Shown piece by piece: positions 1 through 64,000 of a DNA stretch of 64,000 nt (positions within the stretch are counted from its first letter, which is position 1; every line of letters starts with the position of its first letter). Source of the DNA: Poecilobothrus nobilitatus (taxonomy: Eukaryota; Arthropoda; Insecta; Diptera; Dolichopodidae); NCBI GenBank assembly GCA_947095535.1, contig OX352774.1:9734001-9798000 (forward strand), given 5' to 3'. The notes under the pieces are model-generated. The model saw only the letters and a list, made by a program, of their open reading frames with translations. It was not told where the DNA came from and searched no databases. The position numbers and the translations under genes are program-made.

Positions 1-49
1 ATTATTCTAGTTCAATAAATTGTTGTATTGTACCATTTTTTCGTGTCTA

Positions 50-84
50 TATAACTCGTATAATATTAAATTATACGAGTTATA
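50..84. repeat. Perfect inverted repeat, 14-bp arms
   Basis: TATAACTCGTATAA (50-63), a 7-base loop, then its exact reverse complement (71-84). The ACTCGTAT core makes it more than a simple AT tract. Confidence 0.7.
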
Positions 85-138
85 TGCTCGTCATATATAA
101 TAATAAATTAATAAAAGTATTAAAACTTAAGATGATAA

Positions 139-348
139 ATCAGACATAATTTAAAAAAAAATCGGATAACAATATTAAGAAAAACTGATTTGAATAAAGT
201 CTTTAGCATACCAAAAGAGTTTGCAAAGTATGCATGGTTTGAATTCGAATTAGAATTGCAAGCTTTAAAAGATAAAAAACAAGAAGAACAAGAGGAATTT
301 TATATAAAAACAATGAATAATTTTAATTCTCAAAAATCTAATTCGTAA
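139..348 (+). CDS. C-terminal fragment of an unrecognised protein (or decayed element)
   Basis: An open frame of 69 codons ends in TAA at 346-348, without a credible start codon at its beginning. The translation has balanced, protein-like composition: DLNKVFSIPKEFAKYAWFEF followed by ELELQALKDKKQEEQEEFYI, a probable amphipathic or coiled-coil helix rich in Glu, Lys and Gln. This is unlike the Phe/Ile/Tyr/Lys-only chance frames elsewhere in the window. The upstream part would lie outside the window or beyond a splice acceptor; TCAG at 140-143 is a weak candidate. It could be the last exon of a host gene or the end of a transposon protein; no family is recognised. Confidence 0.35.
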   Translation: MRHNLKKNRITILRKTDLNKVFSIPKEFAKYAWFEFELELQALKDKKQEEQEEFYIKTMNNFNSQKSNS

Positions 349-2637
349 TAGAAGCTAAAGGTTTACAAACATTTATATATATAGTCGACATGCGATCGAT
401 GTGACAATAATTTGATGACTTTAACACGCATTCAGAGAAATAATAAATTAAAGATAATAATTGATCATACAGCCGAGTAATCAACGGCTTAGTGAAATTA
501 ATGATTCCAGAAACTGAAACTTAGTCAAATACGAATAATAAATGACTTGGTGGATGGCCTATGCTTCTTATAGGAGTGACAAGGATAAAAAAAAACTCAC
601 ATAGAAATTTATTTGTAATGCGTACATGCGTAACATCTTTGTTCCAAATACTCCTCCCTAAATCCAGTAACTTCCTATATATCCCAATTTCCTTTATTCT
701 TATTTTCCCCAGTCTTCAAATCAAACAATACATTGTACCATAAGTTATAATCTAATGTTTGTTGGTTTAAAAGGTGGGTGGCGTTTGGTTGGTTTAAGTT
801 CAACACTACCAAAGAGAATTTACGCTTTGATCTTATTGGTGTCTTTCGAGTTTCTCACGTAGTCTCGAAAAAAAAAGAAACACTTTATTTAATATTTACA
901 GTAAAACAAAAACATATAAATTTTATAATCAAATTCCACCTATTACAGGAACATTCTAAACGAAACGATTATTAAAATATTAAGGTATAATTGAGACTAT
1001 AAAATATGCACAAAACAAAAATAATAAGTATGAAATAATTTACCACATGTCACATGACAATAATCTAAATTAAATCATTTTTGTTTTTCCCATTCTTTAA
1101 TTGCTCTATAGTCTATACCTATAGGTACCTAATTAATTTATATAGTGACTCTGAATAATAAATCTCAAAAATTATTGTCACGTCAATACTTTTTCTATCA
1201 CTGTATTGACTATTCAGTTTAGTTAGTTACGGTAGACGGTAGCATTAATACATTACATATACTGGTTTGATCACAGTTAACAGTAATAATTAGCAAATAA
1301 CATGTATGTTATATGTAGGTATTATATTACTATGAATAATTAAAAATATACCAACTTAGTATCAATATTTTATTTTATTGACATGCTAAATTTACCGTGA
1401 TAACAGTAAATAATGGTAAATAATAGTATGCCATAGCGATAGCCCATCGTAATATAAAACTAAAAGTAGTGGCAATTGTACATAGAAGAATAAAGTATAT
1501 ATCTCTCTCTATTTGATCGCTTTTTCTCTCTCTCAGTAATTATCAATTTACGAAAAATTGATACATTCTTCTACTTCCATCTTCATTCTACAATAATGTA
1601 AACAATAACATTGATGTTGATAGATAATGATTAAATTTTTTTTTTTTTTTTTGTTATTTTTTTGTTGTTGCAAAAGAAGTTGGCAAATAGAAAAAAAGGT
1701 ATAAATGAAACTACATTTAAGTAAATTCATCTTTTATAAGTTTTATTCGCCGTGCGAGTCACATCGTATTAAAAATAAAATATAATAAAAATAAAAAAAA
1801 AGAACCGTTTTCAATTGTTCGTTAAAAATCTATTTAAATATCGTTTTTACAGTTAAAATAATTTTTAGTGTTTGTGTTTTTTCTTTTTATTTGTTGTGTT
1901 TATTTTTCTTGTCTCTAAAAAAAAAAAAAAAAAATTAGTTAGTATTTTATCTAATCGGTGGTAAATTCTGCTGTTTTACTTGTTTAAATAAAGATATCTA
2001 TTTTTAAAATTTACAAATTTACCGTTATAATAATTATTATTATATAGTACCTAATAATTTGGGTTTCTCATCATCTAACTTTTGACTCTGGGAAAATTTT
2101 GGTTTTTTCATCTACTGTTTGTTTTTTTTGTTTTTCGTCATAAATAATAATAGTTGATAAAAAATTAATAAAACAAAAAGTAACTGTTATATTGTACATT
2201 ATTAAAAATTATAGAAAAAAAGGAGGATTTCTAAGGAAGTTATCATCTTTTCTATATTAAATAAAACAAAAAAAAAAAAAAAACAAAAAAATTATAATAA
2301 AACTTAAATAATAATAATAATAAAAAAAAAAAAATTAAAACAAGTTAATTTGTTATGTTTTTGTTTTTTTAATGTTTTATTGCAAGCATAACTGTTTTTA
2401 ACTGTGTGAAAATTTAAAACACTTTTTTTTTCTATATAGTCTTGTTCTATATATGTATATTAAAATATAAAGTAATTAAATATATACATGTACATATATA
2501 TATATATTTTAATAACAAAATATATGTATATAAATAACAATATAATATAAAAATAAAATCAAACAGAAAACAAAATTTTGTTAAAATAACAATAAAATTT
2601 TAGTTTAGTAAAAAAGAAAATAAACAAGAAAATAAAG
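349..2637. other. Upstream non-coding stretch
   Basis: Apart from an S3 repeat copy (466-594) it contains AT-rich sequence, a (CT)-rich patch with a TATATA and a CTCAGT initiator-like motif near 1496-1537, and long poly(A)/poly(T) runs. The TATA to initiator distance is longer than usual, so I do not call a promoter. Short frames at 561, 778 and 1548 look like chance. Confidence 0.4.
466..594 (+). repeat. S3 dispersed repeat (SINE-like), copy A
   Basis: Shares AGCCGAGTA, CGGCTTAGTG, AATGATTC(C/T)AGAAACTGAA and ATAAATGACTT(A/G)GTGGATGG with copies at 3998 (-), 9850, 14221 and 30355, and ends in an A-rich tail (AAGGATAAAAAAAAA). CGGCTTAGTGG resembles a pol III A box, which suggests a SINE. The function of the family is unknown. 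Confidence 0.6.
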
Positions 2638-2721
2638 ATGGCATCATCAAAATTATTGCAACAAATTTTATGTGCAACATTGGTTTTTGGATTATTCATT
2701 ATGGATTTATATGTTAATGGA
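2638..2721 (+). CDS. Exon 1: start codon and signal peptide
   Basis: 28 codons from ATG (context AAAGATGG) ending in GGA just before the donor GTAAGT at 2722. The peptide has a short polar and basic start, then about 16 hydrophobic residues, a classic secretory signal. Splicing to 17706 keeps phase 0. The 5' UTR is not resolved; there is no convincing core promoter among the upstream T/A runs. Confidence 0.85.
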
Positions 2722-5700
2722 GTAAGTATTACATAAAAAGAATAAAAAGCGAAAAAAAAAAAAAAAAAAAAAACAAGAAAAGGAGACGATTGTAAAAGAC
2801 AAACAGAATTTTAATTTTTTTTTTTATTGTGAAGTTAATGATTGCATAATAAAGAAAAGAGTAAAAGTACGAGATGTATTGCAGTAAATTATTATAGTAA
2901 TAATAGGGAAAACTAATTACATTATGTATAAGCAACTTTATATTTATAAAAAAAAATTTTTTTTATAAAATTTAAAACTTAAGACACCATTATAGGTATA
3001 ATATTCTAAATAAGTTTAGAATTTAAGATTTTTGATGATTTAGACAAAATGATTCAAATAAATACTTAGGATAGTTAAGAAGGTAAAACAAAAATGACTT
3101 AATTTCAATTGATTTTAAAAAAGAATAGGTTATATGTATATTAGTTAATACACATAATTTATTTGATTTTTATGTTTATATTGTTTTCCATATCATAAGG
3201 GCTTGGTAGCAGATTTTCAATTTATTACGTATAGAGATTTTAAATTTCTATACTAGTTAATAAGATACTTCGGACTTTAGAAAAAGATATTTGACAAAAT
3301 ATATATATTCTGGAAAAGGGGTGTAATTCTGATTTTGTGACCAACTCTAAAATATTTGCTAAGTAATTATTTTTTTTACATACATATATTAATTAGTAGG
3401 TATGTACATATTTTGACAATAAACTATGTCCTGTTAAATACTATTTTGTTAAAAAATTCTTTTAAAGTAAAGTAACATTTTGATACAATCCTTTTTTTTT
3501 GCTAAATAGAACAATTCATCAAATATTATTTTGTTCAGTTAATCTACCTGTAATAGTAAAGGGTTTTTTTTTTATTCTTCTCTGAATGCCTGTATTGTGA
3601 ATTATGTTAATGCTCAGTGTAGTTAAAAGAGTTTTTCTTTTAATTTTTATAAAAAGGTGCTTTTATTTCCTAATAGGCATATTAAAAGAATATTCTTTAA
3701 TATTTTGCTATATAGGTACATATAATTGAAATTCGGCAATTGTTTCATCAATCTAAATATTAAACTTTTCAAAAAGTTAGGTACTTATTTTTAAAAATAA
3801 AGAATATTAATGTTAAACATAAAATTTTTGGAGGATGATTGTTTAAATAAAAGTTAATGATTAAAAAAGAAATTACTACTTTTTGTTCGATTTAATTTTT
3901 ATACAATAAAATATATAAAACAAGAATTGATTTTAAACATTTTTTAATACTGATGAATATAATAATTAAGTAGTGGATTTTTTCCTTGTTCTAGTCTTTT
4001 TTTTTATTTCCTTTCCACTCAGTCATATAAGAAGTATAATAGGACATCCACTAAGTTTTTTATCATTCATATTTGAATGAGGTTCAGTTTCTGAAATCAT
4101 TAGTCACTAATCATTAGTTGGATTATTTGGCTGTAGCTGCGTTCCATAAGACTATATGGAATGTTTTTTTTTATATGTGTATATATACTTACTAAATGTT
4201 TCTCCTATAAATTACAGATATAATTTTATAATTTCTGTTTTAGTTTTTTATTGTTATAAAGTTGAACAGTTTAGGTTGATCGTTTAAAATTAAACTACGC
4301 TAATGCTCATAATTTCACCTTATTTCGAAAATTGTATCAACATTTTTTGAGATAAAATTTCCTAAATGAAATTAAAATAAAATATTATTTTTTTTTTTTA
4401 AATTAAATACCTACCTATTATTACTTATGTTCTGTAAGAAATGATACTTGTATTATCAATTTGAAGTTTAAAATTCACTTAAACTTGAAAATGAATGTAA
4501 AATTTACACAATTTTTTGGCCATGTATAAAGTATAACAATTTATTTGTACCATTTAAGTACAATTGATTCACATTTAAACTTGGACCACTGTTGGTTCAC
4601 TGCAAATTAAATAAAATTCAAGTAAGCAAATTTTAATTATGTTGATTAATTAAAAATAAAATATTTTATTATTTAATGATTATTATTATGTATCTACCTA
4701 CTAATTACCTATGTATATACTTAACTTTAATTATAAAAAAAAAATTACATATGTACATATGTATATTTATGTAGTTTAATATTTTACATGTAAAACTATA
4801 AACTTTTAACTTTATGTTGAATTTTGAAATATTTTTAAAAAATATCTTATTTTAAATTTTACAAAATTTCTTTAATAGCTCTACTAAATTATTATCTTAA
4901 CAAAAAATATTTGTTTTTGTTTTTATTTTTGTTTTTTTTTTTTGCAATTCAAAGCAACATAAAACTTGACAATAAAACTGTTATATACCTTTCACGATGT
5001 ATTTTTTGTTTGTTTGTTTGTTTTTTTTCTTTTTGAAAATTTTTAGTTCTCAACATAAATCTTTTTTTTTTTTTTTTCTTTTTCTTGTTATTTCCTTCAT
5101 TTTTAAGTATCACCTTTCTATTACTCTATCTGATACTCTTGTATAATATATTTTTTTAGTATTTTAAACCTTTTTGGAGACTTCATATGAAAAGCCCATC
5201 TTTTTCGTTCATTGATTAAATGAAGAAGATCTTTTTTTGCTTTAAATAATAGTATCTATAAAATTTACAATTACAATAAAAACAAGAAAAACAATAAAAA
5301 TTTGAAAAAAAATAAATAAAGATTGCGTCATCAATAACACTACCATATCATCTCATGGATTATTTGATTCCTCAATAAATGAATGCTTAAACATAGAAGG
5401 ACGGATTAATGATGAAGATCTTATAATATAATTTTTGTTGTTTTTGTTTTTTTGTTTTTTTTCTTATAGATTTCTTAATAGTTACTAATAGTTTTTGTAT
5501 TAGAAATGGTGTAATAGAGCATGTCATCTGGTAAATTTAACGAGGAAGTGAATGTTAAATTGATGTTTTTGTGTCTCTTCATGAAAAAATTTTCCCATTT
5601 TTAATGTGATTGTAATGAATTTTTGGGATATTTTGTGTTTTTTTTTTTTTTTTTGCAATTCGTTATAGTCATGTTTTTGTTATTGATAATTTTTGTTTTA

Positions 5701-8700
5701 GGACAATCATTTTTTTTGAAATAAAATATAAAATTAACTTAATAATATTGTTCGTTAAGATAAAAATTGATATTTTTAATATTTAGAAATATGGCTTAAA
5801 TAAGGGGAAGTGGTTCGTAGTTCCAGTTTTCAATCGAACATTTACAATTTTTTTCTCTGTTTATCATTGGATCAAAGGGATTTACGTTGACACAATGCAA
5901 TAAATAGTAAGAAATAAGAGTAAAAAACATATGATGAGTACAAAATATTTTAAATAGTATAAATTTAGGTTTCAAAACATGTGTTTGGACAATTATTAAT
6001 AATTTAAATCTTTAAAACTTTAAGATTCGAAGGAAACTTTAAGATTCGAAATAACTACCTTAAAGATTTATAAAGTATATCGGGTTTTACCAATAGGTTG
6101 CATAGTTATGCTTAGAAGGTCATAAAAAAAAACCATTTTTGAATTAAGCTATGTTGAAATACTTCCATTTAATTAAATAGACCATATAAATGTAAAATTT
6201 GTTTTAGAATTGGAAGTACTGGAAATTTTAGAAGACTTGATTTCAAATGATTCTCATGTAAAGATATACTGTGAGAAAGCTTCAAAAACAAGAGTCATAT
6301 ACGAAACTATGAAACGTAACTAACTAAAATAGAGCTTCAATACGAAACTATGAAATATATTTAAGTCAAAGTTAAGTCAATAAGTTAATTAATCAAAAAA
6401 TTTGTAGTGCCCTCATTTAAATCAAATTTAAATTTAAATTAATTCATATTAAATACATATTATATTTTGATTTAAAAATCTCATAAATAAATTTTTTTAA
6501 ATTTCAAAAAAGAAATGAAGATAAAATAATAATTTTCATATAAAAAACAATCGACGGGTATTTTATACATTAATGTTTAGTTTTAAATAACTTTCTTTAT
6601 TAACTTCGAGATCAAAATCAATTTTAATTTCATTGCACTTAAATATAAAACAACCAAGGATCTCTTCTTTCTCTATATAAACTAATAGTAATTGAAATGT
6701 TTTTAAATAAATGTTAGACATATCATTTGAATTTGTTCATTAGAACTCACATATTAACTATTCGAGTTAGTAAATATTTATTCTATAAATCAGATTTTTT
6801 GCGGTGTTAAATTTTCTTTTGGCTTACAATACCTCGTCTTCTATATTGAAATTTTCGTTTTATAATACGAATTCTTTTTATCGTTTATTGAACATACGAC
6901 TTTGATACGACTTTGTCCAACATAATCTTTTACTATTATAAAATTTTATTTTATTTCTTCTATTCGATTCGATTTTAAACTGTCCTAAACTTTTTTTTGA
7001 AAAATATTCTCTAAGAATATATCAACATTTTTTTTTTTTTTTTCGATGGTAAGACTTTAACCTGCTAAACCAAAATCCCAGTTTTTGGCGAAACAATAGG
7101 TTAGTACTCATGTACTGACTGCTTAAAGGAAGTTGAATTAAGGAATGAAAATTTATTGAAATCAATTGAAAATTTAAATACCTAGGATGCTGGCTACAAG
7201 AAGACTGGAATAGCGAAAAGGAAATAAAATGCCGTATTAAGACGGCTAGAAATGCCTTTTTCAAATTTAAAAAACTACTGTGCATCTATAAGATGAACCT
7301 TAGTCTTCGCTTAATTGTGGTTTATACTTCTTTATGATGCAGAATCATGAATTTTGAATGAACAGCATTGAGGCATTTGAAATGGGGCTAGTCAAAATGA
7401 TGTTCAAAATTCTATGGGTATATCACGTTACAAACGAGGAAGTTCTTAAGACAATGAACGCAAATAGAGAAAAATTTCGGAAAATTTCTTATTTTGGCCT
7501 TACAGCGAGGCGAAAAATATGTCAATTAATTATACAAGGAAAAATAAAAAGGAAAAGAAATGTTGGAAGAAAACAATTGTCGTGACTGCGCAATATAAGA
7601 AATTGGACAGGTATTACAAATATTGGAGATTTAATACATTCCGCAACAGAAAAGTAGTGAATTTCAAAACATAATTGCTAGAATTTTATGATCGAAAACA
7701 TCCGATCGGATAAGCAGCTAAAGAAGAAGAATTGACAATTGAAACGTTCTGAACGTTGTATACTTAAATCTTTGAATGTTGTATATGCAACCATTACGAA
7801 TTATCTAAAGTATCTTCATAAAATGAAAATAAATTGCAATCACCCTTTAAATATAATACCAAAAAATAAAAAAAAAATAATAATAAGATTGATTTAAATT
7901 GATTCCAATACTGTCACTTTTTGGATTTTCTCTTATGTAACAATTCATTTAATATTATTTAATTCTCAACTGGTGTTTATATTGTTTTTATTTTTTTATT
8001 TTTTAGAAATACTCTAGAAAATGTCGCGAATAAAAATTTTTCCTCAAAATTCAAATACTTAAGTATAACTCATAAATTAAGTTTTGAAAATGTTATACAA
8101 AGAGTGAAATTTTTCTTTTTTTTTCATAGTGGGTTTAGTTTTGTTTGTTTGTTTTATTTATTTTTTTTTTTTTGGGTTTTTTTAACAAAACGTGCAAAAT
8201 TATCGCGTACTAACAACTTCATTTTTTCATTGTAATGTAACTTACTATTATTGTAATGAATATGAAAAATAGAATAATGATTATAATATAATTATGAAAA
8301 ATAATTTATTTAATATTATGTTTTTTTTTTTTCTTTCATTTTTATTTTCTTTTCAATTAAAGATTAGAAAAATTGTGAATGAAGAGAAGGAAATAAAGGA
8401 AAATAAAAAAAAAAAAATTAAACAAAAGCGACAAAAATAAAGATCGAAAGAAATGTTAAAAAGTTAAAAAGTCAAAATGTAATTTTCAATGAACATGAGC
8501 ATAAATTATTATTATATAAAGGAATCATTTTAAAAGTTATTAAAACTATAGATTAAAATCGACTATTAATGACCGACCGCCCAACTAAACAAGCAAAAAT
8601 TAAACATTAAAAAAAAAAAAATAAAAGAAGAAATAAAGATAATATTATTACAATAATTATTGTTAAGTTAATGGACGTCTTCTTTGGAAGAGTTTTCGTA

Positions 8701-11700
8701 ATCATTCTGCTTAAACACTTTTAAATTATTGCAATTTTGAATAAACGATCAAAAGGAAAAAAAAATAAAAAGAAAAAAAAAATACTAACGACTAAAATGT
8801 CGGGAGGAATTTTTTTTTTACAATGATTCAAGTTAGTCATTTTCCAGGGTCAGTTTATTTTTTTTTTTTTTTTTGTTTTTTTGAATGAAATATCTTTATT
8901 TTTAAATCTAAGCCTACATATACGTAAATAAAATTGCAGATACACATATTTATTATTTTAGTAAGTATATATTTATGTATATGAATATTACATAGTTGAA
9001 TTCAATGTAAAAGATGAGTATTTTTTTTTTGTGTTTTTCTGATATTATAATGGAATTTTTCATAATCAGAAGCGTGAGATATTTTTAATTTTAATGTTTT
9101 ATTATTATTTATTTGGTTGGTGTTTTATTGAGAATTTATTCCATTTATTCACAAAAAAAAAAAAAAAAAAATAAAGATGATATAAGTTAGAGATTGTAAT
9201 AAACTATTACATGAATTTGTTATTATATACATATGTATATAGGTAGGTATACGTATATGCTTTTATAAAAAGATGATTAAAAAGTTGATATGATAGTTTG
9301 TATGTAACGCTTGATATGAGGTAATTAAAAATATAAGAAGTGAAGGTGGTATTTTTTATTTTTATTGTTCTTGTTCTCAATGTTAACATTTTTTATTATA
9401 TTAAATATTTTATGAATTTTTTTTATTTGTTGTGTATGTAATATGTTTGAAAACTTAAAAGATTTTTCATTACATATACATCTATATGTCACATTAGATA
9501 ATATTCAACAATTAAAAATAAATTTAAACGAATTCTTGAACAATGAAAATGGAAAATTTGATTATCATATTTTATAACATTATTCATTATTCTATTTTAA
9601 CATTCTATTCTTCTAATACCGAACCAATGGTGTAATTTTTGAGACATCGGTCTTTGATTCGAAAGTTCTGGGGCTTAGATCCCGGCTGTGTCATATACAT
9701 TAATAAAAAAAATAATATAGATTTTTCTTTTATTATTAAATTTTTTTTGTTTTTATTATTTTATTCTTAGATTTATTAATAAATAAAGAAAATAAGGATG
9801 TATATATCGCATAATTAATAATATTATATTAAAATAAAAATAATTATTATATAAGATAATAGATGGCGCAGATTTTAATATAATTGGTTTTCAAACTTAG
9901 GATTCTAGAAACTGAAGCTTCATTAAATATGATAAATGACTTAGTGGAAGCACTATTGTCCATAAAGGAATAGAAAGGAAAAAAATTTCGTCTACTAATA
10001 AAATAATCCTTCTGTAGAATTAATGAATTGATTTTGGAAGCATTGAAAAAAAACTTGACATTAGAATTATTTTTTTTAAATTCGTGTTTGATTGTTATTG
10101 ATTTTGTTTAATTGTTATTATCAATTTTATATATTAAAAGTAGGAAAGATCAATGAATGAATCAATTCTAAGTTAAAAGTTAAAAACAATAAATATTTTA
10201 TTTTGTTTTTCCTCTTTTATGTAGTTTATATGTTTATAAAATACTCGATCTTTATTCTTTCATTATCTTAAGTTTTATTAAGTTGTATATGATAAATTAA
10301 GAGTAGCTATTGTTTAGATATTTAGATCTAATGCTTAATTATTTCAGTTGATGGCTCCTGAGACTAAAACTAGAAAGGGAGAGGTTTATTCTCAGTCGTT
10401 TTTGTGATATTGGTACTTTAATATTTTTTTGTTTTGAATTATTAATTTTTGCATTTTAATTTCCAGCTTTTACCTCAAGGTTTCATATGCTGAATTATTC
10501 TGAAGTACTTCGTTTTCGAATGAGACCTAAAAATATACGAAAATTTTATATTTTTTAAAATAATGGACTTTTTTCATAAATGCCCTGTTAAGCTTAGTTT
10601 TCACCTTATATCTAAAATATAATTATAATTTATTTTCATATATGATATGATAACTAAATAGGAAAGGAACAGAATACCTCTCCTGAGGAATCATCCTCTG
10701 AAATATTTGCTTTTTCTTGCGAAACACACTGTGATTAAAAAATGTTTTTTAAAACATATTTTTCAAGTTGCTTTTTATTAATTTGTATACTAAATCATAC
10801 TAAATATATTTGTAGTAATATTTATGTATTTTTTTTTAGAGTAAATCATAATAGAAAATCTTCAGTTATTATTTATTTCCTTCAAATTTGTAATAATACC
10901 ATGTATATAAGATATAAGTAGTAAGATATAAAGATATAAATCAATAGATAGTTATTTTTAAAGTTTTATATTTTTAATTATTTTTCATTTTTTTTTTTTT
11001 TTCAAACAAATTGTTTATGATTAATTCAACCACAATTTAATTGTTATTTTTAATAAAGTTTTCCATTTCAAATTATAATTTTATTCTATGTATAATTTTA
11101 ATAACTATTTCCTGTTAAAAATATTTTATAATAAATTTTATTATCTTCGATTTACATTATGTTTATTAATGATGTTGGAATGAATTTAATTTCTTTAAAA
11201 TTTGCTTCCATCATTATTTTATAAAAAAATTTTTTTAAAAAATATCTTTAAACGTTTTTTAATAATAACAATTAGCACACTTTTCAAAGTTTGTTAATAG
11301 ATTAACTCCGTTCATCCGTCCTTCCCTTTGTTTACAAAACTTTTACCACGTACAAGATGGAGTAATGTAACTTTAATCATAGATAGTTGTCATAAAAAAA
11401 AAATTATTTGTTTGGAACAACGTTTTTATATACGTCATCCATCATAGTTGGAAAAAAGCCCTATTTTAAACAGTTTAGAGCTTTAAAAAAAATTAAAAAA
11501 TTATATATTTTAAACTGGAAATATTTTGAGCCATTTATATAAAAATTAAGTATATTTGGTTTTTTTCCCGTTTTTCTGATGTTTTTACGGTGGTTTCCAA
11601 AAATTCTCTTCAATAAATTTACCTAACGGTAAAACGAAAATTTGGTTTCCTCCGTATGTCCGGAACACTGTTAGTAAAAATTTTGAAATATTAAAACGAA

Positions 11701-14700
11701 AAAGAAGAGGATGGAAAAATTTATTCTCCTCCCTGTTTACGAACTATAGGAGCTCAAAATTTGAAAAATTTCTTTTTTTAAACACCTGTAGAACTTTTGT
11801 TTGTTGTTTTTTTTTTTTTACAAAAGTTGGACATACTTATTAGGTTAGCATGATGGCTATATAGTCATATCCAGTTTAAACATTGGATGAAATTTTATAT
11901 GTATAAAGAATAAAGATTAAAAATAAAAAAAAATTTTAAATTTTTCTTATATAAAGATCTAACCGAAATGACTATATCTTGTATCAAAAGTAGTTATATA
12001 AATTTACACAGACTGTTTTAATAGACAAGCTACTTACCTGTAAATCAAATTTTTTTTTTGTAGTTTATTCCTCTGTCCCATAAATATGACAAAGAAATTA
12101 CACAGTTTCTCTTCCAGATGTGGTTGTAAATGTCGTAAGGGGAATTATTCTTAAGACTTGCATGTGGGTTTTGAACCTACACTCCGTGTTTACAACGTAA
12201 TTTCTACGCTCTTACCCCACCGGGTCACCAAGGCCCCCAAATTTTTTTAAAAACGAAAATGAAAATTCCAGCGAGGAAAAATATAAAATAATGCAAATCA
12301 AAGTAATCAAAACGTCATGACGTTAAAATATTTATTTTATACTCCTATAACCCAAAATTTCTTTAAATCATTTTTTGCATTTAATTCTTTGTAATATTTA
12401 GAAGATTTGTATTTAATATGCTTTTGTTTGATTTCTTTACAGAGTAGTAAAAAAAAAAAAAAAAACAAAATTTTGTTAAATCCGGATACCCATAAAAAAA
12501 TTATTCTTGTAAGAATTTCAAAAATTAAGAATTACTAACGTCTCATATAATTTGCATATAAGTGTTTTTTTGTTTTCATATTTAAAATGTACATATGTAC
12601 ATATACGGAATTCAATATTTTCATTTTGGTTTATTTTATAAAATGGTCAATTTCAAAACAAAACAAAAAAAATTAAAAAAAAAACCAATTTATGATCATA
12701 ACATTCTATTAAATCTTTTTCAGATCATAAGTAGATGATATCTACTACAAAAGATTTATTTTTTATTTTTTTTTTTTACTTTTCAAAAGTCTCTCTTAAA
12801 TTTTCAAAAGTAATTAAAAAATTAAAATTTACATTTCAATTTTATGTCCATTCCTTTATATATATATACATTCATTCCATTCATTCAATTCATTCAATTC
12901 GTTCAATTCATTAAATCAGAATTCAAAATAAAATTCATAAATGTAAATGTATGTATACAAAATTGCACTAATTAAATGCAGATTTAATCATTTTATAGTT
13001 GCAACAATTGCAACAATTCTTTTAAGAAAATAACAAAATTAAAAAAAAAAACAATACTTTTGTTTCTGCAACAAGAGCACTAACAACAACACCACAATAA
13101 CTATAAACTACAACAAAAGAAATAAAATTTTTTTTTTTATTTTATATTTCTTAATGCTTTCTAGAAGGGATGCAATCAGATTTGCATAAAATTAAAAGTT
13201 GCTTCAACCAGAACATGACTTTAAAACAATAATATAGATATAATGTAATTATTATTTTGATAATTTTAATAATCTTAAAAATCTGTTTTACTTTTTGAAA
13301 GATTTTTTCTTAAAAGTTTTATTTAATTTAATCTATTAGTTCAAAAAAAAAATAAATGCACTTTTCGAACATCGATAGAGTTTTGATATCAAATAAAAAT
13401 ATTATGAATGATAAAATCGTGTTAATGTAATTTAAAAAATTTACTTTAATAAATTTCTTAAAATATGTTTGAAAATTAGAGCTTCCAAAAGACAAAATAT
13501 TGTAGAAGAAAGAAAAAATTTGTATAGTAACAAAAAATATTTTTTTTATTACCCATATATATAGGTACCCGTAGTTGATTACCTTAGATCTGATATAATT
13601 TCTATAATAATTTCTACAATATCTTGTCTCAGCAACAAGGGATCAATTTTGTTTATCATTGTGTTCCTTAAAAGAGTTTGAATTAAAAAATATTTCCTCA
13701 GTTGTTACTTCGTAGACATTTCAAGCTTCTGCAATTCTCAGATTTAGACTATGTTGTTAATATCGTAATCCAACCAATGGTGTAATTGATTAAGACACAG
13801 ATATTTATATTCAAAAGTTTTACTGAACTTTCATTCGGGTCTCGTTGTTGCAAGTTTTTTTGTTTTAAGCTTCTGAAATTTCCGAATTAAGAAATTATTG
13901 TAAATTCTGTCAATGATGGTGTAATTGGTTAAGATACTGACCTTCCCTTCGAAAGGCCTCGACTTGAAACCCCGGTGCATTTATATAGAATGCATTGAAA
14001 ATAAAGTAGCAAATTAGAATTATGGAAAATAAGGAAATCAAAATTGTTTTCTGAATTGTAAAAACCTTTAAGTACATGAAAGTTAAAGTTGATAGACAAA
14101 GAAGAAAAATATTTATATAAAGTATAACACATTTATTAAATTAAGTGTTATACATACATACTTGATATAATTATTAGTTTAGGAATATGTAATAAAATAA
14201 TAAAAAAAAAATAATTCTTGTATAAGATAATAGATGGCGCATAAATAAAAATATTTATCTGCGTTTCTTAGTCCTTAATAATTTTACAATAGATGCAGCC
14301 GAGTAGTTGACAGCTTAGTGGAACTAATGATTCTAGAAACTGAAGCTTATTGAAATATGACTAATAGATGACTTAGTAAATATACTCTATGCTGCGTATA
14401 AAAAATATATATTCTGTAACTTCAAAAATACTTGTTCAGAAGTAGCCTTTTGTAAGTATATTTTTTTTTTGTTTTTTATTCTTTTTCTTTCACGCTTTCA
14501 TTTTAGAATACTTTGTTCCAATTAGAGGTAAAATTCACTTTCATGTATCTTTATTCGTGAGGTTGTTTAACTCTTAAAATTTTGAAATTCGAATTAAAAA
14601 CTTTGATTTTATTTCCCCCAATTCTATTCGTAAATTCTTATATAATATTTTCAAACCTTGTTTATTAATTTTTAAGCTTAACTTTTAAATTACAGCAACT

Positions 14701-17134
14701 TAAATATACCACTTTGTACGTAATAGTGTATGTATACTGATGAAGAACCAAATATTCATTTTTCATATATTAGATTAAATCTGATTCAATCTGATTTCAA
14801 TTTTATTGGTACCATTTTGAATATTATAAAATTATTGATGATATTGGTCCATTTTCGTATATCTTTTATCTTATATTGATTTTTTTAATTTTTGGCACAT
14901 AAATATTAGAATTTTTTTGTTTTTATATTTTTATTTAACATTGTCTGACATTTAAGAAAAATGAATAAACGTCTGAGATTGCAAAATTTAGAATGTGATT
15001 TAGACTCTTAAAGTTTTATGTTTCGAATAAAAAATATAATATTAATTCCAATAATTTTTTTTTTACAATTTGAGTCATTTATAGACAAAACAGAGATTGT
15101 TGAAAGTAAAGACCAAAATATAAAAAAAAAATAAAAAATAAATAATCCATAAATAGATTGAAATATTGAAAAGTAGTTAGAATTTTATTTGTATATTGGT
15201 CTTAAATGTATAACAATAAAGATGATGAAAACTTACAATGTTAAAGTTTGAATAGCAGTTGAAAGAATTATTATAGGATATACCTAATATAAATGGGTAA
15301 TTAGGTGTGATTAATTAACATTAATTTTTTTAAGAAATCTAACTATGATTGTAACAAATGAATCAAATTTAAAAAAAAAATAAACAAAAATCAAACTTAC
15401 AGAATTGTATTTATAACTGTTATACGTGCACAATAAGCTACATTGTTCCTCCTGCTAATCTTCCAAATGTTATTTAAGCAGTTCAGTGATTTATTGGACT
15501 ATTAGTTTTTCGATTCTTTAACTAATATAACTATAGACAATTTTGCCCATAATGGAAAAAAATCTTAAAGCAGTTTCTAAGAGTCGGAAAATGAATAGTA
15601 AGATTTGTGTTCGAGGTTCGAAATGATTGGAAAAAATTAAAGAGCTTTCCTGCATTTCTTTCAGAAAAATTTATTGCACGGCAACACTTAATTTAATAAA
15701 TAGGTGTGTTTATTAGTCTGTCCTAGAACGATCTAGAACAACCTAGAACTGGTTTTTGCGTTCATTAGTTTCAGAACTGTGTTTTTTTTTTTGTCTGAAA
15801 GTGTTCTAATTTGTGTTCATTAAGTTGTCTGAAAGTGTTCTAGGTTCTAGGTTGTAGAAAGTGTCTAGGTTCTAAATTTTTTTAAGAACTGTTTTGGACA
15901 AGATTTTTTGTTGTTGTTTTTTTTTTTTAAATTTTGACAGATACATGTAATGTTTATTAATAATTTTTCTTTTAGTGAAAAATGGTGAAAAAATTGAATT
16001 TGTGAAAATTGAAAAAAAATTTAAACATTAAAGATTAGACATTAAAGATATTAAAGAATAATAATAAAATTTTTTTGACAACTGAAAAAGTAGAACAAAA
16101 AAGTACAAAAAAGCGTTCATTAGTTTTTCTGTGCTAAGTTGTTCTAAAGTGTTTGACGTTTAATTGTATGCTGTTCTGTTCTAAATTTAATAAACACACC
16201 TAATGTGTTATACTTTATATAAATATTTTTAACTTTAACTTTTATGTACTTAGAGGTTTTTACAATTCAGAAAACAATTTTGATTTCCTGATTTTTCATA
16301 ATACTAAAAATGTAGTCTTAACTTAGCTTAACCTGCATATCATCATCCGACTTACCATGTTAAATCCAGATATTTCCGTGCTACTTCATTTTCAATGCAT
16401 TCTTTATTGGTGTACTATATTTAAATTTGAATCTTTGATGATTTCTATAGTGTTTATTCTAATCATTTTAGTTTTAATTATACATACATATATGTATATT
16501 AATTAGCTTGTGAAAACTTTTCTAAAATGTTTCTTTTGAAATTTTTCTAACTGATTATTTAAATTGTGTTAAACTCATTAAATCGGCCGGTTATAATTAA
16601 AATTAAGTACCTACACTTACCTGTTAATTAAATTAAAATTATGTCTAATAAAACCAAAAAAAAAAAAAACACAATTTAAACATATATGTATGTATTATTC
16701 TAAACGTTACTTCAATTAAATAATAATGTAATAATAATAATTTTAATTTAATGTAATTTATATGAATTTCTAAGAAAATAAAAATTCATGTGAATTTTTA
16801 ACTGGAAAACAATCGAGTTATAAGTAGAGCACCATCACTTGTTATGTGGTCGCGTTTTTATAATATAAAAAAAAAATAAAAATAAAAATCAAAAGATTTC
16901 AATATTAAAATGCTTCCAATTTACTTTACAATACAAGTTTCGTTTTTTTTTTCATGATTTTTGAATAGAACTGCCTGGGACTCCTCAGCATTCAAAATGA
17001 AAAAATATAAAAAAAAAAAAAATAATAAAAAATTTACAGTCTAGTCAATTCAAGGATGAAATTTACTTGTATGCCAATCAAATTGGTAATCAATTTACCA
17101 ATTAAAGTTTATATATTATAATAATAATTATATG

Positions 17135-17169
<35 letters not shown>

Positions 17170-18083
17170 ATATGTAAGTTTAAACTTTAAAGAGATGAAC
17201 TTTAATATTATAACCAGATTTAAAAACAAAAAAAACACCAATTTTCGTAATTGAATGAGTGAACTGAAATTGATGTCTTTTATATATTAATTTTTTATTT
17301 TTTTTTATTTTTTGGTTCTCATTAATTGTGAAATTTCAGATCATTTTTATTATAGTGTTATAGATGCAAAACATATAAATTTTTTTTCGAAACTATTGTT
17401 TTGCCTTATTATGGAGTTAAAAAAAAAAAAAAAACATGTTGAATTATTTATTTTTTTTCCAAATAAGGATTTAATGTCAATAAATAATTCTAGTTTTAAA
17501 TTTTTTTTTTTTTGGAGTTAGTTTATTTCTATTGCTAAAAGCTATATTAGAATAATGATAAGAACCATAATTGAGACTATCGATATAGAAAATCATTTCA
17601 TGATTTCGGCACTTTTATACAAATCTTTTTTTTTTTTTTTATTAAGTAAACCCCCTATATAATATTTTCACTAATTCTTTTATTTTTATTTTTATATATT
17701 TATAGCAAATTGAAGGTTATGAACCTGGTATAGATTATCCAGCATATGATACAGTACCGAGAGGATTATCATTTTCATGTCAAGGACGTCTTCCAGGCTA
17801 TTATGCAGATACTGAAACACGTTGCCAAGTATATATATACACGCATTTCATTTAAAATTATTTTAATATTTTATTACTTATAATTTATTTTTTGATTTTT
17901 TAGGTATGGCATTGGTGTCTTCATTCTGGTCATTTATATTCATTCCTTTGTCCAAACGGTACAGTTTTTAATCAAGCTGTACGTGTTTGTGATTGGTGGA
18001 CAAATGTTAATTGTCCTGCATCTGAACAATTATATGATAATAATGATGAATTGTATAGAGATGCAGCTGGAAATCCTATTTGA
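2638..18083 (+). CDS. Secreted one-domain chitin-binding protein (CPAP1-type), three exons, first stop at TGA
   Basis: Joined exons 2638-2721, 17706-17828 and 17904-18083 give 128 residues before a TGA. Residues 1-28 form a signal peptide (hydrophobic core LCATLVFGLFIM). The mature part starts QIEGYEPGIDYPAYD and carries one chitin-binding type-2 (CBM_14) domain with six cysteines at 53, 68, 74, 85, 98 and 106; spacings of 5 residues between the 2nd and 3rd and 12 between the 4th and 5th are typical. Aromatics around VWHWC and CDWW and the sequon NGT (87-89) also fit. Both introns are phase 0 with GT/AG ends. From family knowledge, such proteins are secreted and bind chitin in cuticle; a tracheal or epidermal role is inference. 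The start codon was chosen because it alone gives a signal peptide running into a GTAAGT donor. The frame continues past the TGA (separate entry). No orthologue name is assigned. Confidence 0.9.
3998..4142 (-). repeat. S3 dispersed repeat, copy B, inverted
   Basis: The reverse complement reads CTAATGATTTCAGAAACTGA, then AATGATAAAAAACTTAGTGG and GAGTGGAAAGGAAATAAAAA, matching the S3 repeat including its A-rich end at the low-coordinate side. It lies in intron 1. Confidence 0.5.
7140..7731 (+). pseudogene. LINE fragment: C-terminal reverse transcriptase region, decayed
   Basis: Broken frames give KYLGCWLQEDWNSEKEIKCR, ARNAFFKFKKLLCIYKMNLS, then after a stop the longer open piece at 7358-7585 with ALRHLKWG/IEAFEMG, ILWVYHVTNEEVLKTMN and LIIQGKIKRKRNVGRKQLS, continuing SWLRNIRNWTGITNIGDLIH. 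These are the well-known C-terminal motifs of insect non-LTR retrotransposon polyproteins (EAFEMW, WVDHVTNEEVL, GKRxxGRR). The end GCAGCTAAAGAAGAAGAA resembles the short simple 3' tail of RTE-type elements; clade assignment is tentative. Stops and frameshifts show it is dead. It sits in the sense direction in intron 1. Confidence 0.75.
9621..9715 (+). repeat. S1 tRNA-derived SINE copy
   Basis: CCAATGGTGTAATTTTTGAGAC (degenerate A box) followed by GGCTTAGATCCCGGCTG (degenerate B box) and an A-rich tail AATAAAAAAAATAA. It matches the better preserved minus-strand copy at 59365-59470. Confidence 0.6.
9850..9985 (+). repeat. S3 dispersed repeat, copy C
   Basis: Starts ATAAGATAATAGATGGCGCA, identical to the start of copies D and E, then GATTCTAGAAACTGAAGCTT and ATAAATGACTTAGTGGAAG, ending AGAAAGGAAAAAAA. 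The middle portion is shorter than in copy D. In intron 1. Confidence 0.6.
12050..12240 (-). repeat. S2 tRNA-derived SINE, inverted copy
   Basis: The reverse complement starts GGGGCCTTGGTGACCCGGTG, has a B-box-like GTAGGTTCAAAACCCAC, the body ATTCCCCTTACGAC and TATTTATGGGACAGAGGAAT, and ends in an A tail (the T run near 12051). Same family as 20971-21174 (+) and 56530-56712 (-). Confidence 0.75.
12868..12914. repeat. Degenerate (CATT)n / (TTCAA)n microsatellite
   Basis: Successive units CATTCATTCCATTCATTCAA, then ttcattcaattcgttcaattcatt. No further structure. Confidence 0.7.
13770..13850 (+). repeat. S1 SINE copy, first of a tandem pair
   Basis: CCAACCAATGGTGTAATTGA then TTAAGACACAG, with a decayed B-box side (TCATTCGGGTCTCG). 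With upstream sequence CAAGCTTCTGCAATTCTCAG it is repeated about 140 bp downstream, so the two copies form a tandem duplication. Confidence 0.5.
13911..13985 (+). repeat. S1 SINE copy, second of a tandem pair
   Basis: AATGATGGTGTAATTGGTTA, TTCGAAAGGCCTCGACTTG, AACCCCGGTGC. It is preceded by AAGCTTCTGAAATTTCCGAA, like the first copy, and is followed directly by the repeat also found at 16202-16420. Confidence 0.5.
13982..14152 (-). repeat. Dispersed repeat copy with an unoccupied MITE target site
   Basis: The reverse complement (CACTTAATTTAATAAATGTG, TTATACTTTATATAAATA, GGTTTTTACAATTCAGAAAA, TTTATTTTCAATGCATTC) matches sequence on both sides of the 500-bp element at 15702-16201. It therefore preserves the empty insertion site; the 3-bp target is ATT on this strand at 14131-14133. 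Confidence 0.7.
14221..14410 (+). repeat. S3 dispersed repeat, copy D (longest)
   Basis: Begins TATAAGATAATAGATGGCGC, then GATGCAGCCGAGTAGTTGAC, AGCTTAGTGGAACTAATGAT, TCTAGAAACTGAAGCTTATT and GATGACTTAGTAAATA. It carries both the 5' block shared with copies C and E and the middle block shared with copy A, so it best defines the full unit of about 190 bp. Confidence 0.65.
15702..16201. mobile_element. 500-bp MITE with AGGTGTGTTTATTA ends and AAT target duplication
   Basis: 14-bp terminal inverted repeats AGGTGTGTTTATTA, flanked by AAT on both sides (15699-15701 and 16202-16204). The empty site in a related repeat (about 14121-14150, inverted) confirms the borders and a 3-bp duplication. Inside are direct repeats (GCGTTCATTAGTTT at about 15759 and 16114; CTGAAAGTGTTCTA twice; CTAGGTTCTAGGTTGTAG) and no coding frame. 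A 3-bp duplication fits PIF/Harbinger or CACTA-like transposases better than mariner (TA) or hAT (8 bp), but the end sequence is not one I recognise. Confidence 0.75.
16202..16420 (+). repeat. Dispersed repeat split by the MITE (with 15681-15701)
   Basis: AATGTGTTATACTTTATATA and GGTTTTTACAATTCAGAAAA continue the copy begun at 15681-15701 and match the inverted copy 13982-14152. This copy has about 80 bp extra before GCTACTTCATTTTCAATG. Confidence 0.6.
17139..17165. repeat. (TA)n microsatellite in intron 1
   Basis: Uninterrupted TA repeat flanked by TATG units. Confidence 0.9.
17706..17828 (+). CDS. Exon 2: first part of chitin-binding domain
   Basis: 41 codons, phase 0 at both ends, preceded by a pyrimidine tract and ending CGTTGCCAA before donor GTATAT. 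It encodes the linker QIEGYEPGIDYPAYD and the domain start with the first two cysteines (SFSCQGRLPGYYAD, TETRCQ). Base composition is less extreme than in the flanking intron. Confidence 0.92.
17829..17903 (+). other. Second intron, 75 bp
   Basis: GTATATATATAC at the 5' end and TTTTTTGATTTTTTAG at the 3' end, phase 0. It separates Cys-Gln from Val-Trp-His-Trp-Cys inside the chitin-binding domain. Confidence 0.88.
17904..18083 (+). CDS. Exon 3: rest of chitin-binding domain up to in-frame TGA
   Basis: 59 sense codons, then TGA (18081-18083). It encodes VWHWCLHSGHLYSF, LCPNGTVFNQ and VRVCDWWTNVNC with the last four cysteines, then an acidic tail SEQLYDNNDELYRDAAGNPI. The frame matches exons 1 and 2 exactly. 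The same frame stays open after the TGA, so this exon physically extends to at least 18866. Confidence 0.9.
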   Translation, partial: VWHWCLHSGHLYSFLCPNGTVFNQAVRVCDWWTNVNCPASEQLYDNNDELYRDAAGNPI

Positions 18084-18866
18084 TATGAGGCGAAAAAATA
18101 TCAAAATTTATCATCAGTTATTAATAAGAATAAAACAAAATTTGAAAGAATAATTGAAACTACAACCAGAAAATCAACATTAACATCAAATTTAATTAAA
18201 TCACAATATTCGAAAAATTTAATTTCAACATCAACATTATCATCAATATCATCGTCATCATTAAAATCTTTAAAATTACAATCAATAAATCAAAATCATC
18301 GTAATAACAATAATTTTATATCAACTGCAATACCATATAGAATTTCAACTAATACAGATATAGATGCTCATCATGGGCGTAAAAGACTGCATCAAAAACC
18401 AAATTCAATAGAACCAAATAAAAATATAAACAGCCAGTATAAAAATAATAATTACAATTATGATAATAAATATTTAATTAATAATATTAGTAAAAAAGAA
18501 AATCATAATAAAATTAGTGCAGTAACAGATTCTTTATTAACAACAATAAATTTTACAACAATAGCACCAAAATATACAAGAATAATGCAAAATAATTTTA
18601 GAGGTTCATCTAAATATATTAATAGTAATAAATTAACCCAAAGTAATAACAATAGTAATAATAATAATAATAATAATAGAAAAAATAATAGTAATAGCAA
18701 TAGACAAAGTAAAAGTAGTAAAAATAAACAAAAATTTAATTCAAATTCTATAAATTCAGAAGATGATGTATTAAAAGATTATAAAAGTATGATTAAAAAT
18801 AAATATAATATTGATTATGATCATTCGTTAGATGATGAATACGAAATTATTGAGGCCATCGAATAG
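18084..18866 (+). CDS. In-frame 260-codon extension after the TGA (candidate stop-codon readthrough)
   Basis: Directly after the TGA at 18081, in the same frame, 260 sense codons run to a TAG at 18864. The translation is rich in Asn, Ser, Lys and Thr, has a run of seven Asn near 18657-18677, a basic patch (HHGRKRLHQK, from about 18370) and an acidic end (DYDHSLDDEYEIIEAIE). At this AT content a random frame should meet a stop about every ten codons, so the frame has been kept open by selection or opened very recently. Frequent TCA, AAT and AAA codons look like real low-complexity protein. Options: UGA readthrough, a recent nonsense mutation or assembly error in a longer protein, or an unseen splice form. 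An ATG-started piece lies inside (18585). No known domain is recognised. Confidence 0.6.
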   Translation, partial: YEAKKYQNLSSVINKNKTKFERIIETTTRKSTLTSNLIKSQYSKNLISTSTLSSISSSSLKSLKLQSINQNHRNNNNFISTAIPYRISTNTDIDAHHGRKRLHQKPNSIEPNKNINSQYKNNNYNYDNKYLINNISKKENHNKISAVTDSLLTTINFTTIAPKYTRIMQNNFRGSSKYINSNKLTQSNNNSNNNNNNNRKNNSNSNRQSKSSKNKQKFNSNSINSEDDVLKDYKSMIKNKYNIDYDHSLDDEYEIIEAIE

Positions 18867-19300
18867 TAAAAAAAAATATATATACACATATATATGTAAT
18901 TTAATTCTTTTTTTTTTTGTTTAGTTCTTTAGACTTTTAACAGACTAGAAATTGATATTTTTTTCAACCCTTTAGTTTCTGTTTAAATGGAAAAATTTCC
19001 ATGTAACATGAAGAAATCTTAGTTTAATTTAAACCTATACGTATTTTTTTGTCTATTAACATTGAGTGAATTTTGAAATCTCAAATAATTGCATCGAATG
19101 GTATATCTTTTACTTTTTTCATTTGTGATTTCAAATGAAAGCCAAGGTAGATCATTCCATTAATAACATATCATATGAAATCTTTTTTGAGAAATAGAGT
19201 AAAACAAATTTTTTTTCTTTGTACAGAATCCAAAACAAACAAAATGTTTCTTATTTCTTATTAATATAAGTATTTTATCATATTTTACTTTTAGAATATA
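18867..19300. other. 3' flank of the chitin-binding gene
   Basis: AT-rich, no gene seen. No AATAAA lies close to the TAG; the first candidates fall inside the repeat region beyond 19590, so the transcript end is not resolved. Confidence 0.4.
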
Positions 19301-19301
19301 T

Positions 19302-20214
19302 TATAGGGTGATGATCTTTTGACAGGTTGTGATTCAAATTTAACATTATGTATTTCAAAAAATACTTTTAAAAAAACCTACAAAATTTTGTTCTGTTAAT
19401 ATTTATTAGATTTCTTAGATTTCTATATATAGGGTGTCCGAAAGTTGAAAGTCACGAAGACAGCACGTGATAGAGGAGGTCGAAATAAGTTAAAAATTGT
19501 TCTAGAAAGTATGGGTTTACCAATAGTCCATATATTTTTTTTTGAACTAAATTTTAATGAAGCATAAGGTAATATTAAATTTTTCAAAAACTCAAGATAC
19601 AATAAAAATGATGATAACAAAAATTAAAACAATGATTTTCATAAATTAAAAAATGAGATAAAAATCTTATATTAATAACGGTTTTTTATAAAAAAAAGTA
19701 CAGTTACTTTAAAAAATATTTTAAAATATCAACATTTTTCGACTATATTCAAGGTCATAACTATATTCAACTGTGGAATTTAGAAAAAATGAAGATATTA
19801 GTAGAAAAGATCATAAACTCAGTTGCATATCGATACTTAATCGAATTTTATATATTGTACAGGGGTGAAGATATTATGCTTTTAAAAACTTAACGAAAAC
19901 ATTTTGAAATTCGCTATTTCGGAAAACGTTAAGAATAGATTACACCTCAGGAAGAAATTTTTGTTTGTTTCGATCTACCTTATCACCTCCTTTATTCATG
20001 ACCGTCGACTTCCGGATACTCTGTATATTAAATGTTATGCCTTGGCTGAAATAGTTGTTGCATTTATTGAACATTGCATTGAAAAAAAACAATAAAATTT
20101 CATAATTAGGATCCAAAATACAGTTTAGATGAGACAAATTGTCTTAATTTAAATTTTGATTCAAATTTTTGATTTAAAAATTAAAATGTCAAAACCTCAT
20201 CACTTCACTAATAT
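19302..20214. mobile_element. Probable outer TIR element (MITE) with a second element nested inside
   Basis: The left end TATAGGGTGATGATCTTTTG and the reverse complement of the right end (GTGATGAGGTTTTGACA) share GTGATGA..TTTTGACA, followed on both sides by GATTCAAATTT or a close variant. The ends are imperfect, so borders are approximate. It has no transposase frame. Confidence 0.4.
19430..20025. mobile_element. Mariner/Tc1-like MITE with long imperfect inverted ends, nested
   Basis: The left end TAGGGTGTCCGAAAGTTGAA and the reverse-complemented right end TACAGAGTATCCGGAAGTCG extend into related sequence for about 65 bp (left AGAGGAGGTCGAAATAAG, right AAGGTAGATCGAAACAAA). TA at each end is compatible with a TA target. 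The short frames inside (19423, 19904, 19940) are chance. Confidence 0.5.
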
Positions 20215-20970
20215 ATAAATTATTGTAAATAAATTTAGCATATATTTGCGTATTAAATTTCATAATATAAATAATATTAGTCTAATTTTTATTATTTTAT
20301 TTTTATTTTAATTTTAATTATACTTTAGAAAATTAAGAAAATTTTTAGTTTTATTTTATAATAAAAAAAAAAAAAAATAATGAAATGCTGCAACTAAAAA
20401 CAAAAATTATTATGTATTTTAAAAACAAAACTTTTGAAATTAATTAAAATATCATTTAATTTCAGCAAAATGTTATGTATTTTATATTATGTATAATATA
20501 AAATTACATATAAAATATAAAATGTATTATATAATTATTTAGTTAAATAGTTGTGATAATAAATACTCAAAAAAAAAAAAAAACCAAGTTATTTTAATTA
20601 TATACAGGATGATTTAGATTGTAAGCATTGTGCAAGATCACGAAGAAAATAGTTGATTAAGGTAGAGAAAAGAAGAGCTTTGAACAAACACAAAATCTTT
20701 TTGGAACAGTAGGTCTATTTTTAAAAGTTCTAGAGATAACGAGACCCAAAGTTTTCAAAAATCATTTTCTATATTTTCTACATCGAAACTCGAAAGGATG
20801 CACATTTAAATTATATTCAAGACTCATTAAACACATTCTTTTGTAATTATGGTAACAAACATTTTCCATTTCAGCCCACAGACACATAATTTATTTTTAT
20901 AAATTTTGAACAATTTAAAAATATTTACTTGTATGTTCATTTAAATGTTGTCTGAGATACAATTTTGTTT

Positions 20971-21174
20971 TGGGAACTCGGTGGCCTAGTGGGTAAAAGA
21001 GTATAAAATACGCTGTAAACACCGAGGGAGTGTGGATTCGAATCCCACACACGTCGTAAGAGTAATTACCCCTTACAACATGTACAGCCACGTCTGAAAA
21101 GGAAAGTCTGTATAATTTCCTAATTGTTACACATTTATGTGGCAGGGAAATGCACTAAAAAAAAAAAAAAAATT
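20971..21174 (+). repeat. S2 tRNA-derived SINE, best preserved copy
   Basis: The A box TGGCCTAGTGG (20982-20992) and the B box GGATTCGAATCC (about 21034-21045) are both intact and sit in a tRNA-like head. The body is CACGTCGTAAGAGTAATTAC, GTCTGTATAATTTCC and ACATTTATGTGGCAGGGAAA, then A15 or so. Intact pol III boxes and a clean A tail suggest a young insertion. Other copies: 12050-12240 (-), 56530-56712 (-) and perhaps 59221-59300 (-). Confidence 0.85.
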
Positions 21175-21566
21175 TCGCTTTAAAGTACATTTTTGGAAAA
21201 TGTGGTACAAAGCTTTGTATTGCCAGTCTGTCTGTTAGCACTTCTTAAGAGAACACCATTTAAAGAAAAAGTAAAAATTTTAGCATGAATGGAATCATAT
21301 AATATCTAGTTTTTCCCGAATTTAAAGCTTTAAGCTCTGAAAGATGGCCAAAAGCTATATTTTACTTGTTTTTACTAAGCTTTACGAAATAATTTTTTAA
21401 AAGCAAAATGTTAAAAAACTAAAGACAATTTTGTATAAGTAAACCTGTTATTTAAAAAGAAAAATTATAAAATTTCGGATCTTTAATTTTGAATCTCTTT
21501 TTTAAATCTCTAAATTTTAAAACCTCTAATTTTGAGTAAAATCTGAGTAAAAGTTTTGAAATTAAG

Positions 21567-22764
21567 TATAGGGTGTTCAAAATTGAGGTATTATTTTGAT
21601 TTTGCAGCCATTTTTTTTTCTACCTGGAATTTTTATACGAGATTTCTTTAGGTATATTCTAAATACATTCCGGTTAGTTAATAACGTTACATGAAGGAAC
21701 GACGTGTTTTTGTTATTACAACATTTTTTGAAAATGGTAAAAGTTTTCAAGATGTAATTAGGAAATTTCGAACAAAATTTGGTAGAGAAAATGCTCCAAC
21801 AAATCGTGCCATCAAGCTGATGGTTGATAAATTTCTAGAAACTGGATCTGTTCTTGATAACAGAGGCAACATTTATCAACGTAGTGGCCGTTCAACCGAG
21901 AATGTAGCAGAAGTGTTGAAGAAGATCCAAAAACTTCCATTCGTCATCGTTCGCAGCAATTAAATATCAAACCATCCACATTATTCAACATTTTGCATCG
22001 TGATCTCCATTTAAAGGCTTATAAGATCCAGCTGACGCAAGAATTAAAACCAACTGACCATGCTCAATGGCTACGTCAATAAACAGAATTGCCGCATTTG
22101 GGGTGAAGAGAATCCAAGGGTTATCTTAGAGCAACCAGTACATCCACAAAAATTTACGGTTTGGTGTGGTTTGTGGTCAGGAGGAATCATCGGACCGCAT
22201 TTTTTTGAAAACGCAAATGGAAATGCGATTACGGTCAATGGAAATCGCTACAGGGAGATGATCCGAAGCTTTTTGTGGCGGGAAATTGATGATTTGGACG
22301 TAGAGAATATGTGGTTTCAACAGGACGGTGCCACTTGCTACACAGCAAGAGAAACAATGGATTTTTTGAAGGAAAAGTTCGTAGATCGCATTATTTCTCG
22401 TAGCCTCCTCTACGATGTGGTGTGATAAGATCGTGCGATTTGACACCGTTGGATTTTTTTTTGTGGGGTTTTGTGAAATCGAAAGTGTATAGCAATAATC
22501 CCACAACAATTCAAGAGCTTAAAAACAACATTATCGAGCAGATTTCAACCATTGAGAACAGTTTATTGAACAACGTGATTCAGGATTTTGTTAAAAGATT
22601 GGAAGCCTACCGAAGTGGTAGAGGGGGCCACTTGGCTGATATAATTTTTCATTATTAACTGGAACCTATTTGTAATAAATTAAAATAAAAATATATTTAA
22701 TATTTCAAAAAAAAGTCTTTTTTTATTAAAATTAAAATGATACCTCAATTTTGAACACCCTATA
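21567..22764 (+). mobile_element. Defective mariner-family transposon with near-intact inverted ends
   Basis: The ends TATAGGGTGTTCAAAATTGA... (21567-21603) and their inverted copy (22728-22764) match at 35 of 37 positions, the outer 24 perfectly. TA dinucleotides flank the ends, the mariner/Tc1 target. The element is about 1.2 kb and encodes a broken transposase (separate entry). The nearly identical ends show recent mobility, probably with transposase supplied by another copy. Confidence 0.9.
21691..22658 (+). pseudogene. Mariner-type transposase, frameshifted and internally deleted
   Basis: An N-terminal helix-turn-helix part (MKERRVFVITTFFENGKSFQ, about 75 residues) reads in one frame, then shifts near 21910 to VEEDPKTSIRHRSQQLNI and STLFNILHRDLHLKAYKIQL. 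At about 22065 the text jumps to LNGYVNKQNCRIWGEENP; the stretch that normally carries the first catalytic Asp is missing, so an internal deletion is inferred. The core WCGLWSGGIIGPHFFEN and WFQQDGATCYTA (second Asp) is present to 22400. A further frameshift leads to SCDLTPLDFFLWGFVKSKVY (third Asp) and a stop at 22656. It cannot make active enzyme. Confidence 0.9.
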
Positions 22765-23832
22765 TAAGTTGCTTTAGGTTTTTTTTTACTAAACAGAATC
22801 CCATTTTGGTTAAAAACTTGTAAATCTGAGTAAGAGTTTTGGAAATAAGTAAATGAGAGCACAGAAATTAAAAATTTGCATTTTTTACATAATATAAATA
22901 TATAATATCTTGAATTTTGGCAGCTGTCAACACTTTTTTAAAGATGAGAAAACTAGTGATTTTGTCTTGGAGTCAGCGTAACGGTGATATTAGGTAACAA
23001 AGATGAACATAAAGTTAGGCAAAGGTTAGGGATAAAATGAGAGAGTTTGCTACTTTGAAAGTAAAAAATATAGTTTTCTGAACCACACAAATTATTATAA
23101 TTATAAAAAAAATACTTTGCACAAAGTTATAAAACGATGTCTGAAAACGTGTTTTATAATTGTGTAAAAGACAATTGCAGATTCTCATAACATACTTTTG
23201 ATTTACTAAATCAAATTAAACCTACATAATATGTATGTGAAACTTAGCACCAAAAAAAAAGATGTTCCTCTTCCAGCTTGAAGAGCAAAATATCTGAATT
23301 TGATATTATAAAAGAAAAAGAGTAAATTTAATATTCCATTTATACATTTATCTTCCAGACGTAAATCAAAAAAGGTCATTATTTAATGATCGTTGTAAGT
23401 ATTGTTATACAATTAAATTTCAACTTGTATAAGTCAAGCTTATTACTCTAAGTTTCTAAATTTTTCAAAATAAAATAGTTAATATGCCCTAATATGTTTT
23501 TGCATTTAGAAATATTCATAAGAACGTTAAAATCAAATCAAACGAAATTAACAATTGAGTGATTTGTTAACAGTACCATTTAATCGATACTACTGAATGG
23601 ATTAGTCGATCCATTTCAAGGCCTCCGTGTAATAACCACAAAAAAAACCAAAAAACATTTGTACTTTTAACATACTTTTATAACGCGATAACTCAAGTTT
23701 TAATGTAAAAAATTTATAAAAAACTCAATTTATTTTCTATTCTGTTGAATAAAACTTAAAACTAACTTAAAACTAGCCTAAAATCCTAATATTAATGTAA
23801 GTATTACAAACACTAATTTACTCTTCTAACCA
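22765..23832. other. Non-coding stretch
   Basis: AT-rich, with a slightly more GC-rich patch at 22915-23045 (GGCAGCTGTCAACAC, GGTTAGGGATAAAATGAGAG). No gene, RNA or repeat structure recognised. Confidence 0.4.
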
Positions 23833-24684
23833 TCAATAATTTCTGTTAATGAACATATCTTTTGTAGGGATATATGTGTCAAACTTACTACTAATGTCAA
23901 TACTATTTGGATTGTACTCTATTTTAGTGTATGTAGCCCGTCTTCTATGATGATAATGAAATAGCGGCTTTGAAACATGGCTTTGGTTTTGGATAAAACC
24001 TTCTTTATCTAGATAAATGAAATGTTCGGATGCTATAAATCCCGATTTTAATTTTTTTTTTTTTTATATATTCTTCATTATGGTAATATATCTGGAATAT
24101 TAAACCATTTACAGTTGACATAAAGTTAATGTTATAAAGTTATCAATTCGTTTTATATTTGATTTTCTATAATATATAATATATATATTTAATTGAAAAA
24201 TAGTGTACAAAATTTTTTTCTGGTTTCCTACTCTCGTTAATATAAACTCTTATGCACTTTCTCGCAAATTTTCTAAACTATTCCATAAGGCTAGCACTTG
24301 TATTATACCAGATTGATGCCGCATATGTTAATGTCAGTCTGAAGGATTGGTAACAAATAACTTTAACCCTCGTGTTTATTATTCTATTAAAAAATATTTT
24401 TTTGTAAGCCATGAAGACCTTGTTTCCTTTAGATATGGCTTCTTTAATTTATTGTGTGTATAGTTCATATTATATTTTAGATATTCTCCTAGGTGTTTGA
24501 CAGAGCTTTTATTCGGGCTTTTATTGGGAAATTATATGTTAAGAAGTCATATGTTTTCGAATGATTGGGAGAAATGTAGAATTTATTGCCCGAAACCATA
24601 CTTAGTATGATATTGATAAGTGAATTTGGAAATTTATATTTGAATAATTTGTAAACCAGTCCATCTAACCATACGCTGTTGAAG
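23833..24684 (-). pseudogene. Jockey-like LINE reverse transcriptase remnant
   Basis: Read on the minus strand from 24684: FNSVWLDGLVYKLFKYKFPN SLINIILSM (the RT motif usually written AFDSVWHDGL.YKL..L.FP), then after a large gap and stops SNTxENI, KGNKVFMAY-like pieces, INTRVKVICYQSFRLTLTYA and ASIWYNTSA (the YK..IRPILTYA.P.W motif), FRKFARKCIRVYINES, IKRIDNFI and the open C-terminus GFIASEHFIYLDKEGFIQNQ ... YTKIEYNP ... NRNY ending at a stop (23833-23835). Motif order is right for one element with internal loss and several frameshifts. The family call rests on remembered motif patterns, not on a search. Confidence 0.7.
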
Positions 24685-24685
24685 A

Positions 24686-24868
24686 AATATATTTTTTATT
24701 TATTTATTTATATTAATATTACAAATCACATAGGATATTGCAATATTACAAAACCATCGGCTACTAAGGCCATTATAGGTCGAATACTATTATTAAATTA
24801 TACACTAATATTATTTATTTTGTTTATATTTTATATTTTTACGCTATATTTGATAAGAAAATATAAAT
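24686..24868 (-). repeat. 3' tail of an inserted retroelement with (AAAT)n end
   Basis: On the minus strand, TAATGGCCTTAGTAGCCGAT and GGTTTTGTAATATTGCAATA lead into ATAAATAAATAAATAAAAAA (24688-24710), just upstream of the LINE motif FNSVW. It looks like a short SINE or LINE end inserted there; family not recognised. Confidence 0.4.
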
Positions 24869-25381
24869 TTTTTTTTTTTTTTTTAAATTAAATTTTTATT
24901 TTTACCCATTGTACAATCTTAAACTACTTAACCTTAAAAAAATTTACAAAAACGGTTTTAACTTATAAAAGTATTTAACATTTAAATTACAATTTTAATT
25001 TTTATATGCTAATTTTATGCTATGTGATATAAAACTTAAAGCTAAAAAAGTGAGTGTTTAGACTATAATAAAGTGACTATTGGAAAAGCCGGGCAAACAA
25101 AAACCGATATTATTTCAAATAATTTTTATAAAATAAAACTTAACCTACTTAACCTACCTAACCTACTTAATCTAGATAAAATAATCTGTATTATTAATAC
25201 TCTAATCTAATTCATAAGCATTTTCCAACCACCAAAATTTTCCTTTAATTAATTTATCTTTGTCCGGAATGGACATATCGTACTTTAAATTTTCTCCATA
25301 TAAATCACCATTGTAATTTCTTATCTTCAGATTATTGCATAATTTTAGGGTTTTTGTTTTCTTAAATTCACAATAGATAAG
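24869..25381 (-). mobile_element. 3' end of a polyadenylated retroelement: last coding piece, 3' UTR, poly(A)
   Basis: On the minus strand an open frame of 59 codons (25381 down to 25205, stop at 25202-25204) reads YCEFKKTKTLKLCNNLKIRN, then YNGDLYGENLKYDMSIPDKD and KLIKGKFWWLENAYELD. About 315 bp of non-coding DNA follow, with GGTTAAGTAGG/GGTTAGGTAGG tandem units (25141-25175), ending in a poly(A) run (T run 24869-24885). This order fits the end of a non-LTR retrotransposon or a processed copy. I do not recognise the protein family. Confidence 0.45.
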
Positions 25382-26570
25382 TCAAGTCTACTAAAAGCAA
25401 TTTTATAAATGATTAAAATTGGTTTTCGTTTTTTTTTAAATTTTTGATTAAAAAAAGTTTTAATAAGATAAAAAACAAGTAATGATTAAATATTACAATT
25501 TAATTAAATTCAATTAAAAAAAAAATTAAATTAAAATAAAAGAATTTATCAATATATGTATGAAGAATTTTTTCTTTTTTAAACTGTTATACATAACTTA
25601 TACCTCCATACTTTAGAATTATCATTTTATAACATATATTATAAGATCAGCTGTTCCCAATGACATTATTGTTATATCTATTTGCAAAGTTATAAAAAAA
25701 TAAGTTACACGTCAAGATAACAATAGAAAATATTATTATAAATAAACGCAAATTTAAATACAATAAATATACAAAAACAAAATATTATGAAGCAAAAATA
25801 ACTAATAACAAAAAAACGGTAAAATGAACATATTTTAAAATTTATTTAATTTTAAATCAAATTGGAAATTTTCTTATGAAATTAAAACAGTTAGTGTAAA
25901 GTTAAATTTGTTTTAATATGGTATAGTATATTTTTTTATTGATGATCTTTGATGTACCGATGTGCATCATATTTTCTCTCTATATTAATACATACTACAT
26001 AGTACATACTACTTATTTAATTACATAATTTTAATGACATTTAATGCATATACATTACGATTTTATTTATGTATGTAATATGTATACACCTATATTTAGT
26101 GAAATGAAATTTATATATACAATATGTATGTATATATGTACATGAAATTTGTTTCCTGAAAGAAATTTAGTAAAAATAAAATTGCATATGGTTAGGAGGA
26201 ATTTTTTGAAAATTTGTAATAAAACAATCAGTAGTAAATTAGGTGTGTGTTTCAGCTTATTTTTTTGTCGCTTTTGTGATGCTATATTATCAAAAATTAC
26301 TTCTATTGGTTTCTCCTTGTATACCATAAAATAATTTGCTTTTTCAAGTTGCGAAATCTTTCATTAAAGAGATTTCAAAAATTTTGGAAAATTTATTCAC
26401 CCTCACTGTCCTCGCTTAAGAAGGGTTTATAGAAATACAAAATGTGCTATTTTAACACACATGTAACTTTAAAGACTAAAATTTTAGAATTAATTTAATT
26501 AATCCCAATTAATTTAAATTTAACTGGAAATATGTTGATTTGAATCCGACTATAAAATTCCTTCTCACTG
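25382..26570. other. Non-coding stretch
   Basis: AT-rich with TATGTA-type simple repeats around 25970-26150. Overlapping frames on both strands at 26067-26334 look like chance; no feature supported. Confidence 0.4.
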
Positions 26571-26664
26571 CATTGTGTCCGGCGACATTTTTTTAATGCG
26601 ATATTTTTGGTCTTGATCTTTTCTCGATCTTGCGACATTATTACCGTTACATTTTGGGCTGCTA
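26571..26664 (-). repeat. Degenerate 14-bp repeat cluster (GGACAAAATGNNGC type), copy 2
   Basis: CATTGTGTCCGGCGACATTT and TGCGACATTATTACCGTTAC ATTTTGGGCTGC are inverted, mutated versions of the 14-bp units at 33759-33810. The 58-bp units follow at 27061-27216, as they accompany the array at 33.7 kb. Confidence 0.45.
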
Positions 26665-27060
26665 GCAAATTATGTGTATACATATATTAAAAGCAGTTCG
26701 TTATAGAAGTTATTTGTAGAAGCAGACCTTTTTAAAACGAAGCACGATGTTATCTTTAAAAAAAATCTTGATTTTTTTTTTTTGAAAATCGTTTTGAACC
26801 AAAATCTAGAATTTTATCTTAAAATTAAATATTTCTTTCAAGATTTTTTAAAAATTGAGATTGTGTATTTTAAACCTGATTAATATGAGAAATGTAAAGA
26901 AAAGCTGAAAAATGTGTAAAAAAAATAAAATTTTATTGAGTGCGTTATCTGGTTATAAAACCAGCGTTTAAATAATTTGGTTAACTAGGATTTTAGGGGC
27001 GACAGTTCCAACTATTTGAAATGCTTTGTTGTTCAATTATGTCTGTACAAAAAATTTTTT

Positions 27061-27216
27061 AGGAAAAGGATTTTTGAATTGAGTACAAAATTAGAGTTTC
27101 AAAAATTTCGGAGTTGTTTATAAAACGAGAACTATAATATGCTTTTTCCAGAGTGTGTGTATTAGGAAAGATTTTAGAGTTTGTTACAAAATCAGGAATT
27201 AAATAATTTAATTAAA
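27061..27216 (+). repeat. 58-bp repeat units (GATTTTAGAGTTNGTTACAAAATCAGG type)
   Basis: Three degenerate units; the last, GATTTTAGAGTTTGTTACAA AATCAGGAA, closely matches units at 33631-33920. Confidence 0.45.
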
Positions 27217-27510
27217 CAGATTTTAATAACCAGATTTCGAAAAAGTGGACCAATGTGGACTTTTCGTATCAGACACGTAGACAATATTAATTTTGAAATA
27301 AATTTTGGAGAATTTTATAAAAATAAAATTCAATTAAAGTTTTTTTTCAAGATTTTGTCCCAAAAAGTTTTTTTTTTTAGTTTTCAAATTTCAAAATATT
27401 TGGCGTGACTCTTTGTAAAACTCTTAATTTAAGTTATTTTTATATTTCGACTTGGACTATTTTAAGTGCATAAATTTATGTTTCAATGCTTAATTCCGAT
27501 ATGTTTTAAC

Positions 27511-28144
27511 CAGGGCTGCAAACCCACAAAAAATCGGGTTCAGGTTCGAACTGGAAAATTTTAGTGGGTTCGGTTCGGGTTCGGGTTAAAATTTTTTAAT
27601 CAACATAACAAGTGCAGCATTATTGATTACAAATCAAAATCTATTAATTTTTATTTGTAAGTGCATAGTAGGCATAGAAATTAGAAGTAGAGAAAAAAAT
27701 TCTTGAAGAAACATGAAAAAAACAAAAACAAATTGTGTTTACTTCTTTCTATTTGGAATGGAATATGTAAACTATGACTAGCTATACCAAAAGCAATACA
27801 CATTTGGATATACAAGTAGAATATTATCTCTCTAAATAATTTTTGTAGTTGTATTTACTTACTTACATATATTTCTAATAGGTATATTACTAGGTACGTA
27901 CATATTTAAATTGCTAAGCATAATACGTGTGCTTACACAGTACGCAAATATGTGGCTATGTAAGTATTTTACTATTTTGTTTTATATTTTTTTTATTCTC
28001 AGTTTAAAATAAAAAAAACATTGTTGAATTTGATTGCGAATGAAATGGTGAACCTGAACCAAATGTAAATTTTTTAAATGGTTCGTCAAAATGCTTGTTC
28101 CGGAGCGGTTTTGTGTTCGAGTTCGGGTAAGGTTTGCAGCTCTG
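27511..28144. mobile_element. hAT-type MITE, 634 bp, with 8-bp target duplication
   Basis: The left end CAGGGCTGCAAACC and inverted right end CAGAGCTGCAAACC follow the hAT end pattern (CAG.G.TG). The flanks GTTTTAAC (27503-27510) and GTTTTAAT (28145-28152) match at 7 of 8 positions, the 8-bp duplication expected of hAT. The subterminal regions are rich in TTCGGGTT/AACCCGAA repeats on both sides. There is no coding frame, so it is non-autonomous. Confidence 0.8.
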
Positions 28145-29657
28145 GTTTTAATTCTGTTTTCTAAAGCGTTTTCAAAATTGAATTATCTTTTTTGTAGCCA
28201 ATAGCAAATTTTGGTTCTGTTGCATTTTGAAAATTAATTAATATAATTTAAATATGCATATCGTATCAAAAATATGAAATTTGAATACAAAACAAAATTT
28301 AAATATAGGTAGGTACCTATAATTGAAATGCTAAAACATATTAAAGTTATAATTGAATTAATAAATTAAAATATAAAACAGGATTTTTTTATATGATTAA
28401 TTATCGCGTGCTTGAAATTTAATACTTACGAAAATTTGTACATATTTTACATTTTCTTATGTACTTTTTTACAAATCATATTTTATATTTTGGTTTTAAT
28501 TATCTTTTTTGTTTTTTACGTATGTTATTTCCTTATCATTATATAATTTAAAATTAGTTCATAACATACATTTGACTTAAACTGGACAAATCAGATTAAA
28601 AAAAAAAAGTTTCTTTTGATATCAAAAATCTCAATTTTATGTACATACGTACATATGTATGTACAGGGGATGTTATATATTATAATCGATTTTAAATTAG
28701 CCCGAAGAAATTTGTGTAATTTTTTATAATAAACATTTTGCTAAATTCAAACAGAAACAAAAAAAAAAAAAAACAAAAATATAAATAATACAAAAACATA
28801 AATTTGGAGTGGTTTATTTGAAAATTTAATTAAAGTGTTGGTTTTTTTTTTTTTTGTGGGGTTGCCTTAAATCTATTATATGAACAGATTAAGTTTACAG
28901 ATTATCTATTTTGATTGATTGATTATCTGAATGTTTAGAAACTATATCATTATTTGAAAATTTCATAACTAATTTGAGTGGTTTTTTTATTTTTTTTTTT
29001 ATTTTTGTTCAATCTATATTTTGATAAATAGTTAAGTAATGACAGTTCATGTTATAATTTGTAAGTTATTAATTAAAATTAAAGGTATAAGAAAGGTTGT
29101 GGTTGTGGTTACCCACCATTCAGGAAGTGCTAATATCAAATTTTTAATTTTTTTCGTTTTTGTTTTTTTTTTTGTGAAGGGAACAAAATTGAAAGTAAAT
29201 AATTATTATTGATATATTATGATATTAGAAAAAGAAAAAAATAAAAAGTTAATTAGATAAAAATAAATTAAACGATTTGTTGTTTTGTTATTGAACTTGT
29301 TCAATGAAAAAAGGAAATAAATAAGTAGGAGAGTTTCTTTTAAATATTTATGGTTCATTAAAAGTATATGTTCCTAAAATCTTTTGTCAACCAAAATTAT
29401 AAAATGATATAACAGAAACAGAAACTTTATTTAGAAAATAAATAAAATTCTTTTTAAAATAGAATTAATATTGGAATTCTGAGTATGTATTTATACTAAT
29501 TAATAAATATTAAAAATTATTTTAAAAATTAAATAAATAATGATTAACAGAAAAAATCTAAATGTTGGTTAAATCTGACTAATGGAGTTATTGGTTAAGT
29601 TATACCGATCTTCTAATCGAAAAATCTCGTATACTCCGACCATATTATAGCTAATTG
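28145..29657. other. Non-coding stretch
   Basis: T/A runs, a GTACATACGTACATATGTATGTAC palindromic patch near 28640, and GGTTGTGGTTGTGGTTACCC near 29096. No gene supported. Confidence 0.4.
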
Positions 29658-30288
29658 GCCTTTCCACACGAGTAGTGTCCTCTTTCGTCATTTTTTACTT
29701 TTATTTTCGTTTCATTCCCTCTTGCCTATAAACTAAATTTGTGGTGGGGATTTTTAGGAGTAATTTTTTAAACCAAAATTTTAGAGTTTAAAAATTTAGT
29801 CCACTAACACAAACAAAAACTCAAATAAAATTTTTTATAAGGGTCAAAAAAATTTTATGTGTACATAACGTTTCATTCTCGTTTGGAAAATTAAAGAAAA
29901 AAATTTTTGAAATGGTCGCAGCAAATATTTAAAAAAGTGAAGTGATTTTTGATCTTTCACTTGATGAAATTATTAAAATATATTCTATTGACAAAAAGAA
30001 ATTATGTGGACAGTACAGTTTATTATATTTCTAGGTATATACATACATACATACATTATTTAAAAATTGCAGGCAAAAAAATCTTATGTTACTTAAATAC
30101 AAAAAAAAATTTATTTGTTTTATGCGTGTTTTTTTTTATATTTATTATTTACCTCTCGCAACAAATTTTGTTTTAAAATAAAATATTTACACACACATAT
30201 AAAAGTAACGACTATCGAGAGGAACAGTGTGGAAAAAAAGAGGAAAGTAGTCACGAAACGAAAGAGGACACTACTCGTGTGGAAAGGC
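29658..30288. mobile_element. 631-bp element with perfect 31-bp terminal inverted repeats
   Basis: 29658-29688 starts GCCTTTCCACACGAGTAGTG and ends CTCTTTCGT; 30258-30288 is its exact 31-base reverse complement. The possible flanks TAGCTAATT (left) and TAGCAATTT (right) are only similar, so the target duplication is uncertain. The interior has no transposase frame; frames at 29949, 30115 and 30120 (-) are low-complexity. Perfect ends point to recent movement. Family unknown, perhaps hAT. Confidence 0.7.
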
Positions 30289-30354
30289 TCTAGCAATTTA
30301 CATCGTAAAATTTTATATCGTAATATAAAATAAATAAAAAATAAATAATTTTTG

Positions 30355-30540
30355 TATATGATAATAGATGGCGCACAAATATTACACATGTGTTTCATAA
30401 TGTGGTACAATAGCTATACAAACATAAAAGTTTCTACAAAAAAAAACTGAAGTTTAGTCAAAAATGAATAATAATGGACTTAATAGGTATCCTATTAGTA
30501 GGCTCCTCATAGGAATACAAAGAAAAACAAAAACAAAATC
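30355..30540 (+). repeat. S3 dispersed repeat, copy E
   Basis: TATATGATAATAGATGGCGC start, then AAACTGAAGTTTAGTCAAAA, ATGAATAATAATGGACTTAA, CTCCTCATAGGAATACAAAG and an A-rich tail. It begins 66 bp beyond the 631-bp element. Confidence 0.55.
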
Positions 30541-30984
30541 ATAAGCGACCAAAAATAGTATATCAAAATGTAAAAAGAAACTGAAAAGTTAATTTTAAAG
30601 TCACTCTTAATTATTCTCTTATGCTTTTCAAATATAACTAATGCTTCTTTTCTATAATTCTATTAATAGTCTTTTTTTGGTATAATTAATATTCTGTATA
30701 ATAGAAAATTTAATTTTAAATTTTTGCTCTGTAAATGTAAGACCAAAAGGACATTAAAAAAAAAATTATATATATACTTTATATTAATTGATCAAATGTT
30801 AAAAGAGTCATAACTAAAATTGTATATAATATATACTATAGCAAAAACCATTATATACAAAAAAACGTAATAAACAAAACAACAAAAAATAGTTTTTTTT
30901 TTGAAATTTGTGAGGCGTATCTGAATTGTATCTAAAACTATGTTCTATTGAATTGAAATCCATAATACCTCTCTGAACAAGTTC

Positions 30985-31265
30985 AACTCAACACTAGTGA
31001 GATCTCAAGTGCTCATTTCCACACCGTGGAAATTCCCAGGTGATTTAAAACTGATTATAGAATTATTATTGTGATAACTGCTAAAATGTGGAACATGCTT
31101 CCATCTAACGTGTTCCCCTCCAATAAAAACGGTCCATTATACAATTTGCAACTTTCCAAAAAGTACCTGATGTTGTAGTTCGTTTTCAATTTTTCTACCA
31201 ACCCTGCTCTATCTTCCTTTTCTAGAGTTTGGAAAAGCTAGAAAAAACTTATAAACTACTGTCAA
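30985..31265 (+). pseudogene. LINE C-terminal fragment (CR1/L2-like)
   Basis: Broken frames give SAHFHTVEIPR, then ITAKMWNMLPSNVFPSNKNG PLYNLQLSKKY and NPALSSFSRVW. This follows the common end of CR1/L2-group polyproteins (TARLWNSLP..VFP..YNLQ.FK). Stops interrupt it. An A/T-rich (ATT)n stretch follows at 31288. Confidence 0.55.
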
Positions 31266-33420
31266 TTTTTATTCTTTGTGTACAATTATTATTATTATAT
31301 AAGTATTTTGTACATATAGAAAAAATATTTTAGGTTTTTATTTGTATAAAATTTTAGAACTCTTCCTTACCATATTTATATCATATAACTTAAAAAAATT
31401 GATCTAAAAAAAACGATCTTTTTCAAATATCGTATAAATATGTTGTATTTAAATTTGAAAATATCACAATAAAATAATGAAATAAATATGTATAAAAAAA
31501 AGTTAATCCAAAGTATCCAAAAGTTAAATTTTATTTGTGTTAAAAACTCTTTTTCGTATTTTTTTCACAATTTCTTTATAACATTTTAAAATTTGACTAT
31601 ATAAAGCAAGTAATAAGAGACCATGGTCTTTAATTCAATCATCGTAAATCACAAATTCACACACTTTTTAAGCTTTTCTCGTTCGCAACAATTTTTATTT
31701 ATTTTTTATTTATTTCTTCTGATTAATTTCTATTTTAAGAGCGGTATTTCGCTTTGCAATTTTGAATATTGCAATAATAATAATAATAATAAAAAAAACA
31801 AAAAAACTTAACATTTTATTAACGAGAATCTAATTTCATGTTGATTCGATGTTCCACTTTAAAAATTTTTTATTATTTTTTAATCCAAAAAAAAAAATTT
31901 TAAAAATTTTGCAAAAAAGTTAAATAATTTGTTTATTTTTTTTGCTTTTTGCTTTTTGCATAATAATTAACGATACAAAATTTCATAAAACAATGTGACG
32001 TGTAAATCAAAACGGGACATATATGCGATAGAAGACCAATGACATTGTTTTTGTTGTTAATTTTTGAAAACAAAAAAAAGAAAAAATTAATTAAAAGAAT
32101 TTGATTTGGTTAAATAGGTGGTAAACGCATTCTAAAAAATCCGATTAATTGCAAAATCATATTTCATTTGGCCTTATTAATATTATTATTGTCAGTGGTA
32201 AATTTAAAAATAATTGTAACTAAATGCTAAAATGTCAATTACAAGTACTTTTTTCTCAGTAAAAACATTCTTCATATTTTTTTTACCAGTTTTTTAAGTA
32301 GAATTAATTTTTTTTATCAGTATTTTTATTTTTTCTAAGAGAAATGGATATCTTATAAAAGCACTAAGAACACCCACATGACACTAGTATTAGATTTTTA
32401 CTGACTAAACTAAACTCACTTCTCCCACTTAATCAATATAATGTGATGAAACTCTTAACTGCGCGAAGTATATTGAGTAGGCGATTTCATGTCAAATTTT
32501 TTTCATGTCAAATTTAATGTTGATGAGAATTTGACGTAAAGATGAAACATAAAACTACAATTTATCAGATAGTGCTATAATTCGATTTATTTAAATCGAT
32601 ACTGGTCAAATACTGATAAAATCCATTCATTAAATGGTAATCTCATCAGTATTTCATAAAAATATTGACAATTCAAACTTAAATACTGGTAATAATAATA
32701 TTTCTTTTTGATTTTATAATTAATTAATAATTTAATACATATATGGAGAATTATAAGGCAATTCAGATGTTTCATCTTATACATTTAAAAACAATTGTAA
32801 TTAATGTAATGTCAGATCAAGTTTTTGTTTGATTCCGCATTTTAATTATATATTTTAGTCTTTTTTTGATTTCATGTTCATGTTCATTTTTATTTTAAAT
32901 GCTTTAATTTAAATTTAAATTATAGATTCATATTAACTATAAATTAAATGAATGTAATTTCTTAAGTTTATTTATTTTTAATGATAGTAATAAAACCATT
33001 TTTTTTTGTTTTTGTTGTTATTTTTTTATCCCTCAAAATATTTAAAAACAAAACCCACATAATAAAACTTTAATTTGATATTAAATCTGCATTTATTTGA
33101 CTTTAATGAAAAAAAATGAAAAAACATCAACATTTTAAATTAACATTAGATGTTAACTGTTGTTAAAGAAATAAACAAAATATCAAAAAAAAAAGAAAAA
33201 AAATGTAGTGAAAATATCACGTACGGCTTACTTAATTATAAATTATATCAAATGAAACCTAAAATATTATTCAGATTTTTATGGAACTCATCTTGGTAAA
33301 TTTTATCATAAAACAGAAAAAAAAAACCTATTGTAAATGGTCAAAATGAAAATATAATAAATGTGGTACATAAACATTAACTTCTAAAACTTAAACTACT
33401 GCCAAATTTAATTATTCTCT
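31266..33420. other. Non-coding stretch
   Basis: AT-rich with no supported gene. A direct repeat CATGTCAAATTT lies near 32488 and 32505. Frames at 31623 and 32587 (-) are chance. Confidence 0.4.
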
Positions 33421-33630
33421 TATAATGCGGCCGTGAGTTAAAGCAATATGAATTAAGGCCGTAATAGTTTTAATTCGCATTTAATAGTGAAATAAAGCAA
33501 TATCATCGATTTTATCGCTTATAGTTTTATTTCTTATTCAAATGCGAAGCGATATCTTTTTCTAAAACTTTACAAACTTTACATATATGCCTTGTTGTCA
33601 AAATATGTATGCAAAAAAACATAATTATTA

Positions 33631-33976
33631 GGAATTTTAGAGTTGGTTACAAAATCAGGTTTGCCGCTTTTCCATAAATATGTCAAATTAGAGGAATTTT
33701 ATTGTCGGTTCCAAAATCAGAGTTGCCCTTTTTTTCAGAATAAGTAAATATGGTGGCAGGACAAATTCTAGCGGACAAAATGAAGCGGACAAAAGGTCGC
33801 GGACAAAGATATTAGAATTGGATTTAAAATCAGGATTCTACACTTCTTCCAGAATTTTTGAGGAGTTTTAGAGTTGGAATCAAAATCAGGATATTCCTTT
33901 TTTCCGAAATATTTTCAATTAAATTTGAATTAATTATTGCGACATTGTGTCCACTACATTTTGTCCGGCAGCATTT
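33631..33976. repeat. Compound repeat: 14-bp GGACAAA array flanked by 58-bp units
   Basis: The array 33759-33810 has four units of exactly 14 bp (GGACAAATTCTAGC, GGACAAAATGAAGC, GGACAAAAGGTCGC, GGACAAAGAT). Two more units lie inverted at 33939-33976 (reverse complement GGACAAAATGTAGT, GGACACAATGTCGC). Around and between are four related units of about 58 bp beginning GGAATTTTAGAGTTGG with CAAAATCAGG inside (near 33631, 33693, 33811 and 33862). The inverted arrays could be ends of a small transposable element. Confidence 0.65.
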
Positions 33977-34862
33977 TATACATAATATGTATGTACATAT
34001 GTACATTTAACAAAAAATGAAGAAAAAATTGATAATTATTATTGTTTTCAAAATTTAAATTACTACTATTTGAAGAAAATATAATATTATGATCTTAATT
34101 CGTATGGATTTAATTCATAGTGCTCTTATAATGTATTTTTAATTAGTTGGTCCCATAAAACCGCCACAATATATAATACATATTCTCATAAAGCATAAAC
34201 AAACAAACCTAAATTAATAAGAAATTTTTGTTTTTTTTTTTTTTTGTTATGTAACTTTTTAGTTAGTTTTCAAGGGCACGGCAACCAACTACATAGTCAT
34301 TAAATTTACGCAGTTATTATTTAATGATTTAAATACATGCAAATAGTGGTAAACCAATTGTAAAATACTTTATTAGCATATTACAACAGCTATTCACTAA
34401 AACTAAATATAGTATTGGACACTTAAATAAAAAAAATAAAATATTTTTTTTTTGAATGAAAAATTAAAATAATGAATGTGCAATTAAATTAATTTTAATA
34501 AGTTTTTTTTTTTCTTATTTTTTCATAAATAATCAACCACAGATACATAATTTTTATCACTTTAAGATACCGGAAAAATCTAAGGAATCATTTTGTGTTT
34601 TTCAAAGATTTTTATTTTTAAGTTACGCTTAGTTTGAGATATGTTGAAACTCATGATGATAATCTGTATCTATACGAATGAATAGATTATTGTTATGTTC
34701 TTGTTTTATTGCGTAAATGTTGCATCAATTAGTTGAATGGAGTTTTATTGTTAGGATTATGACTGCATTCAGGGAGGATTGTTTCATTTAATATGTAATG
34801 AAACTATATTTTTATATTATATTTTATTTATTTAAAATTTACAAAATTATTCAAAATTAGTA
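33977..34862. other. Non-coding stretch
   Basis: AT-rich; no gene, RNA or clear repeat. Confidence 0.4.
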
Positions 34863-34865
34863 TAA

Positions 34866-35233
34866 TGCTGGATTCATTGTTTCAGTACATTTGTTCCGCA
34901 TGAGTGCACACGTTTTTTATATGGAAATTTGTTTTCTCTCAATTTTCAAAAACTTTCAGAATGTTTTTTTTCTCTCTGGAGCAAAAGTTTGGAGATTTAA
35001 CTTTAACTTTTCAGTTCAGAAATATTTTTTTTCTGTCATTTTTAATTTTTTTGACATTTCTCACATTAAAAAAATTTTTTTTAGATGACAGAAAGAGCGG
35101 CGGATAGTAATATTTTTTCCTGTCTAAATTATTTTTTGTTCGGAACATCAAATTGTTATGAAGCAATCAATTGTTAGCGTTAGAATTCTCTTTTAAAAAA
35201 ATAGTTTGGATTACTGAAGCAATGAATCCAGCA
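34866..35233. mobile_element. PIF/Harbinger (Tourist)-type MITE, 368 bp
   Basis: The ends TGCTGGATTCATTGTTTCAG TA and the inverted copy TGCTGGATTCATTGCTTCAG TA differ at one of 22 positions. TAA directly precedes (34863-34865) and follows (35234-35236), the TWA target duplication of PIF/Harbinger. The T-rich interior frames at 34891/34904 are not transposase, so the element is non-autonomous. Confidence 0.8.
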
Positions 35234-35236
35234 TAA

Positions 35237-38200
35237 GAAAATGGAAAAACTAAGTATTTACTGATATATTACAAATAAGTATTTTTAGTTTTGTTACAGG
35301 ACCCTTATAACAAACTTATATTACTGTCAATGAAATAAATAAATATAATTATTGTACAATATAATTATTGGATGACAGGATATAAGCCCACAGATCATCA
35401 AACTATAATGGTATGGACAGTAGTTGCACCATATTAGTATAAAATTATTTATTTTACATATGTGTCTCGCCCTTAAAGTTTCTTTGGTTTCAAAATTTTT
35501 TCTTTTTGTGTATAAGATTTTGTCATGCGGGATTTTGTAATGTAAAATTTTGTTTTTCATAATTGTTATTACTATGCTTTTCTTATTATAAATATAAGAT
35601 TATATGCTTATTATAATATATTTTATCCTGTAAACACAATTCGGATGGGTAGCGATTTTCTCACTGTCAAAATATAAAAAATAAATGCATATATCTTTAC
35701 TGAAAGTTGACATTTTACAATGGCCTGCAGAAAGCTGAACAAATGCTAATGAAAAACTAAAATTATTTATATTTTTGGCATCGGCAGTTGCATAGTAACA
35801 TATATAATTAATTGACAAGCGGTTGTAAATAAAATTTCAAGTTTGTTTTTGTTTTTAAACATAAGTTTTAACAAACAATTAATTGAATTAGTTAGAAAAG
35901 ATGAAATTATTTATAATCTTAAGCAAGAAGATTATAAGTATAGGAACAATTTTCAAAAAGATAATTTGCTACTCGTCTTCATCGGTTATCCGAATTGTAA
36001 GCGATAAAACGGTTTTCAAGTTAAATTCCGCTTATGTAATGCAAAAAACCAAAATTGTGAAAATATTTTGTCTGGCAAATATTTTATGTACATCAGGATC
36101 GCATTATAAAAGGTAAATTAGGAAAAACAAATTTGTTTTTGTCGACATTAATTTCCAAAAAAAAAAAAAAATCAAATATTGTGTCATGTCACCTTTTATA
36201 GTGTTGTAGCTTTTAATGTATAATCTGTTTTTTGATCTTTTGTGTATAGAGATTTTATAATATTATTGACAAATAAAATTTTAAAGTTTTTGAATTCGCT
36301 ACTGATCTTATTATATCTTAAAATTGATCTCATAATTTTAAAGTGGGTGTTAAAATATTTTCTTTTATTAAATTTTTTGAATTTTTTTTCAAAAGAAATT
36401 AATTGCTTTAAATATATAGTTAAAATTAAATATATTATTTAATTAGATAAAAAAAAAAAAAATAAAATAAAGAAAAAGAAATATAAAAAATTATGTTAAA
36501 ATAGTACTAAATGTTGGTTGCATTGTTATGGAAATTTTTATAAGCTTTTTTTGTATTTATTCATTGATAATGGGGACTCATTATAGTGTGAGAATTTATT
36601 TATTTTTTTTCTTTTCAAAAAGTTAAGTAATAAAAAGTAATTAAATAATATATAATACAATATTTAAAAAGAGATAAAATAGAAGAATACATACAGTCTT
36701 AGTATAATTTGATTGATTTTAATTAAAAATATATATAAAAAAAAAAAAATAAATATATGTGTATATGTATATGTATGGGAATTAATAGAAAATAATTTTA
36801 TGAATTAAATACCCTTGAATATAATAAAGAAGTATTGTTTGAAATTTTTTCCTTTACTATTATATTATTATAATTATTAAAATTTAAGTGAAATCTCATC
36901 TTGGTGACTATTTAGTACAACAATTAAAAATGTTTGTTCTTTTATTGCTTTCTTCAAAATATTTTTTTAATTGATGATTCTTAATTAATTTTTTTTATTT
37001 AGAAAAAATGTGAGGATGTATGAATCTTAAGAAAATGTAAAGATTTTTAATTAAAAGCTCTTCATTTCTGGGATTTTAAATTTTAAAACAAGAAGGTTGG
37101 AACTGAAGAGGAGACTGTATTTTTTAAAATACAAAAAATAAAAATAAAGAAAAAATTTTTAATGATTTGATATAAACTTTATTTTAGTCTCTAGTACACT
37201 TCATTAAAGTTTATTAATTTTGTTTTTGCTCAACGGCTACTCTTATAAGCTTATTTATATAACAGATGTGTATGTTGAAATAATTAGATAGGTTATGTTA
37301 GAATACTTGGATTTATTATGATAGAATTGGTTTCACAACATGCAATGCCTCAGAATTTCAAGTTAATTGACAATCCAATTTAATTATATATTATATAATT
37401 TTTTATATTATGAGCTTATTCAGTATAAAATAAGGCAAATAGTATTTGGGTTAAATTACTATGTGCGTACAAAAAAAAACTACATTAATTTTAAGTATTA
37501 GACAAGAAAGTGTCTTTCTCTAAATGAAGTTTCATTTGGAATATTTCCATTATATTTTAATATCGATGTCTCTTTTATCTTAGACTAATTTGAAATTGTA
37601 GCTATATTTTGATTTTTACTGTTTATGTCATCTATTGGAGAGTATATGCCTTACATATTAGTATTTGTCGGTTTATTTTCATTTTTGGCCAATAATTTGT
37701 CTTTATGTATAGCTTTTTATCTATTGGTATATTATTTAAGTATAGGTATATATGTATATGGATAGGTATATATATGTATTATGCATACAAAAAAAAAAAA
37801 AAATTGGAAAATTCAGCACTTAACAAACTAGTGCTGGAATAATAAAAATGTTGGATGAGTTTTAGATTTAATCTATTCGCGTAATTCACTACACTGACAG
37901 ATAACTGAACTGCTCTGAATGCTAATATATCAAAAATATATAAAAACCTAATAAATAATAAGAAAAAACTAATATGGATCAGTTTCACTTTAAAAAAATA
38001 AAGTAAATAATATGTTATATATGTTGAAGCCTATAAAAACTATGTATTGAATAACACAAATTATTGGCCCAAAATGAATATAAACTTCAGAAATACGGTT
38101 CAATGAAAACTAATATAAAAGACATATATGTTTCACATTTAAGCGGTTCACATAACCAGTTTCAAATTATTTAATATGCCAGAAAACTTATTAATTATAT

Positions 38201-38593
38201 ATACATATTTATTATCTATAAACTAAATTAACTCTAAAATTCTTTTAAGGAACATAAAAATATCAATTCAATTAGACAATTTAATTATCTTCTGTTATAT
38301 ACACAGATTATTTAAGTTATTTAAAAATTTTAACTCAAAATATTTTATATAATTTATTATCTAATGGTTAATATCTGTAATCCATATTTGATTGCTATAA
38401 ATGAGTATGACAACTAGTAAATAAATGTCTATTTCATATATTTACCCAAATTTGATCTCTTTTTAAACAAAATTTTGTGTTTTAATATTTTATAAAAACA
38501 AAAAAATTACAAAATTATTGCTTTAAAAAACGAAAAAAAAAAAAGAAAACATAACCACTTTTAAGATATCTAATTAGGTGTTGAATACTTCAG
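35237..38593. other. Non-coding stretch
   Basis: No supported gene. Around 35885-36115 the DNA is less monotonous; one frame reads DEIIYNLKQEDYKYRNNFQK then DNLLLVFIGYPNCKR before a stop, possibly a decayed element protein, but I cannot name it. The rest is AT-rich, with a TATATG-type tract near 37745. Confidence 0.35.
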
Positions 38594-38664
38594 AGTACTT
38601 TTATCTCCAAAAACATAAAAAAAAGATACATTTTTTTTTTTATGTTTTTGGAGATAAAAGTACT
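38594..38664. repeat. Perfect snap-back hairpin, 31-bp stem
   Basis: The left arm starts AGTACTTTTATCTCCAAAAA (38594) and runs into A8; after GATACA the right arm returns T11 and the exact complement to 38664. The non-homopolymer core of about 23 bp pairs without a mismatch. Confidence 0.85.
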
Positions 38665-40293
38665 ATGAAACCTAAAGAAAAGAAAAACATTGAATTAAAT
38701 AACTATGTATGTATGTATATATGTTTGTTAACTTTAATAATTTTAATATTGTAGGTACATACATGTATATATTTTCTATTTTAAATTTATGTTTTTTTGT
38801 TTGACTTGTAGAAAATTTTACAAAAAAATTCATAAGAAAATTGTAACTGATTATTTTAACATTATAATTACAGTCGTACGAATAAATTACAGAGTACAAC
38901 AAACCACAGAATACCTTCAGCTAAAATTGGAAGTGGCGTCTAAAACACAATTATTATAAAAACAACAACAATAATAAAAAAAATGAAATAAAATTTTATT
39001 TTGAATGATAAAGAAAAAAAATCACATACAAATTACAGTTATTTACTGTTAAGTGTAAGAAAAAAAGACAGAAATTATTGTCAGTTACAAACAAAACGAA
39101 AAAGTCTCACAACCAGTATTTTGAACTATAAAAATTTATTTAATGTTGGATTGTATACCGGCGAGTCTAATCAAATGATGAAATTCCTATGTTTTTTTTT
39201 TTAATTTTGTTGTTTTTTTTTTTATATTTAAGAAAACCATAAACTAATTTACCCCTCATTTAGAGGTTGATTTGGTTCCTATCATCAAACATTTAAACCA
39301 AAAGGTGCAGTACACTTAAAACACAGAAATACAAAAAATAAAAAAAAATAAAATAAAATAAAAAAAAAAAACAAAAAAAAAAAGGTAAAAGACAAGACAA
39401 ATAAAATTTAAACTTCCTTCAGACAATTATTGGGAAACAAACCTGTCATACAAGATATGTAAAGAAAAAAAAAAAAATGAAATTAGTAAAAAAAAAAATA
39501 AATAAATAAAAAGGAAAAACAAGCAAAATAAAGTTCACCTTCATTACATAATATCGATTCGGATTTTATTATTTTTTTTTTCTTTGGATTCGCATCATAC
39601 CTGATTATTGTTATAAAGGTGAACAAGTAAAAAAAAAACAGTAATAATATATTTTATTTGATAATTTTTCTTAATTTTGTTTTTCTTTTTTGTTTTTATT
39701 TTATTTTAATTTATTTAAATTTAAATTGTTTATTTTATTTTATTTAAAATTATTTTTTTTTTTCCATATATAAAATTAAAGAATATAAACGACACTCTTG
39801 CGGAGAAAAGAAGAAACTTTCGTAATAACAATAAACAGTCAGTGACATAAAAACGACCAGATTATCTTTATCAATATTACTACATAACGACATTTTTTTT
39901 TGCGTTTTTGTTTTTTTAATCGGTTAACAACAGAAAAAAAAAAAAAAATTTTATTTAACTTATTTAGAGGAAGGAAAACAATTTTCAATTATTTTCACAA
40001 GGATAGTATAAATCTTGTGGTTTTAAATTAATTTTATTTTAATTTTGTACTTTTTTTTTTTTTGTAATTTTGAGGTTATGATAAACGTAAAAAAACGAAA
40101 TAACTACAATTAAATAAATAAAAAAAATAAGAAAAACATAATTATTGATCAGAAAATAAAAAATAAAACTAAATTAACACAAGAGTGTTAAATGAAAATA
40201 AAATATAAGATTTAATTTAACTAATAACTATAACTAATACTATACAATCAAATAAAGCTATTACATTACATTTTCTTTTTTTTTTTTTTGTAG
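38665..40293. other. Non-coding stretch before the microprotein exon
   Basis: Very A-rich with many A8-A15 runs at 39330-39520. A short frame at 39001 is likely chance. A 5' exon for the 40.3-kb frame may lie here or further upstream, but no clear donor stood out. Confidence 0.3.
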
Positions 40294-40337
40294 GTATATT
40301 GCAAAATTCTAAAAAAAAAAAAAAAACAAATAACAAA

Positions 40338-40526
40338 ATGGAAACTATAAAAAAATTTTTTTTAGAAATTTTTCAGGTTTTTGTACTTTATTTAAAGTTT
40401 GCAATATTAGCTTTAGTTATTTTTAAATTATTTGAATGGTATGTTATGATATTTGATGATAATAGCAGTAATTTAGAAAAAAATTTAAATGACAGTGATA
40501 GTGTTACCATTAAAACAGAATTATAG
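40338..40526 (+). CDS. Candidate single-pass membrane microprotein, 62 aa
   Basis: The ATG is in good insect context (ACAAAATGG) 45 bp after a strong acceptor-like tract (T run ending TGTAG at 40293), so this may be the last exon of a gene with an upstream non-coding exon. The 62-residue product has a charged start METIKKFFLEIF, a hydrophobic helix over about residues 12-38 (VFVLYLKFAILALVIFKLFE) and an acidic, Asn/Ser-rich tail DDNSSNLEKNLNDSDS ending TIKTEL. This amphipathic layout is typical of one-helix membrane microproteins and unlike nearby chance frames. Two AATAAA motifs follow (about 40672, 40798). No family recognised; it could still be chance in AT-rich DNA. Confidence 0.4.
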   Translation: METIKKFFLEIFQVFVLYLKFAILALVIFKLFEWYVMIFDDNSSNLEKNLNDSDSVTIKTEL

Positions 40527-43500
40527 TCTTTTGCATTTTAAAAGAAGAAATTAACTCTCATAATCATATAAAATTACTTCTTAGAAAATTGTTTAAACTT
40601 TTATGTAATAATATGCCTAAAAAAATACGGTACAGAATATAAGTACATATATATATATATATATAAGGAAAAGTAATAAACATTTTATTAGGTATATAGA
40701 ATTTTCAATTGAATATATTTGACCATAGTTTTGTCAAAGTTATTGTGAAACACTTTTGTTTTTAAAAAAGGTTTTGCACTTTTACAATATAAATACAATA
40801 ATAAAAATACGATATAAAATGGGAATATTTATACAGAATCTATATACAGTAAATACAGTTAGTCATCGTTCCAATCTTCATTTTTGAAGCATAAAACGCT
40901 ATACGCCACATCACGACATAATCGCCGTACAATACGGTATTTTTTTTTTTTAAGAATCTATCTTTCGTTTTATAATGAGACTTACAGATTTTTATACCTA
41001 CTTATAAGTTAATTATTTTTTATTTTAAATTATCTTTTACAATTCAATTAATTATCTTAGCGCAAGTGGAATTATTTGTTTATATTAATTTTATGTCTAA
41101 TGTAGTAGTAGTAAAGCGATTAAATTTCAAAATACTTAAATTAAAAAGAAAACAAACTTTAAATGCAGCAATATTTGAAAAAAAAAAAAAAAAGAAAAAT
41201 GTTAAACAAACAAGTCTATTCGAAGGTCAACTGTTAGCGCTTAAATCTGTTTAATAATAAAAAAAAAAAAAATTGTTAAATGAGTAAAAGAGATGGATTA
41301 TGATAGTCAAGCATTTATTTGTACATATTTATTAATATTTCAATATAACACATAAAATGTATTTTTCAACAGGTGAATGCATTCTTTTAAAGCATACCAA
41401 GATATTTTTTTATTTTTATTTTTTTCAACATCATTTTAAAACACTGATAATCAGCTGATTAATTAAATTACACTTAAATTTATATATTAAGTATGTTAAT
41501 ATTAATACATATATATACATAATATACAAATACATAAATAGTATGCATTAATTAAATACTTTTATATACCTACCAAAACAATTTTTAACTATTTTAAATT
41601 AATTGAATAGTATAATAATTTTGCTGCAGGTTTCATATTATTGGTTAAAAAATCTTGTTAAATCAATCAAATGTAAATATATATGTATATGTATAATATA
41701 TTTTATATACATATACACAAATAAATATATAAATAATAATATAAATAAATAATAAAAAAAAGTAAAGGCAAAAAAAAAAAGAACACTTTTTGTGTACTTA
41801 AATATATTTAAGCAAATATTGCGCTCAGTTGTATTGAATTAATTTTTATAAGTACGTGGGGCAAATAACTGTTTATTCAAATAAAGTTTATATTATGCAA
41901 AAGCATTTATGGATAAAAAATAAACATAAAAAAAGAAAAAAGAAAGAAAGAAGTAAAATGTATATATATATATGTATGTAATATGTATATATATATAAAT
42001 ATTTATTAACGTGATTAAATTTAAATGATATTGCAACTGTATACATATATACTGCTTAAAGTTAGTAGCTTAAAATTTGTATCTAATATGACAGAATATT
42101 CAGATCAGAGACGTTGTAATTTAATTTTAAATAATATAAAAGTTAAGTTTTTTTTTTTTGTATATTATATATATGTACTGTCTGTATATATATGTGTATG
42201 AATAAAATAAAATAAATTAAAAATAAAAGTTTAATTATTAATTTGTAAATATTGACAATATGTATTTTATTTTTGAACTGTTATTTAAAGGATTAGGATA
42301 TTTACGTTATATTATTAAATTATATACCTACATAATTGTTTTTAATTATATAAATTTAACTTAAACTACCTGTATAAAAGTCAATTATCACCTCTAATAG
42401 TTACTGAATTTATTTTTCCTTCGTACTTTAGCAACGAAAACTCAGAGTGTTACTTATTACAGCAAATTCAATTTTGTATTATTTTTATAAAGTTATATTG
42501 TGAGTTATAAGACATGAATTCAAATTATTTGTTTAATGTCAATTGTTTTTTTTTTTTTTTACATTAAATTCGATTTGTCTTATAAGATTGAAATTACATA
42601 CGTCAAATTTTTGAATTACTATATTTTCTTAAGTTTGATATTCTTGAATGTTTGATTCTTATATCAATGATTTAAAATTATACCGAATAAATTGATAATG
42701 TGTTGATAAAATTCAAATTGTATTTGTTGTTAAATTCGTTGCCAATATTAGTTATCTATAGGCCGTAGATACCGTATAAGCTATTTTTATATTAAATTAT
42801 TTGACATTTGTAGTTAAGTAATATTATACACAACATTATTTTAGGTCAAACTAGCTAAAATTCCCAATGGCTTTAAACCCAAATGAATTTTCACTTGAAT
42901 TATGTAATATCGGTATAAACAGTCATAAAAATGTCATTGCTTTATTTAAATAAAGAGAGGGTAAGTACGTACTATTTTTGCGGTTTTTCTATCTTCTTAT
43001 TTTTTTTAGATTTAGGTAAACTTGCAGAGATGGATTTGTGAAGTTTTATGAATTTCGTTGCATAAAACTTAAAAAGCTTCAACATTTCATTTTACATACG
43101 GTTTCCCTTTTTTTTTAAAAGTGTACTACGGAATTAGAGTCGAGTGATTACTGATGTGTTGCTTCAGCCTTCAACAATAAATGAAACAATAATTTTTGAA
43201 ACAATGAACAACTATAGCTGATTAGGCTGTATCACGATGGAGTCAAGAAAACAGGTTCATGCTGTATATAATGTTCACCAGAAAAAAAAAAACAGGGCTT
43301 AAAAATTAAAAGTAATTTAAAATATAAAAATATAATATAAAATAAAAGAAAAAATTTCAGTTTTATATTAATAAGAATAATATTCCCAAGTACAGTAGGA
43401 ATGATGAAGAATTATTATGTAACAAATATAGTTACATAGTCTTACATAGAAATTTTCATTGTTAATAAAACTTAAAGAAAGAAAATTTTCAAAAAAAGTT

Positions 43501-46500
43501 TAAACTTTTGAAAAATTTTCTTTTCCTAATAAAAAAAATAATAACTTTCCTTAATTTTCGTAATTAGTTTCTTTTCTTAACAGGAAAAGTTAAGAAAATG
43601 TCAAATAATATTACTAAGTTGTTAATAACAATTTAAAATTAGTATTATAGGTATATACATATTATAAGTAACAAATGGTTTTCTTACTGTGGCTAATTAT
43701 GTATCTTTCTTAATTGCTTAATTAACTTTTGTCTGGGTCATTTCGAAAAATTTAATACAAAATTATATTTTAAAAACAAAAAAAAAAAAAAAAACTTTAA
43801 AAATAAATAAAATGTAGTTTTACCAAAAATTTAATCTAAGTTAACTTAATATCCTATAATACCGGGCGAAATACATATGTATATGTTAATATGTATGTAC
43901 ATTATGTACTGCATATTTATTTATTTTTTTTTATTTTTATTTTTAATTTTGATTTTTATTATTTTCGATGTTGATCGATGTTTTTCGAAGAATATATCGA
44001 ATAGAGTAAAAAATGGATAAAAAGAGAAAGAAGACAAAGAAAAAAAAAAATTAAAACACATTTTCTTACATCATTTGGAGTGTGAAAGTTTTGCTGTTTT
44101 TTTTTCTTATTTTTATTTTTTATTTTGTTAATGCCTTAGTGTGTTTCTTTTCTTTTTTTTTTTTAAAATTTTTTGGAGTAGAGCAAATTATAAAATATTA
44201 AAAAATTTTTACAAGTTTAGATATACAATAAAACTAAATATATGTATATATTTACATAAACACAAAATGTAACATATTTCACTTAAGTAGATAATAATAA
44301 TATAGTAAAAACGAAAAAACAAAAAGAAAAAAAAAAACAATAAACACAATATTAGACCATTTTTAAAATTGATTTTTATTAATTTATTATTACATATTAT
44401 TATGTAGTAAAAAATTTTCATAAGTAGTAGTACTAGTAGTAGTAGAGGACTAAAACTGTTGAATTTTTATTATAATATGAATTAGGTTACTTGGTATTTA
44501 AATTATTAATAAAAATTAATATAATATGTATATAGTATTTTAATTATATTTAATTATGGGGCAGGTTTATTCATATTAAACCTATACAAATAAAATTTTA
44601 TTTTAAATATTATATTTGTCTTACAAAAATTTTTCAAAGAAAATTTTCATATCAAAATTTAAACAAACAAAAAAACGAAAAAAAAAAAAACAAAAAAATA
44701 TTAAAAATTGTTAATACTAATTTAAGTAAAAAAAATATCTATCTATATCTATTTTCATTTTCTATATAAATTCAAGTTTTTAATGAAACGGTTGATGTTG
44801 CAGATAGATTTATGCTTAACTGACAAGAAATGCAATCAAATTGTGCAAAGAAAAAAAAAAAAAAAAAAAAAAAACAAAAGTTGGTCACGAAGACCGTATA
44901 TTTGATTAGATTGAATATTTTTTCAAGTGGGATATTTACAACAGGATTAAATGATTTTATATTGGATGCACAGAATGATATAAGGGGTAGTCTATTGAAA
45001 AAAGATTAATAACCTATATATAATCTATACATAACTTATTTTTTTTTTTTAAATTTAAATTACTGTTTTTTTTTTTTTTTTTTTTTATTTATTTTTAGTT
45101 TTAACTACTTTTATTATTTCGTATTAAATTTAAATGATGTTAATGTGATGCAAAGTTTACTAAAACTATTTTTAGTTACAAAATGTAGTGTTTGTATATA
45201 TATATATATATATATATATGTTATATCTTTGATTAAATCTAATTAATATAAGGTTAAAACATGTGTTACTGTAAATGTTCAAAAAATGTCGTAAATATAA
45301 ATAGATAATATTTCAAATATTGACGTTTTTCTATACGAGTATAAACAACTATATGCAATTTAATATTAGATGTGTTAAAGTTTCTGATGTCCATCAGAAA
45401 TCGAAAAAAAAAAAAAAACAGAAAAAAACAAAAAAATAATATTTTATATTTGAAGTATATATACATATTATGTAACAATTTTGGGAGTCATCTATCTAGT
45501 CATAACTTTGTTTTTGTTCAGAAGATAAAAAAAAAAACATCAAAATATAAGATTAAAATAAATTAGAGTTAATTTAAATGATTTCTTAAATTTAATTATA
45601 AAAATATTTAAATGAATTTTTGAATTATTATATTTTTTATTGATTTTATGGAATGCTTTTTATTATTTTTTCTTTTATTAATTAATTTTAATTTTTATTC
45701 AATTAAAATCAGCTGTTCAAATAGTCGGTTGATAACCTTTTGATGTTAGAGGAGAAAATAAAAAAAAATAATATCAATTATTAATATATATAATATAATT
45801 AATTATTAAGTGATTATAAAGGAAATGTTATAAGTATATAAATTGAAATTTCCTTTCAATCATATAATTTGTAAACATTTTATAATAACATTTACATTAA
45901 TGATAAAAACATTTTTTTTTAAATTGTCGATTTAAGATTGATGTTGTCTGAAATAAATATAACATATTACAAGTAATATTACAGTTGAAGATAAATTAAA
46001 TATGAAAAGAAAATACAGAAAAATAATTTTTTTAAATTGCACAATTGATAAATTATGATTAATTCACTAAAAATGCAATACATTTAAATTAACTGATAAT
46101 TTTTACTGATATAACTTTTAAAAACTGAATTATTCTTAAATTATATATGTATTGTATAAAATAATACAAGAATAATAAAAATAAACAAATAAAACCTAAA
46201 AACAAACTCGGAGTGCGTTCATATTAACTTTATTGTATACAAATACAAAAATAAATACAAAAATAAGAAACTATTTCATACAGGTAAGTCAAATACATAA
46301 AGTAATACGTCCCTTACGTTGTATGTAAAAAGAAATGTGAAAATATTACAAAGTTATATGACAGCGAGCTTCTATTTTTTAAGATAACATGGGGCCAAAC
46401 GACCAGTTTTATTTTGTTTTTTTTTTTTAAATTTTGTATGGTCTATTTATTATCGTTAGAGGTGAATCCATCCATCCATTCAACTTATGATTTATTGTTG

Positions 46501-48559
46501 AATAGTATTTAAATTACATATTTTAAGATTAAACTACATAAAATAATTTAAAGTATTCCAGAGTTTTAAGATATATTTATATATGCAAATAAGCCATACA
46601 CAAGTTTAATAATATATACTAATTTATAATTCTAAGTAAATCTAAATAAATATTTGACACAAAATTTATTAAATATTATTAACATATTTTTCATCATTTG
46701 GTTTTTAAACCAAAAAAATCATTTCCGAATATTATTTTATTTACTAAGAAATTTTCTAATTCCCATCCTTAAATAAACTGACCTCATACGGTATCACAAA
46801 CATGCTTTAGTTTAATTAATAAGTACTTCGGACCCATGAAGGTAAAAAAAAAAATCCGAATTTCTTCGTTATTAAAAATGTTTTTATAAAAAATAATACC
46901 TATACTTATTAAAAACTGGAACATTATTTATATCTCAAATGAATTTTTCAAGTTTTATTTCAATTTTATTCATGTTCTCTAAATACTTTAATTATTTTAT
47001 ATAAACATATAAAAAATCTATTAAAAGATTTATAATGTATAAATGCATATGTTTCTATTGACATTAATTTTTATCTTTTTTATAAACTTAAGTTGTAAGT
47101 CAATTTATTGTTTTTTTTTTTATAAAATCATAATTAAATCATAAGTTTAAATAATTACTAAAGTATGCCTGGTATAACTTAAATATTTTGTTGAATTTTG
47201 TTATACCAGTAAAAACAAAAATCGTATTTGAAATATTTTAAAAGATTTTTTATATACTATAATAAATATATACTATATTTTTTATATACTATATAGACAA
47301 AACAAAACTAGCAACAGTAAAAACTTCGAAATTAAATAAACTTTTATATAAAATATCCACCTTTATTTTGAATTCTATTTTATTAAGTTTTGTAAAATAC
47401 ATTTAAGAATAGCACTTCTATACTGCCAAGTTTTTTTTACTATTAGAATACATTTTATCAGTTTTAATTAATTCAAATAAGTCATAAAACGTCTTTTACT
47501 GATTTCTTTCAATCAGTTAGCGAAAAAAGAAAAATATCAACTATTAAAAGTAAAAATTGAAACACAATCAAAAAAATAACAAAAATCATTAATTTAATTC
47601 TAAAAAAAAATAATAATCAGTACTACATTAATACAACAACAACTATGTATTAGAAAACTTGAAAAAACAAAAATAAAAAAAATCTCTAAACTTTGAAAGT
47701 AAAAGTTGTTTATGATTTTGCTGAATAGATTTGTAGTCAGTTTTGTTTTTCTTTTCTATTTCTTTGCGCTAACAACCTTCTAAAAATAAAACAAGAACAA
47801 TAGCAAAAACAAATTCTAATAACACACTTAAGAAAAACCAAACCACGCGTTTTTTATTTGTTTTTTTTTTGTTTTTTAATTCTAAAGCAATAAAAATACA
47901 AAAAATGTAAAAAACGTAATCTCCAACATAAAAAAAAAAAAAGCAAAAAAAAAAAAATAATTTGTTGAAAAACAATCTAATCACAAACAAAAGACTCAAA
48001 CGAGAAACTTGAAAACTTGAAAAATATGTACATATATTTCTTTTTATCAGTTACTATAGATACATTGCATACTTTGACAATTTATTACAGTTGATACTGA
48101 AAAGACAAATGAAAAATTAAACAAAAAGCAAAAAACATGCAATTTTATAAAATATACATGAAGACTGCACATTTATTATACCCCCATTTACAAAATGTAA
48201 TGTTAAACGATACTTGAAGGAATCGCATCATTAATATTAAATAAAATGAAAAAAAAAACAAATAAGAATTGAAAGTTAATAAAAAGTACTTGTAAATAAC
48301 AACTATAAGATTTTATATATGTATTTAATTTAAAATTTCAGAAATTTATTATTAATTACTTATTTTTGCTGCTTATTAGGCGTTCACGTAAAGATTACAT
48401 ACATTTTTGCTTAACACTTCTATTTTTCATAAATTTAGTCAATGCTATATTTTTTCATTCTTTTTAAATATTATTTCTTCCATTTTTAATTCTACATGTC
48501 CTTTTTAATATGTTTTATTTACTTTGCTTGTGTAATCCAGTTTTGTAAGTCATGGATAC
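40527..48559. other. Gene-poor AT-rich stretch
   Basis: Eight kilobases of poly(A)/(T), TATGTA-type and (TA)n tracts (45195-45219). Exceptions: a patch with CGCTATACGCCACATCACGA near 40895, a 28-codon frame at 42867-42953 followed by a GTAAGT donor, and a dispersed repeat at 43137-43192. Frames at 41066, 44209 (-), 45266 (-), 45372 and 47769 (-) are dominated by homopolymer codons and are not called. Confidence 0.4.
43137..43192 (+). repeat. Dispersed repeat pair member
   Basis: GAGTGATTACTGATGTGTTG CTTCAGCCTTCAACAATAAATGA resembles TAGTGATTACTAATGCCTTA GC...CCTTCATCAATAATAAATGA at 63302-63355. Unknown family. Confidence 0.4.
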
Positions 48560-49160
48560 TAATAAAAACTTTAGTATAACAATAAATTGATAGTTTATGA
48601 GCTCCGTTTGATCGGATAAAACAACGTAAGTAAACATTTCGTAAGGGATATAAAAACATGCAGATTACGGTTATTATTTATACTACTGGATCATTGCTAT
48701 TTTTCAAGCTTCCGTACAATCCGGCTTTAAGTGTTAGTTTGTTAACATAAATATTGAAAAGCTCAGACTGTGAAATGGTTTCTCGCAGCAATTGGTTCAA
48801 ACTTTTCGTAATTAGTAAAGCTAAATGGAATATTACAAAGCCCGATCTATCTGAAATTGTTCAGATTCTCTGTTAATCTTATGAACTCTCGAATAGATGG
48901 GATATCTCAACTAACTATCTGTCTGTATAATATCTATCTGTTGAATAATATCTGTGGATAAAGTGCCATTTCAAAAATTTTCCTAAAATTTTGTCTAATT
49001 GCAAGATGTTTAGTGATATATACGTCAGAAAATTCCTTTTACCAAAGCATAATGTTACAAGGGGTTGAGATAGCCTTGTTAAACAATAAAATTATAGTGA
49101 TATTTAAAATCCAATCTATTGTCGAGAATCACACTCTGGCCAGACACACTATTTTAATTT
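48560..49160 (-). pseudogene. LINE reverse transcriptase C-terminal remnant
   Basis: On the minus strand from about 49155: VSGQSVILDNRLDFKYHYNF, then NKAISTPCNI, then KEFSDVYITKHLAIRQN, with stops and frameshifts. These follow the order LGVILD.KL.F..HY, ..KA...LGF..R..KEF.D.Y..K.LY..LVR.ILEY found in many insect LINE polymerases. Further towards 48560 the similarity fades. The fragment is clearly dead. Confidence 0.5.
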
Positions 49161-51141
49161 GTGTTGTTGTATTTATACTATATAGTAGGTTGATAGAATT
49201 ATTCTATCGTATTCTGTCTACATTGTAATATAATTGTAACTTTTTTAAGTAATAGTGTATAACATCTGTAACTTTTAATAATATCATTAAGTTAATTTAG
49301 ATTTTCATATCGAATAATTTATCAGGCAACATATTATTAATAAATAACATCAAAATTACATAACAAATAAAAAATATGCATAGGTATTAATTTAAAACCG
49401 CAGCACCGGAAATGTATTTATTAATATAATAATTCGCACCTGTCGCCGGTTTATGTTTAAATTTGTTCACCAAATTTTTTTTATAAAAATTCAATATAAA
49501 ACCTATTTTTCTTTTGAATTCTGGCAAAATCACTTGAGAGTTGATATATTAACAGTGTATGCTACGGATTTTTTTTAGATTTTGAAAAAAAGTAATCCAT
49601 GATGGAAAAAAATAATTAATACTTTTTATTACATTAATATCAATTTCATGATTCACAATTTTTTTAAATTCTTATAAAACATATAAGAATATATTTCTTT
49701 TATATAAATTTTTATTTTTGTTTTTTTGTAACGTCAAAGTATCAATGTTTTTAAATAAATCGAATCTCTATAACCATAAACCTCCGCAAAATGCAATGAC
49801 AAAATCAAAAAAAAAAAAAAGAAAAAAAAAAATTGAAGTTACGACTTATCGTAATCATTTGCACGCAAAGTTAAAATACAATGTCAGTAAAACTACAAAA
49901 TGTTAAGCTACAAATCACTATTTTGTCTTTCTTTTGTTTAATTTATATTTTAAATCACATTAATACATACATACATATATAGATAATACATTTTTTTTAA
50001 TACATATTACGTACAAATTACAATAGATGACTGCAACATAAAAAACAAAAACTGATAATAAATAATAAGCCAGTTTTTTCTTTTTTGTTTTTTTTTACTT
50101 GTATGGATTAATATAATAAATGTATGTATGTATGTGTATAGAAAAAAAATTGTTGCTGTAGCTAACTTAACTGTTAATATAACTACTAGTTTTACTACTT
50201 TAGTTTTTATGTTTTTAAAAATGCAGAAAATATTTTTTTGCATTTAAATTTTTTTTTTTTTTTTTTTATTTGACGTTACTGAAGTATAAAAGAAAAAAAA
50301 ATTGACTTTTACAAGTTTTGCTGCTTTTAAAAATGACTTGAGTTGATTTAAAAGTTGTTGTAAAAGTCGGTAAATATGTAAGTAAAAACCAAAAAAAGAA
50401 AAAAAAATATTGAAATTAACAACAAAATGACAGATATAAAAATCATTTATAAATAAAAAAAAAAAACAAAAAGAACAAGTTATAAAATTTAAAGAAATAA
50501 TAATATGGTAAAAGAAGAAAACAGTGGTATGTAGCTTGTACGGTTGATTTTTTTGTTTTTGAATTTCATTTTTGTATTTACTATGTTGCTTTGCTGTTAT
50601 GGGATTTTGTTGTTACAATACTGTTGTATTTATTTTTTTGCTGTTGTTGCTGTCCTGATCTTATTTTTCTTGTCTTCAAGTTTTAGCTCTTTTTTTTTTT
50701 TTTTTTTTTTAATGATGAATATTGATGTTGGTTTAAATTGGTTTTTTCAAAATATTTTAGTAGTAATCGCAATTTACACCTGAAAACGTCAAAGATATTG
50801 AATACGGTAAAAAAAAAAAAAAAAAACGCTTTTAGGTTATTTAATATATATATACCTATATATTTTTTTTGTTTAAATAAATTATAGTTGCTTTAGTTGA
50901 GTTTTCGGTTTGTTTTTTTTTTGGTGTTGCAAGAGAAGTGAAGACGTATATACGCGGTTCGATATTATTATAAGTAAAGAAAATATAAAATTTAAGCTTT
51001 TTCAACAACAAATTATATATATCTACATATATATATGTATATATATATAATAGTAGATGTATGTTTTTATGTATATATGCTTTAATTGATAACGTTCGTA
51101 TTATAACAGTAAAATTAAATTTAATAAGAAATACATATATC

Positions 51142-51144
<3 letters not shown>

Positions 51145-51174
<30 letters not shown>
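51145..51174. repeat. (TA)n microsatellite
   Basis: About 15 uninterrupted TA units followed by a T run. Confidence 0.9.
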
Positions 51175-51183
<9 letters not shown>

Positions 51184-51616
51184 TTTATTTTAACATTCGT
51201 GCATGATTGGATTACGAATTTGCGTAAATTATTATTATTCTTTTTTTTTTTAATTTTGTAATTTTCAATATTAATAAATTGTTTTTTTTTTTTTTTTGTT
51301 TTTTTGTTTATTTTATTTTGCAAATTCTTAAAACATTTTCTTAATTTTTAAATGAAATCAAAAATATTATAAATTTTCAATATTATTTTGTAATTAAAAT
51401 GTTTCATAATAAATGATAAATATAATTATATTGAAATAATAGTAAAAAGAAAAATGCATTTAGCAGTTATTACAGAAAAAAAAAAAAAAAGAAATTATAG
51501 TGTTGCCGTTTTTTTATGATAATAATATATAAGAGAATAAATTATATGATAATTTTGCATGTTTTGTTTTTCATTAAACAGTGAAAAGTTTTTTTTTTTT
51601 GTTATTTTGAATATAT

Positions 51617-51633
51617 AAGTATATATATATAAA

Positions 51634-51682
<49 letters not shown>

Positions 51683-51691
51683 TTATATATA
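51617..51691. repeat. Interrupted (TA)n microsatellite
   Basis: Several TA blocks broken by AAACGC, AC and TT. Confidence 0.85.
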
Positions 51692-54600
51692 TAAAATAAT
51701 TAATTTTTTATATTATATTTAAAAAATTTAAAACAATATTATTAAATAAAAAATCAAACACCATTAAAAAAATCAAATTTTAAACTTAAAAGTGGTTAAA
51801 AATTGCATGATATTTTATTTGTAGTAGTTATTTATATATGTATATATATATATTTACTTATATATATACATAAATATATATAAAAACTTATTCATTAATA
51901 AAGTAGTTGTTGTTATTTCTATATTTTGAACTGTCAAGATTTTCTTTTTCTACTTGGAAAATAATATCAAGATTTTCCACTAATTTGTTAATTTTTCTTT
52001 TTTTTTTTATTTTACTTTTGTTTTTATTTTATCGTTGCAGTTTTGAATTCAAAAGAAAATTTTTCCACTTGGAAAATTTGCTTTCCAAAATAATTTTGAA
52101 AAAAAAAAAAAAATTTGTGCATTGATTGTAAAATTTTGACAAAAACAAAAAAAAAAAAAAATAATTATTCAATCATTTTTTGATTAAATTGGCAAAAAAA
52201 TTGGTAAGTAAAAGAAAAATAAAATTAAAACTTAAAATATTTTTTTGCATAAATGAAAAGTATAAATTTTGATTAAGTAAAAATCAGCGATTATATATAT
52301 AGATTCATAATGTATTGATCAAAAAAGATCTTATTCCTTAATCAAACAAACTATAGGATTAATCTATAATGTAATATTAATTTACACGATCAGTATACGA
52401 TATGTAGAGATTAATTTACACAATGAACGATCTTCAAAGATTGTGAATGTTCTTAAAAAAAAAAAAAAAACAAAACATCTTATCTATTTTCTTTCAATTG
52501 TCCTTTCTTTACGTCCTACAAGATGAATTCTTATCATTTTAGGTTTATTTTGTGTATAAAATAGATCTATTATGATAAGTTTTAGGATTTATATTTGATC
52601 ATTTAACGAATATAAAAATATAAAATCAATATTAAATAGAAATAAAAAAAAAAAAAAATTATTTTTAAAAATGAAAGTTTTTATTTTTTTTTAATTCAAA
52701 TATAGTAACATTTACAACTTGTATTTAATTAATCCGTGAATTTCCTATATAGAAAAGAAAATTTTTTTTTTGGTTTTTATTTTTGTAAATTTATATGTTC
52801 ATTATTAGTGAATTGATATCCAATTTATATTTGAAATCTGGATTGTTAAGTTTTATCATTGTTTGTGTGTTTTTAGCTTTAAAATGGGATTCGTTATTTT
52901 CTGTTTTGTTATTCTTGCAATTTTTCACAAAATTTGCCTTGATTTGTTTTTTTTTTTTTATTTGTAACTGGTTATATAAAACAAGTAATAAAATTATTAA
53001 AATTACAATCATAATAATAAAAAATAATTATCATTAAAATAATGGTATTGGTAATATAGAAAAGATTTGTAATATTAATAATAATAGTGACATTGTGAAA
53101 AAAAAAGATGAATTTTAAATATTGCAAAATATTGTCAGCTTATTTTAAAATTTATGATAACTAGATTGTAGATATAAAAACAAAAAAATATAATAATTTA
53201 TTCAATTTAAGCTTTTTATTGTGAAAATTACTGTGATCCATAGTCATTTATTAACTGTTAGAAAAATTAACTGCCTTAATTAGACCTTTTAATAATGGAT
53301 CATCATGTCAGAGTCTTAATTTAAATTTTACTAACTTGTATTAGTCTAATTTTTGTAGAGAAATTATTTGTTTTTTATTTTATTTATTTTATTTATTAAT
53401 CTATAAATGTATTTTAATTATTAATATATATACGTATTTGTTATATTTAAATTTTGCCATCTGATAATTCATTTTTGTGCTTTTTCATGAAATTCGTTCG
53501 ATTTTTCATCAGATCCTTTAAAACTTAATCAGAGACTAGAAAATTATCAATGCCTTTTTAAAATAAATTAAAATGCCATTTAAAATAAAAAGAGAATCAA
53601 TTAGATATAAGAAAATTTCTTAAATGAGATGTAAAGAATGGAGACGCGTGCGCTTAATATAACGGGTTTAAGTAAAATAGTACAAAATGTTAAGAAAATT
53701 TTGTAATGCATTTTTCGGTCACTATATGGCGGCATCGGTCCTAAATATATTCGGAAGGTTGGAGATAAAGTACCGTTATGTGATGACGTTATTTAAATAA
53801 TGCGTAAACCCTTTGCGGCAGTGTTAAAGTAAACATATATTAAATATTGATATTAATTAGTTATTTTATTATATAATAAAAATCATCTAATTAATCTAAG
53901 GAAAGTTAATTATTCGGCAGCTGATAAAAAAATATATTGAATATAATCAACTACTGAAAAATCTTTTAATAAATTCAAGTTGACAAATTAACAAGTAATC
54001 ACTTGCTTGACACTTTCATAACAAAAGTTAATTCTTTAAAATCATCTACAATAAAATTTATTAATTTTTTATCTACATTTCTTATCAAATAAATCAATTT
54101 TGAAATTACCTTGAAAATTATTTTTATTGTTTCGATATAATTACCTTGACATTGTCAATAAAATAAAATTATATAATTATGACCATTGTTTATGCATTTT
54201 ATTGGGAGACACCCAGTCAATTTATATTTTGATTTGTATTTATGACATAATAATAAAATAATTAAGGTATAAATAAGATACTTATGATGAGTTGAACTAA
54301 TTTTTTTAGTGTAAATTTTAGGAGACTTAAAATTTAAAATATTTATTTTTAGTTTTATTTTTACAATTCCAATTATACAAATTAGTGTTTAATTTGTTTG
54401 GAGTTTAATAAGATAAGAGTTTAATAAACTACAGAAATATTCATTATCTTATCTTGATTCCTAAAATTTGATAATTTTTATTTGTTTGCTTTGATAAAAA
54501 ATAAAGATAAGTGTCGGCTTTTTTATTTTATTTTTTTAAATAAAAATTATTATTTTTTCTGACCACATCATTCTTCTTCTCTTTCCAATACGCTATTCGG

Positions 54601-54814
54601 AGCCTATAGTGACTTTATCCACATCATATTTTTATTTAAATATAATGAATTTTTTTTTAAAAACCTTGATAACATTGGAATCTATATTATGCTTAGATAA
54701 TCAACATATAAATAATGAAATAATAAAATGCATTAATTATCACAACACGCATTATTTTCTATCAGTTATACGGATACTGATTATATTTATGTATAACATA
54801 GAACATATTTTTCG

Positions 54815-55384
54815 ATACCACTGGCAATTGAACGAGTGGCACAATATAAATATCTTATGGGTGTTATTCTAGATGAAAATCTCAACTGGATTGTGCAGTT
54901 AAATTGGTAGTAGTAAAAATATTTAAAAAGATAAGAAAACGTTTACCATTTAAAGTAAAAAAAAATCGGAATTTTATAGTATTTTTTATAGCACTATAAC
55001 TTATGACGTCTCAGTATAGCGAAATACGTTACGTACAATAAAAACATTGAAATGCTTCAGATTATACAAAAATAAAGCAATTAAAATTTTGTTTGTGTTC
55101 AATAAGAGAACATCAACAAATGACTTCAGAAACTTGTCGCAAATAACACATACTCTTAATTTAACACAAAATATTATTCTAACAAATAAAAAAATTTTGA
55201 AGAACAATTAAATTCATAATTATGAAATCAAAACATTTCATTTATTGCGTATTAATTGTGCAAATACAAATCTGTATGGACATAATTGGACAATCCCTAT
55301 AATGAAAACTTATAATCATTTCTCAGCTGATATTAAAAGCTTAAATGTTAAAAATTTAAAGAAAACATGTAAAAACCTGTTATA
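54815..55384 (+). pseudogene. LINE reverse transcriptase C-terminal remnant
   Basis: IERVAQYKYLMGVILDENLN W (from about 54826), then after gaps KIFKKIRKRLPF, LKCFRLYKNKAIKILFVFNK RTSTNDFRNL, one stop, then HNYEIKTFHLLRINCANTNL YG and MKTYNHFSADIKSLNVKNLK KTCKNLL ending at TAA 55382. This is the ordered C-terminal pattern of a non-LTR retrotransposon polymerase (LG..ID..L.W, L..IQ.KAI...F, HN...R...). Several stops and shifts make it a pseudogene. Confidence 0.65.
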
Positions 55385-56529
55385 ATTTTTGTATGTATAT
55401 ATTTCTTTTATATTTTTTATCCTTAGTTCATAATTTTTGTTAAATAGTTTTTATTACCATTTTTAATTTTTTTTTGAATTTTTCTAACAATGATTGTTAT
55501 ACCAATCAATCTATATGACCATCGAATGTTCCATTGAGAATTTAAATAAATAATCGAAAATGAATTTCTTTTTAGAAAACAAACAAAAGTTTTATTGAAG
55601 AACATTATAAAACTATGCACATTAAAACCCACTCTACTACTCAAAAATGAAATAGAATTGACGAGAGAATAAACCGAAAAAGAGGCTATAAAACAAATAT
55701 TTTTTTAACTGACAAAATAAACTAACTTGCAGCTTTTTATACATAATATACATTTACATTTTTCTTTAGTTTTCCTTTAATAAAAAAAAAAAAAATATTT
55801 GTATTGATATAAATAATCTTGGCAGTATGAAATAACTCCTTAAGAAATAATTCCGCAATTCAAAACTGAAATAATACTTAAAACATTTTTCTTGTTTTAG
55901 TGTGATGCTGAGTATTTAATTTTGGGCAAATTTATTTAATTTCTATTTTCCGGATTTTTTATTCTCCAATAGACTTTTTGCGGATTTATTTAATTTTTTT
56001 TTTATATAATCCTGATTTTCAAACCAACTCAAAAATCTATCCTAATTTTTTTTTCCCCGTATATGTCGTTTCTACAAAAGCTTTTAAAATAGTGAGGGGT
56101 ACTGTCCCTAATCCCTCGTTAAACAAATTATTGAAATCTAAATTTTGCAACCTTAGAGTTGGTTAGAGTTAGAGTTAAGTTACTTCTTACTGGTTAGTCC
56201 TTCCTAATTATTATTTACATATATTGGTATAGATGCCATTAATTGGTATATATGCGAGACTCTCAAATAGGAGGTGTTTTAGAGTTAATTTTATTTATAC
56301 CTATATATTTCGTTATTTGCATTACATATCTATAAATCTAATTTAAAATTTATTATATTTATTTTTTTTTTGAAATTTTGGACATGTTTTATTTATTTGA
56401 TAACTCCTGAAAACATTAAATTAAAAAAAATTATGATTTTTTTCATATTTATTTTGCGGACTTATTTCGTTTTGTGCGAAGTAATTTCTGAAGAATTGTG
56501 GACTTATTACATTATGATGTAGCTCTGCA
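55385..56529. other. Non-coding stretch
   Basis: AT-rich. A more complex patch at 56060-56290 (GTGAGGGGTACTGTCCCTAA, GTTGGTTAGAGTTAGAGTTA) may be old repeat DNA. No gene supported. Confidence 0.35.
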
Positions 56530-56712
56530 ATTTTTTAGTTTATTCCCCTGTTACATAAATGTGACAAGGAAATTACACAGACTCTCCTTTTTAGGTGTGG
56601 CTGTCGCTGTCGTAAGGAGAAATTATTCTTCTGATGTGTATGGAATTCCTCTATGTTTTATTTTATCTCTGTTTTTATATGCTCTTACCCACTAGTCTAC
56701 CGATGCGGAGAT
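56530..56712 (-). repeat. S2 tRNA-derived SINE, decayed inverted copy
   Basis: TTAGTTTATTCCCCTGTTAC, ATAAATGTGACAAGGAAATT, ACACAGACTCTCCTTTTTAG, GTCGTAAGGAGAAATTATTC and GCTCTTACCCACTAG line up with 12061-12235. The B-box part is lost. Confidence 0.65.
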
Positions 56713-59220
56713 GTTTCTTGATGAGTTATTTTATACTGTCAATAATCATATATTATTTAAAAATTTATAATTTAAAAATTCCAAAATTACAGTATTTAAA
56801 ATATTTATATATAAATAAATTATCACTAAATTGAATGTAATACAATTTTAGTTTTCTAAACACTTACAGTAAAACATGTAGTAAAACTTTGATTATAACC
56901 CATATATGAATACAAAATTGGCTACAAAATATTAATAAAATTTAAAACTTTTGATTTTAAGTATTCAATTTCTCAATTATAAAAAATTATTTATCATATA
57001 TCGATAATCATTTATTATTTGGAACAACAACATCATGTAGGAAGTAAATTTTAAACTAAAATCTTGGAAATATCAAAATGATCTTTTAAATGATCGTTAA
57101 ATACTTTTTTTTATGAAATAAAATAAAATCAAAAATTTATTAGAACTATAGATACTTTAAATTGCTTCAACTAAAATTTTAAATCAATTAAAATTCCAAC
57201 CTTTTCAAGCAAAGTAAATTAATATCCGTATCTGTATCCGTATCCGTATCACTACAACCAGTCTAACAATACTTTTTACTAAACAATTAGTATATAATAT
57301 ATATATATATATATGTGACTGCTGACTGGTTTAAAATAAATTTATAATAAATAATATAAATATATAATAAATAACATTAAATATTATTAATAAAACAAAT
57401 ATTATAAATTCGTATAATTATTTATTAACAGATAAATTATACTTAAGTTTTATATTTTTATTTTTAATAATTTTAACCTAATTAATTTTTTCTTTTTGAT
57501 TTATTTAATGTTATATACATGTATGTATATATATATATATATATATACTTGATTAAAATCTTCAATTACTTCATCATCAAAATAGTTGTTTAATTTGATT
57601 TGTGTATTTTTTTATTTTTGTTTTATTTCATTGCACAATATGAATATATGAATTTGAATTCGCCTTATAAATCAATAAAATCATTAACAGTATGTTATTA
57701 TATTGATTGAAAGAACAAGCGGCAAAAAAAAAAAATTACTGAAATAATTTTTTTTTTTTTTTTTATTTATTTTAAAAAAAAAACAAGAAAAAAAAAATTA
57801 TTTGCAAAAAAAAACCACAAAATCTTATGCAAATTATTTTATTGCAAAAAAAAATCATTAATAGTATTGAAGAGAAGAGTTATGAACGAAATTCGAATTT
57901 AAAATTAATAAGAAAAAAAATAACAGAAAAAAAAAACCTTTTTGATTATAAAATAACCAGTAAAATCAAACAAAACTGAAATAAAAGAAAAAAAATAAAA
58001 AAAACATTATTATTACCTGACGTAAACGCATATCAAAGGTAAATCTTACTTAACATGTATACACTTATTAACAGGTATTATAATATTATACCGTTCAGTT
58101 GTCATTCCTATATTATATATATATATTATATTATTATATATGTATTTTTTTTTTTTTTGGAAATTTTATTGAAAAAGAAGGTACTTAATTCATTTAAGTG
58201 ATTCTTTTTTTGATGAGTGATTTTTTTTTTTTGAGTATTTCTACTTTTAGAAGTACCCAATGTTAATAATTAATAAAAATGTATTTTATAATCACCACTC
58301 CTCAAAAAAATAAAAAAAAAAGAACAAAACTTTTTTTTATTTTTATTATGAGAGCTAGCAACTTAAAAATTGCGGTAGTTAATATAGTAACGTTCAATTT
58401 AAGGTGACAATTCCAGTTATGTGGGTTGATCATATTGATCACTATTATAATATTGATATTAATATGAAGTAGCCATTATACTTTCCCATTTACTTATTTT
58501 TGTTTCTTGTTTGTTTTTTTTCAGGTACAAAATAAAGTAAAAAAAATTACAGTTGTGGTAAAAAAAAATAAACTTGTCCAAAAAATTAACAAAAATATTT
58601 TTTTGTCGTCGTTGTTGTCGTTTGAACGAAATTTGTCTTTATTTCACATTGTTATGTTTATACAATTTCGATATCAATTTTTAACATGTTGATCTGATAT
58701 GTTTGTTAATCGTTCTTGGCTTACGAAGAAATGTTAACACTATACCCTATGAAGAAATTTAAACGCTTCCTAAAGTATATGAAAAATTTTTAAAACTACT
58801 GTATTTTTAGGTTGCCTTTTTATAGTATACTATTTCTCTATTACTACCTAGAATATTATAATCGAGGGATCATTAATTCTTTTGATTTTAAGGATTGTAG
58901 AGAATTTACTTTTTCATTGATTTAATATTTAGTGTATAATTCCTAATATGAAATGGTATTTTAATATATAACCTCTTTAAACTGTTCCTATATTTTCTTG
59001 TATATATTTTCCTTTTCCCTTAATATTTTCCTTTCAAATAATGGAGCGCTTATTTAGAATGAATTTAAAATCAGTATTTTACGCACAGTACCCATTTATA
59101 AATAACGGTCTTTTAACACAGACTTCTTTTAAGTTTAAAGATATTTATTTGGGAAATCACAAGATATCACAAGATACTTGGGCATGTATGCAGTAGCTTT
59201 ATTCGTATAGTTTTTTAGTT
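56713..59220. other. Non-coding stretch
   Basis: AT-rich with a TATCCG array (57223-57250), (TA)n tracts near 57296 and 57529, and long A/T runs at 57720-58000. The frame at 58507 is not supported. Confidence 0.4.
57223..57250. repeat. Short (TATCCG)n array
   Basis: TATCCGTATCTGTATCCGTA TCCGTATC: about five 6-bp units, one with a C-to-T change. Confidence 0.8.
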
Positions 59221-59300
59221 TTTGTATATTTATTTAAATACAGTTACAGTGGTACATAAATGTGCCAGGTAGCTATAACCGCTGTTTCCTGGTAGGAATG
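59221..59300 (-). repeat. Possible 3' part of an S2 SINE
   Basis: GTGGTACATAAATGTGCCAG and GTTTCCTGGTAGGAATGTGG resemble the S2 body at 56548-56600. It is next to, but distinct from, the S1 copy that follows. Confidence 0.3.
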
Positions 59301-59359
59301 TGGGGTGTACGAGATATTATGTGATATATTTAAGTATTTATATATTGCGATATATGAAT

Positions 59360-59470
59360 ATTTTTTTTTTTTTTTATTATAATTATTGTACCCAGCCGGG
59401 AATCGAACCCGAGACCTCTCATTCCCTTATAAATGAGAAGCGATGCGTCAACCACTGCACCAATGGCTCG
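59360..59470 (-). repeat. S1 tRNA-derived SINE, best preserved copy
   Basis: On the minus strand: A box TGGTGCAGTGG, a 7-bp anticodon-like stem TCTCATT/AATGAGA, a T arm CGGGTTCGATTCCCG with a perfect B box GGTTCGATTCC, and an acceptor pairing AGCC/GGCT, then GGGTACAATAATTATAAT and an A tail (T run 59362-59375). It is not a functional tRNA: the anticodon loop is abnormal and there is a retroposon tail. Confidence 0.8.
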
Positions 59471-60801
59471 ATTGTGTATATTTAATGAAAACAAACAAAC
59501 GTTCATATAAAAAAAAAATATTTTTTTTTAAATTTTAGAATTACTTGATAAATAAATTATTGATGATAATAAATTTGACTTAAACTGTATATATATTTAA
59601 TAAAGCTAAAATCATTGTCATCACAAATTCTATAATTTTTGATTTAAAATAAAGAATTAAATAAAAATTTTAATTATGTAGAATTGATGCCAAAGACGTC
59701 ATAAAAAATATTTGAAGGTTTCTGGTTTGAATTTTTTAATATTTTAAAAATTTTTCTTAAATTTAAAACAAAAAATAAAAAATTTAATTTAATTGATTTT
59801 TATTTTTTTTTTTGATATTTTTTTATTATTTTTGAATAATTTCAAATAAAATTTATTTATATTTACTTAGCAATATTTTTTTTTTTTTTTTATATGCTAA
59901 AATAAATCCCAAGGATGAAATTTAAAGTTTTAAAATTATTTTAAGAAATCTTATTATAAATATTTATTTTCTTTAGATATAATAATATTTTTCTTTTTAA
60001 TTTAAAAATATAATAATGTAAATTTAAAAAAAATGAAAACATTTTAAGGTTAAGGAAACATTTTGAAGTTTTTTTTTTTGTTTTTTTGTTTGACCACCAA
60101 AACTTTTTATTGAAGTATTTAAATCATGCCTGTGTGATATAAAATCATTGGTTCGGACTACACACTTTAATTACATATATTTTAAATTATATTACTCAGA
60201 TAGAATATGAAATTATTTAATAAAAATATTTAATATTAATTTTTCTAATATTTATACAATTCTTAGAAATGCTATAAAAAGTCATTATATTATTTCAACA
60301 AAAAATAATTTTAATTAAAAGCAACTTTGTTACGGGGAATTTTATCTGTTCTGTTAGATAACAAACAATTCAAAATACATTAATTTGTATTTTGAATAGT
60401 TAAATTTTGCAATTAATTACAGAAGTTAAAGTAAAATTGGCTTTTTAAAATAAACACTTATATTAAATAATGTTTAGATTAGGTGAGAAATATGAAATGT
60501 TGGTTTATTGAAGGAAAAACTCCAACAAAAACACTCAAAACCTCAAAAATTTGATATGATCATCAGCATATCTTAAGCCAGATACAGTTCTAATGATGTA
60601 TCTTTTTATTAGATATTTATAGATTTTGTTTAAGGTATCTGTTATACGTCTTACGACTAGAGAACTAAGGAATGCTTGTGACTGTGAGAACAAAAATCAT
60701 TGTCTAAGCAGATTAGGAATTAAACAGAAAGTATTTCACAACACTTAATCTCTTTTTCTGCAGATAGAATTCAAAAGTAGTTTTTTGAGTAATATATAAA
60801 C

Positions 60802-60898
60802 TGGCAGTGTCCTGTGTTTAGATTGATTGTCTGTAAAATTGAAAAATTAAAAGGCAGTGACCTGTGTTTAAATTGTCTGTAAAATTGAAATTTTAGAA
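60802..60898 (+). repeat. Tandem duplication, about 50 bp
   Basis: GGCAGTGTCCTGTGTTTAGA ttgattGTCTGTAAAATTGAAA is followed by GGCAGTGACCTGTGTTTAAA TTGTCTGTAAAATTGAAA. Confidence 0.75.
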
Positions 60899-63175
60899 GT
60901 GTATTAACAAGGCTTTCGTTTTTTTTTACCCTGAATATCTCAGTCTTCTCTCAAATAATCAAACAGTATATGAAACAAAATGTAATAACAAAATGAAAAA
61001 TAAATTATAACAATATATATTTTATTTTTCTGTATAAATTTGCTTGATTGATTAAAAATTCTATTAATTGTATACAAATATATTTGCATGAAAATTTGAC
61101 ATATTATCAGTTCTATATAATTTAAATCATTGCGGGAGACTAGAGCGGAAATCAATACCTTTATATAATCAGAAAAAATAAAAGCCTTCAAAATGAAATA
61201 AATAATATATAAATTTAACTTGTCTATATATGTAAAGGGAGTATTTAAAAAAACCAAAATCTAAATACATACTTTTAAAAATAATTATAATATTATAGAT
61301 TTTTTTTTTTTATTTAATTTAATTAAATTATATTTCTAAATCTAAATCTAAATATGAGGAAAAAACCTTCAATTTAATGGCGGAAATTTTAGATCAATAT
61401 TTCTATATTTGAAATATTTAAAAGAAATAAAAGTGAAAAAAAAAAAACAGAAATAAAAAAATAATATTTTATAGTAATATTCATAATTTAATTTACACAT
61501 TTGATAAAATAATTTTTTTTTTTAATTAGGTATCTAAAAATAATTTTGTTTTGCCAAAAATTGAACTAATGGCAAGGTAAAAATTATTTTATTTTATCAT
61601 ATCTAATAATTATTAAAAAAAAAAAAAAAAAACTGTGACTCTTATAACCTTTAAAACAAATTCAAACAATTACAAATTATTATATTATGTTGTAATTTTT
61701 TTTTCTTTAATTATTATTCTTTGCTACCAATTATATATTATATAGGATAACCCATTTACCTTGAATAAAATTAACCTAAAATTTCACCTTATGTTCTTAT
61801 TTATACATATTTATGTATACATATAAAAAAATATAATTAAATTCTTTTTATTTCTATTAGATACATTTTACGACTATTATTAATTCACCTACATTGCCTT
61901 TAAGATCAACTGAAATTTAAAAGAAAACAAAACAATACGTTTAAATGTTGACAGGTTATACTTTTTACCTATTAGTTTTATTCATGACCAAGAACTTATA
62001 TCTTTACCCTATATATGGTGGTGACTCTTACAAAAAAAAAAAACAGTCAGTAGTATACAAAAAAAAAAAACAAAAATAAAAAAAAAAATTAATTATGGAA
62101 AAGAAAAAAAAATGTTTACAAAAACAGAAAGAAAGAAGATGATTACGTGATCGGGATTTTTTTTTTTCTATATAAAAATTTCTATAAAGTTCTAGAAGAA
62201 TGCAATAACGCTTTAAAAAAAATCATTAAATGTAAAAGAATTTAAAAAAAAAAAAAAATTAAATAAAAGTAAGAAGTAAAAAGAAAGAAAATAATATAAA
62301 CATTAATAAAATACACCTGTATTTTATTACAGTTAACTATATTAAGTATAAAATGACAAGTGAATATTAGTCATTTAATGAAGATATTTGACGAGGTGTC
62401 ACAAAAAGTTATGTTATGAATATAAATCCTAATGTTTTATTTGTAACAAACAATTTAAATCGAGATATTATCTGTCATATAGGTAAAATAAACAATATTA
62501 TTTTTTGTTTATGACAATATTATGATAATAAAATTTAAAATAGATTTTGACGTTTGACTATTTAGAATGTTGCGAAATATAAAGTTTATAAAAACCAACA
62601 TATTGGCTGTCAGATAATGACAAGAAGGTTTAAATACTCGTAGAAACACAACTCAATAAAATAATCAATTTAAATGAGTTGATAACCGAATCCTTGAATT
62701 AGTGAACCAAATACAAAAAAAATCGTTTATAAAATTTATATTTTTATCAATTTCATTAAAAAATTTCACCCAATATATTTTTAATCATTATTTAATGAGT
62801 TAAACCATCTAAAATCGATTTTACCGAAAAAAATATTTAGTTTCAAGTATTTTCATTTCTATACTAATATCGTTTTCTTTTTTTTTGAAAACCGAATCTA
62901 ATGATTTCAGTATACGAATATTTTTTGATATTAGATTGAAATGAATTACAAATCTATTTGTGATATTTATTTAGTTCTTCTAATGAAAAGAAACTATCAT
63001 ATGTTAGTATTTGCTAAGTAATTTTACTAAGCAATTTTTAATGTTTTTCTTTAAATAAAGGTAATATTTATAAAAAAATATAAGAACCAAAGTGGCCAAA
63101 GGACGGTGGAGCTTGCAAATACAACTTGAGTCATCTGTTAGTAATTGAGTTTAAAAAGATCTAAATATATTATAT

Positions 63176-63197
63176 TCTCTCTCTCTCTCTCTCTCTT
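63176..63197. repeat. (CT)n microsatellite
   Basis: About 11 CT units, then TTTAG. Confidence 0.9.
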
Positions 63198-63295
63198 TAG
63201 ATCTGAAATGAAACAAGATTATCTTAATTGTAGAATTTTCAGAGAAATTGAGACTCCAAACAGTGTGGAACATTTTGGAAGGTTAACTACTGTCT

Positions 63296-63355
63296 TAGAT
63301 TCTAGTGATTACTAATGCCTTAGCTTCGCCCTTCACCCTTCATCAATAATAAATG
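63296..63355 (+). repeat. Dispersed repeat pair member
   Basis: Matches 43137-43192: TAGTGATTACTAATGCCTTA and CTTCATCAATAATAAATGA. Confidence 0.4.
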
Positions 63356-64000
63356 ATAATAATTAATTTTGATGTTAAGATAACTGCGCTCAACATTTGA
63401 TTTTATTGTTATTTTAAAATAATTTTTAACTTGTGATATTCTTTGTCATATTTTGTAAATATCTCTAGTAAACTTTTACTTTATAAACGTGTTGATGGTT
63501 CTTTATAAAAAAGAATGAACAACGGTGGTGAAAAATTAAAAGAAAATGTCAATAGAATACATAAATAGAGTAATGAAATAATTTTTAGTTCCTTGTATGA
63601 TGATGATATGAAAAAATTGTTAAAAAAACACCAGAACATTAAAAAAAAAAAAAACATTATTGTCTTGTAGAGTTTTTGTTCGAATATTATTTTACCAGAA
63701 TATTAATAAGAAGGATTTAGAAAGGAATTACGAATAAAAAGTGGAGGTACAAATAAAAACTAAATGTTTAATATTATACTGGAATGCTAATGTGCTTAAA
63801 TTTTACAATAATGTATTTTGTTTTTATGTTAATTGGTCAGAATTCTTCAAAATATTTTTTAGATATGAAAGTAGGCACTTAACTAAACTTAAAGATATTC
63901 ATTTATGCGTTTATTGTATAAATATTATGTATTTTTAAATAATATGTTTTTACTGTTAAATAATAAAGTAAATAAATTTCAATGTTTAAATGTTCCTAGT

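Follow-up and report, generated by a model that had tools for sequence, protein, structure and literature searches.

Programmed stop codon readthrough in insects was reportedly described by Jungreis in 2011. According to passages of three papers, such events are abundant in flies, mosquitoes and bees (PMC4528330, PMC5100048, PMC7826183), in agreement with the premise of the initial annotation of the present locus that readthrough is widespread in Drosophila. Part of PMC13170385 describes the Drosophila genes drifter/vvl, headcase and kelch as carrying a conserved extension past the stop; drifter uses a UAG followed by a stem-loop whose stability matters, and a stretch predicted to form a stem-loop is cited there as important in headcase and kelch. 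The locus presented here lies in a 64,000-nucleotide window (the whole stretch of DNA analysed) of the Poecilobothrus nobilitatus genome and likewise has a conserved extension, while its stop is a UGA and no stem above chance was found. It resembles insect readthrough genes in that the stop, probably as a UGA, is kept in relatives and is followed by a conserved open frame, and its long low-complexity tail with interspersed conserved stretches recalls the description given in a portion of PMC4528330. In contrast to the favoured insect readthrough context, the next base is T rather than C and there is no structure signal.

By domain content, the locus is close to the U-scoloptoxin(01)-Er1a/-Cw1a-like proteins, which also display one CBM_14 domain, a hydrophobic leader and an LY-D--GN-I end. 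We take these single-domain CBM_14 proteins to be CPAP1-type. Unlike the extended frame found here, their annotations among the matches listed either give the short form alone or use a model in which the stop is skipped. Our literature searches found no work connecting scoloptoxin with readthrough and none for CPAP1/peritrophin, and the word "chitin" is absent from the main texts of PMC5100048, PMC3840789, PMC13170385, PMC4528330 and PMC4999894.

Results

The gene occupies three exons, all on the + strand. Exon 1 (2638–2721) was found by tblastn with residues 2–27 of the Condylostylus protein P0001 (92% identity, E 2e-12); it holds the start codon and a leader that is signal-peptide-like on inspection, 28 codons in all, with the donor GTAAGTAT directly 3'. 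Exon 2 (17706–17828; tatag 5', gtatat 3') contributes 41 codons and the start of the CBM_14 region and is 95% identical to P0001, while exon 3 (17904–18083; ttttttag 5') completes the domain with 59 codons and the first stop. Exons 2 and 3 together match Pfam PF01607 (CBM_14) with an E value of 1.4e-14 and 54.3 bits against a cut-off of 22.1. The product is a CBM_14 protein and is predicted to bind chitin. The short form comes to 28+41+59 = 128 aa and the long form, with one residue at the stop, to 389; once exon 1 had been located, these were the lengths already proposed for the two isoforms. No Pfam family matched the tail. AlphaFold2 gave low confidence throughout exon 3 plus tail (mean pLDDT 45; residues 99–282 below 50), which is compatible with disorder but no proof of it.

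The first stop, a putative readthrough site, is the TGA at 18081–18083, followed by the codon TAT. The candidate extension (18084–18866, + strand) runs in the same frame for 260 open codons rich in Asn, Ser, Lys and Thr, up to the TAG at 18864–18866, exactly where the initial annotation had placed it. That annotation had also judged the open frame to be beyond chance, and the statistics bear this out. Among the window's 9,813 stop-to-stop runs this one is the longest at 260 codons, the runner-up having 125; with stop triplets making up 7.8% of window triplets, the probability of 260 open codons is about 6e-10. None of 20,000 Markov-1 resamples of the tail was open (mean 24.4 stops), and its other five frames have 12 to 65 stops each. 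As noted earlier, the base 3' of the TGA is T; the favoured, though not required, leaky context TGA-C is absent.

Many annotated orthologues end at the same place, among them short forms from many insect orders, a springtail and a barnacle. Within the matches listed, 36 of the 101 short forms with a complete domain (by our own pattern) end exactly 22 residues past the last Cys with LY[KR]x7, and 44 of the 101, including these 36, stop at the LY-D--GN-I end or at most 2 residues beyond it. Most short forms with the LY-D--GN-I pattern have Ile directly before the stop, and 8 of 8 Drosophila short forms seen (P0128, P0130, P0131, P0133–P0136, P0165) have Val. Judged by these annotated proteins, the stop position of the gene is conserved in relatives.

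Scored on protein sequences only, the tail is a conserved protein in flies. Single comparisons recovered it in P0020 (E 5e-17), P0001 (3e-13), P0003 (3e-12) and, weakly, P0021 (2e-6). Three stretches of the + strand stand out: a basic block, GRKRLHQKPNS (18375–18407), common to the tail and P0001; a middle motif, APKYTRIMQNNFRGSSKY (18564–18617), whose FRG motif recurs in flies and is shared by P0001 and 7 of the 15 proteins carrying the C-terminal motif; and this C-terminal motif itself, DVLKDYKSMIKNKYNIDYDHSLDDEYEIIEAIE (18765–18863), the last 33 residues. Of these, 29/33 are identical in Drosophila and P0020 and 30/33 in Ceratitis P0011, compared with identities of 85% (P0003) and 81% (P0011) in the CBM_14 part, so that the tail end is about as well conserved as the domain. 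The pattern KNK[YF]NIDYD was present in 15 of 238 proteins among the matches listed, namely 10 database-named fly proteins (P0003–P0011, P0016) and 5 gene calls with no database name. The comparison of orthologues across the TGA that had been suggested at the outset was made at the protein level: the tail is kept in flies and the stop position is shared. Scans of viral and genome contig collections turned up no relative. Outside flies, the tail with its KNKYNIDYD...YEII motif was seen among the matches listed only in the taxonomically unplaced P0021 and P0238, pieces of which are 45% and 42% identical to the C-terminal motif; in the same matches, named insects other than flies, wasps, bees and bugs included, showed the short form only. 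When the end of P0021 was used as query, P0021 and P0238 alone came back (2 of 6 candidates, E up to 10), with no fly among the hits, so that only a short match ties the two to the fly tail.

Two gene calls evidently render the TGA as Trp, as judged from their translations. Over the last 50 residues of P0128, the D. innubila short form, P0019 shows full identity, and it continues with W where P0128 stops; both P0019 and P0020 also carry W in place of the second stop, at the point where EAIE closes the annotated fly proteins. Since P0019 follows the short form as far as the stop and has W at the second stop too, its first stop is evidently TGA; the same presumably holds for P0020, and the stop in P0015 is likely a TGA as well. 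Past the stop, the stretch WYKADDEYRIG and then RQRQF is alike in two separate Drosophila-like gene calls, P0015 and P0019. No named protein among the matches listed (best 120 of 302 and best 120 of 154) joins the domain to the tail through the stop.

One alternative is that the TGA lies within a short retained intron, with spliced transcripts giving the long protein and unspliced ones the short protein. The WYKADD stretch is absent from 10 of 10 named long fly models carrying the C-terminal motif, all of which jump the stop stretch, and the named Condylostylus model P0001 also leaves it out and has no sign of readthrough. The window offers 38 frame-keeping GT-AG introns that would remove the TGA (length at least 40 bases, acceptors up to 18420), 4 beginning at 18053 and 34 within the domain. 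Donors of 8 of these 34 reach 6 of 9 places of the splice-site consensus, equal to the real donors, but all 34 introns would remove, in whole or in part, at least the last cysteine codon (18012). The donor at 18053 agrees with the consensus at 4 of 9 places, compared with 6 of 9 for both real donors. The frame-keeping acceptors available to it contain 5 to 8 pyrimidines among 16, where the real acceptors contain 11 and 13, and splicing from this donor would also lose the conserved end GNPI. The initial annotation was right that acceptors 18117 and 18128 shift the frame from the 18053 donor and that 18148 keeps it; 18148 is not the sole frame-keeper, as 18169, 18340 and 18385 keep it too. With Val before the stop in all 8 Drosophila short forms, the stop could overlap with a donor of the sequence GTATGA, and P0003, P0005 and P0007 jump just 5' of the Val-stop place, where such a donor is conceivable. 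In most LY-D--GN-I short forms, however, no donor overlaps the stop because the last residue is Ile. The skipped stretch, and with it the junction, differs between models of related species (P0004 versus P0006 and P0009); the models may thus be skipping an in-frame stop as gene predictors do. The like residues directly past the stop in P0015 and P0019 also speak against splicing around it. Altogether, we regard splicing as improbable.

A-to-I editing of UGA to UGG, with the long form made from edited messages, would put Trp at the stop place, and a stem of 6 to 8 bp covers the stop in the window. ADAR disfavours G as the 5' neighbour of the edited A. Here that neighbour is G, which we count against editing, and the stem is short and no better than shuffled sequence. 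The small stem TGATAT/ATATCA with its 11-base loop, reported earlier as starting at the stop, does exist, but the support for it does not rise above that of shuffles: it folds at -3.2 kcal/mol, and 54 of 200 shuffles were equally good. Considered as a readthrough element, none of 5 folds clearly beat shuffles (z -0.1 to -1.4 in the 4 holding the stem). Editing is, in our estimate, very improbable.

The tail could also be a separate protein made from the same message by reinitiation or an internal start. Its first in-frame ATG is codon 168, directly 5' of the FRG motif, and a Met lies close to this place in several fly proteins. The first 167 codons lack an in-frame ATG, yet they hold the block shared with Condylostylus, and P0019 has Ile instead of the Met that precedes FRG, which is missing altogether in P0020 and P0011. 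An independent start for the tail does not appear to be supported, and we give this alternative an extremely small probability.

The initial annotation named a recent nonsense change (CGA to TGA) or an assembly error in a normally one-frame gene as the main rivals, and a tail that is coding, judged by its conservation, fits an originally single long frame. Annotated relatives in many insect orders, a springtail and a barnacle end at the identical place, and the same stop in so many relatives means neither an assembly error nor a recent C-to-T change; short of a shared misannotation, the orthologues refute both, and their probability is negligible. Selenocysteine, for which the first stop is a UGA as needed, is just as negligible, as the whole window has no match at gathering score to the 4,227 Rfam models, SECIS models among them.

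Discussion

Conserved programmed UGA readthrough of a single-CBM_14 gene is very probably the best explanation of this locus, and the orthologue stop position and the conservation of the tail protein in flies both support the reading first put forward. The extension lies in the last exon of a secreted chitin-binding gene with a single CBM_14 domain, from a brachyceran fly close to Condylostylus. Most ribosomes would halt at the UGA and release the 128-residue protein, while in a minority a near-cognate tRNA would decode the UGA and translation would run on for 260 codons. The resulting 389-residue isoform would combine the chitin-binding domain with a long low-complexity tail and its conserved acidic end motif; its likeliest role may be to hold on to chitin through the domain and to use the tail for binding a partner or altering the matrix.

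If so, the locus would represent a well-conserved insect readthrough case, in which a secreted chitin-binding protein gains a tail whose end is about as conserved as the domain, and it suggests that annotation pipelines either end such genes at the UGA or excise the stop stretch from them. More tentatively, and with doubts that outweigh our confidence, the readthrough could be ancient: the stop after LY-D--GN-I may have been kept across insects and some other Pancrustacea as a working UGA switch, and KNKYNIDYD...YEII might be a functional secreted peptide hidden by annotation. A candidate name for the D. melanogaster gene is CG13676, which is mentioned in PMC6053765.

The TGA is followed by a long open frame

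In the AT-rich window, the + strand encodes a gene of three exons (exon 1, 2638–2721; exon 2, 17706–17828; exon 3, 17904–18083), whose last codon is the TGA at 18081–18083 and whose product has a hydrophobic leader and a single CBM_14 domain by profile match. Downstream of this TGA, a tail of 260 codons without a stop extends in the same frame to the TAG at 18864–18866. As proposed in the initial annotation, such a run is beyond chance: its probability at the stop frequency of the window is about 6e-10, it ranks first among the 9,813 stop-to-stop runs of the window (the second has 125 codons), and resampling the tail 20,000 times with a first-order model never gave an open frame (mean 24.4 stops). 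The GC content at third codon positions is alike in the tail (0.09) and in exons 2 and 3 (0.10).

Conservation of the tail and of the stop position

The joined protein, queried with X at the stop, matched 302 proteins. Among the best 120 listed, the top match is P0001 from Condylostylus longicornis, a long-legged fly, with 95% identity over exon 2 and 92% over the leader, which suggests that the host is a brachyceran fly. P0001 carries CBM_14 and part of the tail, and its database name, "anaphase-promoting complex subunit cdh1-like, partial", is evidently wrong for a CBM_14 protein. Compared alone with single proteins, the tail matched P0020 (an unnamed gene call) at 5e-17, P0001 at 3e-13 and the named fly protein P0003 at 3e-12. 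Its C-terminal motif, KNK[YF]NIDYD, is present in 15 of the 238 proteins listed in three homology searches; the FRG motif from the middle of the tail occurs in seven of these carriers and in P0001, while the other eight are without it. In a comparison of 13 fly-type proteins, 12 have 29 of the final 33 residues identical and P0011 of Ceratitis has 30, about equal to the identity of the CBM_14 domain (85% in P0003, 81% in P0011). Judged from sequence, the tail is conserved protein.

The short-form query matched 154 proteins, and 117 of the best 120 listed were new relative to the earlier search; by our own pattern, 101 of the 117 have a domain complete to its last cysteine. Among these listed matches, 36 of the 101 end 22 residues past that cysteine with LY[KR]x7, the arrangement of the window, and 44, including those 36, fit LY-D--GN-I with at most two residues extra. 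Their sources include, by name, flies, midges, mosquitoes, wasps, bees, a lacewing, bugs and thrips, together with crickets, a damselfly, a termite, a springtail and a barnacle. Among the remaining 57 are Drosophila forms ending some residues later in -V and tephritid forms ending in -L, as well as beetle proteins that end differently, and paralogues and crustacean proteins whose tails are long. By these comparisons the stop position is conserved alongside the tail.

Identity of the stop codon in relatives

Five unnamed gene calls bear the tail; four (P0015, P0019, P0020 and P0021) have W instead of the stop, and the fifth, P0238, begins within the tail. Gene callers under table 4 read TGA as Trp. 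P0019 equals P0128, the D. innubila short form, over its last 50 residues and then has W at the P0128 stop, and both P0019 and P0020 have a further W after EAIE, the end of annotated fly proteins. These calls therefore appear to read TGA as Trp, and we infer that the first stop in P0019 and P0020 is TGA. The same is likely for P0015, while the W of P0021 may be a genuine TGG. Public gene-call collections contain insect proteins with TGA stops apparently read as Trp (P0015, P0019, P0020, P0021) and could serve as a source in which to look for further conserved readthrough stops.

As for lineages possibly beyond flies, the unplaced call P0021 combines the motif end with a W in place of the stop, and a related tail is present in the unplaced call P0238. 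The tail alone matches P0021 weakly (2e-6, single comparison), and the match of P0021 and P0238 to the fly tail spans about 38–46 columns. A search with the P0021 end at E up to 10 had six candidates and returned P0021 and P0238 only, which leaves this short match as their tie to the fly tail; among the matches listed, no named non-fly protein showed this tail. Such depth, with a stop position shared across insects and a tail motif that, apart from the named flies, is seen in one or more unplaced lineages, would raise the significance of the finding.

Alternatives to readthrough

The long form may also arise by editing of UGA to UGG. Alternatively, splicing would remove the TGA stretch: WYKADD is absent from all ten named fly models carrying the C-terminal motif, and P0003, P0005 and P0007 have a common junction adjoining V-stop and compatible with a GTATGA donor. 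However, the junctions differ in P0004, P0006 and P0009, presumably from related Drosophila, a pattern in these models more suggestive of gene prediction skirting a stop than of biology, and the Drosophila-like calls P0015 and P0019 share WYKADDEYRIG and, soon after the stop, RQRQF. The window offers 38 frame-keeping GT-AG introns by which the TGA could be lost. Thirty-four begin within the domain, eight with donors equal to real ones (6 of 9), but all 34 would delete at least part of the codon for its last cysteine. The other four all use donor 18053, with agreement at 4 of 9 places, and acceptors 18148, 18169, 18340 and 18385, where 5 to 8 of 16 bases are pyrimidines, compared with 11 and 13 at the real acceptors. 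Reinitiation was ruled out as the source of the whole tail, since its first 167 codons contain no in-frame ATG.

The observations are best explained, by a wide margin, as conserved UGA readthrough in a secreted chitin-binding protein. According to the papers cited, 328 fly genes are annotated with readthrough, UGA being commonest, and long extensions alternate low-complexity with conserved parts (PMC4528330); the bumblebee has 851 candidates, at least 306 of them functional, with TGA-C favoured (PMC7826183); readthrough stops orthologous between fly and mosquito are treated in PMC5100048; certain stem-loops promote readthrough (PMC13170385); and extensions can be disordered (PMC4999894). We found no mention of the gene in the main texts searched, its D. 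melanogaster name being unconfirmed. Unless already on the fly lists, it would be an addition to the known insect readthrough set.

The stem previously noted at the stop is present as a string, but its folding does not exceed that of shuffles: 54 of 200 folded as well for 18081–18140, 32 for 18060–18140, 18 for 18081–18200 and 80 for 18051–18110. A fifth fold, 18090–18149, which leaves the stop outside, was structure-free, and Rfam at gathering score gave no match anywhere in the 64-kb window.

Other features of the window

Stretches resembling tRNA-derived repeat pieces by eye lie at 12150–12240 and 13925–13980, where neither ARAGORN nor Rfam (gathering score) made a report. The intron between exons 1 and 2 holds near-perfect inverted arms about 2.1 kb apart (14014–14133 and 16202–16307; 77 nt 94% and 29 nt 100% complementary) and a second inverted pair (13983–14011 and 16379–16407); the arrangement suggests that a foldback or terminal-inverted-repeat element has inserted into the gene. 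Finally, an open frame at 21685–21960 encodes a DUF4817 helix-turn-helix domain (E 5.4e-16) and is probably a transposon remnant.
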